DNA of 64,000 bases from contig NZ_CP030032.1 of assembly GCF_003258315.1 (NCBI RefSeq), positions 3,474,501 to 3,538,500 on the forward strand, written 5' to 3'. Each line of letters begins with the position of its first letter. The stretch's first letter is position 1. The DNA is from Bradymonas sediminis. GTDB taxonomy: Bacteria > Myxococcota_A > Bradymonadia > Bradymonadales > Bradymonadaceae. Shown here piece after piece: positions 1-64,000 of the stretch. The notes beneath the pieces are model-generated. The model was given only the letters and a program-made list of their open reading frames with translations. It was not told where the DNA came from and searched no databases. Position numbers and translations under genes: made by a program.

Positions 1-116
1 CACCGGAGCCGGTCGATTTCCGCGTCGACAAACCCTTTATCTTCATGATCCGCGCAAACCAGACCGGCAGCCTGCTCTTCGTAGGCCGCGTTCTGGAGCC
101 GAACGCCGCCGAATAA
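1..116 (+). CDS. Serpin family protein, C-terminal fragment (cut by window edge)
   Basis: Only the last 37 codons are in the window, ending with TAA at 114-116. The translated tail matches the tail of the complete serpin at 199-1536 with three substitutions, and contains the conserved serpin ending DKPFIFMIR...GSLLFVGRVLEP, which forms strands s4B/s5B after the reactive centre loop. The gene is therefore the upstream member of a tandem serpin pair. It is followed by a strong intrinsic terminator. The rest of the protein, including its reactive centre loop, lies outside the window, so its specificity cannot be judged. Confidence 0.93.
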   Translation, partial: PEPVDFRVDKPFIFMIRANQTGSLLFVGRVLEPNAAE

Positions 117-128
117 CCCCGACACATC

Positions 129-164
129 CTTCGCCCCGGGCGCTGCCGCCCGGGGCGAAGTTTT
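129..164 (+). terminator. Rho-independent terminator after first serpin
   Basis: Perfect 14-bp GC-rich stem (129-142 with 147-160), 4-nt loop, followed by TTTT at 161-164. It lies 12 bp after the stop of the first serpin and separates it from the second one, so the two are probably separate transcripts. Confidence 0.85.
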
Positions 165-198
165 GCCCCCCGCCTGACACTCAAACCTGGTATAAGCA

Positions 199-1536
199 AT
201 GCAAAAATACTCTCTTCGGGCTCGCCTGAGCGCCCCACTTCTCTCGCTGCTCCTCGCCGGTGGATTGGGCGCAGGTGCCGCTGGCTGCCAGGACGCAGCG
301 CAAGCGGACACCCAACCCGACCCCTCGGAAGGCGCCCCCGGCGAAGTTCGCTCGGACAAGCAACGCGTCGCGAACCCGCAGGTCTCCGAGAGCGCCCGAC
401 AGGCGCTTGTGGCGGGCAATACCGACTTCGCCCTGGACCTGTATCGCGAGATCGCCGGCGAGGATAAGAACCTCTTTTACTCGCCATTTAGCATCTCCGA
501 GGCGCTCGCCATGACCTACGCCGGCGCGCGCGGCGAAACGGCCGCGCAGATGGCCGAGACCCTGCACCTAAATACCCAGCAAGACCAGGTTCACCCCGCG
601 TTCAACTGGCTTGACGCCCACCTGATGAACCTGGGCGAGACGCCGTTTAACGAGGGCTCGGAGCCCTTCGAGCTGGCGGTCGCGAACTCCATCTGGGGAC
701 AAACCGGCTATCATTTTGAGGAGGCATTCCTCGACACCCTCGCGCTGAATTACGGCGCTGGTCTCCATACGCTGGACTTCAATGGGGCGCACGAAGCGTC
801 GCGCCAGACCATCAACGGCTGGGTCGAAGACCAGACCAACGACCGCATCAAAGATCTGATCCCCGCGGGCGTCATCACCAAAGACACGCGCCTGGTGCTG
901 ACCAACGCGATCTTCTTCAAGGCCTCCTGGCTTCACGCCTTCGAGAAGAACGACACCGCTGCGGGCGAGTTCACCCGGGTGGATAACTCCACGCTCCAGG
1001 TCGATTTGATGGAGCAAACCAACTTCTTAAAATACGCGCAAATGGAGGGGTACCAGGCGGTAGAGCTCCCCTATGATGGGGGCGACGTGTCGATGCTCAT
1101 CCTGCTGCCCGAGGACCTGGCGGCTTTTGAGCAGAACCTCGACGCCGCCACCCTCAGCGCGACGGTCGACGCGCTCTCGGTCCAAAACACCACCGTGACG
1201 CTGCCAAAATTTGAGTTCAAATTGGACCTTCCGCTCGGCGAGACACTCCAAGATATGGGGATGACCGAGGCGTTCTCGGACGACGCCGACCTCTCTGGCA
1301 TGACCGGCACCCGCGAGCTCATGGTCAGCGACGTGGTTCACCAGGCATTTGTGGCCGTCGATGAAGAGGGCACCGAGGCCGCCGCTGCGACCGCGGTGGT
1401 CGTCGGCCCGGGCTCGGAGCCCCCAGAGCCGGTTGAGTTCCGCGCAGACAAGCCCTTTATCTTCATGATTCGCGCGAACCAGACCGGCAGCTTACTCTTC
1501 GTGGGTCGGGTCTTGGAGCCCAACGCCGCCCAATAA
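199..1536 (+). CDS. Serpin lipoprotein (serine/cysteine protease inhibitor)
   Basis: A 445-residue serpin with a lipoprotein signal: hydrophobic residues 10-29 and a lipobox ending GAAGC, with Cys30 as predicted lipidation site. About 35 low-complexity residues link the anchor to the serpin fold, which starts near residue 65. The C-terminal part has the serpin signature ending at 430-445. The hinge of the reactive centre loop reads EEGTEAAAATA (residues 389-399); small residues here are the hallmark of inhibitory serpins, which must insert the loop into sheet A. The expected product is an envelope-anchored suicide inhibitor of proteases. The exact P1 residue cannot be assigned safely, because the loop (VVVGPGSEPPEP) is short and Pro-rich. 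Near-identical tail to the upstream copy shows recent duplication. The ATG at 199 directly precedes the signal peptide. Confidence 0.93.
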   Translation: MQKYSLRARLSAPLLSLLLAGGLGAGAAGCQDAAQADTQPDPSEGAPGEVRSDKQRVANPQVSESARQALVAGNTDFALDLYREIAGEDKNLFYSPFSISEALAMTYAGARGETAAQMAETLHLNTQQDQVHPAFNWLDAHLMNLGETPFNEGSEPFELAVANSIWGQTGYHFEEAFLDTLALNYGAGLHTLDFNGAHEASRQTINGWVEDQTNDRIKDLIPAGVITKDTRLVLTNAIFFKASWLHAFEKNDTAAGEFTRVDNSTLQVDLMEQTNFLKYAQMEGYQAVELPYDGGDVSMLILLPEDLAAFEQNLDAATLSATVDALSVQNTTVTLPKFEFKLDLPLGETLQDMGMTEAFSDDADLSGMTGTRELMVSDVVHQAFVAVDEEGTEAAAATAVVVGPGSEPPEPVEFRADKPFIFMIRANQTGSLLFVGRVLEPNAAQ

Positions 1537-1554
1537 GCGCGCCCCCAGATCGCA

Positions 1555-1584
1555 AAATGCCCCCATTCCTGGGGGCATTTTTTT
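1555..1584 (+). terminator. Rho-independent terminator after serpin
   Basis: 10-bp stem (1555-1564 with 1571-1580), loop of 6, and a run of seven T at 1578-1584. Located 19 bp after the serpin stop. The reverse strand lacks a good T run on the far side, and the minus-strand gene ends only at 1616, so the element mainly serves the serpin. Confidence 0.88.
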
Positions 1585-1615
1585 ACCGACTCGGCTCCTC
1601 ATATTCGCTGACTTT

Positions 1616-3166
1616 TTAGCGCGGCATGATCCGAGACTCCACGAGCTTCTCGACCACGGTGTCCACCCCGCCCGCGCTCGTCTCGCGCAGCACCCGCTGG
1701 ACCAGACCGTGACCGTGGGCGAAATACCGCGTGTGCTCACGGCCGCGGTAGTAGCTGCTGATGCTGCTCAGTGGCCCGAGCCCGCGAATCTCAACGGTGT
1801 TGGTATAGGTGCCCGCGGGGGTGCTCACATCGCGCCAATCCGAGCCCACCTCAAAGACCGAGTTCGCCCCGTCGGAGCCGGACTCAGCGCGCAGCTCACC
1901 CCCGGCGCCCCAGGCCTCGTTAAGGCTCAGCGGAAAGACGTAAATCGGGGTCTCGCGGTCCAGATATGCCAACAACCAGGCGAGGTCTTTGATGCGCGCG
2001 CGGCACGCCGAGGAGCATTGATAGATGCGCTTGGGGAGCAGCAAGAAATACTCATAGCTCGTGCTCAAGGCCTCGTCGTTATAAGAGCGGCGAAGCGTCA
2101 CCAGGCGCCGGCTGCCGTAGCGATCGACGGAGACGACCTCGAGAAGGGTCTCGGTCGCGGCGAGGGCGGTCGACGCGGGCGGGTGGGCGAGGGTGTCGGG
2201 TTGCAATGAGTCGGCGTCGAGCGCGACACCTGCGCCCTGTTCGGCGGTCGGCGCTCCCTCGGCGCTCGCTGACGAAGGTGAGTCAGACGCGGCGTTTTTG
2301 GGGGTCACCCGGCTGCGGTGATAGCGCCAAAAGTTCCCAACCGCGAGCGGATAGGGATACTCACGGGTCTCGAGCAGCTCGGGCTTCAGGTGCAGACCGG
2401 CGCGGGCGTAGCTGTCGAGCAGCGGGCTCATCTCGACCGCCGAGCCCAGGCTCAGCGTGGAGGCGCCGGGAGTGCGGACCGATGATTGAATGCGCAGAAT
2501 CTTTCGAATCCGCAGCTCGAAGACAAGATCACTGCCGCGCAACTTCAGCTTAAGAATATTACCCCAATGCTGGGCGACCACATCGCCCTCTTCGGCGACC
2601 GGCCCGTCAACCCGGCGCCCCTGCCCGAGCTCAAGCTCGACGAACTCAAGCACCGAGCCCCAGCCGCCGTCGGGGGCCTCGGACGCCAGCCCCGGCTCAA
2701 AATTTCGCCAGACTTCCAGGCTCGACGCCTGGAGCGTGTCGACGAATTTGCGCGCATCCTTCAGGTCTACGCGCACCAGGCCGGCGTAATCTTCGGGGGC
2801 GACAAAGAGCGCGTCCCAGCCGGCCTCGTCGCGCTCGACGAGCGCCTTAAAGACCGCCTCACCCAACGCCTGTGCGTCCGGGATCGGCGCGCGCTTGGCG
2901 CCCTGCGCCCCAAGGGCCGCCCCCCAGCTCCCGCTGGCGCTGGCCCCCTGCTCATATTGGCGCAGCATGCGCCGCTCCCGCACGCCAGACGCTTCCGGCG
3001 TCAGGGTGGGCTGCTCGGTGTAGACAAGCGGCTGCAAGGGGCGCAGCGCCGCGGGCGTCTCAGCCTGCGGCGCCTCTGTACACGCAGAAAACCCTGCCGC
3101 GAGCGACAGGGTTAGCGCGATTGCTCCAAAGCGGACGAGTAATCCCATGCGATTGTTTCGAATCAC
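1616..3166 (-). CDS. Uncharacterised lipoprotein
   Basis: About 516 residues with a lipoprotein signal: RNNR basic start, hydrophobic stretch and lipobox ending GFSAC. I place the start at a GTG (3164-3166) because an AGGAAAG Shine-Dalgarno lies about 9 nt upstream; an upstream in-frame ATG at 3196 and a downstream ATG at 3148 are alternatives. After the signal come an Ala/Pro-rich linker and a mixed domain rich in charged residues. No family was recognised. It follows the lipoprotein gene 3206-4495 by about 40 bp on the same strand and is probably cotranscribed with it. Function unknown; envelope location is the only inference. Confidence 0.8.
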   Translation of the reverse strand: MIRNNRMGLLVRFGAIALTLSLAAGFSACTEAPQAETPAALRPLQPLVYTEQPTLTPEASGVRERRMLRQYEQGASASGSWGAALGAQGAKRAPIPDAQALGEAVFKALVERDEAGWDALFVAPEDYAGLVRVDLKDARKFVDTLQASSLEVWRNFEPGLASEAPDGGWGSVLEFVELELGQGRRVDGPVAEEGDVVAQHWGNILKLKLRGSDLVFELRIRKILRIQSSVRTPGASTLSLGSAVEMSPLLDSYARAGLHLKPELLETREYPYPLAVGNFWRYHRSRVTPKNAASDSPSSASAEGAPTAEQGAGVALDADSLQPDTLAHPPASTALAATETLLEVVSVDRYGSRRLVTLRRSYNDEALSTSYEYFLLLPKRIYQCSSACRARIKDLAWLLAYLDRETPIYVFPLSLNEAWGAGGELRAESGSDGANSVFEVGSDWRDVSTPAGTYTNTVEIRGLGPLSSISSYYRGREHTRYFAHGHGLVQRVLRETSAGGVDTVVEKLVESRIMPR

Positions 3167-3205
3167 TCGTCCACTTTCCTGCAAAAGATACGTCATAATC
3201 TAAGG

Positions 3206-4495
3206 TCAGTATGCTGGAACCGCATCGTCGGGATACGGGAAGTCACCGCCATCGGAGAAGATCGCCTCGGCAGCGGTGTTCCACTGAGTCACGAACGGAT
3301 TCACCGGGCGGCCGAAGAGAACAAAATAATGATGCTCTCCGATGGGATAGGTCGCGTCGACCTGCACGAAACCACCGATATTGTCGATATAATTCGGCAC
3401 GGTGTTGTCATGGTTTTGGAAGATCAAATCCTGCTCAGGTGTACGAATTCGCACCGTATACCCACACATCTGCTCGCCGCCAACGGTGCGTATCGGCTGC
3501 GTAAACGCGGTGTAGGAGTCTTCGGCACCGGGAGTCACCGGGAACCCCGAATAGTCGAGGGTATCGTGGCAGTCCAGGACAGCGATTTCATCCCAGACCA
3601 CCTGGGACTCGTCGAGCAACCCACCAGGCCCCGTGGGGGCGGGACATTCTTCGGCGGGCGGAGCGTTCGGGTCGGTCTGCTCTTCTTCCTCAGCGACCGA
3701 GACCGCCGCCGACATGCAATCTCTGAATTCCTCACTATCGCGATACGCGCGAACAATGCCGCCACGAATCAACCCGGCGGACAGGTTCTGATTGGTGCGC
3801 GGGTCCACGATGCGCTGGCCCCAGACCAACCGATAGTTTTCGTCGTCGGTCACCGGGAAGAACCAGGGGTCATCATTCACGCGAGCGATCAGCACGTCGC
3901 GCTGGTCGCGGTCGTCCTGGCGAATCGGGGTCTCACCACAACGGGTCTCAGCGGTCTGCTCTTTCGACGCTTCGTAGTAGGTCTGCCGGGGGACCTCCCA
4001 TTCCGTCTGATATGAATACGACAGAAGTTCGGTGGGCATATAGGCGTTGTTGAGTGACAAGGAGTTGGCAAACGACGCCACACAGGTCGGGCTGAACGTA
4101 CGCGTATTCCGGAAGAGCGATGCATTGCCTGCCGCCTCTCCCGAGCGCCGACTGATCACCATCGTCGCGGTCTCTTGCGGGTACAGGGTGAAGAGCTCCT
4201 TGCTGAACTCAATGGTGGTCGGCGCGCCGTCAATCATCAGCACGAATTGGTTGGAGTTTGTGTTTCGGTCCAAGACCACCGCCTCTTCGGTGCGCTGGCC
4301 AAATGGCAGACCCGAGGCGAGTTTGCCGGTCGGCCCGTAGAGCGTCAGCTTGCTGCTGCCAGGATACCCGTTGAGCACGTAGACGAAGACCGTCTCACCG
4401 GTCGCGTCGGCCCCGCCGCCGCAGCCACTCAAGCAAAGAATGCTGCCGGCACAAAGCAGTGTCATAAACTGCACGATTTTTTTAACTGCAACCAT
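3206..4495 (-). CDS. Uncharacterised lipoprotein
   Basis: About 429 residues. The ATG at 4493-4495 is chosen because it is preceded by AAGGGA at good spacing and begins a clear lipoprotein signal (KK, hydrophobic core, lipobox ending LSGC, then GGG). A longer reading to 4648 would put about 50 unlikely residues before the signal. The first 90 residues of the mature protein look like a beta-sandwich repeat starting VYVLNGYPGSSKLTLYG, reminiscent of DUF4397-type surface lipoprotein domains, but this is only a resemblance. Several Cys residues in the C-terminal half could form disulfides. It probably heads a two-gene unit with the lipoprotein at 1616-3166. Confidence 0.8.
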   Translation of the reverse strand: MVAVKKIVQFMTLLCAGSILCLSGCGGGADATGETVFVYVLNGYPGSSKLTLYGPTGKLASGLPFGQRTEEAVVLDRNTNSNQFVLMIDGAPTTIEFSKELFTLYPQETATMVISRRSGEAAGNASLFRNTRTFSPTCVASFANSLSLNNAYMPTELLSYSYQTEWEVPRQTYYEASKEQTAETRCGETPIRQDDRDQRDVLIARVNDDPWFFPVTDDENYRLVWGQRIVDPRTNQNLSAGLIRGGIVRAYRDSEEFRDCMSAAVSVAEEEEQTDPNAPPAEECPAPTGPGGLLDESQVVWDEIAVLDCHDTLDYSGFPVTPGAEDSYTAFTQPIRTVGGEQMCGYTVRIRTPEQDLIFQNHDNTVPNYIDNIGGFVQVDATYPIGEHHYFVLFGRPVNPFVTQWNTAAEAIFSDGGDFPYPDDAVPAY

Positions 4496-4698
4496 TCTTA
4501 ATCCCTTATTGAAAACGCGCGCCGTACACCCATTTAGAACTTTAGATTCCGAGCCTAACTCGATGGTGCTTCCAGCGTCATTCATGCATCCAACATTCAC
4601 ATAACTTGGGCCAAAACATACTCGACTCACGCTCGCAGTGTCAAACAAGCACTACGCGCTCCCCCCCGCATTTTGGCACTCGAAACCAAGAAAAGCAA

Positions 4699-4739
4699 AG
4701 AGCCGAATATCGACCCTATGCGGGCAAATATTCGGCTCT
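4699..4739 (-). terminator. Terminator of tRNA Val-Asp-Asp transcript
   Basis: 12-bp perfect inverted repeat (4699-4710 with 4728-4739), followed on the minus strand by TTTGCTTTT. It sits just downstream of the last tRNA-Asp, fitting termination of the tRNA cluster read from 5100 towards 4744. Confidence 0.7.
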
Positions 4740-4743
4740 AAAG

Positions 4744-4817
4744 CGGGGCGGACGAGACTCGAACTCGCGACCTCTGGCGTGACAGGCCAGCGTTCTAACC
4801 AACTGAACTACCGCCCC
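4744..4817 (-). tRNA. tRNA-Asp (GTC), copy 2
   Basis: 74 nt on the minus strand. The 7-bp acceptor stem GGGGCGG/CCGCCCC, the anticodon arm CTGGC-CTGTCAC-GCCAG and the TTCGAGT T-loop are all present. Anticodon GTC reads Asp codons. CCA is not encoded. Identical to the copy at 4872-4945. Confidence 0.96.
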
Positions 4818-4871
4818 TTTCGGGGTTTGCATCGAGCAACTCAAAAACTTAGCGGAAGGGGGTGAAACAAG

Positions 4872-4945
4872 CGGGGCGGACGAGACTCGAACTCGCGACC
4901 TCTGGCGTGACAGGCCAGCGTTCTAACCAACTGAACTACCGCCCC
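4872..4945 (-). tRNA. tRNA-Asp (GTC), copy 1
   Basis: 74 nt, identical in sequence to the tRNA at 4744-4817, with anticodon GTC in loop CTGTCAC. It is the middle member of the minus-strand cluster Val-Asp-Asp. Confidence 0.96.
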
Positions 4946-5028
4946 GTATCCACTAAATTGTCATCTCGAAAGATGTTGCTCTCACTCAAGTTGTCCCCAA
5001 GCATCTGAGAACATCTGCTCGGAAGACA

Positions 5029-5100
5029 TGGGCACACCTGGGATCGAACCAGGGACCTACTGCTTGTAAGGCAGCCGCTCTCCCGCTGAGCTATGCGCCC
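5029..5100 (-). tRNA. tRNA-Val (TAC)
   Basis: 72 nt. Acceptor stem GGGCGCA/TGTGCCC with one G-U pair, anticodon loop CTTACAA with anticodon TAC, and TTCGATC T-loop. First gene of the minus-strand tRNA cluster. Confidence 0.95.
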
Positions 5101-5239
5101 TCCGGATGAGTTAGTAACTCTCCGTCGAAGCGAAACGGAACCTACGGTAGGTCCCCTGGTTCGTCAAGTAGTATTTATTCATTTTGCCATCTTTTTTTTC
5201 AATTCTTAAAAAAGCGGCGTTTCAGGGCTGTTTTGGGCC

Positions 5240-7771
5240 TTAATGAATCGGAGAATCGTCCAAATGCCGTACACTCTGACGATCTTCGCGATCCCCGAAT
5301 CCCTCGGCCTCGCCTGGCTGAAGTCCAAATTCGCCAGATTCGATTTGACGAATTTGCAAATCCGCCAGCGGTCGGCGCAGGCGGCGCAAGAATTCGGCCG
5401 GATCCGCCAAAACCAGGGCGTGACCGAGCACCTCATCAATGCTCTCAACCGGGACGATTTCCATGGCCTCACGCACGCTGTCGGGAATCTCACCCAGGTC
5501 GTTGCGATTGGGCCCAGGAATCAACGCTTTTTTGATGCCCGCGCGGTGCGCGGCCAGCAACTTCTCTTTGAGCCCGCCCACAGCGAGCACACGCCCGCGC
5601 AGCGTAATCTCCCCGGTCATGGCGACGTCGCGGCGCACCGGAATGCCACAAAGGGCACTGACAAGGCTGGTCGCCATCGTAACGCCGGCCGAGGGACCAT
5701 CTTTGGGCAGCGCAGCCTCGGGGAAATGCACATGCATATCGACGCGGGTGTGGAAGTCCGGGCGCAACCCCAGGTTCTCGGCGCGGGTGCGCACATAGGT
5801 GATCGCCGCGCGCGCCGACTCCTGCATCACATCGCCGAGCTTGCCGGTGATCGAGACCTTGCCGCTGCCGGCCATCACGGTCGCCTCCGCGTGCAGCATC
5901 ACGCCGCCAAATTGGGTCCAGGCCATGCCGTTGGTCAGCCCGACCTCGTCGCTCTGCTCCAACTCCCGTTTGCGAAAGCGCGGCGCCCCGAGATAATCCT
6001 CCAGGTGCTGCGGCCCAATATGATAGCTGCTCTCGTCGCCGCCCGAGACCACCTTGCGCGCGACCTTTCGAAAGATCGAGCCGAGCTTCTGCTCGAGGTT
6101 TCGAACGCCCGCCTCCCGGGTATAATCCTCAATCACCCGAATCACCGCCGGGTCGTCCAGGGTCACATCGACCTGGGAGATGCCGTTATTCTCCTGCTGC
6201 TTATTGATCAGATAGCGCCGGGCGATCTGGACCTTTTCGCGGTCGGTATACCCGGCCAATTCGATGATCTCCATGCGGTCGCGCAGCGGCGCAGGGATGC
6301 TGCTCAAATCGTTGGCAGTGCAGATAAACATGACCCGCGAGAGGTCGTAATCGAGGTCCAGATAGTGGTCCGAGAAGGTCGCGTTCTGCTCCGGGTCGAG
6401 CACCTCGAGCAACGCGGCCGACGGGTCGCCGCGGAAGTCGGTCGACATCTTGTCGATCTCGTCGAGCAAGAAGACCGGGTTGGAGGAGCCCGCGCGCTTC
6501 AGCGATTGAATCAACTTTCCGGGCATCGACCCGACATAGGTGCGCCGGTGCCCACGAATCTCGGCCTCGTCGCGCACGCCGCCGAGGCTCAGGCGCACAA
6601 AATTTCGCCCCGTCGCCCGCGCGATGGAGCGCCCAAGCGAGGTCTTACCGACGCCGGGGGGCCCGACCAGGCACAGAATCGGCCCGCGCGGCGTGTCGAC
6701 CAGCGCCTGGACGGCGAGGTGCTCGAGGATGCGCTCCTTGGGCTTCTCCATGCCGAAATGGTCCGAGTCAAGGATCGCCTCGGCCTCTTCGACGTCGATA
6801 CGGTCCTCGGTCATCTCGCCCCAGGGTAAGGCGAGCACCCAGTCGATATAATTTCGCACGACGGTCGCCTCGGCGCTCATCGGGCCCATCAACTTTAGCT
6901 TCGCCATCTCCTTATCGAGGCGCTCGCGCGCTTCCTCCGGGAGCTCTTTCTCGGCGATGCGGGTCTCCAACTCCTCAAACTCATCGTCGAATTGCGTCTT
7001 CTTATTGCTCCAGGACTTGCGCGACCCGCCGTCTTTGGACTTATCGTAGAAGTCGCGCTGCGAGCGCTCCATCTGCTTTTTGACCCGACGGCGAATATCC
7101 TCGTCGGCCTTCTGGCTCTCCTGCTCGGCCTTCATCAAAATGTCGAGCTTCTCAAGGCGCTCCAGCGGGTCGAAGGCCTCCAGGATCTCCTGCTTCTCGG
7201 CGAGCTTCAGCGAGATATGGGCCACCACAAGGTCGGCGAGCTTGCCCGGGTCGCTCACTCGCGCGACGTGCGAGAGCATCTCCGGGGGGACGCGTTTATT
7301 AATCTGCACATAGCGCTCAAACCCTGCGCGCACCCGCGCGATGAGCCGGTCGATCTCAAGCTGGGCGTCACTCGAGGTCTGGCTCGCGCTGACGTCCTGA
7401 ACCTCGCGCACGTCCACCTCAAAATACGGCTCGTCCTTGGCGAACGAGGCGATCTTCATGCGACGCCGCCCCTCCACGAGCACCCGCACGGTGCCGTCGG
7501 GCAGCCGCAGCAATTGCACGATGCGCCCGACGGTTCCCACGGCGTAAATATCGTCCTGGGTGGGGTTATTCGTCTTGGATTTAATCTGGGCGGCCAGGGC
7601 GATGTCTTTGTCGGCGTTCATCGCCTCTTCGAGCGCCTGGATGCTCTTATCTCGCCCAACAAAGAGGCGCACCACTCGCCCCGGAAAGACGATGATATCT
7701 CGCAGCGGCAGCAACGGAAGACGGCGAATCGCGGTATCCGCGGAGTTATTCGAATCTTGAGAAGACGACAT
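5240..7771 (-). CDS. lon: ATP-dependent protease Lon
   Basis: 843 residues with the full LonA layout: N-terminal substrate-binding domain (about 18-210), coiled region, AAA+ module with Walker A GPPGVGKT (370-377) and Walker B FLLDEID (434-440), and C-terminal protease domain with catalytic Ser694 in KDGPSAG and Lys737, spaced 43 residues apart as in other Lon proteases. Lon unfolds and degrades damaged and regulatory proteins in the cytoplasm. The start ATG has a GAGGAAA Shine-Dalgarno. Residues from about 790 form a charged tail without obvious similarity to the usual Lon end. It is the last gene of the tig-clpP-clpX-lon block, but a terminator after clpX implies its own promoter in 7772-7993. 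Confidence 0.98.
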
Positions 7772-7993
7772 GATTTCCTCGATTCATCGGGCGGAGCAGT
7801 CCAGGACGCCAAAATTTCCAGGGGCGGCGCTGCCCACGGCGTGGGGTGACCTTCCTCCAAAAATTATTGTGGGTGCTGGGCCGAGTGGGTTCAAAAAGAC
7901 AGGTGCGAAAATCGGCAGGCAAGGCGCGATTTTATCAACTCTAGTGATAACGCGGCGGGCGCCATGTAGCAAAGAAATTGCTGAATTCGGCAC

Positions 7994-8025
7994 AAAAAAG
8001 CCGGGATATCGATGATATCCCGGCT
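7994..8025 (-). terminator. Rho-independent terminator after clpX
   Basis: 12-bp perfect stem (7999-8010 with 8014-8025) with a 3-nt loop, followed on the minus strand by a T run (A run 7994-7999 on plus). Lies 19 bp after the clpX stop and before lon. Confidence 0.9.
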
Positions 8026-8044
8026 GGCAATCACTTCACTGGAC

Positions 8045-9304
8045 TCAGGCGCTCTCGGCCTTGGGCTCGACAAAGTCGAGGGTGGCGCTGTCGGCCTGCT
8101 CGACCATCTCCTTGGTGATGGTGATCTCGTCGAAGTCCTCGCGGCCCGGCACCTCGTACATCAACTCGAGCATCACGCGCTCCAGAATCGTGCGCAACCC
8201 GCGGGCGCCGGTCTTATGACCCAGCGCCTTTTTGGCCACCGCGCGCAGCGCGTCGTCCTCGAATCTGACGTTCACGCCGTCGATGCGGAAGAGCTTGCGG
8301 TACTGCTTCACCAGCGCGTTCTTGGGCTGGGTGAGGATCTGCATCAACGCGTCCTCGTCGAGCTCGTCGAGGGTAGCGATGACCGGTAGGCGGCCGACGA
8401 ACTCGGGGATAAGCCCGTATTTCATCAGGTCTTCGGGCTGCATCTCGGCGAGCAACTCGGTCGCGTCAAGCTCCTTATTATTCTGGCTGACGTCGGCGCC
8501 GAACCCGAGGCGACGGTCACCAATACGCTGAGTGATGATCTCTTCGAGGCCGCTGAACGCGCCGCCGCAGATGAAGAGAATATTGGTGGTGTCGATCTGC
8601 AGGAAGTCCTGCTGGGGGTGCTTGCGCCCGCCCTTGGGCGGGATCGAGGCGACGGTGCCCTCGATGATCTTCAGCAGCGCCTGCTGCACGCCCTCGCCCG
8701 AGACGTCCTTGGTGATCGAGGGGTTCTCGCCCTTGCGCGCGATCTTGTCGATCTCGTCAATATAGATAATGCCGCGGCTGGCGCGCTCGACGTCGTGATC
8801 GGCTGCCTGCAGCAGGTTGACGATAATATTCTCGACATCCTCACCGACATACCCCGCCTCGGTGAGGCTGGTGGCGTCGGCGATGGTGAACGGCACGTCG
8901 AGCAGCCGGGCCAGGGTCTGGGCCAGCAGCGTCTTGCCGCAACCGGTGGGGCCGATCAGCAGAATATTCGACTTCTGCAATTCGACTTCGTCGGCGTCCA
9001 CGCGGCTGCTGATGCGCTTATAATGGTTGTGCACCGCGACCGAGAGGATCTTCTTGGCCCGCTCCTGGTCGATCACATATTGATCGAGGGTGGCCTTGAT
9101 ATCCATGGGCTTGGGGACATCCCCATAGCTCACGCCACCGCCCTCGCGCTCGACCTCTTCGTCGATAATATGTCCGCACAGGCCAATGCACTCATCGCAG
9201 ATATAGACCGTCGGTCCGGCGATGAGTTTTTGAACTTCGTGCTGGCTTTTGCCGCAGAACGAGCAGCACAAATTGGAGTGCGCGCCGTCATTTCTCGTCG
9301 TCAT
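8045..9304 (-). CDS. clpX: ClpX, ATP-dependent unfoldase subunit
   Basis: 419 residues from the ATG at 9302-9304, which has an AAAGGA Shine-Dalgarno; this matches the usual ClpX length, whereas an upstream GTG at 9358 would add 18 unusual residues. N-terminal zinc-binding domain with C14xxC17 and C36xxC39, Walker A GPTGCGKT (118-125), pore loop GYVGED and sensor motifs typical of ClpX. It recognises tagged substrates, unfolds them and feeds them to ClpP. The gene lies 75 bp downstream of clpP on the same strand, the standard arrangement. Confidence 0.98.
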
Positions 9305-9323
9305 CTCGTGTGTCCTTTCGGGC

Positions 9324-9358
9324 GTGTCGCGCCGCTCAGTGAGCGGCTGCATCGACAC
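9324..9358 (-). other. Stable hairpin between clpP and clpX
   Basis: Nested inverted repeat in the 75-bp clpP-clpX gap: outer arms GTGTCG/CGACAC (9324-9329, 9353-9358) and inner arms GCCGCTCA/TGAGCGGC (9331-9338, 9340-9347). No T run follows, so it is not a typical terminator. It may act as an RNA-processing or stability element between the two messages; the role is unproven. Confidence 0.4.
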
Positions 9359-9379
9359 GGGGTGATTCTTGAGGATGCC

Positions 9380-9985
9380 TTAGGCCGACGGGTCTTTGAG
9401 TCGCTGGGCGTCAATCACCCGGTCGATAATCCCGTATTCGGCGGCTTCATCGGCGGTCATAAAATAATCGCGCTCGGTATCTTTTGAGATGCGCTCGCTG
9501 GTCTGACCACTATGGCGCACCAATATGTCAGTTAACGTCTCACGCAGCTTTAAAATTTCGCGCGCCTGGATGTCGATGTCGGTCGCCTGCCCGCTCAGCC
9601 CGCCCATCAGCGGCTGGTGAATCAGCACGCGGGCGTTGGGCAGTGCCAGGCGTTTGCCCGGCGCGCCGGCGCTCAGGAGCACCGCGCCCATCGAGGCGGC
9701 CTGCCCCAGACAGATCGTGGAGACCTCCGGCTTGATATATTGCATCGTATCGTAAATCGCCAACCCCGCGGTCACGCTACCCCCGGGGGAGTTGATATAG
9801 AGCGAGATCTCTTTGTCCGGGTCCTCGCTCTCAAGATAGAGCAACTGCGCGATGATCGTATTGGCCACCATATCGTTGACCTGGGTGCCCAGAAAAACGA
9901 TCCGATCTTTAAGCAGACGGCTATAAATATCCCAGCCGCGCTCACCACGGTGAGTCTGTTCGATAACGCGAGGTAAAAAAGCCAT
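9380..9985 (-). CDS. clpP: ClpP protease subunit
   Basis: 201 residues from the ATG at 9983-9985 ([10 protein letters not shown]), the usual ClpP length; the open frame extends 77 codons upstream without family similarity. Catalytic Ser98 in GQAASMGA, His123 in LIHQPLMGG and Asp173 in ERDYFM are present, as is the oligomer handle region. ClpP forms a double heptamer that degrades proteins delivered by ClpX. It lies between tig and clpX, as in many bacteria. Confidence 0.98.
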
Positions 9986-10190
9986 AATCTTTAGCCGCCA
10001 GTTTTCTAAAAAATATAAATGAATCGAGCGCCGCCAAATCATCGACGTTGCGACGCGCCTGCTTAAGACGAACCAGCCGTCGGCCCGTATTCTTCCCATA
10101 AACGATAATGCACCACGGACTCCACCATAAAAGGCGACGCGGTGCAAGAATTGACTGGAGTCGCATGGGAGCGCAGGCCAATTATTAGAC

Positions 10191-10235
10191 AAAAAAATGG
10201 GGCGAGCGCGGCGCATAAAGAGCCGCGCTCGCCCC
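10191..10235 (-). terminator. Rho-independent terminator after tig
   Basis: 14-bp perfect stem (10199-10212 with 10222-10235), 9-nt loop, and seven A at 10191-10197 that read as T7 on the minus strand. It starts 9 bp after the trigger-factor stop and separates tig from clpP, so clpP likely has its own promoter in 9986-10190. Confidence 0.92.
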
Positions 10236-10244
10236 GGTCAAGCC

Positions 10245-11894
10245 TTATTCTTTGTCAGCCTTTTTCTTGGTCGTGGTCGCTTTGGACTTCGACTTCGCTT
10301 TAGCTTTCGGCTTGGTTTCTTTCTTCTCAGCTTTGGCCTTGGTCGTCTTGGACTTCGACTTCGCCTTGGCTTTCGGCTTCTCTTCGGCGTCCTTGTCGGC
10401 CTTTTTCTTGGTCGTCTTGGACTTCGACTTCGCCTTGGCTTTCGGCTTCTCTTCGGCGTCCTTGTCGGCCTTTTTCTTGGTCGTCTTGGACTTCGACTTC
10501 GCCTTGGCTTTCGGCTTGGCCTTGCTCTTGGCTTTTGCCTTCGGCTTCTCTTCAGCCTCTTCGCTCAGCGAGCCAGCCGGGACTTCCTCGATCTCACCCT
10601 TCTCCACCAGGAAGATGCGGGTCTTCTCGAGCATCGCCATATGCTGGATCTGCGCCATGCCGTTCTGGTCCTGCAGCAGCTGCTGGAGCAGTTGCTGCGG
10701 CTGCACGCGCTGGTGCATGGCCTGGTGCTCGATGGTCGCCATCAGGTCGGCTTCCTCAAGCTTAAGCTCCTCTTTCTCGAAGATCGCCGTGAGGAGGAAG
10801 TCGACGCAAATGCCCTTCTCCACGTCCGGACGGAACGCCTCGGGATCGGCATAGGTCTCAAGGTCGATGCCCAGCGACGCGGGGTTCATGCCCTGCTGAA
10901 TCGCCTGCTGAAGCGCGCGAAGGCGCTGGTTGCGCTCGTTGTCCAGCTGCTCCTGGACGAACTTCGGCGGAAGCTCGATCTCGTTCTGCTCGATAAGCTT
11001 CTCGAGGACCTGCGACTGCAGCGAGTGCATGGCGTCGTGCTCGAGGCCTTTCTCGATCTCTTCGCTCAACTTCTCGCGCAGCTCGTCAAGCGTCTCGGCC
11101 TGACCGGTGTCTTTGGCGAAGTCGTCGTCGAGCTCGGGGAGCACCTTATGCTTCACCTCGGTGACGGTCACTTCAAGCGAGATCGCCTCGCCGACGAGCG
11201 ACGCGATGCCGAAGTTCTCGTTCGGGGTGACTTCGATGACCTTGGTGGCGTCGAAGGCGAGCCCGGTGAGACCCTCTTCGAGACCGGGGATCGAGCCGCC
11301 TTTGCCGCCGATTTCAACCTGGCCGCCCTTGCCTTTGAAGTTGGCAAGCTCTTCGTTCTCTTCAGCGCCTTGCGCCTCGTAGTCGAAGGTGACCACGTCG
11401 CCTTCAGCGATCTTTTTGCGCCCCGAGATCGGCTCAAGCGTCGCGTAACGCTCACGCAGCTGCTCGAGTCGCTCGTCGACCTTCTCGCTGGTGACTTCGA
11501 TCTTCTCTTTCTTAAGCTCGAGCCCGAGATAACCGACCGGGTCGACGTCCTGGCGGACCTCAAGGTCGACCGTGAACGTCACGTCGCCTTCGGCCACAGC
11601 CGCGGCGTCGCCGAATTCCGGGCGCCCAAGGTGCAACACAACCTGCTCGCTCTCCTCAACGATCTTGTTGAGATAATCGCGGACCAAGCCTTCGATCGTG
11701 TCGCGGTCGACTTCGGCGCCGTAGCGCTTCTTCACCTCACCGAAGGGCACAGCGCCCTTGCGGAAGCCACGAATCTTCGCGGTCTTGGCGATTTTGCGAA
11801 GCTCTTTGTTGACGCGCTTTTTACGCTCTTCAGCCGGCACGGTCACGGTGACCAGGCGGGTGAGATTTCCGGTTTCTTCCACCTCGTAAGGCAT
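10245..11894 (-). CDS. tig: Trigger factor with long Lys-rich C-terminal tail
   Basis: 549 residues, about 100 more than usual. N-terminal ribosome-binding domain with signature GFRKGAVP (43-50), a central FKBP-type prolyl isomerase domain (about 155-245) and the C-terminal helical chaperone arms up to about 440. From residue 450 to the end the protein becomes a repeated basic tail built from KPKAKAKSKSKTTKKKADKDAEE-like 23-residue units. Trigger factor binds ribosomes and shields nascent chains; such a cationic tail could increase binding to ribosomal RNA, but that is inference. The ATG has a GAGGAG Shine-Dalgarno. It is first in the tig-clpP-clpX-lon block. Confidence 0.96.
   Translation of the reverse strand: MPYEVEETGNLTRLVTVTVPAEERKKRVNKELRKIAKTAKIRGFRKGAVPFGEVKKRYGAEVDRDTIEGLVRDYLNKIVEESEQVVLHLGRPEFGDAAAVAEGDVTFTVDLEVRQDVDPVGYLGLELKKEKIEVTSEKVDERLEQLRERYATLEPISGRKKIAEGDVVTFDYEAQGAEENEELANFKGKGGQVEIGGKGGSIPGLEEGLTGLAFDATKVIEVTPNENFGIASLVGEAISLEVTVTEVKHKVLPELDDDFAKDTGQAETLDELREKLSEEIEKGLEHDAMHSLQSQVLEKLIEQNEIELPPKFVQEQLDNERNQRLRALQQAIQQGMNPASLGIDLETYADPEAFRPDVEKGICVDFLLTAIFEKEELKLEEADLMATIEHQAMHQRVQPQQLLQQLLQDQNGMAQIQHMAMLEKTRIFLVEKGEIEEVPAGSLSEEAEEKPKAKAKSKAKPKAKAKSKSKTTKKKADKDAEEKPKAKAKSKSKTTKKKADKDAEEKPKAKAKSKSKTTKAKAEKKETKPKAKAKSKSKATTTKKKADKE
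10260..10525 (-). repeat. 69-bp tandem repeats inside tig
   Basis: The segment beginning GTCGTCTTGGACTTCGAC recurs at 10342, 10411 and 10480, exactly 69 bp apart, with a diverged copy near 10276. The period is a multiple of 3, so the frame is kept and each unit adds 23 residues of basic tail. Likely prone to copy-number change. Confidence 0.9.
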
Positions 11895-12275
11895 GGAAAC
11901 TCCTCAAATGTGTAGGGTTGAGTTAGTGCAATTTTATGGCGAGCTTTGGAAGGCAATGCCTAAAAAAACGAGGGCGTAATCTTCGCGACATCCCTGATGA
12001 ACACCGCGCACACGCCCGCTCGCCTGCATAATAATACTTAATTCAATACGCCGTAATTTAAGACGAGATTCTGACCTCAAATCACTACGGTGCGCGTTTT
12101 GTCATGTTCCCCCGCCAAGTGCAAGCACACTCACGACGATTTTGCGCGCTCCGACGCGCGCGCCAGGCGCCCGCAGCGGGTTATAGAAGCCATCTTTAAC
12201 GATAAAAGCCCCGCACCCAGATGACGGATACGGAGCTCAAACAAGGCGTACTGACCAATCGTTTTTGATACTTCA
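11895..12275. other. Intergenic region upstream of tig
   Basis: 381 bp between tig and the tRNA-Leu gene. Apart from the tig Shine-Dalgarno next to 11894, I see AT-rich patches around 12030-12060 that could hold the tig promoter, but no recognisable -35/-10 pair, CIRCE element or reading frame. Confidence 0.5.
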
Positions 12276-12358
<83 letters not shown>

Positions 12359-12387
12359 AGTTTTATGTCCCAACCCTCCGACAAGAA

Positions 12388-12416
12388 AGCCGAGTCGAAA
12401 TAAATCGAACTCGGCT
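12388..12416 (-). terminator. Possible weak terminator between tRNA-Arg and tRNA-Leu
   Basis: Inverted repeat AGCCGAGTCGA/TCGAACTCGGCT with one bulge, followed on the minus strand by TTTCTTG. The T run is poor, so it may be a processing hairpin rather than a terminator. Confidence 0.35.
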
Positions 12417-12440
12417 ACCTGACATAAACTTGAAACAAAG

Positions 12441-12514
12441 TGCGCCCGGTAGGATTCGAACCTACGACCATCGGATTCGAAGTCCGGTACTCTATCCAGC
12501 TGAGCTACGGGCGC
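12441..12514 (-). tRNA. tRNA-Arg (TCG)
   Basis: 74 nt. Acceptor GCGCCCG/CGGGCGC is perfect, and anticodon loop CTTCGAA gives anticodon TCG. Located between tRNA-His and tRNA-Leu on the minus strand. Confidence 0.95.
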
Positions 12515-12595
12515 TGGCTCTTTTTATCGTCTCAACCCTTGGTCCTCATCTTATGAGGTTGGGCGTGAGATTTTCAAAAAGAGGAAGTTCTAAAG

Positions 12596-12670
12596 GGTGG
12601 GTGACGGGGGTCGAACCCGCGACCTCAGGCACCACAAGCCTGCGCTCTAACCAACTGAGCTACACCCACC
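12596..12670 (-). tRNA. tRNA-His (GTG)
   Basis: 75 nt including the extra 5' G (position -1) that is the identity element of tRNA-His, paired to the discriminator C. Anticodon arm CAGGC-TTGTGGT-GCCTG gives anticodon GTG. First tRNA of the minus-strand His-Arg-Leu group. Confidence 0.95.
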
Positions 12671-12876
12671 ATAAGAACCAACCTGGCCGCTACTTGTGCA
12701 GGTCAAACCTGCTTCGCGACCGGGCCGGGAACATAATTCTATAAATCCGGAGTGTCAAGAGATATTCGCATTATTTTATCTTAAAGATGCAAAATTCTTT
12801 CGCCCCCGCCAACGCGCTCCTCTTTGCGGCCTGGCGGGCGCGGGGGGGGGTGCCGTCACCGCGCGGTGTATTCGGA

Positions 12877-13644
12877 TCACGTCGCGCTCAACAACTGCCA
12901 GCGCCCGGCAAGCTTCTCGGCGCGCTCATGCAACTGACCGTCGCGCATCAACGTGACGCTCGGCGCGGCGGCGTCGGTGTCAATAAGCGCCCAGTCGATC
13001 GTCCCCTCGCACACCGAACCGGTGTTCACGAAGAGCCCGTGCTCCCCGGCGACCAGGCGAAGGTCGTGGGAGTGACCGCAGACCACGACGTCCCAACCCT
13101 CCTCGACCAGGAGCGCCTGCGCGCCCTCAAGCAGTCGGTCGCGCCCGCCCTTCTTATTCCTATTGAGCATGCGGTCGAAGACCAGCGGCGCCCGCCCGAG
13201 CGCGCTGGCCGCGCCCTGCAGGTCGGCGCGCTGGAGCCAGCCGGCCACAAAATTCGCGCTCGGCGCCAGCGCCGGCATCTTCTTTAGCGGCATATCCCAT
13301 TGGTGCCCGTGGCGAATCAGCACGCGCAGCCCGTCGGCCAACACACAGCGCTCCTGGGGCACCGCGCGCCGACACAGCGCGGCGTCGTGGTTCCCCACCA
13401 ACCACTCGAACGCCTCCATTCTCTCTAATAATTCAGGCTGCTCGCGATATAATTGCGCCAACTGCGCCCGCCACCCGCCCAGCATGCGCGGCCGGTCGAG
13501 GTCGAAGAGGTCGCCGGCGAGCACCACGCGGTCGGCGCTTGCCTGGATCGTCTCGAATAGGTGGAGCAACTCGGCGGGCGTCGCGGTGCAGCGATTCACG
13601 CCATCGGGTGCAAGATGCAGGTCGGAGACAACAGCAATTTTCAT
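12877..13644 (-). CDS. Metallophosphoesterase (calcineurin-like / LpxH-like superfamily)
   Basis: 255 residues from the ATG at 13642-13644, which has a GAGGAT Shine-Dalgarno; the frame extends upstream but without family similarity. The dimetal phosphoesterase motifs are all visible in order: SDLH (7-10), GDLFD (44-48), GNHD (84-87), a GH pair in RHGHQW and the final GHSH. Such enzymes cleave phosphomono- or diesters using two metal ions. The SDLHL...GDLFD spacing resembles UDP-2,3-diacylglucosamine hydrolases and related hydrolases of unknown substrate. The substrate cannot be assigned from the sequence. It stands alone between the tRNA group and the plus-strand TPR gene. Confidence 0.88.
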   Translation of the reverse strand: MKIAVVSDLHLAPDGVNRCTATPAELLHLFETIQASADRVVLAGDLFDLDRPRMLGGWRAQLAQLYREQPELLERMEAFEWLVGNHDAALCRRAVPQERCVLADGLRVLIRHGHQWDMPLKKMPALAPSANFVAGWLQRADLQGAASALGRAPLVFDRMLNRNKKGGRDRLLEGAQALLVEEGWDVVVCGHSHDLRLVAGEHGLFVNTGSVCEGTIDWALIDTDAAAPSVTLMRDGQLHERAEKLAGRWQLLSAT

Positions 13645-13951
13645 AAGCTCATCCTCGAATTTTGCGACAAACCGGCGCGAACCCGCGCACACTACCCCAG
13701 CGCGGCCCGAGCACAAACCCCGGGATCTCGCGCGCGGGCCTGCGCGCGCCGCCCCGCACCATTGCAACATGCGACGCCATCGAAAACCGCGGGCGCGCCC
13801 GCGCTCCCCGAGAAGACAAACGATTTCCTTGTCAACACCTACCGCTGCAAGTAAAGTAGAAATCGACTATCATCTCCTAAGCCCTTACCCGGCTGTCAGG
13901 TCCTCCTCGACATATAATCTGACGCTGTGACGCATCAAGGACGCGGTCATT
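13645..13951. other. Divergent intergenic region
   Basis: 307 bp between divergent genes. It must hold promoters for the phosphoesterase (minus) and the zinc-ribbon/TPR gene (plus). An AAGGA Shine-Dalgarno precedes the plus-strand ATG at 13952. No operator or clear promoter pair was recognised. Confidence 0.5.
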
Positions 13952-16900
13952 ATGAACTTAACCTGTCCCGCTTGTTCGACCCCGGTTTCGGTTGACTCAT
14001 CTCGCGTACCGGCCGACGGCCTAACCGTACGCTGCCCGCAGTGCGCGCACTCCTTTTTATATATCCCGAAGAAGGCCGCGGCCCCGGCCGCGCCGCCGGC
14101 GTTCGGTGGCCCCGGTCGACTCGGCGCGCCGAGCAGCTTCGGCGTGCGTTATTTCATCAAGCGCCCCACGGGCAAGATCTTTGGGCCCTTCGACACGAGC
14201 GCGATCCGCGCCATGCTCGACGCGGGCAAGCTAAGCGTCGACGCCGAGGTCTCCCCAGACCAGACCGATTGGCAAGGCCTGGCCGACGTGGAGGCGTTCG
14301 CCGACCTGGCCCACACGATCGCCCAGCGCGACAACGCGCCGATTCCAAGCCAGGGATTTGGCCGCCCAACCCCCGGCGGGACCATGCTGGGCGCGTGGGC
14401 GGACGCCGATGAGAGCGAAGGGACCGACGAGGACGCGGCGCTACCGCGCCTCGCGCCGCCGCAGTTGCCGCGCCCGCAGACGAGCGGCAGCGGCCTCGAC
14501 CTGCCCAAGCCGCAATCGCCTCGACTCCCCGGGCTGCCGGGGCTTCCGACGCCGAGCAGCGCGTCTTCTGACAAGGCCACACGCCCTCCGCAGTTGCCCA
14601 AGCGCCGGGAGCTTAACCTCCCGAGCCTTAAGGCAAACCTGCCAAAACCCAAAGGCATGCCCGGGCTGCCCGGTGTTGCGCCGAGTTTACCGGCGTCGGC
14701 CGGCGGGCTTCCGCAGAGCAAGGCGGCGGACAACCTCCCCGGCCCCCAGCAGAGCCTCCCCGGGCGGCGCACTCAAGACGATCTACCGGCGACCCGCGCG
14801 CACGAACTTCCGGTGCCCGCGGAGGCAGAGTTGCCCGATCTGCCGACCCAGGAGGTCACGTCCTGGACCCACAATAACGACCTCTTCGGCGACCCGAGCC
14901 CCAACGAGGACCTCTTCGCGGATTCACCCGCCGACGACGACCTCTTCGCGGATTCACCCGCCGACGACGACCTCTTCGCGGATTCACCCGCCGACGACGA
15001 CCTCTTCGGCGACGCACCCGCCGACGACGACCTCTTCGGCGACGCACCCGCCGACGACGACCTCTTCGGCGACGCACCCGCCGATGACGACCTCTTCGGC
15101 GACGCCCCCGCCGACGACGACCTCTTCGGCGCGCGAGACAATAATAGTAGCCTCTTTGACGCCCCCAGCGACGTCCCCGCCCAACACCACGCGTCGGTTG
15201 AGTCCGACGCCGCCGGCTTCGATATGGGCGGCGCCCTCGACGCAAACGCCTTTGGCGACGGCGCCGACGACCTCTTCGACGCCCCCGGCCAAGAGGAGGA
15301 CGACGATGACCTCTTCGCCGCCCCCGGGCTCGGCGCCGACGATGACCTCTTTGAGCCGAGCGGACTCGACCTGGATGACTCGTCGAATCTGCTCGAGAAT
15401 AACGACGACTTCCTGTCGGACGATGATAATTTCACGTTCCTCGACGAGCCGTCGCAGCCGCAACAAGACGACCTGGCGGGCATGTCGGGCGAATGGGGCG
15501 ACGACTTGATGAGCGACGCGCCGGTCATGGACGCCTTTGACTCCGGGCGCCACGACGACGCGAGCGATTGGCAGCAGGACGAGTGGAGCGGCGGCCAAAG
15601 CACGTCGGCGCCCGCCGCCGCGCCGCGCTTCGCCGCCGAGGCGCCCATCCCCGAGAGCTCGGAACCGCGCCAGCCCGCGTCCCGCGGCGTCGCGGCGCAG
15701 GTCACGCGCGATGAGGCGGTCGACGCCGATAAGAAGCGCGGCACCATGACCATGGTCGGCCTCTCCCTCTTGGGCGTGATGCTCGTAGGCGGCATTGGCT
15801 ACGGCGTTTACAATAGCTTTGCGAACTCCGAGCCGGCACAGGTCGAACAACCCGTCGCCCAGAAAGCGGCGCCTGCGCGCGTCGATCTCGCCGCGGTTCA
15901 AAGCGACACCTACGGCGAACTTCGCGCCCTCATCGACACCGCCCGCAAGGGAAAGCTCGGCGCCGAGGACCAGGCGAAGCTGTTGCTCGCCGAGTCGCTG
16001 CTGCTGAGCCGCTATGATGACGCCGATATCCAACAGCACGCGGAGTCCCTGGCCAAACCGCTTGCGGACGCCGCCGGCGGATGGGAGGCGCTGGCGCGCG
16101 GGGCGTTCGAGGCCCAGAATGGCAACGCCGACGCGGCCCGCGCCTACCTTGAGCAATTGGTCGACGAAGACGACGAGATCGCCTATTTCGCCCATCTTTT
16201 GATGGGCATGGGCGATGCGCTCGCCGTCGAGAAGCAGCTCGCTCCCGCCGACGCAAGCGCCGCCGCGCCGCGCGCGGTCCAGGACACGGCAGAAGCAGCG
16301 AAGGAAGCTGAGCCGACCGAGGTCGCCAGATCCAACGAAGAAGCCGCCAACGAAGAAGCCGCCAACGAAGAAGCCGCCAGCGGAGAAGATGCGCCCGAGA
16401 CGGCCGAAGCCCCCGAGGCAGTCGCCAAGCGCGATGAGGCCAATGCCCCGTTGAACGACGCCGCCAAGCGCATCGCCGCGCGCGGCGACAGCGCCCTGGC
16501 TGCCGCCCAGAAACTTCGCCCCGACGCGCCCGCTCCACAGTTTTGGCGCGCTCAGATGATGGCACATACCGGCGATATCGACGGCGCCATTAAGACCTGG
16601 AAGGCGGCCCTAAAATCCTCCGAGAGCCACGTCGCCTCGAGCCTTAAACTCGGCGAAGTCTTTTATGAGCGCGGCGACCTCAATAACGCGTCGACCGAGC
16701 TCAGCGGCGTCACCGACAAATTCCAGGCCCTCGCCGCCCCCGGCGAGCGCGCCAGCGCCCTGCACCTGCAAGGTATGATTCACGTGGCCCGCCAGGAGAG
16801 TGACGAGGCCATCAAAGCGCTGACCACTGCGCTGAGCATCGACGTGAGCCGAAGCGACACGATCCAGGCCCTCGCCGAACAATATATGTCGGCCGAGAAA

Positions 16901-18367
16901 TACCAGGAGGCGCTCAACTTCTTCACCACCAATAAGAACCTGGGCGCCGAGAACCCGGACGTGATGCTCGGCATCGTGCGCGCCTATATGGGCCTGGAGA
17001 AGTGGAATGACGCGACCGAGCAATTGCAGCGCGGCGCCAAGCTCTTCCCCGAAGACGCCCGCTTCCCGCTCTATCTGGGTCGACTGCACCGCGACCGCCT
17101 CGCCTATTTCGACGCCCAGAAGGCGCTGACTCAGGCCCTGAAGATCGACGCGAGCCTCTTGTCGGCCCACGCCGCGCTGGCCCAGTTGATCTGGATCACC
17201 GACAAGGATCTGGAGGCCGCCCAGAAGCATATCAAGGCGGTGGAGGCCGAGCCGGAGCGCATCGACGCCGCGGTGGGCACCGAGGTGGCCAAATTCTACG
17301 AGATGAGCAAGCAGCGCGACCTCGCCGAGCAGCGCTACGCAGCCACGCTTAAGCGCCACCCCAACTATTGGCCGGCGCGCCTGGCGCTGGCGCGCATGTA
17401 CCTGGACACCCAGGAAAACGAGAAGGCGCTCGAGCTCCTGGAGCGCGCCAAAGCCGAGGGCGTCAAAGACCTGCGCCTGTCGGCTTATCTGGCCGACGCC
17501 TACCGCCAATCGCGCCACTTCGCCAAGGCGGTCGACCAGATCAACGCGGTGGTCGCCGAGCACGCCGACAACCCGCATTATATCTTCATCCGCGGCCGGA
17601 TCTATTTCGACCAGGGCAACTTCGACAACGCCCGCGAAGACTTCATCAAGGCTTACGAGCTCGACACGCGCTTCCACGACGCCTATTTTTACCTGGGCCG
17701 CACCGACTTCGCCCAGCAAGACTACGCCCAGGCGATGAAGGTCTTCCGCCACGTCCTGGACTATAAGCCCGAGAACGGCGAGTACCGCTACTGGATGGGA
17801 CGCTCCTACGAGGCTGAAAAGCGCCTCACCTCGGCCCTCGACGAGTACCGCAAGGTGACCGTCGTGGACCCCGCGTTCGGCCAGAAGAACCCCGAAATAT
17901 TCGTGCGCCGCGGAGAGTTACTCTCCAAGCTTGGCTACTCGAAGAAGGGCAAGGAGGACATCGCCACCGCGCTGCGCATCAACCCGAAGATGACCCAAGC
18001 CCTGGTGGCCATGGGGAACTCGGACTTCCGCGACAAGCTCTATGAAGACGCGATCGTCAACTTCCAGCGCGCGCTGGAATTAGACGCCGAGCAGGCCGAG
18101 GTGCAGTACAAGCTCGGCATGGCGCTGATGTACACCAACCGCGAGGTTAAGGGCGCCGAGCACCTCCAGCTGGCGGTGCGCTACGGCTACGAAGACCCCG
18201 AGGTCTTCCAGACCCTGGGCTACCTATATAAGCGAATGAACCGGCGCAACGCCGCGATCGACTCGTTCAAGAAGTACCTGACCCTGGTCGCGGACAAGCA
18301 ATCGGTGACGGCGAAAGCCAAGCGCGAAATTATTCAGCAGATCGACGAACTCGGCGGTCGCCTTTAA
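13952..18367 (+). CDS. Giant zinc-ribbon, GYF-like, acidic-repeat, membrane and TPR protein
   Basis: 1471 residues. Order of parts: MJ0042-type zinc ribbon at the N-terminus (CPAC at 5-8, CPQC at about 28-31); a GYF_2/DUF4339-like domain (about 70-120, with the sequence GKIFGPFDTSAI); a long Pro/Leu-rich and Asp-rich disordered region holding eight decapeptides of type DLFGDAPADD (residues about 310-390); one transmembrane helix (about 600-622); an Ala/Glu-rich stretch with EEAANEEAAN repeats; and about fifteen TPR-like helical pairs from about 690 to the end. The topology suggests a cytoplasmic zinc-ribbon/GYF half and a periplasmic TPR half. Similar zinc-ribbon/GYF/TPR architectures are found in myxobacterial gliding-motility proteins such as AgmX-type proteins; function here is inferred only as a protein-interaction scaffold. 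The next gene starts 16 bp later, so the two are probably cotranscribed. Confidence 0.9.
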   Translation: MNLTCPACSTPVSVDSSRVPADGLTVRCPQCAHSFLYIPKKAAAPAAPPAFGGPGRLGAPSSFGVRYFIKRPTGKIFGPFDTSAIRAMLDAGKLSVDAEVSPDQTDWQGLADVEAFADLAHTIAQRDNAPIPSQGFGRPTPGGTMLGAWADADESEGTDEDAALPRLAPPQLPRPQTSGSGLDLPKPQSPRLPGLPGLPTPSSASSDKATRPPQLPKRRELNLPSLKANLPKPKGMPGLPGVAPSLPASAGGLPQSKAADNLPGPQQSLPGRRTQDDLPATRAHELPVPAEAELPDLPTQEVTSWTHNNDLFGDPSPNEDLFADSPADDDLFADSPADDDLFADSPADDDLFGDAPADDDLFGDAPADDDLFGDAPADDDLFGDAPADDDLFGARDNNSSLFDAPSDVPAQHHASVESDAAGFDMGGALDANAFGDGADDLFDAPGQEEDDDDLFAAPGLGADDDLFEPSGLDLDDSSNLLENNDDFLSDDDNFTFLDEPSQPQQDDLAGMSGEWGDDLMSDAPVMDAFDSGRHDDASDWQQDEWSGGQSTSAPAAAPRFAAEAPIPESSEPRQPASRGVAAQVTRDEAVDADKKRGTMTMVGLSLLGVMLVGGIGYGVYNSFANSEPAQVEQPVAQKAAPARVDLAAVQSDTYGELRALIDTARKGKLGAEDQAKLLLAESLLLSRYDDADIQQHAESLAKPLADAAGGWEALARGAFEAQNGNADAARAYLEQLVDEDDEIAYFAHLLMGMGDALAVEKQLAPADASAAAPRAVQDTAEAAKEAEPTEVARSNEEAANEEAANEEAASGEDAPETAEAPEAVAKRDEANAPLNDAAKRIAARGDSALAAAQKLRPDAPAPQFWRAQMMAHTGDIDGAIKTWKAALKSSESHVASSLKLGEVFYERGDLNNASTELSGVTDKFQALAAPGERASALHLQGMIHVARQESDEAIKALTTALSIDVSRSDTIQALAEQYMSAEKYQEALNFFTTNKNLGAENPDVMLGIVRAYMGLEKWNDATEQLQRGAKLFPEDARFPLYLGRLHRDRLAYFDAQKALTQALKIDASLLSAHAALAQLIWITDKDLEAAQKHIKAVEAEPERIDAAVGTEVAKFYEMSKQRDLAEQRYAATLKRHPNYWPARLALARMYLDTQENEKALELLERAKAEGVKDLRLSAYLADAYRQSRHFAKAVDQINAVVAEHADNPHYIFIRGRIYFDQGNFDNAREDFIKAYELDTRFHDAYFYLGRTDFAQQDYAQAMKVFRHVLDYKPENGEYRYWMGRSYEAEKRLTSALDEYRKVTVVDPAFGQKNPEIFVRRGELLSKLGYSKKGKEDIATALRINPKMTQALVAMGNSDFRDKLYEDAIVNFQRALELDAEQAEVQYKLGMALMYTNREVKGAEHLQLAVRYGYEDPEVFQTLGYLYKRMNRRNAAIDSFKKYLTLVADKQSVTAKAKREIIQQIDELGGRL
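14879..15132 (+). repeat. 30-bp tandem repeats encoding acidic decapeptides
   Basis: Eight 30-bp units plus a partial ninth. Three encode DLFADSPADD and four encode DLFGDAPADD, preceded by one diverged unit DLFGDPSPNE. Units within each class are almost identical at DNA level, including synonymous sites, which indicates recent expansion by slippage or unequal exchange. DLF motifs in acidic context are classic short linear interaction motifs. Confidence 0.95.
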
Positions 18368-18383
18368 GTAGTTTTACGCACCT

Positions 18384-20579
18384 ATGAAGAATGTATTTCT
18401 CATCACCGATGACGCCGCGCTGCGCCGCAGCGTCGAGCAATGTGCCCAGGCGCATCGCCTCGACGTCCAGGCGACCGCCCAATGGGCGGATGCGCGCGAC
18501 ATCCTTATTAAGACGCATTTTGACGCGGTTTTCATCGACTATGAGGTCATGAAACTCGAGGGTCTCGATGCGTTTATTTTGCTGGATAATGTGCTCCAGA
18601 AAGAGAGCACCATCGCGTCGTTGATTCTGCGCAAACCCTCCGCGCGTGCCAGCCAATTCATCGACTCGCTGGCCTCCTTTGGCCCGGCGATCGAACTCGA
18701 CGGCAAACCGCCGACCCCCGAGACGCTGCAAGCCCCCTTCGACGCGTGCGTGCGCAGCGCGACCAAAGCCGCGCCCCAGCAGGACGTCAACCAAAGCAGC
18801 CACGGCCCGCTGCTGGTTGAAGTTCACCTGACCACCGCCCGCGAAGGCACCTTCGCCGACGTCAGCCTGGCGCGCGCGCTCTATACCCTGGCGTTCACCG
18901 CGGCGTCGGGCACTCTCTTCCTAAAACACGACACCCTCGAGCATCACTATCCGGTCTTCGAGGGCCGACTGCGCCGGCCCTACGACGCCCGCTACTCGCC
19001 GCTGTCGACCCTGGCGAAATCCTTCGCGTGGAGCCGCGGGAGCTATCGCTTCACCCCCGAGCCGATCGCCGACGGCCCGACCGAAGACCCGTATCGATTT
19101 ATCTACCTGAGCATCGAGCGCCATATGCCATCGCGCGAGGTCATGCAGGCGATGATGCCGCATATGCGCGCGTTCCCGGTGCGCACCAACCACTGGCAGG
19201 CGCGCACCGAGAGTTTGCGGGACCTGGCGATTTTGCACCGGTTTATGCAGGCCTGCGACGGCCAGACCACCCTTGAGCGCGCGCTGGGCTCGCTGGGCGC
19301 CGACGCGACCCGGGGGTTCCAGGCGGCGCTATATGCTGTCGAGACCGACCTGCTCTCGCTTCGCGCGGAGCCGACCTTCCAGAGCGTCAGCATCCAATAT
19401 AACCGAGAGATCGCGCGCTTTCGCCAGCAACAGGTGGACGCCCAGACCAAGGACTCCAAGGCGTATCGGGCGCGCGGCAGCGGGCGAGCCAGCCTGGAGG
19501 CTGAACTCACCGAATTCTTGGAGCGCCTGGAGCACGCCACGCCCTACGAGATCTTCGGCGTGTGGGAGGGTTGTGGGCGTGAGATCATCCGCTCGAAATT
19601 CTATGAGATGGTCAAGCAACACCATCCGGACGTGTATGGCGGCAACATTTCAGGCGACGTGAAGCGCCTGGTCCAAGAGATCTTCATCACCATCAAGGAC
19701 ACCTACGAAGAGCTGATGAAGATCGAGGGCGAGCAGCGCCGGCCTCGCCCGGAGCCGACGCCCGCGGACCACGCGCCCGGGCCGCGCCTGGGGAACCCGC
19801 GCTCGTTTGGGTCTGAGTCCGCGCCGACGCGCCCGGCCATCCCGCGGGCGATGCCCCACACGAGCACCTCGCGCGCCGACGCGCCTCGCCCCAAGCTCTC
19901 GCAGCCCAAGGCGACGCCCTCCGCCGGGGCCGACGCGACCGCGCCCACCAGTTCGCGCCAATCCCGGATCGAGCGCCTCAAGGTCAAACGCAGCGCCACG
20001 CCCATCGGGCTGGGCCGCGAACCCTCGACCCCCATCATCGCCGCCAAGCCGCGCGCGCGCACCGAGTCCCAGGCCGACCGGCGGGCAAAGCTTGCTCGAA
20101 TCCGCACCAACTCCAGCGGCGGAAGGTCAAATACCGGGATGCTGCGCGCCGCCGACACCGCCGCCAACGCCTTCAATGAGGGCTATAGCGCGTGGCGCGA
20201 AGGCGACAACACTAAATTGGCCGCCGAGCGCTTCGCCACCGCCTATAACTTGGAGCCGGGCAACGGCAAATATATGACCTTTTACGGCTACTTCCTCTTC
20301 TTGCAGGACGCCGCTAACCTCGACGACGCTCTGCGCACGGTGGAGAAAGCGATCGAGTTTAAGGACCGCCAATCCCTGCCCGACGCCCATGTCTTTATGG
20401 GCCACCTGCTCAAGGTCAAAGAGGAGCATAAAAAGGCGCTTCGCCACTACCAGATCGCCCTGCGACTCAACCCGAAATCTCGCGACGCATTGCGCGCGAT
20501 CCGCCTCTATGAGAAACGCCACGGCGAGGCCGGCAATGCGGACAGCTCCCCCTTTTGGAAAAACTTGTTTAAGAAGTGA
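18384..20579 (+). CDS. Receiver / DUF4388-like / J-domain / TPR protein
   Basis: 731 residues with four parts. Residues 1-120 resemble a response-regulator receiver, with acidic pair D9-D10 and Asp52 in FIDYEV at the phosphoacceptor position. Residues about 150-260 resemble the DUF4388/PATAN interaction domain (sLxxLLxxL..SGTLFL pattern). Residues about 385-455 form a divergent J domain with the essential HPD motif at 414-416, which stimulates the Hsp70 ATPase. A basic, Pro-rich linker (about 455-595) leads to C-terminal TPRs (about 595-700). The Hsp70 gene 160 bp downstream is a natural partner. Whether the receiver is phosphorylated is unknown, and its Thr and Lys switch residues are not clearly conserved. 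The weak Shine-Dalgarno suggests coupling with the upstream TPR gene. Confidence 0.87.
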   Translation: MKNVFLITDDAALRRSVEQCAQAHRLDVQATAQWADARDILIKTHFDAVFIDYEVMKLEGLDAFILLDNVLQKESTIASLILRKPSARASQFIDSLASFGPAIELDGKPPTPETLQAPFDACVRSATKAAPQQDVNQSSHGPLLVEVHLTTAREGTFADVSLARALYTLAFTAASGTLFLKHDTLEHHYPVFEGRLRRPYDARYSPLSTLAKSFAWSRGSYRFTPEPIADGPTEDPYRFIYLSIERHMPSREVMQAMMPHMRAFPVRTNHWQARTESLRDLAILHRFMQACDGQTTLERALGSLGADATRGFQAALYAVETDLLSLRAEPTFQSVSIQYNREIARFRQQQVDAQTKDSKAYRARGSGRASLEAELTEFLERLEHATPYEIFGVWEGCGREIIRSKFYEMVKQHHPDVYGGNISGDVKRLVQEIFITIKDTYEELMKIEGEQRRPRPEPTPADHAPGPRLGNPRSFGSESAPTRPAIPRAMPHTSTSRADAPRPKLSQPKATPSAGADATAPTSSRQSRIERLKVKRSATPIGLGREPSTPIIAAKPRARTESQADRRAKLARIRTNSSGGRSNTGMLRAADTAANAFNEGYSAWREGDNTKLAAERFATAYNLEPGNGKYMTFYGYFLFLQDAANLDDALRTVEKAIEFKDRQSLPDAHVFMGHLLKVKEEHKKALRHYQIALRLNPKSRDALRAIRLYEKRHGEAGNADSSPFWKNLFKK

Positions 20580-20741
20580 TTTCGACCTAAAGTACCGGCC
20601 CCAAGGGAAATCGCATCGGTTCCGGGAGGCAGCTCAAACGACGGCTTTACGCAGCGGCTCTGCGGTCATCTGACCGCCCCATATGGGCAGGACGCGCACG
20701 CACGACACCACGATTAAGTTCATTGCAAGGTATAGAAGATC

Positions 20742-22295
20742 ATGGGAAAGATAATTGGAATTGACCTCGGAACCACCAACTCCTGCGTCGCGGTGATCGA
20801 AGGTCGCGCGCCGCTGGTCTTGCCCAATTCGGAAGGCTCGCGCACCACCCCGTCGATGATCGGCTTCACCGAGGAGGACGAGCGCTTCGTCGGCCAGCAG
20901 GCCAAGCGCCAGGCGATCATCAACCCCGAGCGCACCGTCTACGACATCAAGCGCCTGCAGGGGCAAAAATATAACTCCGAGGTCATGCGCGAGATCTCGA
21001 GCACCCTGCCCTATGAGATCGTGGAGAATACCAACGGCGACGCCTGGGTCCAGGTCAACGGCCAGCGCTATAGCCCGCAGGAGATCTCGGCGATGTTGCT
21101 CGCCAAGATGAAGAAGACCGCCGAGGACTATTTCGGCGAAGAGATCAACGAAGCGGTCATCACGGTGCCGGCGTATTTTAACGACGCCCAGCGGAGCGCG
21201 ACCAAAGACGCCGGCAAGATCGCCGGGCTCACGGTGCGCCGCATCATCAACGAGCCGACCGCGGCGGCCCTGGCCTACGGCTACGCCAAAACCGACGACG
21301 CCAACCTGGTCGTCTTCGACCTGGGCGGCGGCACCTTCGACGTCTCCGTGGTGCGGCTGCGCGGCGGGCTCTTCGAGGTCGCGGCGACCTGCGGCGACAA
21401 CCAGCTCGGCGGCGAGGACTTCGACCAGGTGATCCTGAAATTCTTGCTCGAGCGCTTCAAGAACGAGTCTGGCATCGACCTGAGCGGCGACCGCATGGCG
21501 ATTCAGCGGCTCAAGGAAGCCGCCGAGAACGCCAAATGCGAGCTGTCCACGCTCACCGAGACCAATATCAACCTGCCGTTTTTGGCCGTCGACGATAACG
21601 GCCCGCGCCACCTGTCGCTGGCGCTGTCGCGCTCGCAGCTGCTCGACCTGGTCTTTCACCTGATCGAGCGCCTCGAGGCGCCGTGCCGCACCGCCATGAA
21701 AGACGCCGGGGTGACCCCGGAGGACATCAGCGACGTGCTGCTGGTCGGCGGCATGACGCGCATGCCGCTAGTCCAGGAGAAGGTCGAGCAGATCTTCGGG
21801 CAGAAACCAAGCAAAGGCGTCAACCCCGACGAGGTCGTCGCCGTGGGCGCCGCGATCCAATCCGGCATCCTGGGCGGCGAGGTCAAGGAGGTCATCCTGC
21901 TCGACGTGACGCCGCTGAGCCTGGGTATTCGGGTCGCCGGGGACCGCTTCAGCCCGATCATTCACAAGAATACCTCGATCCCCACGCGCGAAACCAAGGT
22001 CTTCACCACCACCGAGACCAACCAGGATATGGTCACCATCACGGTGCTCCAGGGCGAGGAGCCCGTCGCCAGCGACAACGCGCTGCTGGGGACGTTTAAC
22101 CTGACCGGCATCCCCCCGCAGCCCAAGGGGCGCCCGCGCATCGAGGTGGCGTTTGAGCTCGACACCGACGGCATCGTCAACGTGTCCGCGCGCGACCTCA
22201 ACAGCAATAAGAGCCAGTCGATCACGGTCGAGGGGCACTCGGGCCTGTCCGACGAGGAGCTGCAGCGCGCCATCAAGCGCCAGGAATCCGCCTGA
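20742..22295 (+). CDS. Hsp70 chaperone DnaK, short form lacking the lid
   Basis: 517 residues against about 610-640 for standard DnaK. The nucleotide-binding domain is complete ([10 protein letters not shown] at the start, [10 protein letters not shown], and the GGMTRMP loop) and the beta-sandwich substrate domain is present to about residue 505. The protein ends in [14 protein letters not shown], exactly where the helical lid would begin. The DNA after the stop does not encode lid-like sequence in any frame I could read, so this seems natural rather than a frameshift. A lidless Hsp70 would bind and release clients quickly. It sits next to a J-domain protein and upstream of the receiver-GDH gene, pointing to a dedicated pair rather than the housekeeping DnaK/DnaJ/GrpE set. 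Confidence 0.94.
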
Positions 22296-22456
22296 CCCCG
22301 ACCTTTTGGCGGCCGCTCCGACTTACCAAGGCCGCGCGGGTGCCTAGCTTCGGCGTGTCTTGCACTGCGCGCGAGGCTTCGGCAATAGCCGCCCGACGAA
22401 CCGGTCAGTAGAGCCCGCGCGCACAGGACATCCAACTCCTGGGCCGCGGGCGAATC

Positions 22457-24106
22457 ATGTCGGAGACAAAAACCACAATCGTATTGGTGGAGGATAACCC
22501 GTTGCAGCGCCGGCTTATCGAGCGCCTGATGGCGGCCGGCAGCCGCATCCCCCATGTGATCGAATCCTACGGGCACCTGGAATCCGCCCAGGAGCGGATT
22601 CGGCGCGGCGGCGTGGATCTCATCCTGCTGGACCTGGTGCTCCCGGAGACCCAGGGCCTTGAGACCTTGGCCCGGGTGCGCGCCCGCGCGCCGACGGTGC
22701 CGGTGATCGTGCTCACCGGGGTCGACGATATGGAGACCGCGGTGCGGGCGGTGAGCGCCGGCGCCCACGACTATGTGCTCAAAGACAAGCTCAGCGCCGC
22801 CCGGCTCGACCGCGCGGTGCGCTACGTGTTGGAGCGAAGCCGGGTGCGCGCCACCGAGTGGAGCTCGCCGATGCTGCGCCTGGCGCACCAGCAATTCTTG
22901 AAGGCCGCGCAATGGCTGGCGGTCGACGACAACCTGCGCCAGCGCCTGCTCTTCCCCCAGCGCACCCGCCTGGTCAGCTTCCCCTTCCGGCGCGACGAAT
23001 ACGACCAGGTCGAGACCGTCTTCGGCTACCGGGTCCAACACCTCCTCACCATGGGCCCGACCCTGGGGGGCATGCGCTACCACGAAGACCTTAGCCTGGG
23101 AGATATCTCGGCGCTGGCGTTTTTGGCGACCTGGAAATGCGCGCTGTTTCGCCTGCCCTTTGGCGGGGCAAAAGGCGGGGTGCGCATCGACCCCAGCACG
23201 CTGAGCAACGACGAATTACAGCGGGTCACCCGGCGATTTATCTTCGAATTATGCGACGTCATCGGCCCCGAGCGCGACGTCATCGCCCCGGGGCTGGCCG
23301 GCCAGGAGAACGCGATGGGCTGGGCGATGGACACCTATAGCCAGCAGCGCGGCTATACCGTGGCGGGCGTGGCGACCGGCAAGCCCGAGGTCCTCGGCGG
23401 GCTGCCCGGCTTCTACACGATGAGCGGGGTCGCCATGGCCTATATCAGCGCCAAAGCCGCGGACTACGCAGACATCGAGGTCGAGGGCGCCCGCGCGGTG
23501 ATCCAGGGCTTCGGCCACGTCGGGCGCCACGGGGCCCAGGCGCTGCAGGAGCGCGGGATGCGCGTCGTGGCGATGAGCGACGCCTCCGGCGGGCTCCATA
23601 ACCCCGACGGGCTCGACCTCGACGCCCTCTACGCCTGGGTGGACTCAACCGGCGCGATGCACGGGTTCTCCGAGGCCGACCCCATCTCACACCCCAAACT
23701 TTTGGAGCTCGACTGCGAGTTCCTGGTGCCGGCGACCCGCCGCGCCCAGGTCACCGCCGAGAACGCCGCGCGCCTGCAATGCCGCGTGCTCATCGAGGGC
23801 GCCAACGGCCCCACCAGCGCCGACGCCGACGAGATCCTCCAGGAGCGCGACGTCCTGGTGGTCCCCGACCTGCTGGCGGCCGCCGGCGTGACCATCGCCT
23901 CCTATTTCGAATGGCTCCAGGACGCCCAGCGACAACGCTGGTCCGAGGCGAGAGTGCAGCAGCGCCTCTTCGCCCTGCTCGACGAGGCGTTCGCGCGCAC
24001 CTGGCAACGCGCCCAAGCCGAATCGGTTGACCTGCGCAGCGCCGCGATGCTCGAGGCGGTCGGCCACGTCGCCCAGGCCAAGATGGCCAGGGGGCTCTTC
24101 CCATAA
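22457..24106 (+). CDS. Receiver domain fused to glutamate/leucine dehydrogenase-like protein, catalytic Asp missing
   Basis: 549 residues. Residues 1-125 are a full receiver: acidic pair E12-D13, phosphoacceptor Asp59 in LLDLVLPE, Thr87 and Lys109. Residues 135-549 are a Glu/Leu/Phe/Val dehydrogenase with conserved TWKCAL (Lys227), FGGAKGG (Lys239), dinucleotide loop GFGHVG (351-356) and ASYFEW near 482. Two active-site residues are changed. The Lys that binds the substrate side-chain carboxylate in GDH (GP-x-KGG) is Leu203 (GPTLGG), as in leucine dehydrogenases. The catalytic Asp of the APD motif is Gly279 (IAPGLAG). Loss of this Asp should strongly impair catalysis, so the protein may be a ligand-sensing pseudoenzyme whose state is set by phosphorylation. 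The downstream kinase and HPt are likely partners. Confidence 0.92.
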   Translation: MSETKTTIVLVEDNPLQRRLIERLMAAGSRIPHVIESYGHLESAQERIRRGGVDLILLDLVLPETQGLETLARVRARAPTVPVIVLTGVDDMETAVRAVSAGAHDYVLKDKLSAARLDRAVRYVLERSRVRATEWSSPMLRLAHQQFLKAAQWLAVDDNLRQRLLFPQRTRLVSFPFRRDEYDQVETVFGYRVQHLLTMGPTLGGMRYHEDLSLGDISALAFLATWKCALFRLPFGGAKGGVRIDPSTLSNDELQRVTRRFIFELCDVIGPERDVIAPGLAGQENAMGWAMDTYSQQRGYTVAGVATGKPEVLGGLPGFYTMSGVAMAYISAKAADYADIEVEGARAVIQGFGHVGRHGAQALQERGMRVVAMSDASGGLHNPDGLDLDALYAWVDSTGAMHGFSEADPISHPKLLELDCEFLVPATRRAQVTAENAARLQCRVLIEGANGPTSADADEILQERDVLVVPDLLAAAGVTIASYFEWLQDAQRQRWSEARVQQRLFALLDEAFARTWQRAQAESVDLRSAAMLEAVGHVAQAKMARGLFP

Positions 24107-24172
24107 ACCCGTAGCGCCCCTTCGCCCGTTAAATCGCGAAGACACCCGAATTTTGGCCCGCCAGGAGTCCCG

Positions 24173-27100
24173 ATGCCCGCTGGCCCTCACACACATACAA
24201 GCCTCGACGCCGCCGCGGAAGCGACCATGCCCGCCCGGATGCGCGCGCGCGCCAAATACTGGCTGCTCCCCACCCTGGTGGGCATCATCAGCCTGGGCGT
24301 GACCACCCTGGCCTGGCAATGGCTCTACGGGCGCGACGACGATATGGTGCGCAGCGAATTCCGCAGCGTCGCTCAACAGCAGGCCAAAGCCATTCAATTC
24401 GAGTTCGACCACCAACTCGCCGTGCTGCGCGCCCTCAACGCGCTGTATCTGGCGATCCCCGACATCTCGCAGCGCGACTTCCGTGAGTTCAATAGCGGCT
24501 TTGTGCTGCGGCGGCGCAGCATTCACGGCATGCTCTGGGTGCCTCGCGTTAAGCCATTTGAGCGCCAGAAACACCTCGAATACGCCCGCGCGAATATCGC
24601 CTCGGGCTATCAGATACGCGTGCTCGACGCCGAGGGGCGCCCACACCTCGCGCCGCCCAAAACCACGCCGTACTACCCCATTGACTTCGTTGAGCTGCGC
24701 GACACCGCCCCGCAGTGGCTGCTGGGGCTGGACCTGAGCAGCATCCCCACGCTCCAGAAGACCCTCACCCAGTCGCGCGACCGGGGCGAAGCCATGGTGA
24801 GCTCGCCCATCAAGCTGCCTACGGTTCCCCAGAACGGCACCTTCGTGGCGGGGTTCCAACCCATCTACTCCAGCCGCGCCTCGGCCCAGACGGTTGCTTC
24901 GCGGCGCCAAAACCTGCACGGCTGGGTCGCGGTCATCTATAGCGTGGACGAGATCGTCGACGACGCCCTGCGCGAGCAGTCGCCGACCGCGATCAATATC
25001 CGCCTGCTCGCCCCGCTGTCGCGCACCCGCGCCCAACGGCTGTACTCCCTGCATTGGGCGGAGACCACGCCACCCAAAGATATCGAGGTCGCGCTGCCCG
25101 ACTACCAACACTCCGAGCACCAGCGCGTCGCACTCCAGGTCCCCGGGCAGCGCTGGTTTTTGGAGTTCGACCCCACCCGAAGCTACCTGAGCAGCCTGCG
25201 CACCCCGGCGCCAAATATCGCGCTGGGCGGCGGCCTGATCGCCACCGTGTTTCTGGTGGGACTCGCGATCTCGGTGGTCACCCGCACCGACCGGATCCAG
25301 CAAGAGGTCAACCGCGCCACCCATGACCTCAAAAAGGCGCATTACCAGCTTGAGATACGCACCCAGGAGTTGGAGGATTCCGAGAAATTCCTGGACGATA
25401 TCGTCGAAAATCTGCCGCTGATGATCTTCGTTAAAACGGCCGACGCCCTGGTCTACCAACGCATCAACCGCGCCGGCGAAATCCTGCTCAATAGCCATCG
25501 CAGCGAGGTCCTGGGCAAGACCGACATCGACCTGTTCCCCCCCGAGCAGGCCATGGCGTACCGCAAGAACGACCGGGAAGCGCTAAAGCGCGGGGAAATG
25601 CTCGATATCGAGAGCGAGAAGCTGGTCACCAAGGACTCGGAGATTCTGCTGCAAACCAAGAAGATCCCGATCTTCGACTCGCACGGCAACCCCCTGTATC
25701 TGCTTGGGATATCCGAAGATATTACCGCGCGCGTGCAGCACGAAGAGAAGCTTCGAAGCTCGCTCTTCGAGCTCGCCCAATCCCGCGAGCAGCTGCGCCG
25801 GGCCAAGGAGCGCGCCGAGAAGGCGAACCGGGCGAAGAGCGAGTTTTTGGCCAATATGAGCCACGACATCCGCACCCCCATGAACGGCATCGTCGGGTTC
25901 AGCGAGTTGCTCCTGGAGACCGACCTCAGCCCGCGCCAGCGCGAGTATGTCGACCTGGTCGACCAGTCCGCCAACTCCTTGCTGCGCCTGCTCAACGATA
26001 TCCTCGACCTGTCGAAGATGGAGGCCGGGGAGTTAACCCTGGAGAAGACCCGCTTTCGCCTCTGCGACGTGCTGGTCCAGGTGCTGCACACCCAGTCGGT
26101 GCATGCCTTCGAGAAGGGCATCGACCTGGGCTACCGCATGCCCCTGGAGATGCCGAATATCTTGCTGGTCGGCGACCGCCTGCGCATGCGCCAGATCCTG
26201 GAGAATCTGGTCAGCAATGCCATCAAATTCACCGACCACGGCCAGGTCTACGTCGAGGTTCACACCCTCGAGAAGAGCGAGGACGCCATCGCCTTGCGCT
26301 TCGCCATCTCCGACACCGGCCCGGGCATCGAAGAGGCCGAACAGGAGCGCATCTTCCAGGCCTTTCAACAAATCGAGCTGGCCGAGTCTTCGCGCCAGGG
26401 CACCGGCCTCGGCCTGACCATCGCCGCCCGCCTGGTCCACGCCATGGAGGGTGAGATCTGGGTCGAGAGCGAACCCGGCGTCGGCAGCACCTTTCTCTTC
26501 ACCCTGAGCCTGCAGATCGAAGCGGTGCCCGAAGAGGAGCGGATCAGGGTGGCGGACGCCGCCGGAAAACGCGCGCTCATCGCCGACGACAGTCTGATGA
26601 ACTCCCAGATGATCCAGGACCTGCTCGCCCACTGGAAGATGAGCACCCAGGTGGCCGTGACCGGCGCGCAGGCCCTGGATATGCTGCTCGATGCCCAGAG
26701 CTCGGGGGCGGGTTTCGACCTGCTCTTATTGGACCAAAATATGCCCGAGATGCGCGGCACCGAGCTCGCCGCGCGCATCCATCAAGACCCCGAGCTGCGC
26801 CAAATACCGATTATCCTGATGAGCGAGGCGGGGTTGCGCTCGCTGAGCCTGGCGGAGAGCAAAACCCTGAAGATCGTGCGAAACCTGACCAAACCGGTCA
26901 AACAAACGAAGCTATGGGAGGCCATCCACGAATGCCTCCAATTGCCCGATGCCCCCGCGGCGGCGGCCTCCAGCAGCGCGCTTCCGCACCCCGACGAGGG
27001 CGCGCTCAATATCCTCATCGCCGAAGACGACGCGGTCAATCAACACCTGATTCGTCGCGTCATCGAAGCCCAGGGCCACCAGATCACCCTTTGCGAAGAC

Positions 27101-27421
27101 GGACAGCGCGCCGTCGACGCTTTTGAGGTCGCCAAATTCGACCTTATCCTGATGGACGTGCGCATGCCGAATCTCAACGGCTTCGAGGCGACCAAAGCGA
27201 TCCGGCGCCTCGAAGAGGGCACCTCCTCGCACACCCCCATCATCGCCATGACCGCCCACGCGATGAAGGGCGACCGCCAACTCTGCCTGGACGCCGGCAT
27301 GGATGATTATATCGCCAAACCGCTCAAAGCCGACGCCCTCCACCAGGTCATTCAACGTGTCATGGACAAGTCGGCGCCGAATTCAGACTCAGCCGACGCC
27401 AACGATCCCCCAACCCAATGA
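24173..27421 (+). CDS. CHASE-type hybrid sensor histidine kinase with two receivers
   Basis: 1082 residues. Transmembrane helix 1 at about 26-47, a periplasmic CHASE-like ligand-binding domain (about 60-335), transmembrane helix 2 (about 343-365), a coiled linker, a PAS domain (about 400-525), a dimerisation/phosphoacceptor domain with His564 in SHDIRTPMNG, an ATPase domain with N, G1 (DTGPGIEE) and G2 (GTGLGLTIA) boxes, then receiver 1 (Asp854 in LLDQNMPE) and receiver 2 (Asp995 in LMDVRMPN). An AGGAG Shine-Dalgarno precedes the ATG. It lies 66 bp after the receiver-GDH gene and overlaps the HPt gene by 4 bp, so the three form an apparent phosphorelay operon. CHASE domains sense small extracellular molecules; the ligand is unknown. 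Confidence 0.95.
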   Translation: MPAGPHTHTSLDAAAEATMPARMRARAKYWLLPTLVGIISLGVTTLAWQWLYGRDDDMVRSEFRSVAQQQAKAIQFEFDHQLAVLRALNALYLAIPDISQRDFREFNSGFVLRRRSIHGMLWVPRVKPFERQKHLEYARANIASGYQIRVLDAEGRPHLAPPKTTPYYPIDFVELRDTAPQWLLGLDLSSIPTLQKTLTQSRDRGEAMVSSPIKLPTVPQNGTFVAGFQPIYSSRASAQTVASRRQNLHGWVAVIYSVDEIVDDALREQSPTAINIRLLAPLSRTRAQRLYSLHWAETTPPKDIEVALPDYQHSEHQRVALQVPGQRWFLEFDPTRSYLSSLRTPAPNIALGGGLIATVFLVGLAISVVTRTDRIQQEVNRATHDLKKAHYQLEIRTQELEDSEKFLDDIVENLPLMIFVKTADALVYQRINRAGEILLNSHRSEVLGKTDIDLFPPEQAMAYRKNDREALKRGEMLDIESEKLVTKDSEILLQTKKIPIFDSHGNPLYLLGISEDITARVQHEEKLRSSLFELAQSREQLRRAKERAEKANRAKSEFLANMSHDIRTPMNGIVGFSELLLETDLSPRQREYVDLVDQSANSLLRLLNDILDLSKMEAGELTLEKTRFRLCDVLVQVLHTQSVHAFEKGIDLGYRMPLEMPNILLVGDRLRMRQILENLVSNAIKFTDHGQVYVEVHTLEKSEDAIALRFAISDTGPGIEEAEQERIFQAFQQIELAESSRQGTGLGLTIAARLVHAMEGEIWVESEPGVGSTFLFTLSLQIEAVPEEERIRVADAAGKRALIADDSLMNSQMIQDLLAHWKMSTQVAVTGAQALDMLLDAQSSGAGFDLLLLDQNMPEMRGTELAARIHQDPELRQIPIILMSEAGLRSLSLAESKTLKIVRNLTKPVKQTKLWEAIHECLQLPDAPAAAASSSALPHPDEGALNILIAEDDAVNQHLIRRVIEAQGHQITLCEDGQRAVDAFEVAKFDLILMDVRMPNLNGFEATKAIRRLEEGTSSHTPIIAMTAHAMKGDRQLCLDAGMDDYIAKPLKADALHQVIQRVMDKSAPNSDSADANDPPTQ

Positions 27422-27795
27422 GGCCCACGATGAACCCGAATACCCAACCGCCCGCCCCCAAACCCGCCCTCGACTGGGACGAAGCGCTCAAGCGCGTCGC
27501 CGGCAGCCAGGACACGCTGGTGGAATTAGTCGAAATATTCATTCAACAATGGCCCCAGATTATGGATGAAATCGAGCAAGGAGTCGCGCGCCAGGACTAC
27601 GTCACGCTGCACCGGGCGGCGCATACCCTGAAGGGTTCGGCGTCGATCTTTGGGGCAAAGCCCGTGGTCGAGGCCTCCGACCGGCTGGCGGAAATGGGAA
27701 AAAACGAGACCACCGCGGGCGCCGAGGACGCCCTGCGCTACCTGCAGGACGAGCTCGACCGTCTGCTGCCCGAGCTGCAAACGCGCCTACAATAG
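27418..27795 (+). CDS. HPt phosphotransfer protein
   Basis: 125 residues, a single histidine-phosphotransfer helical bundle. The active site is His69 in HTLKGSA, the classic HPt motif, and the flanking AAH...GA pattern is intact. The ATG at 27418 overlaps the stop of the kinase gene (ATGA), a sign of translational coupling; an ATG at 27430 is a possible alternative. The protein would take phosphate from a receiver of the hybrid kinase and pass it to another receiver; the receiver-GDH protein encoded upstream is the nearest candidate. Confidence 0.94.
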   Translation: MRPTMNPNTQPPAPKPALDWDEALKRVAGSQDTLVELVEIFIQQWPQIMDEIEQGVARQDYVTLHRAAHTLKGSASIFGAKPVVEASDRLAEMGKNETTAGAEDALRYLQDELDRLLPELQTRLQ

Positions 27796-27823
27796 GCCCG
27801 CGCGCGAGGCAGGCCCGATGGGC

Positions 27824-28294
27824 TCAGTGATAGTGGTCGATATCCTGGCCGGGCAGGCGGAACTCGACTTCGCGCAGCAGGTCGAAGACCTCGACCGTGC
27901 ACTTAAGTCCGCTGTCGGGGAAATAGATCGCGTTATCCTCGTATTGGCCCAAAAATAGGATGGGATCGGCGCTTCGGTTATAGCCCAGCTGAACCAGGGT
28001 CTGCTCGGGGATAAACTCCTCGCGCGACAAATAGATCGGCTCCTCCAGGACATAGAAGCCCTCGGGCTTCAGCGCTTCGAGGGTGTCGGAGTAGGCGAGG
28101 TCCCGAATAAGGTAGCCCTTTTCGTGGAAAATCCACCGGTTATTGTGGTTCTCCGACGGCAATAGAACCAGCGGTGGCCCTTGCTGGGAGTGATTGTGAA
28201 AATACACGAGCATTCCGGCGCGCACCCATTGCTCCTTACCTTCAAGCGGTTCGGTGGTGCGAAAGAGGCCACAGGGCGGAAGATTTTCCTGCAT
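27824..28294 (-). CDS. Uncharacterised protein
   Basis: 156 residues with no signal peptide or membrane segment. It is rich in aromatic residues and contains several beta-strand-like stretches (MLVYFHNH, PLVLLPSE, DPILFLGQYED), suggesting a small beta-rich cytoplasmic domain. No family was recognised. It converges with the HPt gene, 28 bp apart, and follows the gene at 28356-29525 on the same strand by 61 bp, so the two are possibly cotranscribed. The Shine-Dalgarno is weak. Confidence 0.72.
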   Translation of the reverse strand: MQENLPPCGLFRTTEPLEGKEQWVRAGMLVYFHNHSQQGPPLVLLPSENHNNRWIFHEKGYLIRDLAYSDTLEALKPEGFYVLEEPIYLSREEFIPEQTLVQLGYNRSADPILFLGQYEDNAIYFPDSGLKCTVEVFDLLREVEFRLPGQDIDHYH

Positions 28295-28355
28295 GAATAT
28301 CTCGGTCGTAGGTCAGTCGAAATTCAATAAATAAAATCGGTCAAAACCACGCAAA

Positions 28356-29525
28356 TTAGACGCCGCTTCGCTTGCTGGCCAGCGCCTTGGCCGCCCGCGA
28401 AACCTGGTGAGACACGTTGCGGCTGCGCGCAAGATCCCGGAGATCCTTGGAGCGCATATGGTTGAGAAACTTCAGGCTCTCGCGCAGCGGCGTCTTCGGA
28501 TTGTGCACCAGGTTCTTGATAATATCGTATTTTTGAGTCCAGTCGCGATTATTCGCGATATACTCAATAACCCCGTCGGGGAGCGCTTTATTCGAGGCAA
28601 ATTTCGCCACGTCGGCCAACTTGACCCGTGGGCTTCGAATCGCGGCCATATGGACCAATTTATTCTGGTCACGGATCAGCACCTTCACAGCCGCGTGGCT
28701 GCCGACGGTGGCCATGCGGATCTTCTGGGAAATCGACATCGCGTTGAGCTGCGACATCAGGTTTCCGCGGGGTTCCTCGTCCTCATCCTCGCCGCCGGAA
28801 TTCTCCCGCATCTTCTCCATCTGGGAGCGCGTTAAATTCTGGGCCATCTCCTCGACTTTCTTGGCCTCCTCATCCTCCTCCTTGGCGAGGCTGACCTCCT
28901 CGGAGAGCAGCGCCGAGAAGGCCGCGTCGTCCACGCCGGGCTCGGCCTGCAGGAAGTTGCTGCCCGAGCGCAGGGCGGCGTTGAGTCCGGGGAGTCCCTT
29001 TAGCTCAACCTGGTTTCGCTGGGCCAATTCGACAAGCGCGTCGATGGTGGCCGAGCTCACCGCCGGGTTCTTATAGAGCCCCTCGATAATCGCCGGGGTC
29101 CGCAGCACGCGCACCTGGTTGGTGGCGATAATATCGGCGAGTTCTCGGCCCGCGTGCGCGCTAAGGCCGACGATGGTGTGGTCGTCGGTCGCCCGGTTGA
29201 TCGCGATGACCTTGCCAATCGCGTCGTTTCGCGCGTGGATTTGCCCCACCCAATCCAGCAGTCCGGGGTGGGTCGCCTTCTGAATCGCCGGCGCCAGCAC
29301 CGCTTCGGGCATCTGGGCGAGCGAGTCGCGCGCGCCGGTCTGGATGGCCCGGTCCGCGTCGAATTGCAATTGATACAGGACCCGCACCATCTGCTCGGGC
29401 GGGGCCGGCAGCATCGCGCGGGCGGCCATCATCTTGAGCTTGGGCGCGGCGTCGGCCTGCACATGGCGATGAAGTTTGGGGTCAATTTCGCTTAAATCAA
29501 GCGGCTCTCGACTAAACTCTGTCAT
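28356..29525 (-). CDS. Uncharacterised alpha-helical repeat protein
   Basis: 389 residues, almost entirely helical by composition, with repeated short helices of HEAT-like spacing in residues 20-190 and 270-385, separated by a highly acidic, Glu-rich linker (about 205-255). No signal peptide, so cytoplasmic. No family was recognised with confidence; solenoid proteins of this type usually bind other proteins. The ATG has a GGAGA Shine-Dalgarno that overlaps the end of the upstream gene, whose stop is 3 bp away, so it is translationally linked to the surface protein 29529-31070. Confidence 0.75.
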   Translation of the reverse strand: MTEFSREPLDLSEIDPKLHRHVQADAAPKLKMMAARAMLPAPPEQMVRVLYQLQFDADRAIQTGARDSLAQMPEAVLAPAIQKATHPGLLDWVGQIHARNDAIGKVIAINRATDDHTIVGLSAHAGRELADIIATNQVRVLRTPAIIEGLYKNPAVSSATIDALVELAQRNQVELKGLPGLNAALRSGSNFLQAEPGVDDAAFSALLSEEVSLAKEEDEEAKKVEEMAQNLTRSQMEKMRENSGGEDEDEEPRGNLMSQLNAMSISQKIRMATVGSHAAVKVLIRDQNKLVHMAAIRSPRVKLADVAKFASNKALPDGVIEYIANNRDWTQKYDIIKNLVHNPKTPLRESLKFLNHMRSKDLRDLARSRNVSHQVSRAAKALASKRSGV

Positions 29526-29528
29526 TGC

Positions 29529-31070
29529 CTATTCTCCACTATATACACAATTCGTGCGTCTACGGTTTGCGATGGTAAACACCAACACTGCAAAGGCCAA
29601 GCTCAGCCCGGATAGCGGCGGGAGCGCGTCGGCCTTGGCCACCGCGCATCCGCCGCTCTCACCCGAGCCCTGCGGCCCGCCGGGTTCCCCCGCTCCAGCG
29701 TCTGCATCATTCGCATCGTTGGGCGTCGGGGGGCCGGACAAGATCTCAATACGGTCTTCGCGCATGATGCGGGTCTGAGGCTCCGCGCTGATCAAGCTCG
29801 CGCTAGCCTGGGCAGCCTGAGCGATGCCAAGAATCTGATAGGCGATCTGCCCGAAGACGACGTTCACGCCGAGCCGCTCCTGGCCGACCTGCTCGCCGCT
29901 CGCCCGCTCCAGCACTCGCAACGCGGTGCCAATCGGCGCGGGAAACCCGACCAGGATATGATCTTTAAGTAACCAGATATTCTCGGCCGCCCCCGGCGAA
30001 GTCGGCCCGCTATCCTGCGCCAACACCACCGACCAGAGCAGATTTCCCTGGGCGTTATACGCGCTCACCTCAGCGTCCGCGTCGGGGCGCTTCGACGTGC
30101 GCGAGAGGATATAAAGAGATTGATCCGCCGAGAGCACAACCTCGGGGATGTCCCGCTCGCGCCACTGCTTGCCGGCCGGCTCGAAGGCGTCGATGCTTCG
30201 GCGCCCATTATAGCTAAAAAACGGGTTATCGGTGCCGGCGCCGGTCTGAAAATGGATCAAAAAATCGTTCTGGGCAGCGCGGTAGAGCGCCGTCTTCAAC
30301 ACCGTGCCAGAATCCTGGATGCCGAAGCCCAACCCGCTCGTGCGCAACTCGCCCGAGTTCGCGTCGATCACGTGCGCCTGAGTGAGGCGACGGCTATCGC
30401 CCGCCGACAATTCGCCGTTGCTAAACGCCAAGAGTCGGTTGGTCTGCGGGTTGAAGGCCATCGTCGGGCTCGCGCCGATATAGCGCCCCATAAACTCGCC
30501 GGTGCCGCCGTCGGCGACGCGCGTCGCCTCAAGCAGGGTCTGGTCGGCGAGCGCCCAGACCTCGCGCCCGGCGGCGTCGATGCGCGCGGTGAAGCCGCCC
30601 CGCTCGGCCGGCACGCTCTCTAAATTGAGCACCGTCAGGTGTGTGCCGCGCACAAAAAAACCGCCGTCGGGATGCGCGATGACCCCGACGCATCCGGTGG
30701 GTTTATCCTGGAAGCGAAACGAAATCGCGCGCGCCCCGTCCTCCTGGGCCTCCACGATGGTGCAGGCTGCCTCCTGGACGCCGCCCTCTTCGGCGGCGGC
30801 GAGGCCCGTGGTCGCCGCGTAGAGCGTGCGCCCGTCGACGCCGGATGCGACCTTCAGCTCGCCGGGGGCCAACCCATCGGGGAGTTGGTAGCGGCGAACC
30901 TCGCTCAGGCGCATATGCACCGCGTCTTCAGCAGTCGCGTCCGGCCCAAAAACATCTTCTGACAACGCGTCTTGCGCCTGGACGAGGCCCGGCGCCCCGA
31001 CCCAAGAAACGCCCAACGCCAGGGCGGCGAGCCTGCACAAAACCGATGCGTATGCCCTCTGATAATCCAC
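29529..31070 (-). CDS. Secreted beta-propeller-like protein with C-terminal MYXO-CTERM-like anchor
   Basis: 513 residues starting at a GTG (31068-31070). A cleavable signal peptide ends at about residue 33 (VQAQDA). The body contains repeated beta strands with W/Y-containing turns, suggesting a propeller. The C-terminus has Gly-Gly-Cys (GESGGCAVA), a hydrophobic helix and a basic stop (NRRRTN), the arrangement of MYXO-CTERM sorting tails in which the Cys is used for surface anchoring by a rhomboid- or CPBP-type sortase. Gly/Pro/Asp-rich spacer precedes it. Probably exposed on the cell surface; biological role unknown. Confidence 0.82.
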   Translation of the reverse strand: MDYQRAYASVLCRLAALALGVSWVGAPGLVQAQDALSEDVFGPDATAEDAVHMRLSEVRRYQLPDGLAPGELKVASGVDGRTLYAATTGLAAAEEGGVQEAACTIVEAQEDGARAISFRFQDKPTGCVGVIAHPDGGFFVRGTHLTVLNLESVPAERGGFTARIDAAGREVWALADQTLLEATRVADGGTGEFMGRYIGASPTMAFNPQTNRLLAFSNGELSAGDSRRLTQAHVIDANSGELRTSGLGFGIQDSGTVLKTALYRAAQNDFLIHFQTGAGTDNPFFSYNGRRSIDAFEPAGKQWRERDIPEVVLSADQSLYILSRTSKRPDADAEVSAYNAQGNLLWSVVLAQDSGPTSPGAAENIWLLKDHILVGFPAPIGTALRVLERASGEQVGQERLGVNVVFGQIAYQILGIAQAAQASASLISAEPQTRIMREDRIEILSGPPTPNDANDADAGAGEPGGPQGSGESGGCAVAKADALPPLSGLSLAFAVLVFTIANRRRTNCVYSGE

Positions 31071-31128
31071 AAAAAACCTGACGTTAGGCTAAATTAATCG
31101 TGCGCGCGCGCCAACCAATCACGGCGCC

Positions 31129-31647
31129 TTAGGCGTCGCGATACTCGGCGACCCAGCCGTCTTTGGAGGTAAAGATCCGGATGCATTTGATGGTCTTATC
31201 CTCGCAGAGGTCGAACCAATGCCAGGTCCCCTCCGGCACCACGAGCAGGTCGCCCGGGTGGACCTCGACGTCGAAAATCGTATCGTCCGGGGTGTGAATC
31301 GTAAACACCCCGCGCCCGTCCACCACGAAGCGCACCTCGTCCTCGGAATGCTCGTGCTCTTTGTCGAATTTGGCGAGCAATTCGTCGAGGTTCGGGGTGT
31401 CCGGGCTCAGCGAAATAACGTCGGCGGCCTGGTAGCCTCCGCGCTCTTTAAGCGTGGCGATTTCGTCGGCGAACACCGCCAGGATGCGCTCCTGCTCGCT
31501 GTCGGCCTTGAGGTTTTTGGCCTCCTCGGTGTGCAATTTGTCGATATTCCAATTTTCGTAGTCCAGGCCGTAGCCCACCACAAATTCTTTGATCTTCGCC
31601 GGGTCGCTCAAAACCGTGTCGCTGCCATGAATACGAATCTCTGCCAT
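31129..31647 (-). CDS. mtnD: Acireductone dioxygenase
   Basis: 172 residues, the normal size for bacterial ARD. The cupin metal ligands are visible as H98xH100xxxE104 (HEHSEDE) and His143 in GTWHWF. The enzyme oxidises acireductone (dihydroxy-keto-methylthiopentene) to the keto-acid precursor of methionine in the methionine salvage pathway, with Fe(II); the Ni form gives a different product. The ATG has an AGGGAG Shine-Dalgarno. No other salvage gene is near, so the pathway must be encoded elsewhere. Confidence 0.95.
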   Translation of the reverse strand: MAEIRIHGSDTVLSDPAKIKEFVVGYGLDYENWNIDKLHTEEAKNLKADSEQERILAVFADEIATLKERGGYQAADVISLSPDTPNLDELLAKFDKEHEHSEDEVRFVVDGRGVFTIHTPDDTIFDVEVHPGDLLVVPEGTWHWFDLCEDKTIKCIRIFTSKDGWVAEYRDA

Positions 31648-31823
31648 GTGTTACTCCCTTCGGTATATAGAATTTCGCCGCGCGAATTATGCGAACCGGC
31701 GATCAAGGCCGGCCTCGCGGCATAAAATAAAAACGATCGAAACGCACGCGCCCCCGACGCGATGCGCGCGGGAGCGCCCCGAACTCTACGGCTCTTAACC
31801 CATTCTGTCAGCGAAAAATTCGC

Positions 31824-33224
31824 TTAAAGTTGGAAGATCAAGAATTTAAGGATCTCCTCCATATCCTGGCTGATGCCGCCCTGGCTCTCGTTATGAAACG
31901 AGGTAAAGAAAACCGTCCCGCCGCCGGGGGTGACGTGCGAGATAAGCAGCGGCGCGTCGGAGAGCATCGCCCCACCCTGACTGCAACTGGTGGTGGACTC
32001 GCAGAGCTGCACATCCCCGTGCAGATGCACGGTGGACTGCGCGCCGGCGCCCTGGGCGACCACCCAATGGTCATTCAAAACGGTGGGCGGGGTATGCGGA
32101 AAATGAATGCTGGTGGTGTTATGCCCGAGCGTGGCCTGCAATCCGGGCGACAACACGCTGGCGGTGACGGTCTGGGGCGCAAAACCAAAGCGCGCGCTGT
32201 TGGTCGTGGCGTCATCCCCATAAAAGTCGATGATCCCGGGGAACGCCGTCTCGACGAAAGGATGCGCCCAATCCGACGCGTAGAGGCTGCGCCCGGAGTT
32301 CAAATACGCGACCAGATTATTGATAACCGTCGACATCGAGCCGCTGGCGTAGCGCTGAAAATTATCCCATAGCTGCCCGCAGTTGATGAAGATAATATCG
32401 TATTGCTGCATGGCGTTGAGGTCGCTCAAGAACGCGAGCGACTCGGCCGGCGCCGTGGGGAAGAAAAGGCTGCCGCCGGGCTGGTCGTTCCCCTTAATAT
32501 CGTAGCTAAGCTGCAGGTCGGCCAGCAGCCCCTCGACCTTGTCATAGGCGCCCTCAATAACCGCGATGCGCACATTGGCCGCGTCCAAACACACCTTCGA
32601 GTCACTGCTCAAATCGGTGGTATGGCCGGGGCGCACGCGCACCGCCTGCTCGCCGCTATACGAGCCGATGCTCACCGTGATGGAGTGGCGCCCGGCGGGG
32701 ACATCGTCGAATTGGTATTCGCCGTCGCGGTCGGTCTCAGCGCTCACCGAGTAGGGCTGGCCGTCGCAATCAAAGCCCTCCAGGGTCACCGTCGCGCCCG
32801 AGAGCACCGCGCCGGAGGGCGCGCACGCCTTGCCGATGATCGCCCCCGGGCCGCACTCGGCTGGATCGGGGTTCGAGGAAGCGTCGCCGCTATCATTGTT
32901 GTGACCGCCCGCGTCAGCCGCTGCATCAGGCGGCGTCGCTCCGCCGTCGGCCGGGTCGACGGCGTCGGGCGAGTCACCCGGCGCGCCGGCGTCCGCGGGG
33001 TCGTTATTGTCCCCCGACGGGTCGCCGGGATTACCCGGCAGATCGTCTCGCCCGCGCAGCTCACAGCGGCCGTTTAGCTGGTTATAAAATTCGCCGCTCG
33101 CGCATTCGACCGACTTCGACACCTCGGCGGTGTCGTCGCTGCAAGCCGCAAAAAGGGAGAGGCTGCCGAGCAAAACAAGGGTGCGCAGGCACCGGGGATT
33201 CGTCATATATGCCATCAGATTCAT
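31824..33224 (-). CDS. Lipoprotein with carboxypeptidase-regulatory-like domain and glutamine-amidotransferase-like domain
   Basis: 466 residues. Basic start, hydrophobic core and lipobox ending LFAAC make a lipoprotein signal. An Asp/Asn/Pro/Ala-rich linker (about 55-125) follows, then a Cys-flanked beta-sandwich resembling the carboxypeptidase regulatory-like domain (about 130-205, with the typical TDRDGEYQFDDVPAG turn), and a C-terminal alpha/beta part (about 210-466, starting VRIAVIEGAYD and containing YDIIFINCGQLWD) that resembles class I amidotransferase-like folds. No catalytic Cys-His-Glu set was confirmed. Likely a surface protein of unknown role. Several ATGs at the 5' end (33224, 33215, 33206) make the exact start uncertain. 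Confidence 0.82.
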   Translation of the reverse strand: MNLMAYMTNPRCLRTLVLLGSLSLFAACSDDTAEVSKSVECASGEFYNQLNGRCELRGRDDLPGNPGDPSGDNNDPADAGAPGDSPDAVDPADGGATPPDAAADAGGHNNDSGDASSNPDPAECGPGAIIGKACAPSGAVLSGATVTLEGFDCDGQPYSVSAETDRDGEYQFDDVPAGRHSITVSIGSYSGEQAVRVRPGHTTDLSSDSKVCLDAANVRIAVIEGAYDKVEGLLADLQLSYDIKGNDQPGGSLFFPTAPAESLAFLSDLNAMQQYDIIFINCGQLWDNFQRYASGSMSTVINNLVAYLNSGRSLYASDWAHPFVETAFPGIIDFYGDDATTNSARFGFAPQTVTASVLSPGLQATLGHNTTSIHFPHTPPTVLNDHWVVAQGAGAQSTVHLHGDVQLCESTTSCSQGGAMLSDAPLLISHVTPGGGTVFFTSFHNESQGGISQDMEEILKFLIFQL

Positions 33225-33309
33225 CTCAGTCTAATATTAGTAATTCAACCAAGCGCGCACGATAACAGAATCTCCCGGTACTCTCCAATCGTCCCCCGAA
33301 GCAGCCTCA

Positions 33310-34098
33310 TCAGAAGCTGACGATGACCTCGGCGCCCGCGGTGACGAATTTGCCGCTGGCCTTCAGGGTGCCCAGGCTGGTCTGCTCGTGCGCCCAGCCG
33401 TCGTCCTCGCCGCCGTCGACCTCCATCTCATCGAAGGTCGCGTTGGTCTGGAGCAGGCCGCCGGCTTCGACGACCACGCCCACCTGCACGTTGCTCAAAA
33501 ACCCCTTGGGGGTAAAGAACTCCAGGCTCAGCGCCCCGAAGCCTGCGGCGCCGTGGCCCCGGTCTTGGCGCTCAATACCGTCGATCGTCGTGTCCAAGGT
33601 CTGCACCGAATAACCACCGCCCAGGCGCAACGAGGGGCGGAAGAACCCCCATAATTCGGGGCCATAATCGGCCGCGACCATCACCATGTCGCGGCGCCAT
33701 CCCAGGTCCAACGCGCCGTTAAAGCGCGACTGTTTCTCGAACCCGCCGCCCGAATAGATCAGGTAGCCGCGCAGCCCCGGCAGCAGGATGGCCCCCAGGT
33801 CATAGCCCACCTCGATCTGGCCGGCCATATAATTCGCGTCGCTGCCGAAGGCGTCGAAGCTATCGTCGGGCGTGTCATAGGTGGCGCTGCGGATATTGAT
33901 GATGATCGCGTCCTCTTGGGACCAGGTGAGCGTCGGTGTCGGCTCTCTCATCTTAATCGTCGCCTCAGCAGGCTCGGCAGACACCGCCTCCTGCGCGCTC
34001 GCCGGCGCGCTCATCAGCGTCGCGCCGAGCATGACAGTCCCGACCAAAAGTCCGCTCAACAGGGGATGTGCGGATGGAGTTAATTTATAGAAATTCAT
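33310..34098 (-). CDS. Outer-membrane beta-barrel-like protein
   Basis: 262 residues with a cleavable signal (ASAQEAVS near residue 36). The rest alternates hydrophobic and polar residues in about eight strands and ends with Phe (EVIVSF), the C-terminal signature of outer-membrane barrels recognised by BamA. An AGGAA Shine-Dalgarno overlaps the end of the upstream lipoprotein gene, and the two genes overlap by 4 bp (ATGA), so they are translationally coupled. Function unknown; a porin-like or structural barrel is inferred. Confidence 0.82.
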   Translation of the reverse strand: MNFYKLTPSAHPLLSGLLVGTVMLGATLMSAPASAQEAVSAEPAEATIKMREPTPTLTWSQEDAIIINIRSATYDTPDDSFDAFGSDANYMAGQIEVGYDLGAILLPGLRGYLIYSGGGFEKQSRFNGALDLGWRRDMVMVAADYGPELWGFFRPSLRLGGGYSVQTLDTTIDGIERQDRGHGAAGFGALSLEFFTPKGFLSNVQVGVVVEAGGLLQTNATFDEMEVDGGEDDGWAHEQTSLGTLKASGKFVTAGAEVIVSF

Positions 34099-35813
34099 GG
34101 CAATTCCTGCGAGAAAAGGTCTTTGAAGAAGACATTATTATAGACTTTAGCGTGCTCTTTGGTCGGGGTCAGCGCGTTGAGCAGCGTGAAGGTGCCGCTG
34201 GGGTCGGTGTGCTGGACCACGATGAGCTCGTCGTCGGCGTCCAGGTAGATATTCGACCCCTCATAGGGCAGCTCGAAGGTGCTCGGGTGGCCGGTGCTCA
34301 GGTCGAACACGCCCATATAGGGGCGGCCGCGGAAGGTGCCGTAGGCGTAGCTTTCGCCGAAATAGATCGAACCGAGCGAGGCGCCCTGAATCGGCACCGC
34401 GCGGTTGGCGTCCAGGTCCAGAACCGTGAAGCCGGAGCCCAGGCCGCCGTAGCGAACGATGGCGCGGGTGGCGCCGGATGCCTCGTCGAGCTCGACGCTG
34501 CTCGGGGTGGCCTGCAGGCGAAGCGCCTCGACGCTTCGCCCAAGCGTCGGCGTCTCGTCGCCAATGGCGATGCTCTCCGGGCGGATCACCGCGGCGAGGT
34601 TCGACTCGCGCGACCAGGCCAAGATGCGCGTCCGGCTCACCGGCTCGGCGCCGCTCTCGTCCAGCACTTTGTAGACGATCAACTCGGTCGCAGCCCGGGT
34701 CATCGGCAGGTCGAAGGTCGAGCTCTCACCGGTCTGCACGTCGATCATCGTGAAACGCGGGGAGTACCCGTCCACCACGATCAGGCGATTGCCCTGCTCG
34801 CCCAGGTCAAGCAACTCCATGCGCACCGGGTTCGAGCCGCCGGCGAGCTGGTTGACGCTGAGGTCGAATTTGCGGCCAGACTCCGGGCGAATGCTCGGCT
34901 GAATCGTCACGCGCGTGATGTCATTGCCGTGGTAGGTCAACAGATAGAGGCTGACCGATTTGGGCATGCCGTCGTCTTCCGGGGAGTTCTCCGAGGTCAC
35001 GTCGAAGATCGCCTGCACCGGGGTCTTGACCTGGTCGGCCTCGCTGATGGTCAGCGGCACCTCACGCAGGCGGTTCGGCGCGTCCTCGGCCAGCAGGTCG
35101 ACGATGGTCACCGCGCTGGGCGACAGGGCCACGGCGAGGCGCTGGGCCTGGCCGTCGAGCTCGAAAGGCGGCGCGAATTCTATGCCGCGCGCGCGCTTGG
35201 AGAGCGTCTCGAAGGTCGCGCGCTCCTCGCCGCTGATGCCGTCGCGCAGGTCCACGATGCCCAGCTCGTTGAGGTTTCGCGCGATAAAATCGCCCGACGC
35301 ACCGGTGAAGCTCAGCAGCAAAAACTCGCCGGCCGGGTCGACCGACATGCGGTCATAGGCGCTGTCCAAACCGACCGTCTTGGCCTCCAGCTTATCCTGC
35401 GCAAGGTCGAAGACGCTCAGCGTCGCGCCCTGCTTTCCGCGCTCTTCGTTGATCACAAAGAGCTGCGACTCATCGGCCGAAAGCGAGCGCACGCCGGGGT
35501 CCGCCCCGGTGCGCGCGCGCTCAACCTCGAGGCCAATATCCTCGCCATTTCGGGTCGGGCGAAGGCGCACGACCTGCTCCATGGTCTCGTTGACGAAGAA
35601 CATATCGCCGTTGACCACCAGGGGCGCGCTGACCGTCCAGCTCTCGTCCCAGGCCGCCGAAGGCGGATTATCGTCGCCGCAGCCAACCAGCGCGCTGCCG
35701 AGCAGCGCGCAGCCCAGCAGCGCCGCGATCGCGGTGCTATAGGACGCGCTGACCGGGCGAGCCTGCCCCGGCGCCTTTTTCATTTTTCGCAGTGATCTTT
35801 TAGGTGCAAACAT
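34095..35813 (-). CDS. Beta-propeller lipoprotein, paralogue A
   Basis: About 572 residues from the ATG at 35811-35813 (GAGG upstream); a TTG five codons upstream is the alternative start. Lipoprotein signal with lipobox ending ALVGC. The body is built of repeated propeller-like units (patterns such as APLVVNGDMFFVNETMEQV, GFTVLDLDANRAV), resembling YVTN/lactonase-like propellers. It shares the NET...V opening and ..FVD/FDL..T.. strands with the genes at 35886-38030 and 38129-39853. Coupled to the barrel gene 33310-34098. Probably an envelope protein; no catalytic residues are seen. Confidence 0.82.
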   Translation of the reverse strand: MFAPKRSLRKMKKAPGQARPVSASYSTAIAALLGCALLGSALVGCGDDNPPSAAWDESWTVSAPLVVNGDMFFVNETMEQVVRLRPTRNGEDIGLEVERARTGADPGVRSLSADESQLFVINEERGKQGATLSVFDLAQDKLEAKTVGLDSAYDRMSVDPAGEFLLLSFTGASGDFIARNLNELGIVDLRDGISGEERATFETLSKRARGIEFAPPFELDGQAQRLAVALSPSAVTIVDLLAEDAPNRLREVPLTISEADQVKTPVQAIFDVTSENSPEDDGMPKSVSLYLLTYHGNDITRVTIQPSIRPESGRKFDLSVNQLAGGSNPVRMELLDLGEQGNRLIVVDGYSPRFTMIDVQTGESSTFDLPMTRAATELIVYKVLDESGAEPVSRTRILAWSRESNLAAVIRPESIAIGDETPTLGRSVEALRLQATPSSVELDEASGATRAIVRYGGLGSGFTVLDLDANRAVPIQGASLGSIYFGESYAYGTFRGRPYMGVFDLSTGHPSTFELPYEGSNIYLDADDELIVVQHTDPSGTFTLLNALTPTKEHAKVYNNVFFKDLFSQELP

Positions 35814-35885
35814 TTTGTATAACCTCAATTAGATAATAATCCGTTGGATGTTGCGTTGAGTTCGGGCAACACATCGCCCCCAATA

Positions 35886-38030
35886 TCACTCGATGCCTGC
35901 GTTGAGCTGGTAGCCGGTGACGGTCTGGCGACTCTCGCTGACCACGTCCACGAAGGTCATTCGCCCCTGCGGATGACGCTGGCTGATATAGACGCGCCCC
36001 GCCTCGCGGATGAGCCCGAGCCCTTCGGGCACGCTCGGCACGCGGAAGCTGTCGGTGCGGAAGCTGCGCAGATTGACCGTGAGCACGTCGCGATACTCGC
36101 TATCGGAGTCCTGGGCGCTCAGCGGGGCTTTGAAGATCATGAAGATCTTGGCGTCCTCGGCGGCGTCGCCGTTCGCGTCGAGCTCGGGGGTCGAGAGCAC
36201 CGCCTGACCCGGCTCCTTCTTGCTCAGGACAAGGCGCGTCGCGCTGGAGGCCACGTCCACCACCGACACCCCCCAGCTATGCTCGATATACTCGGGGTCG
36301 GCCGGCGAAGCGTTCGGCGGCACCGGGCCGTCGAGCTTGGAATGGAACACCAGCAGGGTGTTGCCCGATTTGTCAGACAACGCCCCGCGCACGCCCTTCT
36401 CGAAGGCCAGGGCGCGCTGGGCGTCCTCGCCCGAATCCGCGCTCAGGTCATAGAGCACCGCGCGCTTCTCCTGGTTAAGGGTGGAGTAGAGCAAGGCGGT
36501 GTCGCCGGAGGCCGAGACCACCGCGGCGCCCATGCCATCGACGACCAGGTCAACCACCGAGAAGCCGTCGATGCCGGTGGGGAAGTCAGCGCCATCATCG
36601 GAGCTTCCCGCGTCGCTATTGGCCGAGGCGTCGCCCTCAAAGACGTCGCCGCTGCCGCTTGAGACGTCGCCCTGCCAACCTGCGTCGGGGTCTTCACCCG
36701 GGCCACCATCGGCTTCAATGATGTCGGGGTCGTAGACATCCTGATAGCCCGAGTCGACGGGGTAGCTGACGTCCGGGTCGTAGACATCTTCATAACCGGA
36801 GTCATCGGGGTAGCCGACATCGCCAGCGTCCCAATCCCCACCGATATCGTCGGGGAAACCAATATCATATTCCACATCAGGTCCGCCGACGTCATAGCCC
36901 ACGTCCGGCACGCCGCCGTCATAGCCAATATCTTGGCTAAACCCGAGCACGACCGGCTCGACGACCACGTTAAGCGCCGCCGCCGCGTCGCGGAATCCAT
37001 CGGGGACGCTCGCGCGCACGGCCTTGCCGGCGTTGCGCAGCATGATCAGCACTTCGAGCTCATCGCCCTCGATCAGGTCGATATCGGTCGGAATCTCGGG
37101 CAGCGCCATAAAATGCAGCGTGTCGGCGTCGATATCCATCAACACCACGCCGCTAAAGGTCGCGCTGCGCGTGATGGCCCATTTGCCGTCACGGGTCATC
37201 AGGACCTCGAGGTCCTCGGGCTGGGTCGAGCTAAATTGCTCCGGCACCACCTGCATCGGCAAGGCGATGGAGTCCCCGTCGACCTGGGCCAATTCGATGA
37301 CACTTAAGCCGTCGTCGGTGAGGATGAGCGCGCGGGTTCCGGCGTCATCAAAGGCCACCGAGCGCACATGGAAGCCGACCGAGATCTGGAAGGATTTGCC
37401 GTTTCGCACCACGCTCACCGACGACAAATCGCCGGCCGCGTCGCCCGCCTCGGCGCTGGCCGGGTCGTACCAGACCACCGCGCTCTCGCCGGTGGGCTCC
37501 ATCGCGATCCGATTGGCGTTGGCCATGACCTTGACGGTGTGAACCGACTCGGGGCTCACCGCCGCGTCGCCGGTCTCCAAAATGCTGACCGAGTTCGACC
37601 CCTCGTTGAGCACCATCACCCGGGCGTCGTCGCTCGGCTCGGCGCGCTCGGCGTCGGGCCCCACGATACCGGTCGGGCGAAAGCCCACCTGGCGCGTGGT
37701 GATCGACAGGTTTCGGCTGTCGATCACCGCCACCGAGTTCAGCGTCTCGTTGGCCACATAGACCTGCTCGCCGACCACCGCGGGCGCCGAGAACTCGAAG
37801 TCCTCCTCTTGCTCGGGCACGAAATCGTCGTCCGCGCCGGTCCCGGCGTCCCAGGAGCCCTGCTCATCGCCGGAGCCCCAGTCGTTATTCTGAGCGCCGC
37901 CGCCGCCGGTATTCGGGGTCTCCGATGCAAAATCGCCCGCGCTATCCGACGAGCAGGCCCCGGCGCCCACCAGCGCGGCGAGCGCGAGGACGGTGCCTAA
38001 TTTCGAGAATTTTCGCCTATATTTCGTCAT
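35886..38030 (-). CDS. Beta-propeller lipoprotein, paralogue B, with Gly/Tyr/Asp-rich insert
   Basis: About 714 residues from the ATG at 38028-38030, which has a good AGGAAAT Shine-Dalgarno; the frame continues upstream but without a signal. Lipobox ending VGAGAC. The propeller body contains YVANETLNSVAVIDSRNL and TFVDVVSESRQTVTG-like blades and ends in GYQLNAGIE. Between about residues 390 and 480 lies a low-complexity insert of Asp, Gly, Tyr and Pro (GYDVGGPDVEYD and similar), absent from the other two paralogues. Such inserts often protrude from the surface. Same strand as its two paralogues, likely one gene family expanded in place. Confidence 0.83.
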   Translation of the reverse strand: MTKYRRKFSKLGTVLALAALVGAGACSSDSAGDFASETPNTGGGGAQNNDWGSGDEQGSWDAGTGADDDFVPEQEEDFEFSAPAVVGEQVYVANETLNSVAVIDSRNLSITTRQVGFRPTGIVGPDAERAEPSDDARVMVLNEGSNSVSILETGDAAVSPESVHTVKVMANANRIAMEPTGESAVVWYDPASAEAGDAAGDLSSVSVVRNGKSFQISVGFHVRSVAFDDAGTRALILTDDGLSVIELAQVDGDSIALPMQVVPEQFSSTQPEDLEVLMTRDGKWAITRSATFSGVVLMDIDADTLHFMALPEIPTDIDLIEGDELEVLIMLRNAGKAVRASVPDGFRDAAAALNVVVEPVVLGFSQDIGYDGGVPDVGYDVGGPDVEYDIGFPDDIGGDWDAGDVGYPDDSGYEDVYDPDVSYPVDSGYQDVYDPDIIEADGGPGEDPDAGWQGDVSSGSGDVFEGDASANSDAGSSDDGADFPTGIDGFSVVDLVVDGMGAAVVSASGDTALLYSTLNQEKRAVLYDLSADSGEDAQRALAFEKGVRGALSDKSGNTLLVFHSKLDGPVPPNASPADPEYIEHSWGVSVVDVASSATRLVLSKKEPGQAVLSTPELDANGDAAEDAKIFMIFKAPLSAQDSDSEYRDVLTVNLRSFRTDSFRVPSVPEGLGLIREAGRVYISQRHPQGRMTFVDVVSESRQTVTGYQLNAGIE

Positions 38031-38128
38031 ATTTCCTATCCTGGAGACATCCGCTCGGGCGTCTCTCACAAGAGGCGTTTTATTTGATAAATTTGCGTCC
38101 AATTGATTCGTCCTGCGCAATTTTGAAC

Positions 38129-39853
38129 TCATTTAATCCCCGCGTTTAGCTCGTAGCCGCTGACCGTGCGCTGGGCGCCCGTGTCCACATCGAAGAAGGT
38201 GATGCGCCCCTCGGAGGCGGTCTGGCTGACGAAGATTTTTCCGGCCACCAGACCCATCTGCTGGGGATGGCGGGCGAGCTTGAAGAAGTCGGTGCGGTAA
38301 TTGCTCAGGTTGATGCGGGTGACGCCGCGGTGCGCCGCCGTGTCGGATTGCTGCATCACGTAGACAAAGGAGGTGTCCTCGGCGTCCTGGGTGAGCACCA
38401 GGTCGGCCGGCTCGCCTTCGAGCAGCACCGGGCGGCGGTAGCCGGTCGCCATATCGAGCAGCGTAAGCCCATGATTATATTGGAAAAACGTCAACGGATC
38501 GGCGTCCGCCGGCGGCTGGCCGTCGCGTTTTTTATGCACCACCACCGCAGTGGCCGCGTCGGGCGAAATGGCCACGCTTCGGATGCGATTTCGCAGCTCA
38601 AAGCTACGCAGGTTGCTGGTGGCGAGGTCGAGGATGCCGAGGGTCGGCAGGTCAACCAGCGTCGAGTAGAGCAGCGCCTGGTCGCCCGTCGGGGTCAGCA
38701 GCGCGAGGCCCGCGCTGATCTCTGCGACCGGCAGAATCAGCGGCGCCGCCGGGCTGTCCTCGGGCGCGCTGAGGCTCGCGTTCACGTCGATCAGCGCGAC
38801 CTCCCCGCTCGCCCGCAGCGTCGCGATCAACGCCGGCGAGCCGTCTTCGCGGGTATAGAGGTCGATGTCGGTCGGGATCGCCGACAGCTCGACGAATCGC
38901 AGTGACGCCTCGGAGGCGTCGGTGGGCGGGCGATACAGCGCCACGCCGCTAAAATCACTGCTGCGCGCCACGAGATATTCGCCGGCCGGGTCCACCTCGA
39001 TTTCGAAGTCGGTGGGCGCAAAGAGCGAGCCGGACAGCTCCAGGGGCAGCGGCGCGACGAAGGTGTCGCCGTCGATTTCATTCAGATAGATGCGGTTGAT
39101 GCCCTCACGCCCGACCATAAATGCCTGGTCCGAGTCCTCGGTGAACTCGATATCGCGCACCGAGCGGGTCACCGACAGGTCGAAGACCTGGTCGTCGGCG
39201 CGGGTGTCGCCCAGGCGAATCAGGGCTGCAGCCTGCAACGAGGCCACGCCGCTGTCGGCGCGCAGCGGTTTTTCCGGGTCGATATAGGCCAGAAGATGGC
39301 GCCCGTCGGGGCTCAGCGACAGCGCGTTGACCTCGCGCGGCACGCGCAACAGGTTGACCTGGTCGACCGGGTCCTGGGCGCCCTCGTCGGCGCGAATAAT
39401 CGCCACGGTCGCGTCGCCCTCGCACAGCACGTAGGCGACGTCTCCGGCGCCCTCGACCGAGGCCGCGCGCACCACCGTGGGCTCGCGGCCCACCGGCATC
39501 GGCCGGATGCTATAATCTCGCCCGTCGATCAGCGCGACGGTGTTACTCTCCGGCGAGCTATTCGGCACGAAGACATAGGCCGCGGTCGTGGCGACCTCGC
39601 GCACCAAAAACTCCTCTTCCTCCGGAATGAACTCGTCATCCGGCTCGCCCATCGGCGGCTCGTAGCCCGAGTCATAATCGCCGTCGTTGCGATTATTCTC
39701 CTCGGGATAGGGATTATAGGAGTCCTCCATCGACGGCGCGCTATCATCGTCGCCGCACCCCGTCGCAAAGGCGCTGCCCAGGCAGAGGCTGAGCAACAGA
39801 AATACAAGTCCTGCGCGAGTTCTCATTGGTTTGATGCCCAAATTTGAGGTCAT
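38129..39853 (-). CDS. Beta-propeller lipoprotein, paralogue C
   Basis: About 574 residues. The start is uncertain between ATG 39853 and ATG 39826, both just before a lipoprotein signal with lipobox ending FATGC; the longer frame to 40054 lacks similarity. The body has propeller blades such as YVFVPNSSPESNTVALIDG and RITFFDVDTGAQRTVSG, and the end GYELNAGIK matches paralogue B almost exactly. A short Asn/Asp/Tyr-rich linker follows the signal. Envelope protein of unknown function, first of the three-paralogue cluster in transcription order. Confidence 0.82.
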   Translation of the reverse strand: MTSNLGIKPMRTRAGLVFLLLSLCLGSAFATGCGDDDSAPSMEDSYNPYPEENNRNDGDYDSGYEPPMGEPDDEFIPEEEEFLVREVATTAAYVFVPNSSPESNTVALIDGRDYSIRPMPVGREPTVVRAASVEGAGDVAYVLCEGDATVAIIRADEGAQDPVDQVNLLRVPREVNALSLSPDGRHLLAYIDPEKPLRADSGVASLQAAALIRLGDTRADDQVFDLSVTRSVRDIEFTEDSDQAFMVGREGINRIYLNEIDGDTFVAPLPLELSGSLFAPTDFEIEVDPAGEYLVARSSDFSGVALYRPPTDASEASLRFVELSAIPTDIDLYTREDGSPALIATLRASGEVALIDVNASLSAPEDSPAAPLILPVAEISAGLALLTPTGDQALLYSTLVDLPTLGILDLATSNLRSFELRNRIRSVAISPDAATAVVVHKKRDGQPPADADPLTFFQYNHGLTLLDMATGYRRPVLLEGEPADLVLTQDAEDTSFVYVMQQSDTAAHRGVTRINLSNYRTDFFKLARHPQQMGLVAGKIFVSQTASEGRITFFDVDTGAQRTVSGYELNAGIK

Positions 39854-40524
39854 AATATATATCAATCGAGTCAAAGGCGTTGATGAATGGGACGGCTCGG
39901 CGTCCCTCGGCACACATAACAAGCAATCATTGTGCCAAACAGGGGAAACCCCCAAAAATCCAGCCAAAATGGCACCAACGCGGGTTATGGAATAATCCAA
40001 AGCGACGGGACGCTCACACCCCGGCCCAAACCATGACATCGTTGTCACTGCCAAGGGCGAGGTGCGGCGTCATTGTCGCGGTGTCCACGCCTGGTCGCCG
40101 GGCCGACGTTTATTGGCAATTTGCGGCGAAAAACCCAAATAACTGAACGCCCTTTTAGGATTGAGCTGAGTTTGAGGTGTTCTAGAACCCTCGCGACGAG
40201 GGTCGAGCTGAGTTTGGGGTGTTCTAGAACCCTCGCGACGAGGGTCGAGCTGAGCTAGAAGTGTTCTAGAACCCTTTGGCGAGGGGTCGAGGCGAGCTGG
40301 AAGTGCTCTAGAACACTTTGGCGAGGGGTCGAGGCGAGCTGGAGGTGCTCTAGAACACCTGTCGGGGGGGCACCCCCTCTGGAATGCCTTCTGAGCGGCA
40401 TTTTCGCCGCACCGCCCGGCTTGAGCGCCCGCCGCGAGGTTGCCCGCTCGCCAGCCATTGGATATGCACGGGCTGCGCAGGCACGGCCGCTACGAGGTTC
40501 GCACCGCACACAAACGGAGACACC
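39854..40524. other. Long intergenic region with tandem repeats
   Basis: 671 bp between divergent genes. Its centre holds five 42-bp repeats (listed separately). The left part (39854-40158) shows no convincing gene. The right end has a GGAG Shine-Dalgarno for the ATG at 40525. Reading frames across the repeats exist but have no start signal or family similarity. Confidence 0.7.
40159..40368. repeat. Five 42-bp tandem repeats with TCTAGA palindrome and hairpin
   Basis: Units begin at 40159, 40201, 40243, 40285 and 40327; TCTAGA recurs at 40181, 40223, 40265, 40307 and 40349, each 42 bp apart. Every unit contains the palindrome GTTCTAGAAC or the close variant GCTCTAGAAC. Units 1-2 add the hairpin CCCTCGCGACGAGGG, while units 3-5 have diverged to TTTGGCGAGGGG. 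The gradient of similarity suggests stepwise duplication. Not a CRISPR array, since there are no unique spacers. Confidence 0.93.
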
Positions 40525-41706
40525 ATGGGTCGCGTTGAATTCGAAATCATCGAGGGGATCAAAGAGATCGACGCGGCCGCCTGGGACCAGCTCGTCGGCG
40601 CGGACAGCCCGTTTTTGGAGTACGGATTCCTGCGCGCCCTCGAAGACAGCGGCTGCGTGGGCTCAGACAGCGGGTGGCACCCGCAATTTCTCGTCGCCCG
40701 CGATAGCGACGCCCCCGACCGACTCGTCGGCGCGATGCCGCTGTATCTGAAATTGCACTCCATGGGCGAATTTGTCTTCGACTGGAGCTGGGCCGACGCC
40801 GCCCAGCGCGCCGGCATCCGCTATTATCCCAAGGCGGTGGTCGCGGTGCCGATGACCCCAATCCAGGGCCGGCGCATCCTCGTCGACGCCGCCCTTGCCC
40901 CCGACGACGCCCTGGCCATCAAAAAGACGCTGGTCGAGACGGCCATCGACTTCGCCCAGAAGGTCGGGCTCTCGTCGGTGCACTTTAATTTCATCATGCC
41001 CGACGAGGTCGCGATCTTCGAAGCGCTCGACCTGCCGATTCGCGTCGGGATGCAATTTCATTGGCATAATCATAATGGTGCCGAAGACGCTCAAAAATAT
41101 AGCGATTTCGATGCCTTCCTGGGTCGATTTCGCTCCAAAAAACGCGCCAACATCCGGCGCGAGCGCCGCAAACTCACAAACGCCGGGGTGCGCACGCGCG
41201 TCGTCGCGGGCGCCGCGGTAACCCCGGCCCACCTCGACCGGGTTTTTGACTATTACCGCGACACCATCGACAAGCTGGAATGGGGCCGCCAATATTTGAA
41301 CCGCGAATTTTTCCAACACCTGGGCGAGCAACTCCCGCAGCGCCTGCACCTGGTGATGGCCGAGCAGGATGGCGAAGAATTTGGCGGGGCGTTTAACCTC
41401 TATAAAAATGCGGGCCTCTATGGGCGCTATTGGGGCTGCACCAAAGAGGTCGAATTCGCCCATTTCGAGACCTGTCTCTATCGGCCCCTGGACTGGTGTA
41501 TCGAACACGGCGTTGAGGTATTTCAGCCCGGCGCTCAGGGCCCGCATAAATACGACCGCGGGTTTGACCCGACCCCGACCTATAGCGCCCATTGGATTCG
41601 TGACCCGCGCCTGGCCGACGCGGTCGGCCAATTCATCGCCCACGAGCGCGCCGAGATGCGCGCGCATATAAAAGAGCTGCGCCAAGACTCCCCAATTAAT
41701 CGTTAA
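40525..41706 (+). CDS. FemAB/GNAT-like acyltransferase (PF04339-type)
   Basis: 393 residues from the ATG at 40525, chosen for its GGAGACACC Shine-Dalgarno and because upstream codons run through the repeat region. The protein matches the DUF482/PF04339 family, annotated as GNAT-like or peptidoglycan-biosynthesis-related: N-terminal block FLEYGFLRALEDSG, a central SKKRANIRRERRKL stretch and C-terminal GRYWGCT...HFETCLYRP...FQPGAQGPHK. These proteins have two GNAT domains, as in FemX-type aminoacyl transferases. The acyl or amino-acid donor is unknown. Cytoplasmic. Confidence 0.88.
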   Translation: MGRVEFEIIEGIKEIDAAAWDQLVGADSPFLEYGFLRALEDSGCVGSDSGWHPQFLVARDSDAPDRLVGAMPLYLKLHSMGEFVFDWSWADAAQRAGIRYYPKAVVAVPMTPIQGRRILVDAALAPDDALAIKKTLVETAIDFAQKVGLSSVHFNFIMPDEVAIFEALDLPIRVGMQFHWHNHNGAEDAQKYSDFDAFLGRFRSKKRANIRRERRKLTNAGVRTRVVAGAAVTPAHLDRVFDYYRDTIDKLEWGRQYLNREFFQHLGEQLPQRLHLVMAEQDGEEFGGAFNLYKNAGLYGRYWGCTKEVEFAHFETCLYRPLDWCIEHGVEVFQPGAQGPHKYDRGFDPTPTYSAHWIRDPRLADAVGQFIAHERAEMRAHIKELRQDSPINR

Positions 41707-41740
41707 ATTTCAGCCTATTACCAACGGTATCAGCGCAATA

Positions 41741-43837
41741 ATGACCTCGACGACCGCTCCGCCCCGCCCGGGACCCACCGCCGCCGCCCAACCCGCCGCC
41801 CTTGAGCTCGGCGAGTCGCATTTTGCCGATTTCGTGACCCGTTGGCGCGCGGCGATGGCCGCCGAGGACGCCGACCGCCCCAACACCGCCGCCCACTACG
41901 CCGCCCTGCTCGACGCGATCTCGCTGCGCCAGGCGCGCGAAGTCGGCGTCTGCATCGACGATTGGCTCGCCCCAGACACCTACGACAGCGCGCATCTTGC
42001 CCACGCACACGCCCTGCTAAAAGAGGTCGACGCCGCGGGACTCGGCGCGCTGTGGGCCGAGCCGCACACCCTGGGCTGGTTCCACCAGCATTTCGGCCTG
42101 AGCGAGCGCAACGCGAGCAACCGCGCGCACACGCGCGACGAGAAAAAGCACCGCACCCAGACCACCACCACGCGCCTGTATACCCCGCGCTGGGTCGCCG
42201 ACTTTCTGGCCGAATCCTGCCTCGACGCGGTCGACCCGGGGCGCGCAACGGTCTGCGACCCGGCGGTCGGCGGCGGCCAAATGCTGCTGGCCGCGCTCGA
42301 CGCGCTGGTCGCCCGCGGCCTGGACCCCGCGCAGGCCCTCGGCCGGCTGCACGGCGTCGACCTGGACCCCATGGCCGTCGAGATCAGCTTTCGCAGCCTG
42401 GCCCTGCACGCCGCCCGGCGCCTGGGCCGGCGCGACCGGGGCGCCGAAGCCGAGCTTCGCGCCCACCTCCACGTGGGCGACGGGCTCTTCGACGACGCCC
42501 TCTTCGAAGGCATCGTAACCGCCGGCAGTCCGCCCTTTGACGTCGTCCTGGCGAACCCGCCGTATATGGGCTCTCGCTCGATGCCCGTCGCGCTCAAAGA
42601 CAGAATTTCCAACGAATTCAAAACCTTCCACGCCGACCTCTACACCGCGTTTATCCGGCGCTGCCACGATTTAGCTCGCCAAAGCATCGGCGTCCTCGCC
42701 CAGCAAACGGTCTGGTATCTAAGCCGCTATAAGCGCGCGCGCGCGTGGCTCCTGGACGAAGCCGACCTGGTCGAGTTTATGCATCTGGGCGCCGGCGCCT
42801 TTGACAATCTGAGCGGCGAGAAGGCGAATGTGGTGGCGTTCGTCCAGCAGAAGCGCGCGGCCCGACCGACGCCCTGCACCACGCGCTTTATCGACCTGCG
42901 CGCGCCCAAGAGCGCCGCGGCAAAGCTGCGGGCATTCGAGGGCATTGCGTGCGCCGAGGATGGAGCCGCTTTACAAAACGGGGCGCCCGTCTACCGCGAA
43001 TCGACCGCCGCCTTCGACGCCCTCCCCGGCCGCGTCCTGGCCTTCTGGCTCCCCCAGGCGCTTCGCCAACACTTTGAAGACACCCGCCGCCTGGGCGACA
43101 TCGCCGATATCCCCGGCTCCCAAAATAAGACCGGCCGAAATCGCGAATTTATTAAGAAATGGAGCGAGGTCCCCGCCAAAAACCTGCGCGCAGCCCCCGA
43201 GATTATCGCCGACGCGGGCGCGCCCGATGGGCGCTGGGTGTTTTATAGTAAGGGCGGCCCCTTCGCGCCCTGGTGGGGCAATTGGCAACACGTCATCGAC
43301 TGGTCCGAGGCGGCGCGCCAATTCTACGCCGCGAATAAGACCTCGAATCTGCTCGACGAACAGTGGTGGTTTCGGGAGGGCATTTGCTATACCGACTTCG
43401 GCGGACGCCGCTTCAACGCGCGCTGGATGCCGCCGGGGTGCCTCTTCGACATGACCGGCCCGGCGATCTTCGCGCATAACCCGGCGCCCGACCACCTCTT
43501 CGCCCTGCTCGCCATCCTCAACTCAACGCCGGTGCGCGCGCTCTTAAACGCGATGAACCCGAGCCTACACTATCAGGTGCGCGACCTGCGCAATCTGCCC
43601 ATCCCCGAGTTTTCTAAAGACGTCGAGTCGGCGCTCGCCGGCCGCGCGCGCGCGCTCGTCGAAGGCCTGCAACTCGGCGCCACCCAGGACCCAAAGAGCC
43701 CGCGCAGCGCCTGCAAAAACCCCAATAATTCCAAGAAGATCGCACAATTTCGGGCGCAGCGACCGGCCCTTGAGCGCGCGCTCGATAAGATGGTCTGTGA
43801 ACTCTATCAAGTCCCCGACCTGGGGAGCGTCGAGTGA
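41741..43837 (+). CDS. Short PglX-like N6-adenine DNA methyltransferase
   Basis: 698 residues. AdoMet motif I DPAVGGG (173-179), catalytic motif IV NPPY (272-275) and the preceding TRLYTPRWVADFL block define an N6-adenine methyltransferase. The segment after NPPY (EFKTFHADLYTAFIRR) and the C-terminal blocks WWFREGI, MPPGCLFDMTG and LNS...NPSLHYQVRDLRNLPIP resemble PglX, the BREX methyltransferase, or related Eco57I-type enzymes. PglX is normally about 1,200 residues, so this is a short form. No pglZ, brxC or restriction gene is beside it, so it looks solitary. It would methylate adenine in a specific site; the site is unknown. Confidence 0.88.
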   Translation: MTSTTAPPRPGPTAAAQPAALELGESHFADFVTRWRAAMAAEDADRPNTAAHYAALLDAISLRQAREVGVCIDDWLAPDTYDSAHLAHAHALLKEVDAAGLGALWAEPHTLGWFHQHFGLSERNASNRAHTRDEKKHRTQTTTTRLYTPRWVADFLAESCLDAVDPGRATVCDPAVGGGQMLLAALDALVARGLDPAQALGRLHGVDLDPMAVEISFRSLALHAARRLGRRDRGAEAELRAHLHVGDGLFDDALFEGIVTAGSPPFDVVLANPPYMGSRSMPVALKDRISNEFKTFHADLYTAFIRRCHDLARQSIGVLAQQTVWYLSRYKRARAWLLDEADLVEFMHLGAGAFDNLSGEKANVVAFVQQKRAARPTPCTTRFIDLRAPKSAAAKLRAFEGIACAEDGAALQNGAPVYRESTAAFDALPGRVLAFWLPQALRQHFEDTRRLGDIADIPGSQNKTGRNREFIKKWSEVPAKNLRAAPEIIADAGAPDGRWVFYSKGGPFAPWWGNWQHVIDWSEAARQFYAANKTSNLLDEQWWFREGICYTDFGGRRFNARWMPPGCLFDMTGPAIFAHNPAPDHLFALLAILNSTPVRALLNAMNPSLHYQVRDLRNLPIPEFSKDVESALAGRARALVEGLQLGATQDPKSPRSACKNPNNSKKIAQFRAQRPALERALDKMVCELYQVPDLGSVE

Positions 43838-43864
43838 CGCGAAGGGGGCCGGTCGGGGTGCGGC

Positions 43865-45442
43865 TCAGGTCAGGCGGTGCAGCTTGAACGCGAACTCCGG
43901 CTCGGGATACTCGACCCCGAAGAGGCGATCCAGGATCAGCCCGCCAAAGTCGTAATGCCCGGCCGGAATCTTATTATAATCCAGGTCGCTCAACGCCTCG
44001 ACCACCTCCTGGGTGGCCTTCAAGATCGCGTCCTCGTCAAAACTGGCGAGCGCGCGGGCGGCGTCCTTTTTCAGATAGCGGTTGAAGAAGACGTCAAAGA
44101 CCTGGTCAATCAACTTCTTCTCGCCCATCGTCTCGCGATACATGCGCGGCATTAGCTGTACAAAGTCGAGGTCGAAGCGCTCCTCGGTCCAACTAAAGAA
44201 GCTGTCCAGAAACGCCTCCAACCCGGTATCGCCCACCGCGCGCAGCACAAAATAGGCCGACTTGAGCTGGCGAATCATGAATTGCTTGACCGTCGAGGCC
44301 GACACATGCGCCTGCAATAGCTCGGTGGGCGACTGAACGCCGGCCGAAATCGGGCGCCAACGCCGCGGCGGCAGGTAGCGAAGGAAGATATCCTCGGCGC
44401 CGTCACGCTTGGAGACGCTTGCGAATTCGCGCCACGCTGCCAGCTCAGCCGGGTCGCGGGTGAACACGTGGCAGGTGATATGTAGGGTCTCGTGGAGCCA
44501 GGTCGTCGCCGCCAGAAGCTGCGCGTCGAGCTGGGCGTTGGGCGCCGGATTCTCCTCACTGCTCGCCCATGCGTGCGCGACGAGATCGTTATATTCACTC
44601 ATCTGAGCGCTGCGGATCTTGTTGCGCCGGCGCACGCCCATGCGCAGGATCATCTCCTCATAATAGAGGTTACGATCGTTATTGATGCGGGTGGCCCGGT
44701 CGGTCTGAAAGAGGCGCAAGAGGATGCGCGCCTGACTAAACGATGCCTCGTTGAACTTCTGCTCCACCAGGCCGAGCAGCTCCTGGGCGTGGGATTCAAA
44801 TTGCTCATTTTTGACGAAATACCCGAGCAGCAGGTCACGCGACAGCATGATCTCGGCGGCGGTCAACTGCATCTCGGTGGGAAGCCGGTCATTCTCGATG
44901 AGCAGCCCCAAAAAGATGCGCCCGGCGCGCAAGATATTCGGGTCGCTGAGGTCGGCCTTACCGACGGGTTCGGCAGTAATTTCGAGGTCGTCGACGGACA
45001 TATCCGCCGCAGGCAGGTTGCCCGAGTCACAGGAATCCATGACTTCAGCGGGCGAGGAGGAAGGGGCTTTTTTCGACGCGTCACTCGGCGCGTCTTCGTC
45101 GGCCTCGGGCGACGCATCGCGGGGCGTCTCTTTGAGGGCTTCGCCGCCGTCTTTCACCGCGAATAGCGGCGGGATGGGCCCGTCGCCCGAGAGGGTCTCC
45201 GAGATAAGCGGTGGGCTCTGCGAGTCGGCCAGCGGCCTCTTGTCGAGTTCGGCCCACGCCTCCGGCGCGAGCTGGCGCAATATCTCGGTGATGACCACCA
45301 GCAGCGGATCGTGCTCCGGACAGGCATCCATGCGCGCGCGCGCGCTCGGGCGCGTTTTGGCCAAAAGATAGTCGAGGTAGCTGCCCTCAAAATCCTGAAC
45401 CGGGGCATTCCCCTTCAATATTTGAAGAAACTTTTTGAGCAT
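43865..45442 (-). CDS. Uncharacterised protein with HExxH-like motif
   Basis: About 525 residues from the ATG at 45440-45442 (CAGGG upstream); the frame extends further but the added residues look random. After a helical N-terminus there is a Ser/Asp/Glu/Ala-rich disordered stretch, then a helical domain of about 350 residues. It includes WLHETLHITCHVF, which fits HExxH, the zinc-metallopeptidase signature, but a third ligand was not identified and such short motifs occur by chance. No signal peptide. Function unknown. It converges with the methyltransferase gene, 27 bp apart. Confidence 0.72.
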   Translation of the reverse strand: MLKKFLQILKGNAPVQDFEGSYLDYLLAKTRPSARARMDACPEHDPLLVVITEILRQLAPEAWAELDKRPLADSQSPPLISETLSGDGPIPPLFAVKDGGEALKETPRDASPEADEDAPSDASKKAPSSSPAEVMDSCDSGNLPAADMSVDDLEITAEPVGKADLSDPNILRAGRIFLGLLIENDRLPTEMQLTAAEIMLSRDLLLGYFVKNEQFESHAQELLGLVEQKFNEASFSQARILLRLFQTDRATRINNDRNLYYEEMILRMGVRRRNKIRSAQMSEYNDLVAHAWASSEENPAPNAQLDAQLLAATTWLHETLHITCHVFTRDPAELAAWREFASVSKRDGAEDIFLRYLPPRRWRPISAGVQSPTELLQAHVSASTVKQFMIRQLKSAYFVLRAVGDTGLEAFLDSFFSWTEERFDLDFVQLMPRMYRETMGEKKLIDQVFDVFFNRYLKKDAARALASFDEDAILKATQEVVEALSDLDYNKIPAGHYDFGGLILDRLFGVEYPEPEFAFKLHRLT

Positions 45443-45670
45443 AAACGCCCTGCCACAGCAAATTGAGGTTGGCAGACACCGCGCGACGTCAACCAAGACC
45501 ATCACTCGTGTTCCCCGACGGTGTCTCTGGACAATAAAGTCCGCAGAAACCTTCCACATCCACGCAAAGGGCGCAAGTTTAGTTCGTTGTTTCGCCCCAA
45601 AATACTGAACAAAAGACGGCCACTAGCAGCCTCGGGGCGCCTTTGCGACGCCTCCAGCGCCCGCGCCGGG

Positions 45671-46420
45671 TCACACCTCGACGCCGATCGCGCGCAGCTC
45701 CGCCTCGGCCTGCTCCGCCCAGCCGCGATTGGCCTTCGGGCTCGCAGGACTCGGGTGCAGAATGCGCCCGACGACGACGCGCTCGCGAAGCTCCGGGGCA
45801 TCGGCAAGCGTCGCTTTGACGCGCTTCTCGGCGAAATTACCGATCCCGACGACAAATTTAGGCTGAAGATACTCAAGGGTCTGGCGCAGCGCCCGGTCAC
45901 AGGGCTCAAAGAGCGCCGAGCGCTCGGCGGCGCTGAGGCGATTGGGCGTGCGGTTTCGCCCGCTCTCCTCCATAAAAACCAGGGGGCAATAATTGTGCAC
46001 ATAATAGCGGGAGAAGAACTCTTCGGCGCTGCCGTAGCGCTGCTCGGCCCAGCCCCACAGCCGCGCGCCGCTGACCTCGTTTCGATGGCAATCCAACCCG
46101 ACGACGGGGCGTTTGGGGTGTTCATTGGCGGGCTTTCCGATCATCTCGGACTCCGGACGAGCGCCGAAACCCATCCAATCGCGCACAAAATTAACCTCCC
46201 CAAAGGGCACGCCATTTTGGGCCATGCCCCAGGGCCCCGGGTTCATCCCCACCAGCACAATCTCGCGCGGCGCGCGCGCGCCGAAGCGCTCCAGATAGGC
46301 CTCGTACATCGCGCCTGCGTAGAGCAACGGGTTGTAGACGTGGGTCACAGGGGCGCTGAACTCCAGGGGGATCAGCGCGTCGCGCAGGGCGTGAGTTATC
46401 TCAATCGGAGATGGTTTCAT
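45671..46420 (-). CDS. SMUG1-type uracil-DNA glycosylase
   Basis: 249 residues from the ATG at 46418-46420; a TTG start at 46471 is possible. Motif 1 GMNPGPWGMAQNGVPFGE (58-75) and C-terminal motif HPSPASPKANRGW are those of single-strand-selective monofunctional uracil-DNA glycosylase (SMUG1) family proteins. The enzyme flips out and removes uracil and oxidised pyrimidines, leaving an abasic site for base-excision repair. Bacterial SMUG1 members are scattered and some act more on xanthine or hypoxanthine, so the substrate range is not certain. Shine-Dalgarno is weak. Confidence 0.92.
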   Translation of the reverse strand: MKPSPIEITHALRDALIPLEFSAPVTHVYNPLLYAGAMYEAYLERFGARAPREIVLVGMNPGPWGMAQNGVPFGEVNFVRDWMGFGARPESEMIGKPANEHPKRPVVGLDCHRNEVSGARLWGWAEQRYGSAEEFFSRYYVHNYCPLVFMEESGRNRTPNRLSAAERSALFEPCDRALRQTLEYLQPKFVVGIGNFAEKRVKATLADAPELRERVVVGRILHPSPASPKANRGWAEQAEAELRAIGVEV

Positions 46421-46473
46421 GGGGAATGAGCGGCGCGGCGGGGAAAAATGGAGGGGCGAGGCGTTCGTCAAAT

Positions 46474-46503
46474 GGCCGCGACTCCCCTAAAGGAGTCGCG
46501 GCC
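46474..46503 (-). terminator. Likely intrinsic terminator of Ig-like lipoprotein gene
   Basis: 12-bp perfect stem GGCCGCGACTCC/GGAGTCGCGGCC (46474-46485 with 46492-46503), loop of 6, followed on the minus strand by ATTTG. The T run is short, so termination may be partial. It starts 7 bp after the lipoprotein stop. Confidence 0.6.
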
Positions 46504-46510
46504 CTATCAT

Positions 46511-48748
46511 TTAGCATCCCGCGTTGGGCTCATCTCCGAGCTCAATCACGACAAAGTCGGTGGAGGTCACGCCTCGATCGTCGGTCACGGTGAGCTTTAG
46601 GACGTAGCCGCCGGGGTTCTCAGCGTCCTTCAACGTGGGGCTGACCGTCGTCTGGTCCTCCAGGTTAGCCCCGGCGTCCACGGCGTAGACGATCTCCCAG
46701 GCGTAGGTGAGCCCGGAGTTGTCCGCCGTGCTCGCGGAGCCATCAAGGGTATACTCGGTGGTACACACGTCCCCGCTGATATCGGCTCCTGCATCCGCCA
46801 CCGGCGGCGCGTGCCCTGCCACGATCGAGATGCTAACCGCCGCGGCGGCGCTCCACTCCCCGTCCGAGTCTTTGACCTCAAACTCGAAGGTGTCAACCCC
46901 GGTTTCGCCCGGATTCGAGGCGTAGCTAATCGCCCCGGAGGCCGGGTTAAACCCACTGAGAACGCCCTTGGTCACCGCGCCGCCACTCACGAGCCGGTAC
47001 TCCGACACGGCACCATCTTCGGGGTCACTGCCGAATAATTGGAAGCTGATGCTGCCATTTTTCTGCACGCCCAAAGCCTGAGGGAACGCGGTGGGTGCTT
47101 GATTCGCGGGCGGCGCGTCGGGGTCAACGGTCAGCGTGACCTCGTCGGATTCCCCCTCACTCGTCGCCTTGATTTTGACGTTGCCGGCGCTCAGCGCGGT
47201 GACTTTGCCCGTGCCGTCAACCACGGCGATATGCTCTTTATTGCTCTCCCATTGCACGATCCGATCGGCCGGGTTGGCGAGCAAACCACCGCCGGGAGCG
47301 TAGAGGGTGACGCCGAGTTGAAGGGTGTCTCCAATGCTAAGCGGGGATGCGGTCGCGTTGGTAATCTCGACGGAGTCAACCGGTTGGCGATTGACCTTAA
47401 TGCCGGCAAAAGCGCTGATATTGCCCGGCGTGGTCGATACCTGCAGCGTGGTCACGCCTTCACGGAGGCCGGTCACTTTTCCGCTTCCATCGTTCGACGC
47501 GACGCTCGTATCAGCAACGGTCCACGCGAAGGCAACGTCGGCGGAGATATCGGTCCCGTCGGCCGCAAAGGCAGAAGCGGCCGCGGTCTGCTGCTGACCG
47601 ATTTCAAGCGTGAGCAGGGTCTGGTCGATCTCGACACGCACCACCTGGCGCGCCTCGACGACGACATCGGCGGTGACCGTGACGCCGTTGGCGACACCGG
47701 TGATGGTGACGGTTCCCTCCCCAACGCCCTGAACCTCGCCGGTCGAGCTCACGCTCGCCACGCTCGGGTCAGCACTCGACCAGTTCACGGTTCCGGCGTC
47801 GACCTGATTGAGGTCATCATCATAGACGTCGAACTGAACCGTCTGCCCGACCGTAATCGTCGCCTGGCTCGGCGAGATAATCGCGGAGGCTGGGACCAGC
47901 GGGTTGACGATCAGCTGGGAGGTCGCGGTGACCGACGGAGCACCGTTAATCGAGACGACGAGGTCGGCGCTCCCCGCGCCCACCGCGCTCACTTTCCCGT
48001 CGCTGTCCACCGTCGCAACGGACGGGTCGGACACCGACCAATCGAGCAGCGGATTGACGATCAGCGCGCCGTTAACGTCATACGCCCGCGCCTGCGCGGT
48101 AAAGACGTTGTTCTGGGTCAGGGTGATCGTGGAGGGGAAGATCTCGATCTGCGCGGCGTCTGCCGCCGAGACGGTGACCGCCGCCGTTGCGCTAAGTCCC
48201 GCATAGGTGGCCGTGATATTCGCCTGACCCACGGCGAGGCCGCGGACCTCGCCGACGCTCGACACCAAAGCGATGCCCGGCGCGTCGCTCGACCAGCTAA
48301 ACTCATCGGCGCTGACGCCCTGAAGTTCGTCGCCAAATTCGTCGATCACGACCGCCGTGAGCGTCTGGGCCCCGCCGACCTGAAGGCTCAGGGTATCCGA
48401 CGAGAGCTCAACCGCGACGAGCTCGGGCTCCGTCACAATATCCTCGACGATGTCTTCCTCGACGTCTTCGACGATGTCTTCCCCGACATCCTCGATAATA
48501 TCCTCGCCCACGTCCTCGCTGATATCCTCAACGACGTCGGGCGTATCATCCGGAAGATTGGGCAACGCGCAAAAACCCTCGATGCACACCGCCTCGCCGG
48601 AGCAATCAGCCTTGGTATCGCAACGCGTCTCCTCGAAAGAACCGCCAAATTGGCACGCACTGCTCACAAAAAGTAGCGTCGAAAGCCCCGCGATGGTGCT
48701 TAAGAAACGCCCTTGCTTCAGGCCGAACTGACTCGTTTTTGCTCGCAT
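46511..48748 (-). CDS. Lipoprotein with repeated Ig-like (BIG2) domains
   Basis: About 745 residues from the ATG at 48746-48748, preceded by GGAG at good spacing. Lipoprotein signal with lipobox ending VSSAC. After a small Cys-rich segment (CDTKADCSGEAVCIEGFC) and an EDI/EDV acidic repeat stalk come about five bacterial Ig-like BIG2 domains (recurring GxGxVxGxxxGxxxIxAT patterns), one cadherin-like or VCBS-type domain (NQAPTAFP... to SIVAG, about 555-655) and a final PKD-like domain. Such chains act as adhesins or surface stalks. Envelope-anchored; the binding partner is unknown. Terminator-like hairpin follows. Confidence 0.9.
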   Translation of the reverse strand: MRAKTSQFGLKQGRFLSTIAGLSTLLFVSSACQFGGSFEETRCDTKADCSGEAVCIEGFCALPNLPDDTPDVVEDISEDVGEDIIEDVGEDIVEDVEEDIVEDIVTEPELVAVELSSDTLSLQVGGAQTLTAVVIDEFGDELQGVSADEFSWSSDAPGIALVSSVGEVRGLAVGQANITATYAGLSATAAVTVSAADAAQIEIFPSTITLTQNNVFTAQARAYDVNGALIVNPLLDWSVSDPSVATVDSDGKVSAVGAGSADLVVSINGAPSVTATSQLIVNPLVPASAIISPSQATITVGQTVQFDVYDDDLNQVDAGTVNWSSADPSVASVSSTGEVQGVGEGTVTITGVANGVTVTADVVVEARQVVRVEIDQTLLTLEIGQQQTAAASAFAADGTDISADVAFAWTVADTSVASNDGSGKVTGLREGVTTLQVSTTPGNISAFAGIKVNRQPVDSVEITNATASPLSIGDTLQLGVTLYAPGGGLLANPADRIVQWESNKEHIAVVDGTGKVTALSAGNVKIKATSEGESDEVTLTVDPDAPPANQAPTAFPQALGVQKNGSISFQLFGSDPEDGAVSEYRLVSGGAVTKGVLSGFNPASGAISYASNPGETGVDTFEFEVKDSDGEWSAAAAVSISIVAGHAPPVADAGADISGDVCTTEYTLDGSASTADNSGLTYAWEIVYAVDAGANLEDQTTVSPTLKDAENPGGYVLKLTVTDDRGVTSTDFVVIELGDEPNAGC

Positions 48749-49108
48749 TAAGATCTCCAAACTTCGTTGTCTGCTCGAGGGGGCAATATCTTCGTCATTT
48801 ATTCACGCCACGCGGGCTAGTCAGCTGATTTTCGACGTGGCGTTAAATATCATCTTGTACATAGCGCGTACGTCCTTAGCCTTCAACAGTATCGCTGGGT
48901 TTAATGTGAATCAATAGCTCAAATTGACAGCTTGAGTGGGAAAAGTTTAGTCTGGCGCAGACCAATGGCGCGAGTTTATTAGTCTTTTGAATCAAACTCC
49001 GCTGTATTCGCGCAAAGAAAAATAGTAAGTTATTTCCTTTGTCATCGCACCATTTACTGTCGCGACGCCTGTCGCGTCTTGTTTTATACGCTTCTCTAGG
49101 AGGGCGCT
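48749..49108. other. Divergent intergenic region
   Basis: 360 bp between the Ig-like lipoprotein gene (minus) and the receiver-XRE regulator (plus). A perfect TTGACA lies at 48924-48929, but the sequence 17 bp later (TTAGTC) is a poor -10. An AGGAGG Shine-Dalgarno sits just before 49109. No clear inverted repeat that would be an operator was found. Confidence 0.5.
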
Positions 49109-49705
49109 TTGAGGACCATCCGCATTCTGATCATCGATGATGACAAAGATATCTGTGAGTATATGCAGATTCTGCTGTCTCAGAGTGGCTACGATGTGCG
49201 CACTCAAACCGACCCGAAGGCGGCCCTGGAGTTACTCAAAGAAGAGGAATTTCACGTCGTGGTGCTCGACATCATGATGCCCGAGATCAGCGGGATGGAG
49301 ATGCTCGAGCAAATTCGGGACTTTGATAGCGATATCTCGATCATTATTTTCACGGGTTACCCCTCGGTCGATACCGCGGTGACCTCGATGAAATATAATG
49401 TCAGCGACTATATCAAAAAGCCGTTTGACGTCGACGAGTTCAACCAGACCCTCGAGAAGATCCTGCGCGAAAAGGGACTGCTGACCGACCCGGAGGAAGA
49501 ACTCCTGGCGACCATTGGCAAGAGCCTGCGCCGGATGCGCAAAGAACGAAGCCTCACGCTCAAGCAGATGGCGCGGCGAACCGGGCTGTCGGTGAGCCTG
49601 CTCTCCCAGATTGAGCGCGCCGAATCCAGCGCCTCGGTCTCCAGCCTCTTTAAGCTGGCCCGCGCGCTGGACGTCAAGCTCACCGAGCTCTTCGGCGACC
49701 ACTAA
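49109..49705 (+). CDS. Response regulator with receiver and XRE-type DNA-binding domain
   Basis: 198 residues starting at TTG; the strong AGGAGG Shine-Dalgarno just upstream supports this rare start, and no ATG fits better. Receiver residues 1-120 have acidic pocket D11-D12, phosphoacceptor Asp54 in VLDIMMPE, Thr82 and Lys104. Residues about 138-195 form a Cro/C1-type helix-turn-helix (LKQMARRTGLSVSLLSQIE). This receiver-XRE combination is less common than receiver-winged helix. No histidine kinase is adjacent, so it is an orphan regulator. Its targets may include the divergent lipoprotein gene, but that is inference. Confidence 0.93.
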   Translation: MRTIRILIIDDDKDICEYMQILLSQSGYDVRTQTDPKAALELLKEEEFHVVVLDIMMPEISGMEMLEQIRDFDSDISIIIFTGYPSVDTAVTSMKYNVSDYIKKPFDVDEFNQTLEKILREKGLLTDPEEELLATIGKSLRRMRKERSLTLKQMARRTGLSVSLLSQIERAESSASVSSLFKLARALDVKLTELFGDH

Positions 49706-49740
49706 ATCGCCCCCCCTTAAAGCGCGCCTGGAAAATCCGC

Positions 49741-50241
49741 ATGAGCCTCGATGCCGCCCACCAAAACCTGCGCTTTGAGCGCACCGAAGCGGCTCGAATC
49801 CAGCCGCTTCGCACCCGGATTTTGCGGCCTCATTTCGAGCCCGGCCGGCTGTGTATCTTTGCCGAAGACGACGCCCCGAGCACTGCTCATTTCGGCCTCT
49901 TCGACCCCGCCGAAGATAACGCCTGCGTCGCCGCGGTGACCTTTTTGCCGCGCCACGCGCCCGACGCGCCTGATGTCGCAGCCCTCCAACTTCGGGGAAT
50001 GTGCGTCGCCGAGTCGATGCAGGGAAAGGGCCTCGGCGCGCGTCTTTTCGAGAGCACGCTGGCGCCCCTCGCCCTGCTCTACCCCGACGCCGCGTTAGTC
50101 TGGTGCAACGCGCGAATCAGCGCGGCCCAGTTCTACGAAAAGCTGGGCTTTGAGCGCCGTGGAGAGGTCTTCGAGGTCGATAGAATCGGGCCGCATATCG
50201 TGATGCGGCGCGACTTAAACCCCGCGCTGGCCGCCGGCTGA
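49741..50241 (+). CDS. GNAT family N-acetyltransferase
   Basis: 166 residues. The GNAT acetyl-CoA pyrophosphate-binding motif appears as QLRGMCVAESMQGKGLGARL (V-x-x-x-x-x-x-QGKGLG-x-x-L), followed by CNARISAAQFYEKLGFE, the typical C-terminal GNAT helix and strand. It transfers an acetyl group from acetyl-CoA to an amine; the substrate is unknown. Located 35 bp after the receiver-XRE gene and probably in its transcript. It converges with the hemolysin III gene. Confidence 0.88.
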   Translation: MSLDAAHQNLRFERTEAARIQPLRTRILRPHFEPGRLCIFAEDDAPSTAHFGLFDPAEDNACVAAVTFLPRHAPDAPDVAALQLRGMCVAESMQGKGLGARLFESTLAPLALLYPDAALVWCNARISAAQFYEKLGFERRGEVFEVDRIGPHIVMRRDLNPALAAG

Positions 50242-50249
50242 GCCGGTTA

Positions 50250-50948
50250 TTAGGCCCCCGAAGGCAGCACGTAAAAGAGCACCGCAAAATAGTGCAACAT
50301 GCTGGCCGTCATCACGAAGAGATGCCAGATCGCGTGGAAATACCGGCGCCCTTCTTTGACGTAGAAATAGACCCCCAGCGTGTAGGCCAGGCCGCTGATG
50401 CCGATGAGCGCCAGCCCAATCCCCGGCACCACCTCCAGCAGCGGCTTAATCGCCAAAATCCCCGCCCAGCCCATGCCGACATAGAGGTAGAGTGAGGCGC
50501 GCTTAAAACGCCCAAAGGCGAATAACTTCCCCACGATGCCGAAGATGGCGAGGCTCCAGATCACGCCGAAGAGCACCCACCCCCACAGCCCACGCATCGC
50601 GATCAGCGTCAGCGGCGTATAAGAGCCGGCGATCAACATAAAGATCGCGGTATGATCAAAAACACGCAGCGTGGCCTTGGCCGGGATGCTGGTCACGCTG
50701 TGATACAGGGTCGAGGCCAGGTAGAGCAGCACCAGAGAGCTGCCGTAGATCGCCACACTCGCCACCCCGATGGCGTCGGTCTGCTCGCGAGCGCTGACCA
50801 CCAGGATCACCAATCCGATGATCGACAGCACGAAGGCGACGCCGTGGGTGACCGCGTTAGCGACCTCCTCGCGGGGCGTTTGGTCGCGCTTTTTCCCGCT
50901 GGCGAGTTTCGGGGCGGACTTGGCCGGCTTGGGCGCCGAGCTACTCAT
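50250..50948 (-). CDS. Hemolysin III / PAQR family membrane protein
   Basis: 232 residues from the ATG at 50946-50948 (GGAAAAAATC upstream); a TTG at 50966 is an alternative. Seven hydrophobic helices fill residues 40-230. The PAQR/HlyIII hallmarks are visible: N-terminal EEVANAVTHG, SxxYH in LASTLYHSV, DHTAIFMLIAGSYTP, and C-terminal HAIWHLFVMTASMLHYF with the zinc-binding His residues. Bacterial members have been linked to membrane-fluidity homeostasis (TrhA) rather than true haemolysis. Basic, Pro/Lys-rich N-terminal tail. Inner membrane. Confidence 0.93.
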   Translation of the reverse strand: MSSSAPKPAKSAPKLASGKKRDQTPREEVANAVTHGVAFVLSIIGLVILVVSAREQTDAIGVASVAIYGSSLVLLYLASTLYHSVTSIPAKATLRVFDHTAIFMLIAGSYTPLTLIAMRGLWGWVLFGVIWSLAIFGIVGKLFAFGRFKRASLYLYVGMGWAGILAIKPLLEVVPGIGLALIGISGLAYTLGVYFYVKEGRRYFHAIWHLFVMTASMLHYFAVLFYVLPSGA

Positions 50949-51113
50949 GATTTTTTCCGTGCTCAAAATTACTGATATCCATTTTAGTGCCCCGGCTCAC
51001 GACGCGCGGCCAGCATATACCCAAAGAAACGCTCGACATATGCGACAGCGCATCTCATCGACGCACCCGACGAGGCCCGAGGCTACCACGACACCGCCCG
51101 GAGAACATACCCC

Positions 51114-52424
51114 ATGAAGGCCGAATTCCCGCAGGTAGACGTCCTTATTATCGGCGCCGGAAGCACGGGCGCGGCCGCCGCGCTGCTGTGCGCGCGGCGT
51201 GGACTGAGCACGCGCTGCCTGGACCGCGCCGCGCTCGCAGACGCCGGCGCGCACTGGGTCAACGGCGTGCCCGCCTCGGCTTTCGATATCGCCGGCATCA
51301 CGCCCCCCGCGGCGCCCGAGCTGCGCGCGCAGGGGGTGGACTTTCATCTCTTCGCCGGCTGGGGGCCGGAGCGCATCGTCATGCGCGGGCTCGACTTGTT
51401 GGAGGTCGATATGCGCCGCCTCGTCACGCGCCTGCAGGCCGAGGCGAAGGCCGCCGGCGCTGACTTCGTCGACAACACCCGGGTGCACGGCTACGACGGC
51501 GTGACCCTACACACCTCGTCGGGCCCCATGGCCGCGCGCTGGATCATCGACGCCTCCGGGCTCTCCGGCGCCCGTCTGCTGGCGCACCCGCGCCCCGCGG
51601 GCCCCGACATCTGCACCGCCGCCCAGGAGGTCCGCCGCATCACCGACCGCCAGGCCGCCCGCCAATTTTGCCGCCAACACGACGTCCCCCTCGGAGACAC
51701 CCTATGCTTTACGGGCATTGAGGGCGGCTATTCCATCCTCAATATCCGGGTTGAGTTGGGCGAAGCGCCCGGCGACGCCGATACGGTCTCCATCCTCACC
51801 GGCGCGATCCCCGCCCGGGGTCACCGCTCCGGGCGAGCCATCTTGCGCGACTTCGTGGCGACGACCCCCTGGGTGGGCGAAACCATCTTTGGCGGCGGAC
51901 GCGCCATCCCGCTTCGGCGCCCCTACACCAACCTCTACCGAGACAACGTCGCGGTCATCGGCGAGGCCGCCTGCCAGGTCTTCGCCGCCCACGGCTCGGG
52001 CATCGGCGCTGGCATGGTCGCCGCGCGGGTCTTGGCCGACGCGCTGGCCGATGGCCGCGGGCTCGAGGGCTATGAGGCCGATTGGCAACGCCTCCACGGC
52101 GGCCTCTTCGCTGGCTACGCGGCCTTCCGCAATTATAACCAGACCCTCACCATCGAAGACCTCGCCCGCCTGATGCGCAGCGGCCTATTGGACGCCGACA
52201 CCCTGGCCGACGGACTGCTCCAACGCATGCCCGCCCCGAGCGCGTCGATGGTCCTGGCCAAAATACGCGCCATGATGCGCGCACCCGACCTCGCCGCGCA
52301 GCTCCTCCCGGTGATGGGACAAATGGCGGCGGCGGCCGTGCTCTACGCGGGCTTCCCGACCACGCCAAAGCGCCGGCAGGGCTGGTCGAGGTTAGTCAGC
52401 GGGGTGCTCGGCGCCCCGGGCTAG
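51114..52424 (+). CDS. FAD-dependent oxidoreductase (geranylgeranyl-reductase-like)
   Basis: 436 residues. N-terminal dinucleotide-binding loop GAGSTGAAAA (14-23), a middle region with W-I-I-D-A-S-G-L and the C-terminal FAD motif DNVAVIGEAACQVFAAHGSGIGAG, typical of the geranylgeranyl reductase / group A flavoprotein monooxygenase fold. It probably reduces or hydroxylates a lipid or aromatic substrate using FAD and NAD(P)H; the substrate is not known. CGGAGAAC lies 8 nt before the ATG. The gene converges with the amidohydrolase gene, 8 bp apart. Confidence 0.85.
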   Translation: MKAEFPQVDVLIIGAGSTGAAAALLCARRGLSTRCLDRAALADAGAHWVNGVPASAFDIAGITPPAAPELRAQGVDFHLFAGWGPERIVMRGLDLLEVDMRRLVTRLQAEAKAAGADFVDNTRVHGYDGVTLHTSSGPMAARWIIDASGLSGARLLAHPRPAGPDICTAAQEVRRITDRQAARQFCRQHDVPLGDTLCFTGIEGGYSILNIRVELGEAPGDADTVSILTGAIPARGHRSGRAILRDFVATTPWVGETIFGGGRAIPLRRPYTNLYRDNVAVIGEAACQVFAAHGSGIGAGMVAARVLADALADGRGLEGYEADWQRLHGGLFAGYAAFRNYNQTLTIEDLARLMRSGLLDADTLADGLLQRMPAPSASMVLAKIRAMMRAPDLAAQLLPVMGQMAAAAVLYAGFPTTPKRRQGWSRLVSGVLGAPG

Positions 52425-52432
52425 GCCGTCGC

Positions 52433-54007
52433 TCAACTCAGCGCAACCTCGATGCCATCCATCCACATTTGCAGCACCTGCATCTCCCAAATCCTCTCCG
52501 GCGACGCGCTAAATGGGTCGTCGGAGAGCGCGATCACATCCGCGATATACCCGACATCCAATCGACCCAGGTCCTTCTCCCAATGCGCCGCATAGGCCGC
52601 CCCGCTGGTATAGGCGGCCAGGATTTCGCGGCGCGTCAGCGCCTTATCGGGCGCGAAGAGCCGGCCGTCGGAGAGCCTTCGGGTCAGCGCGGTTGCGATG
52701 CCGTGCCAGGGGTTTGGGTCGTCGATCGGATAGTCACTGCCCGCGGCCAGCAGGGCGTTGTCGGCGATCTCACGCCAGGAATAGAGGCGGTCGAGCTGCG
52801 CATTCGTCAGCATATTTTGCGCCCAGACCGCGTCGCCGCGAAGATGAATCGGCTGAATACTCGCCAGCACCGACAACGCCTCAAAGCGCTGCGCATCGTC
52901 GGAGGTCATCATCTGACAATGCTCCAGCCGCGGGCGCACGCGTTCGCGCTGCGCGGCATCCGCCCCTGCGAAGGCGTTCAAGACCCCGTGCGCGGCCGCG
53001 TCACCGATGGCGTGAACCGCCACCTGCCAGCCGGACTCGATCAGCCCCGCGATGCGGCCGGCCAACTCATCGGCGTCGTGCATCACCAACCCGAGCGTTC
53101 CATCCGGATAGGGCTCAAAAAGATGCGCCCCCTTCGAGCCAAGCGCACCATCGGCAAAATATTTAATCGTGCGCGCCGACACCCACGCGTTCGGGTCATG
53201 CAGCGGCCCGGCCTCCAACGCCTCGCCGAGCGCCGGGTCCGTGCCGTCGATCATCGCGAAGACCCGAATCGGCAACTCCCCGCTCTGTGCCAACCGCTGC
53301 AGCATCGCCACGCGCGCGACCTCGGTGAGCGCCATATGCGCCGAAGCGACCCCGTGTTTGCGAAGAATATGGGCGGTATCCTCCAATAATTGGCGGTCCT
53401 CATCTTCGGTCGCCGCCGGGATCGCCGCCAGGATCGGCATCATCGCCTGGTCGACGCAGACCCCGCTGAGCTGGCCGTCCGCGTTCTTTCGCGCGTTGCC
53501 GCTGCCCACAAATTGGTAGGACTCATCGAGCCGCGCCCGGCGCAGCGCCTCCGAATTACAGGCCACCGCGTGGCGGTCGATGCGGTGCAAACACACCGGG
53601 ATATCCGGGAAGATCGCGTCCAATTCGCGCCGCTGCAGCTCCGCCGAATCGCTCCAGCTATTCTCATTCCACCCATGCCCGAGCACCCACCCGCTGGGCG
53701 AAAGCTCGCTGATGGTGATGTCCGGCAGATCCCGCACGGTCTGCAGGCGCCGGTAGATCTGCTGCGGCCCCGTGGTGCCAGTCATATCGATCGACCCGGC
53801 GCGCATCCCAACCCCCCACAGGTGCACGTGGGCGTCGGCGAGCGCGGGAAATAGGCAGGCGCCCTGGGGCAGCACGACGGGTTCATCCTCCCGGTGCATC
53901 GCCACCGCCTCGTCCCCGATGGCCACAACGCGCCCCTCGCGGACCAGCAGCGCGTCGGTCTTATGTCCCTGTGCATCCAGATAAATACAACGATGACTGA
54001 TCAGCAA
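52433..54007 (-). CDS. Amidohydrolase family protein (YtcJ-like, Amidohydro_3)
   Basis: 524 residues from a TTG at 54005-54007, preceded by GGAG at 5 nt; upstream residues are not family-like. Metal-binding HVHLWG near the start (LADAHVHL), and motifs VAVHAIGDAA, RPRLEHCQMM and ASIQPIHLR...GSDYPID are those of YtcJ/metal-dependent amidohydrolases. Such enzymes cleave amide, ester or N-formyl bonds in a TIM barrel with one or two metal ions; substrate unknown. No signal peptide, so cytoplasmic. Divergent from the second amidohydrolase gene, sharing a 184-bp upstream region. Confidence 0.9.
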   Translation of the reverse strand: MLISHRCIYLDAQGHKTDALLVREGRVVAIGDEAVAMHREDEPVVLPQGACLFPALADAHVHLWGVGMRAGSIDMTGTTGPQQIYRRLQTVRDLPDITISELSPSGWVLGHGWNENSWSDSAELQRRELDAIFPDIPVCLHRIDRHAVACNSEALRRARLDESYQFVGSGNARKNADGQLSGVCVDQAMMPILAAIPAATEDEDRQLLEDTAHILRKHGVASAHMALTEVARVAMLQRLAQSGELPIRVFAMIDGTDPALGEALEAGPLHDPNAWVSARTIKYFADGALGSKGAHLFEPYPDGTLGLVMHDADELAGRIAGLIESGWQVAVHAIGDAAAHGVLNAFAGADAAQRERVRPRLEHCQMMTSDDAQRFEALSVLASIQPIHLRGDAVWAQNMLTNAQLDRLYSWREIADNALLAAGSDYPIDDPNPWHGIATALTRRLSDGRLFAPDKALTRREILAAYTSGAAYAAHWEKDLGRLDVGYIADVIALSDDPFSASPERIWEMQVLQMWMDGIEVALS

Positions 54008-54191
54008 GACGGCTCCTTTTTGCTGGTAATCTCTCCGGTAAACCACCCGGGCCACAGCCCAAGGCGTGCGCCAAAACCTTAGCGTCGCGCGGCTAAAAAC
54101 ACACGCGCCGGATTCTGTCATTCCCGCGCGCTTCCCCCTATACTCGCGCGCATTGTCAGGCAACGCCCCCTCGCAAACCCCGGCCGCCCCC

Positions 54192-55142
54192 ATGATTATC
54201 GACACCCATATTCACCTCATCGGAATGCGCGAAGACAACGGCTGCTATGTCAGCCCGAAGATGTCGACGGGCATCGCGTATTTTCTGCTAAGCCGCGTCC
54301 TCGGGCTCACCGGCGTCGCGCGCGCGCAGATCGACCAGGCCTACCGCGATAAATTGCTCGGCTGGACGGCCGACTCCGACCTGGACGGCGCGGGCATCCT
54401 GGCGTTTGACGCGGTCTATACCGAAGCGGGCGAATTCGACCGCGAGCGCACCCAATTTTATGTCGGCAATGATTATTGCTTCGAGGTTTGCGCGGCGTCG
54501 GAGAAGTTATTGCCGATTTGCTCGGTCAACCCGCAGCGAAAAGACGCCATCGAGGAGCTGGAGCGGGTGGTTGAGCGGGGCTCGGTCGCCATCAAGGTGC
54601 TGCCGAATAGCCAGGGATTTGACCCGGCGAACCCCGCCTATAAGCCCTTCTGGCGGCGCATGGCGGCGCTCAATATTCCGCTGCTCACCCACTCCTCTTT
54701 TGAGCATACGATTCCGGTTATCAAGCAACTCTACGGGCGCCCGGAGCGCCTCCGAAACGCGCTCGAAGCCGGCGTCACCGTGATCTCGGCGCATTGCGCG
54801 AGCGCGGGCGTCGCGCATATCCACGAGGATTTTGGCACCTGGCTTGCGATGATTCGTGAGTTCCCAAACCTCTATGGCGATATCTCGGCGATGGCCTCGA
54901 TGGCGCGATTTCCCTATATTAAAAAGGTACTTAACGACGACCTCGCCCGCGAGCGAGTGCTGCTTGGCAGCGACTTCCCGATCCCGATTTCGCCCTGGCT
55001 CTTCGCGCGCGAGATCGGCATCAGTGAGGTCCTCCGCCTCAATAAGATCGACAACCCGCTGCAGAAAAACCTCGAGACCTTCCGCGCCCTCCAGGTCCCC
55101 GAGTCCATCCTCGGGCGCGCTGCCCAGATCCTAAAATTATAA
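54192..55142 (+). CDS. Amidohydrolase (TIM-barrel, Amidohydro_2-like)
   Basis: 316 residues from the ATG at 54192, the start of the metal-binding strand MIIDTHIHLIG; the frame extends to 54066 but overlaps the divergent gene and lacks similarity. Later motifs include VAIKVLPNSQGFDP (Lys in the barrel), LTHSSFEHT, VISAHCAS and LLGSDFPIP, matching the amidohydrolase-2 superfamily (decarboxylase/hydrolase type). It probably needs a divalent metal. Substrate unknown. Shine-Dalgarno weak. Confidence 0.87.
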   Translation: MIIDTHIHLIGMREDNGCYVSPKMSTGIAYFLLSRVLGLTGVARAQIDQAYRDKLLGWTADSDLDGAGILAFDAVYTEAGEFDRERTQFYVGNDYCFEVCAASEKLLPICSVNPQRKDAIEELERVVERGSVAIKVLPNSQGFDPANPAYKPFWRRMAALNIPLLTHSSFEHTIPVIKQLYGRPERLRNALEAGVTVISAHCASAGVAHIHEDFGTWLAMIREFPNLYGDISAMASMARFPYIKKVLNDDLARERVLLGSDFPIPISPWLFAREIGISEVLRLNKIDNPLQKNLETFRALQVPESILGRAAQILKL

Positions 55143-55179
55143 AAGCCCGCGGGCTTGAGGACCTCAAACCTGCGGGCTT
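55143..55179 (-). terminator. Terminator between convergent genes
   Basis: 8-bp outer stem AAGCCCGC/GCGGGCTT (55143-55150 with 55172-55179) with an inner TTGAGG/CCTCAA helix. The minus-strand side continues TTTTATAATTTTAG, giving a T-rich tract for the barrel gene 55203-55787. It may also stop the plus-strand amidohydrolase, though no T run lies on that side. Confidence 0.6.
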
Positions 55180-55202
55180 CGATGGGCTGCGCCGAGCGCG
55201 TT

Positions 55203-55787
55203 TTAGATCGAGAAATCCATCCCCAGAAAGACCATCAGACGCCCCTGACTCAAGCTTGGCGCCCACTGCTCATCCTCGAGCAGGGCCTCGGTCTCGGCGA
55301 CGTTGATATATTGCCCCATCACCCCCAGGTTCAGGTCGAAGAAGGGCTTGCCCGCCAGGTCGTAGGTCAGCCCCAGCCCGCCGTTATAGCCGGCGTAATC
55401 AAGCTCGGGGTTCGTGGTCACCCCGCCCTCGACGAAGACCGCCAGGTCGGTGGTCGGAAAGCCCACGCGCCCGTAAAGGTTTAGGTCGACCTGCTCCAGG
55501 CGAGTCGTCTCGCCGGGCAAAGAGATCGCGCTATTGAAATAATTCGCCTTCAGCCCCAGCGCGAAGATATCAAAGCCAATCGCGCCGTGCGCCGACGCCC
55601 CGAAGCTGGCCAACTCGTGGTTGGAGTCCAGCACAACGCCGTCCTCTTCGATGGTCTGGGTCGCAAGCGGAATCCACAGCGCGTCGACGCCCAGCCGAAG
55701 CAGGGCATCGGCATCCTTGGGCGCAGCAACCGTCACGAACCCCACCGCCAAAAAGGCAATCATCCAACTGATCTTAGTGCGCATCAT
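55203..55787 (-). CDS. Small outer-membrane beta-barrel-like protein
   Basis: 194 residues. A cleavable-type signal (about residues 1-28: KISWMIAFLAVGFVTVAAP) is followed by about eight amphipathic strands with repeated Gly and aromatic residues, ending in FLGMDFSI. The pattern fits a small OmpA/OmpW-like barrel, but no named family was recognised. A GGAGAG Shine-Dalgarno precedes the ATG pair at 55787/55784. Predicted outer-membrane location is inference. Confidence 0.78.
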   Translation of the reverse strand: MMRTKISWMIAFLAVGFVTVAAPKDADALLRLGVDALWIPLATQTIEEDGVVLDSNHELASFGASAHGAIGFDIFALGLKANYFNSAISLPGETTRLEQVDLNLYGRVGFPTTDLAVFVEGGVTTNPELDYAGYNGGLGLTYDLAGKPFFDLNLGVMGQYINVAETEALLEDEQWAPSLSQGRLMVFLGMDFSI

Positions 55788-55884
55788 CGTGGCTCTCCAT
55801 TCGAAGAATTATAATGTGCCGACCGTTTGTCCTTGCGTTGAGCCCTTATACCTACTCTTGAGGCATAATATAAGGCCCTCGAAA

Positions 55885-55919
55885 CGAAAAACGCCCCGTT
55901 CCAATTGGACGGGGCGTTT
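55885..55919 (-). terminator. Rho-independent terminator after lysine aminomutase gene
   Basis: 11-bp stem AAACGCCCCGT/ACGGGGCGTTT (55889-55899 with 55909-55919), 9-nt loop, with A's at 55887-55891 that read as a T run on the minus strand. Located 29 bp after the stop of kamA. Confidence 0.88.
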
Positions 55920-55948
55920 GGACGATTATTCAGCGCTCACTGAACCGC

Positions 55949-57373
55949 TCAGCGATTTTGACGCAGCCGCATCGTCTCGGCGATGGCCTGGTCGCACATC
56001 TCCTTCTGCTTCTTCGGGTCCATCCAGGCAGCCTGAATTTCGTCGGAGAGCTCGCGCAGCGGGTCAAAATACAGGAAGAACGCTCCCGGCTTGACCGACG
56101 GGGCGGTATAAACGCTGACACCGGTTTCACGGTTATAATAGTCGAAGGAGTGCACGTCGCGCTTTCCGCCGCCGCCGGGGGCGTCGACCACATGCACCGC
56201 GGTATTGAAACCGGCGGTGACGCCGCGCACCATCTTCTCGATGTCGATATTGGCCTGAACCGTCGTGCGCAAGTCCTCGACGCCCTGCACCATATCGTGC
56301 TGGTACACATAATAGGGCTGCACGTTGATCTCGCTGAGGCGCTTGGTCAAAAGGGTCATGGTCTCCGCGGAGTCGTTGACCCCGTTTTGGAGCACGCACT
56401 GGTTTCGCACCGTCATGCCGCGCTCAAAGAGCACGTTCATGGCGCGTCGGGTAATCTCGGTGATCTCATTGGGGGTGTTGAAGTGGGTGTGAATGCAGAC
56501 CTCTTTATGAAGTTTGCGCCCCAGATTCAGCACGTCGGTGATGGCGTCTAGCCACTTATCATCGCTCAACACCTTCATCGGCATCACCGCGATTCCCTTG
56601 GTGGCGAAGCGGATGCGCCGGATATTCTTCATATTGAGCAGGCGCTCACCGATGGCGCGCACATGCTTGGCCGGCAGGTTATAGGTGTCGCCGCCGCTGA
56701 TGACAATGTCCTCGAGCTCGGGGCGCGACTCGATATACTCAAACGCCTTCTCCCAACGCTTGGGGTCCACCCGAAGGTTGACCTTCTCGACGGTGTCGGT
56801 GTCCACGCCGATGGCGTAGCTGCGGGTGCAGAAGCGGCAATAGACCGGGCAGGTGTCCATGACCAAAAACAGCGCTTTGTCCTGATAGCGGTGCGTCAGG
56901 CCTTCGACCGGCGCGTCCTTTTGCTCGTGCAGGCTGTCGAGCGTGAGCATCGGATGGTCGGGGTAGAGCTGGCTTGCCAGCGGAATAAACTGGCGCCGGA
57001 TCGGGTCCTCCCAGGGGTTATCCCAGTCGATCAGCCCCAGAAGATAGGGCGTCACGCGCACCGCCATCGGCACCAGGTGGAAGCCCTTCTTGAGGTCTTC
57101 GATGAAGTCGTCCGGCGCGATCCCCTGGATGAGGTCGACCAACTTCTCCTCGCCGTAGGCGGAGTTGCGCATCTGCCAGACATGGCTGAGGAACTCTTCC
57201 TCGCCCACGTCTGGATAGAGGCGGCGCCACCACTCGCCGTCGCGCAGCTCGCGATGCTTCAGGCTATCGGCGGAAACCGGCGCACGCGCGTGACGAACTT
57301 CGGGGGGAGCGGCCTTGGCTTTAACGATGTTTTTTTCGGCTTCCGACGCGGCGAGATCCTGAGAGGAAGTCAT
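55949..57373 (-). CDS. kamA: Lysine 2,3-aminomutase (KamA family radical SAM)
   Basis: 474 residues. Radical-SAM cluster motif C175xxxC179xxC182 (CPVYCRFC), SAM-binding ISGGDT, PLP-binding Lys404 in GGGGKRD, and Asp334 (GVND) and Asp360 (YQHD) at positions that bind the lysine side-chain amine in KamA. The enzyme converts L-lysine to L-beta-lysine using an iron-sulfur cluster, SAM and PLP. Glutamate 2,3-aminomutases differ at the two Asp positions, so lysine is preferred. Length matches KamA rather than the shorter EpmB. An AGGAGA Shine-Dalgarno precedes the ATG. No AblB acetyltransferase is next to it. Confidence 0.95.
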   Translation of the reverse strand: MTSSQDLAASEAEKNIVKAKAAPPEVRHARAPVSADSLKHRELRDGEWWRRLYPDVGEEEFLSHVWQMRNSAYGEEKLVDLIQGIAPDDFIEDLKKGFHLVPMAVRVTPYLLGLIDWDNPWEDPIRRQFIPLASQLYPDHPMLTLDSLHEQKDAPVEGLTHRYQDKALFLVMDTCPVYCRFCTRSYAIGVDTDTVEKVNLRVDPKRWEKAFEYIESRPELEDIVISGGDTYNLPAKHVRAIGERLLNMKNIRRIRFATKGIAVMPMKVLSDDKWLDAITDVLNLGRKLHKEVCIHTHFNTPNEITEITRRAMNVLFERGMTVRNQCVLQNGVNDSAETMTLLTKRLSEINVQPYYVYQHDMVQGVEDLRTTVQANIDIEKMVRGVTAGFNTAVHVVDAPGGGGKRDVHSFDYYNRETGVSVYTAPSVKPGAFFLYFDPLRELSDEIQAAWMDPKKQKEMCDQAIAETMRLRQNR

Positions 57374-57808
57374 TGCAATTCTCCTGGCGGCAAAGTTAGG
57401 TTATCACGGATAATTAGAGCGTGGGGCGCGGTTGCAACGGCAATCCATCCAACCAATGACACTGCACCACAAAACGAATACTCCCCGTCGGGTCAGCGCC
57501 CATGGCGTTATCGGCTCGACAAACACCGGCATAACGCGACGCACGCGAGCGTCGGGAGATAAATTTCGAACGTGGTGCGGCGGGCCGTAACCGCAACCAA
57601 TTCCACACTCCTAAATCCGACCGAAAACCAACGGTGCAGACCAGAAGCCCGGCCCGGATACACTTGGTGTTTTGGGTATTTTTGTCAAGACAGCCAGCCC
57701 AGCCCACGCGCAGCGACGGTTCGCCATAAGGTCGCCTGTGCGCTGTACAATCGCGCTTTTTTCGCGGCAAGCAACACTGCCAACACTCGCATCCCCGAGC
57801 CCCAAAAA
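57374..57808. other. Divergent intergenic region
   Basis: 435 bp between kamA (minus) and the DUF523 gene (plus). A possible -10 TACAAT is at 57746-57751 without a good -35. The open frame from 57572 is not used by any family-like residues, so the CDS begins at 57809. Nothing else was recognised. Confidence 0.5.
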
Positions 57809-58342
57809 ATGACAATAGAAATCGAACAAACGAAAGTCCTGGTCAGCGCCTGCCTGCTCGGGCAGCGCGTGCGCTATGACGGAGGGCATTCCGAAAGCGG
57901 GGCGAAAATCCTGGCCCAGTGGCGCGCCGAGGGCCGCGTGGTCGCGTTCTGCCCGGAGGTCGCCGGCGGCCTCGGCACCCCGCGCCCGCCCGCCCAGATC
58001 GTGGACGCCAACGGCGACGATGTCCTCGACGGCAAGGCGCGGATCCTGGATGAAACCGGCGACGACGTAAGCGCGGCGTTCCTCGCCGGCGCGCAGGCGA
58101 CCCTCGAGGTTGCCCAGAAAGCAGGCATCCGTGTCGCGATCCTCAAGTCGAAGAGCCCTTCTTGCGGAAGCCAGCGAATCTACAACACCCTGCCCCAGGC
58201 TGACGGCTCCGCCACCTCGGCCCTGGTCCCCGGCATGGGCATCACCACCGCCCTGCTGCGCCGCCACGGCATCGAGGTCTTCAACGAGCACCAATTCGAC
58301 CAGGCCCTTGCCTACCTCGAATCACTTCGCCCCAACCCATGA
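57809..58342 (+). CDS. DUF523 family protein
   Basis: 177 residues starting MTIEIEQTKVLVSACLLG. The family markers SACLLG near the N-terminus, FCPEVAGGL and SPSCGSQRIY are all present with conserved Cys residues (C18-like, C-P-E and SPSCG). DUF523 proteins are widespread and small; their reaction is not established to my knowledge, although the conserved Cys residues suggest metal or sulfur chemistry. The frame extends 79 codons upstream without similarity, so the ATG at 57809 is preferred. Confidence 0.92.
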   Translation: MTIEIEQTKVLVSACLLGQRVRYDGGHSESGAKILAQWRAEGRVVAFCPEVAGGLGTPRPPAQIVDANGDDVLDGKARILDETGDDVSAAFLAGAQATLEVAQKAGIRVAILKSKSPSCGSQRIYNTLPQADGSATSALVPGMGITTALLRRHGIEVFNEHQFDQALAYLESLRPNP

Positions 58343-58511
58343 CATCTGTCATATCAGCGCGCCAAGCGCCGCTCACGCCGGCCGATCACCCCCTATTTCT
58401 CTCGACAATCACAGACTCTGCGGGCATAGTAGGGCTCTAATGATACCCAACGAGAGCGCCGCTATTCGGGACTAACGCCCAATATCGTCGCGATGATATG
58501 CCCTGAGCCCG

Positions 58512-60074
58512 ATGCCTCCCAACGTCGACCCTGAAAACACGGATCCCAAGCGCCGACTTTCTAAAGGCTGGTCGATGCCCTCCTTCGAATTCATCGTGGA
58601 GTCCATCGACGAGGGCGTCCTCCTATGCGATTTGGAAGGGTGCATTTTTTATGTAAATCAGCGCATGGCGAAGATGCTCGGGTATCGCGTCGAGAAAATG
58701 ATCGGCGAAGAACTGTTTGATTTTATGACCCCTCAATGGGCGGCGGCGGCGCGAGAGAACCTCGCCCGGCGCGCGCTCGGCGTGGCCGACGTCTTCGAGC
58801 ACGAGTTTCGACATCGTGACGGCCACGCCCTCCTGACACTTGTCGCAACTCGGCCAATTCGAATGGAAGACCTAGAAAGTTACGAAGCCTCCCTGGTGGC
58901 GGTCACCGATATCTCCGAGCGCACCCAGGCCATCGAGATGCTTCGACGCTCCGAAGAGAGCTTTCGCACGCTTAGCGAAAATTCCCCCGACGGCATTCTC
59001 ATCCACCGGGATCTGAAAATCCTCTACGCCAACCCGGCCCTGGCGAGGCTGCTGGGGTATCAATCCCCCGAGGAGCTCTGCGCGGTACCGATTCGAGATA
59101 TCGCCCGCGATCAGGATATCGCCTCGCTGCCCGAGCGGATCGCACACGCCAACCCGAATACCACAATGACGCCCTTTGAGGAGCATCAAATTCGGCGCAA
59201 AGACGGCACAGTCATCCTGGTCGAGACCGCCCATTATCGGGGTCTTTACGCCAATCAAGCGGCCGTCATATCGGTGCTGCGCGACATCTCAGCCCGAAAA
59301 GAGCTGCAGTCGAAGACCATGCAGCTCGACCGTATGCTCGCCGCTGGCACGCTCGCGGCGGGCATCGGCCACGAGATCAATAACCCCCTGGCCTTTATTT
59401 CTGGTCACCTCGACCTGGCGCTCGAGGAGGTCATCGGCGATCTGGCGCTCATCGAGGACACCCCGCCCGAGCTGCCGCTCGCGCCGGAGCACCGCCAGGA
59501 GCTGATCACCTCTATGCAAGACATCAAGCATAGCCTCGAGGTCGCTCACCGCGGCAGCATGCGGATTCGCGATATCGTCGAGAACCTGCGCCTCTTTACC
59601 CGCGAAGAATACGAAGCCCCCTACCCGGTGGAGCTCATTGACGTTCTAGAGTCGACCATCCAAATGCTCGGCGATGAGTTACCCTCCAGCACCCAGGTGA
59701 TTCGCGATTTCGGTGAGGTGCCCCCGATCATCGGCTACGAGTCGGGGCTCGGCCAAGTTCTGCTCAACCTGCTGATCAACGCGGCCCAGGCGCTCCAAGA
59801 GGTGGAGCGGGCCCAGCGCGAACTTAAGATCTCGGTCTACCAGCAGGAAGGGGCGGTTTTCATCAATATCTGCGACACCGGCGGGGGCATCTCCCCGGCG
59901 AATATCGCGCATATATTTGAGCCATTCTTCACCACCAAACCCCCGCATCGCGGCACCGGCCTCGGCCTGACGATCAGCAAAAAACTGATGACGCGCATGG
60001 GCGGCACATTAGAAGTGACCTCGCGCCCAACCCGCGGCACCTGCGCGCTCCTGTGCCTAAAGCCCGCCCGCTGA
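58512..60074 (+). CDS. Cytoplasmic PAS-PAS sensor histidine kinase
   Basis: 520 residues and no transmembrane segment. Two PAS domains (about 25-140 and 148-265), then a phosphoacceptor domain with His287 in GIGHEINNPLAF and an ATPase domain with N box (LINAAQAL), G1 (DTGGGISP) and G2 (GTGLGLTIS). The GHEINNPL form of the H box is typical of NtrB-like or myxobacterial kinases. PAS domains may bind haem, flavin or other ligands; none is evident. No response regulator is adjacent. The ATG at 58575 (M22) has a slightly better Shine-Dalgarno and is an alternative start. Confidence 0.92.
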   Translation: MPPNVDPENTDPKRRLSKGWSMPSFEFIVESIDEGVLLCDLEGCIFYVNQRMAKMLGYRVEKMIGEELFDFMTPQWAAAARENLARRALGVADVFEHEFRHRDGHALLTLVATRPIRMEDLESYEASLVAVTDISERTQAIEMLRRSEESFRTLSENSPDGILIHRDLKILYANPALARLLGYQSPEELCAVPIRDIARDQDIASLPERIAHANPNTTMTPFEEHQIRRKDGTVILVETAHYRGLYANQAAVISVLRDISARKELQSKTMQLDRMLAAGTLAAGIGHEINNPLAFISGHLDLALEEVIGDLALIEDTPPELPLAPEHRQELITSMQDIKHSLEVAHRGSMRIRDIVENLRLFTREEYEAPYPVELIDVLESTIQMLGDELPSSTQVIRDFGEVPPIIGYESGLGQVLLNLLINAAQALQEVERAQRELKISVYQQEGAVFINICDTGGGISPANIAHIFEPFFTTKPPHRGTGLGLTISKKLMTRMGGTLEVTSRPTRGTCALLCLKPAR

Positions 60075-60110
60075 CCCCGAATCTCGAAGCCAGGCGGGCG
60101 GGCGGACGTC

Positions 60111-61154
60111 TCAGACCTCAAGCCACTCGAGCTCGACATCATCGCCGAGATTGTCGAGCAGATAATATTTGAACTCCGAGCGAATCTCGGCCTCCACCTG
60201 ACGAATACGCTCCTTGGACACATCCCAGTCGCGCCCCAACTCTTTGAGGGTCTTGGCGTCATCGACAATCATCCGCTCGTGCCAGATGGCGCGGGTGCGC
60301 GGGCGCGTCAGGGATTCGCCGAAGTCGCGGATCACCTTCTCAATCTGCGAGGAGATCTCGTGCCGGGCGACGGCCTCCTCCGGGCCCACTCGGTCACTGG
60401 CGAGCAACTGCCCGACGGTCGTGCCATCGTAGCCTTTGGCCGGCGCGTCGAGGGCCACCGGCGGCGCGTCGAGTTGCGTCCCCACCCGAACGACCTCGCT
60501 GACATCAACCTCCAAATACTCGGCCACTTGCTCGGAGGTCGGCTTGATCCCGCGCCGGGTCAACTCGCGCCGGGCTTTTTTGAGATTATAGAATAACTTC
60601 CGCCCCGCCCGTGACCCACCGATGCGCACCGGGTGCACAAAATTCATCAGGTAATTCAGGATCATCGCGCGCACCCAATACTGGGCGTAGCTGGTAAACT
60701 TCACGCCCCGATGCGGGTCAAAACGCGTCACCGCCTCGGCCAGGCCCACGTTGCCTTCCTGGATGAGATCGAGCATATCAACCCAGCGACGCTTATATTC
60801 TTTGGCCAATTTCACGACCAGGCGCAGGTTGGTCAGCACCAATAATTTGGCCGCGTCCATATCGCCCTCTTCCACATAGCGGCAGGCGAGCAGGTGTTGC
60901 TCGGCGGCCTCCAGGGGCTCGACCCGGTGCAGACGCGCCATATAGGTCGACACGGCGTCTCCGTCCGCGGTCGCGTTGACGCTGGAGAGTCGGTTGGCGG
61001 TCGCAAGGTCGAGCAACCCCACCGAAACATCCCTGCCCGCGGGTGCTCGCCTCGCCGATTTATGAGTCCGGGTCCGCTTTTCCACCAGAGGCCCGTTATA
61101 ATTGTGCAGCGGGCTGGGTTGGGTCGCTTCTGTGCGCGTCGCCGAAAAACTCAT
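60111..61154 (-). CDS. RpoH-type RNA polymerase sigma factor
   Basis: 347 residues, with about 50 extra N-terminal residues compared with RpoH. Regions 1.2-2.4 are clear (VDMLDLIQEGNVGLAEA, FTSYAQYWVRAMI), then an RpoH-box-like stretch GRKLFYNLKKARREL, and a region 4 with the helix DVSKERIRQVEAEI. The RpoH box is the best evidence for the heat-shock type rather than the housekeeping sigma. It would direct RNA polymerase to chaperone and protease promoters. An AAAGGA Shine-Dalgarno precedes the ATG. The window carries tig, clpP, clpX, lon and a dnaK, all typical targets, but no promoter was matched. Confidence 0.92.
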   Translation of the reverse strand: MSFSATRTEATQPSPLHNYNGPLVEKRTRTHKSARRAPAGRDVSVGLLDLATANRLSSVNATADGDAVSTYMARLHRVEPLEAAEQHLLACRYVEEGDMDAAKLLVLTNLRLVVKLAKEYKRRWVDMLDLIQEGNVGLAEAVTRFDPHRGVKFTSYAQYWVRAMILNYLMNFVHPVRIGGSRAGRKLFYNLKKARRELTRRGIKPTSEQVAEYLEVDVSEVVRVGTQLDAPPVALDAPAKGYDGTTVGQLLASDRVGPEEAVARHEISSQIEKVIRDFGESLTRPRTRAIWHERMIVDDAKTLKELGRDWDVSKERIRQVEAEIRSEFKYYLLDNLGDDVELEWLEV

Positions 61155-61535
61155 TTTGATCCTTTCTGATGGGTTTTATAAATAAAATACAACTCACTGG
61201 CTAATTGGAGTGTCGCGCCGTGCAGGCGCGCTACTTCAATAAATTTCTTCCTCTATAAAACGCCCGACCCCATCGAGGGTCGACATAGACGAAGATTCGC
61301 AATTAATACCGATGGGGTGAATAACTTAGCACGCCAGCGAAGAAGTCAAGCAGAAAGCCCAAACTTTCTTTGGGCGCCTACCAAAACCCCGGCGCGTACC
61401 GCGCATTAAAACGCCCCAAACCCCTGCAGACTGCGCAATAAAGCGTGCAGGAATTGACAGAATGAGGCGCAGCGCATTAGTAGACATAGGATGAGTTCAT
61501 GCGACTAAAACACTCCGTTTCCCCGGCCACCTGCG
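61155..61535. other. Divergent intergenic region (sigma factor / S1)
   Basis: 381 bp with AT-rich stretches near 61180-61320, likely carrying the promoter of the sigma-factor gene. A candidate S1 promoter is listed separately. No reading frame or RNA gene recognised. Confidence 0.5.
61454..61482 (+). promoter_or_regulatory. Candidate promoter for S1 gene
   Basis: Perfect -35 TTGACA at 61454-61459, and TTAGTA at 61477-61482 after a 17-bp spacer as a weak -10. It is 54 bp upstream of the S1 ATG. Only the -35 is strong. Confidence 0.35.
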
Positions 61536-63221
61536 ATGACACAGAGCGCACAAGAGATGACCCAGACCGACGACTCCCTGCACAATACCTTCACGCTGGC
61601 GAAATTCGCCGAGAAAACCGATGAGGGGTTCGAATTTGAGACCGCCTCGGGGACCCGGGTCCGCGTGGATCTCGACGAGTTCGACCAGGGCTTCCCCTAC
61701 GCGGCGGGCGAAGAAGTCGAGTTGCTCGTGGAGCAGCCCTGGGCCGGGATGTGGAAGGCGTCGGTGCGCAAGGCGGCGCAGTTGCGCTTGTGGGAGAAGA
61801 TGAAGACGATGGCCGCCGAGAACGCGGTCGTTGAGGGCGATATTGTCGGCTTCAACAAAGGCGGCCTGTCGGTGGATATCGGCGTGCGCGCCTTTTGCCC
61901 CAAGAGCCAGATCGACATCCACCGCGTCAACGACGCCTCGCCCTACCTGGGGCGGCGCGAGAAATTCCAGATCATCCAATTCGACGAGAAACGCTGTAAC
62001 GTGGTGGTGAGCCGGCGCAACCTTTTAGAAGGAAAGCGCAAGGAGCAGCGCAAGCAGATCGTCGAGGATATCGAGCCCGGCCAGGTCTTCACCGGCGTGG
62101 TGCGAAATATCAAAGAATACGGCGCCTTCGTCGACATCGGCGGCATGGACGGCCTGCTGCATATCTCGAATATGAGCTGGGGGCGCATCGACCATCCGTC
62201 GGAGATGGTGCGCCCGGGTGACGAGATCAAAGTGACAGTGCTTGATTTCGACCCCAAGAAGAAGCGCTTGAGCCTGGGGCGAAAGCAGATTTTGGACAAC
62301 CCCTGGACCGACATCGAAGAGAAATACGCCGCCGGCGATATCGTCAGCGGCAAGGTCGTGAGCCTGGCGGATTTCGGCGCGTTTATCGAGATTGCCCCCG
62401 GCCTTGAGGGCCTGGTGCACGTGACCGAGCTGTCCTGGACCCAGCGGATTCATCACCCCCGCGAGGTCCTCGAGCTCGGGCAGGAAGTGCGCGTCAAGAT
62501 CTTGAGCGTCGACACCGACAGCCGCCGCCTGAGCCTGTCGGTCAAGCAGCTCGAGGAGAACCCCTGGGTGAAGCTGACCGAGACGCTCAAGCCCGGCGAG
62601 GTCGTCAGCGGCCCGATCCGCACGATCACCGACTTCGGCCTCTTCGTCGAGGTCGCCGCCGGGGTCGAGGGGCTGGTGCATATCAGCGATATCTCCTGGA
62701 ACGAGAAGGTCGACGACGCCAACACCCTCTATAAGGTCGGTGAGTCGGTCGAGGTAAAGATCCTCGACGTCGACGTCGAGAATCAGCGCCTTGGGCTCGG
62801 CATTAAACAGTTGAGCAACGACCCCTGGCAGGACGCCGCGGACCTGGCCAAGCCGGGCAAAAAGATCAAGGTCACCATCACTCGCATCACCGACTTCGGC
62901 GCGTTTGCCGAGATCAGCGAGGGCGTTGAGGGCCTGATTCATATCTCGGAGTTGGCGCCTGAGCGCGTCGAGAATGTCCAGCAGGTGGTGCGCCCCGGGC
63001 AGGAAGTCGAGGCCCTGGTGGTCAGCTTCGACCGGGCGAACCAGCGCATCGGCTTGTCGCTCAAGCGCGACGAACTCGAAGAGACCACCGCGCGCGAATA
63101 CTCCGACGATGAGGGCGCGACCGCCAAGCTCGGCGATATCCTGCGCGACCGCCTCGGCCTGCTCACCACCGAGCAGGATCCGGGCGAAGACGCCGCCGCC
63201 GAAGACGACGCCAAAGAGTAA
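61536..63221 (+). CDS. rpsA: 30S ribosomal protein S1
   Basis: 561 residues, close to the E. coli S1 length (557). About five clear S1 OB-fold domains are visible (recurring G-x-V-x-x-I-x-x-F/Y-G-A-F/L-V-x-I/V, G-L-V/L-H-I/V-S/T, and V-x-V-x-V-x-D), plus a degenerate N-terminal one near residues 20-90. The protein binds mRNA at the ribosome and helps initiate translation. The C-terminus is acidic (AAAEDDAKE). A second ATG at 61557 is possible. An intrinsic terminator follows 24 bp after the stop. Confidence 0.9.
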   Translation: MTQSAQEMTQTDDSLHNTFTLAKFAEKTDEGFEFETASGTRVRVDLDEFDQGFPYAAGEEVELLVEQPWAGMWKASVRKAAQLRLWEKMKTMAAENAVVEGDIVGFNKGGLSVDIGVRAFCPKSQIDIHRVNDASPYLGRREKFQIIQFDEKRCNVVVSRRNLLEGKRKEQRKQIVEDIEPGQVFTGVVRNIKEYGAFVDIGGMDGLLHISNMSWGRIDHPSEMVRPGDEIKVTVLDFDPKKKRLSLGRKQILDNPWTDIEEKYAAGDIVSGKVVSLADFGAFIEIAPGLEGLVHVTELSWTQRIHHPREVLELGQEVRVKILSVDTDSRRLSLSVKQLEENPWVKLTETLKPGEVVSGPIRTITDFGLFVEVAAGVEGLVHISDISWNEKVDDANTLYKVGESVEVKILDVDVENQRLGLGIKQLSNDPWQDAADLAKPGKKIKVTITRITDFGAFAEISEGVEGLIHISELAPERVENVQQVVRPGQEVEALVVSFDRANQRIGLSLKRDELEETTAREYSDDEGATAKLGDILRDRLGLLTTEQDPGEDAAAEDDAKE

Positions 63222-63244
63222 GACGCATCACGGCGCATAAAAGA

Positions 63245-63283
63245 AAGAGGCTGGCTCGGAGCAATCCGGGCCAGCCTCTTTTC
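63245..63283 (+). terminator. Rho-independent terminator after S1 gene
   Basis: 10-bp stem AAGAGGCTGG/CCAGCCTCTT (63245-63254 with 63271-63280), followed by a short T run (63279-63282). The left flank is A-rich, so it may also serve the convergent CcmH-like gene on the minus strand. Confidence 0.8.
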
Positions 63284-63299
63284 GTTCGACTTCAAGCGC

Positions 63300-63869
63300 T
63301 TACTCGAGATATTCGCCGCGCAATTCTTCGAGATAGAGGCGGTCTTCCTCGGAGAGGTCCTCGGCAGACACAGCCTCCTCACCGTCGTCGAGGCCACCTT
63401 TTTTGCGCCCGCGCCAGCCGAAGAAATAGATCGCGACCAGGCACAACAGCAGCGCCGCGAAGATGATGCCGAGCAGCATATAATCGTCTTCCGCCGGCGG
63501 CGCGACCACGCGGTATTTCTCGCCGATATCACCGACGATCGTGTCGATGATCTCCTGCTTCGGCATGCCCTGGAGCGCCATCTCCTGGATGTCCTGGCGC
63601 ACCTCGGAGGCCTGGCCCGACGGGCACATCTCCAGGGTTTTGCCCGGGCAGAAGGGGCTGTAGATCTCCTGGCCGATCTGCTGAGACAGGGTCGACGCAG
63701 CGCCCGGGGTTCGAGGAGCGGCGGCCGAAGCGCTCGCGCCCTCAGGGGGCGCGGCGGCGACCGGGCTCACGCTCCCGACGGAGAGTATCATGAGCAGGAA
63801 AACCGCCGCGATTCGCCGCATATGATGCGCCGGGCGAGTCGATGGGGCCTGCTGAGTCATGCGTTTCAT
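63300..63869 (-). CDS. CcmH-like cytochrome c maturation protein
   Basis: 189 residues from the ATG with an AAGGA Shine-Dalgarno. Signal peptide/hydrophobic start (about 17-40, MRRIAAVFLLMILSVG), a periplasmic domain with FCPGKTLEMCPSGQASEVRQDI...GMPKQEI, a transmembrane helix (about 131-150, LLGIIFAALLLCLVAIYFF) and a cytoplasmic acidic tail. The CcmH/CycL family normally has a CxxC redox pair (LRCxxCQ); here the two Cys are in CPGKTLEMC, seven residues apart. The protein would present reduced apocytochrome c for haem attachment. Upstream genes lie outside the window; the last 130 bp of the window are unassigned. Confidence 0.82.
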   Translation of the reverse strand: MKRMTQQAPSTRPAHHMRRIAAVFLLMILSVGSVSPVAAAPPEGASASAAAPRTPGAASTLSQQIGQEIYSPFCPGKTLEMCPSGQASEVRQDIQEMALQGMPKQEIIDTIVGDIGEKYRVVAPPAEDDYMLLGIIFAALLLCLVAIYFFGWRGRKKGGLDDGEEAVSAEDLSEEDRLYLEELRGEYLE

Positions 63870-64000
63870 TATCTATATTCCTTGCGTTTCAATGCCGCGT
63901 TCGAGGTGCGCCCGCGCGTCTGGACTCATCGGCGAGTCGCCCTCGTGTGATTCATTCGGGATGCATCATCCAACAAATTCGGCGTCGATCGCGTCGGTGC

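Follow-up and report, generated by a model that had tools for sequence, protein, structure and literature searches.

A receiver–glutamate dehydrogenase fusion with altered catalytic residues, encoded next to a hybrid kinase and an Hpt protein in Bradymonas sediminis

The DNA analysed here, referred to as the window, is a stretch of 64,000 nucleotides of the Bradymonas sediminis genome (contig NZ_CP030032.1, positions 3,474,501 to 3,538,500). An open reading frame on its plus strand, located exactly at 22457-24106, encodes a protein of 549 residues, in which a receiver domain is followed by a complete glutamate dehydrogenase (GDH) fold at about residues 137-549. Directly downstream lie the genes for a hybrid histidine kinase and an Hpt phosphotransfer protein, the start of the latter overlapping the stop of the former. 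The features of the locus are as follows.

22457..24106, plus strand: receiver-GDH fusion protein, 549 aa (ORF, Pfam, AlphaFold, structure match)
22478..22789, plus strand: receiver domain, residues 8-111, with E12/D13, D59, T87 and K109 intact (Pfam, residue table)
22796..22855, plus strand: helix joining receiver to GDH, residues 114-133, of similar length and conserved sequence throughout the fusions (model, alignment)
22955..23341, plus strand: GDH substrate/oligomerisation domain, residues 167-295, with K203L (codon 23063-23065) and D279G (codon 23291-23293) (Pfam, alignments)
23396..24094, plus strand: GDH coenzyme domain, residues 314-546, with R319F, T323S, N354H, N475A, G478V and V479T (Pfam, alignments; residue roles from PMC7326016)
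24173..27421, plus strand: hybrid histidine kinase of CHASE-PAS-HisKA-HATPase-receiver-receiver order, 1082 aa, predicted phosphodonor (Pfam; conserved neighbour)
27418..27795, plus strand: Hpt phosphotransfer protein, 125 aa, phosphohistidine motif RAAHTLKGS (Pfam)

Pfam analysis of the window protein detected Response_reg at residues 8-111 (E 2.9e-22), ELFV_dehydrog_N at 167-295 (E 2.1e-41) and ELFV_dehydrog at 314-546 (E 2.6e-60); both domains of the Glu/Leu/Phe/Val dehydrogenase family are thus present. The AlphaFold model, built with an alignment of 42 sequences, reached a mean pLDDT of 92.9 and a pTM of 0.79, and its GDH part matched solved GDHs with Z up to 59.7 and an rmsd of 1.4 Å over 410 residues. 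The same secondary structure was predicted for the related protein of genome G013, of which the active site is largely intact. In the receiver, the acidic pair E12/D13, the phospho-acceptor D59, T87 and K109 are common to all intact fusions, and the phospho-site is kept in every fusion copy, decayed ones included. An intact receiver joined to a GDH fold, as proposed in a preliminary description of this DNA, was therefore confirmed.

Within the GDH part, L203 is found in place of the substrate-carboxylate lysine of the GPxKGG motif, and G279 in place of the general-base aspartate of active GDH (D142 of Arabidopsis GDH1). Both substitutions, already named in the preliminary description, stand in alignments that are ungapped around the two sites for five solved GDHs, including those of T. 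maritima and T. thermophilus; a shifted alignment concealing the catalytic aspartate was thereby ruled out. No further aspartate that might stand in for residue 279 lies between D274, itself a separate conserved aspartate, and D292. Two further active-site lysines, K227 and K239 (equivalent to K102 of Arabidopsis GDH1 and K113/K125 of CsGDH), are retained as described, together with R207 and N450. The glycine loop also reads GFGHVG as described, though its sequence in every canonical fusion is G[FY]GN. The extent of the change had, however, been understated, as T282G, R319F, T323S, N354H, N475A, G478V and V479T also lie in or close to the active site and the cofactor pocket. In terms of Arabidopsis GDH1, N337, T185 and N216 of the nicotinamide pocket are changed to A475, S323 and H354, and N312 is kept as N450.

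To place these changes on a common scale, we defined 88 positions of the GDH part as near-invariant (at least 97% conserved among 49 canonical GDHs). The window protein retains 71 and differs at 17 (203, 224, 275, 276, 279, 282, 306, 316, 319, 322, 323, 326, 427, 475, 478, 479 and 537), against 0-2 in the intact fusions. The losses are enriched at catalytic and cofactor residues (5/9 versus 12/79 elsewhere; Fisher p 0.012), the nine tested residues being two other lysines and mostly those named for Arabidopsis GDH1, for which Asp142 as general base, Lys102, Thr185, Asn216, Asn312, Asn337, Arg70 and others are given (PMC7326016). As judged from these residues, the GDH part is very probably catalytically dead, and catalysis is very unlikely.

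Leucine dehydrogenases carry leucine at the first site and keep the catalytic aspartate. The preliminary description took Leu203 as typical of these enzymes, but leucine at this position is insufficient as a sign, because the aspartate is absent from the window protein; the LeuDH-like protein of the same genome retains it, within AEDSGT. An enzyme of altered substrate or chemistry, for which Leu203 and the retained K227, K239, S482 and Rossmann loop could be cited, is highly improbable: the general-base aspartate (Asp142 of AtGDH1; PMC7326016) is glycine, several cofactor contacts are gone at once, and leucine dehydrogenases, too, retain this aspartate.

The kept residues could also serve binding without catalysis. 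The GDH part might bind an amino acid, 2-oxoglutarate or a dinucleotide, and thereby tune phosphorylation of the receiver or a downstream partner; the glycine loop, R207, K227, K239 and the residues aligned with the leucine-allosteric site are kept in agreement with such a role. The latter are R260, D292 and R545, aligned with the leucine site of Thermus through GdhB numbering and possibly off by one. A ligand sensor of this kind nevertheless appears quite unlikely, since the contacts corresponding to N337, T185 and N216 of AtGDH1 have become A, S and H, the carboxylate lysine has become leucine, and most of the nicotinamide half of the NAD site is altered, while the kept residues are near-invariant family-wide and may be structural.

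A search for other receiver-GDH fusions, as the preliminary description had advised, revealed one family, with members in other Bradymonadales, in one further myxococcote (G368) and on Sinorhizobium/Ensifer plasmids. The fusion is present in G010-G013 and G015-G020, which belong to the same family of genomes as the window, and G014 has fragments or a decayed copy. The rhizobial fusions come from nine Sinorhizobium/Ensifer plasmid records, including pNGR234b, with 53-54% identity over all 549 residues. No further full fusion was found among the matches listed from a phylum sample of 379 genomes, and within the order of G368, represented by 29 genomes, its fusion stood alone. The canonical members resemble the window protein (50-62% identity) in domain order, in a near gap-free alignment over 549 residues and in the neighbouring kinase and Hpt, but differ from it in keeping K203, D279 and the NAD pocket, save for T323V and N475S in G013. 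K203 and D279 were present in 11/11 intact Myxococcota fusions and in 3/3 rhizobial ones, and K227 and K239 in all 14. Conservation of Gly279 among the fusions, raised in the same description as a point to check, was thus contradicted by Asp279 in 14/14, and a family-wide loss of the aspartate was ruled out. Because the intact fusions have Lys203 and Asp279, the class is apparently enzymatic, the window protein being a derived, decayed member.

The window genome encodes two canonical GDHs elsewhere; no second, active receiver-GDH was found in it, and an initial genome-contig scan gave one full GDH match only and no fusion. A sister group to the fusions is made up of free-standing GDHs from other myxococcotes, all of them canonical and with about 50% identity to the window protein. 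As a separate observation, the free-standing GDH of genome G041 (L050 1501-2757) has Met at the catalytic Lys (GGAMGG, not GGAKGG) with the Asp kept, and is a candidate for another natural dead or altered GDH.

In the whole-protein tree the window protein is sister to that of G013 with 100% support, on a branch of 0.68 versus 0.15. Separate trees gave 0.77 versus 0.14 for the GDH part and 0.55 versus 0.06 for the receiver. The otherwise intact G013 protein departs from the near-invariant positions only by T323V and N475S. The two sites belong to the nicotinamide pocket, and the window protein has substitutions at both; this sharing of sites suggests that cofactor contacts were perhaps loosened first. 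A second decayed lineage, a paralogue in the two genera represented by G015 and G014, is itself recovered with 100% support and comes from a different part of the family. It has lost 42 and 56 of the 88 positions, respectively, gaps counted, with the receiver intact; the G014 copy (L042) has Asp at the catalytic column but next to a deletion, so that this Asp was not counted. G015 carries an intact fusion besides the decayed copy. Since this lineage branches elsewhere in the family, catalytic decay has, from the trees, taken place at least twice, in the window lineage and in the G015/G014 paralogue.

These branch lengths bear on whether the gene is simply decaying, its GDH output jobless and the protein surviving as a mere receiver (a phosphate sink) or on its way to being lost. 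The long branches in both domains agree with decay, as does the far more eroded GDH part of the G015/G014 lineage beside an intact receiver, and relaxed selection on the window protein is possible because its branch is fast. However, in the comparison with G013 the receiver had a pairwise dN/dS of about 0.26 and the GDH part one of about 0.45, both well below 1, as an average over the two lineages with partly saturated synonymous sites; together with a GC3 of 0.90 and an open reading frame free of stops, these values argue against a plain pseudogene. Moreover, 71/88 positions are kept, the fold is well predicted, and the second decayed lineage has survived in two genera, where its kinases are intact. 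We consider plain decay unlikely; the analysis covered one Bradymonas genome.

Wherever sequence flanking the fusion gene was available, a related hybrid kinase adjoins it; this holds for the window, for G013, for both copies of G015, for G010, G011, G012, G019, G020, G014, G018 (partial) and G368, and for three rhizobial plasmids. On contigs of sufficient length Hpt comes next, either as a separate gene or fused as a domain, including at the decayed G015 copy, in G368 (where the arrangement is on the opposite strand) and in rhizobia. The H, N and G boxes and both receiver Asp of the window kinase are intact, and intact phospho-sites are found in the kinase, its last receiver and Hpt, also at the decayed loci over their sequenced extent. 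The sensor part varies, with CHASE in Bradymonadales, V4R plus PAS in G368, and a CHASE region that gave no alignment in rhizobia. This conserved gene order and the intact phospho-sites make the fusion a likely end point of a phosphorelay. At six loci of free-standing sister-clade GDHs, no kinase or Hpt directly adjoins, and one weak, distant kinase-like match lies about 5 kb off. As kinase and Hpt adjoin the fusions but not these sister GDHs, the most fitting view of the family is that of a phosphorelay output in the form of GDH. In G015, the kinase next to the intact fusion (L061 2954-5980) has a first receiver without the phospho-acceptor motif (VIVERSMAE) and an intact second receiver.

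Upstream of the fusion, 18384-22295 encodes a 731-aa protein (weak receiver match, DnaJ-like segment, TPR) and then a 517-aa Hsp70, which aligns to the Hsp70 profile (599 positions) over positions 1-516 only; its C-terminal lid seems absent. A conserved tie to this DnaK gene was ruled out, as no DnaK adjoins the other fusions.

Taken together, we favour, with a probability of roughly 60%, the reading that the three genes form a relay with a dead GDH output, the window protein being a non-catalytic descendant on an intact phosphorelay. Phosphate would pass from the CHASE hybrid kinase to its C-terminal receiver, then to Hpt, and finally to the receiver of the fusion. In the intact relatives the output would be an apparently active GDH, so that glutamate deamination would be under the direct control of phosphorylation. 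The window protein has lost the general base, the lysine for the substrate carboxylate and a large share of the nicotinamide pocket, but its fold, receiver, linker and relay are retained, apparently by purifying selection; the protein most likely acts without catalysis. The phosphorylation-controlled pseudoenzyme of the preliminary description very probably holds in this form, for the window protein only, judging from the lost catalytic residues, the intact receiver and the conserved kinase/Hpt partner. The more general find supported here is the receiver-GDH phosphorelay family.

The manner of action may be that of a phosphorylation-switched regulatory subunit associating with one of the two canonical GDHs of the genome, a tentative proposal, drawn by analogy, that we put at somewhat less than even odds. 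In Thermus thermophilus, GdhA is a catalytically inactive regulatory subunit for leucine activation in a mixed GdhA4-GdhB2 hexamer (PMC9570180). It resembles the window protein, as read here, in having a GDH fold without catalysis, and gives a precedent for a regulatory pseudo-subunit (PMC9570180); unlike the window protein, it has no receiver domain and no phosphorelay. The window protein keeps R260, D292 and R545, the residues that align with the Thermus leucine site. Bradymonadales are predators that lack many amino-acid pathways, that for leucine among them (PMC7460792), so that amino-acid control is plausible, although the auxotrophy is no evidence for it.

No account of a receiver-GDH response regulator was found in the literature searched, which consisted of titles and abstract openings and included few subscription journals. 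To our knowledge, the targets of two-component outputs are DNA, second messengers or protein partners. Response regulators with enzymatic output, such as CheB and the GGDEF proteins, are likewise a receiver plus an enzyme fold encoded with a kinase; the window protein differs in that its output is a dehydrogenase of central metabolism, here apparently dead. Direct control of a central nitrogen/carbon enzyme by a phosphorelay would, if true, shorten the path from signal to metabolism, and the rhizobial copies make such control testable in common laboratory strains. With members that are intact, partly altered (G013) or dead (window), the family would offer a natural series from enzyme to signalling part. 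Relatives in other bacteria, nitrogen-fixing rhizobia among them, have an intact enzyme behind the same kind of switch; this suggests an undescribed link between signal relays and amino-acid metabolism, and in the window protein the conversion of an enzyme to a non-enzymatic role in signalling. The broadest formulation, which we regard as rather doubtful, would be a new class of response regulators with GDH output, switched by phosphorelay in at least two phyla and at least twice turned into a signalling pseudoenzyme that controls other GDHs through mixed complexes.

Some minor observations were made on the gene surroundings. In Ensifer adhaerens (L099 1-5727) two enzymes of a route of glutamate breakdown, glutamate mutase and methylaspartate ammonia-lyase, are encoded close to the receiver-GDH gene; in S. 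chiapasense their genes are absent from its vicinity. Elsewhere in the window, 13952-18367 encodes a protein of 1471 aa, which begins in the manner of a zinc ribbon, contains consecutive, almost identical DDDLF(A/G)D(S/A)PA repeats and has a repeat-rich C-terminal half resembling TPRs. Small tRNA clusters are located on the minus strand at 4743-5100 (Asp, Asp, Val) and 12275-12669 (Leu, Arg, His).
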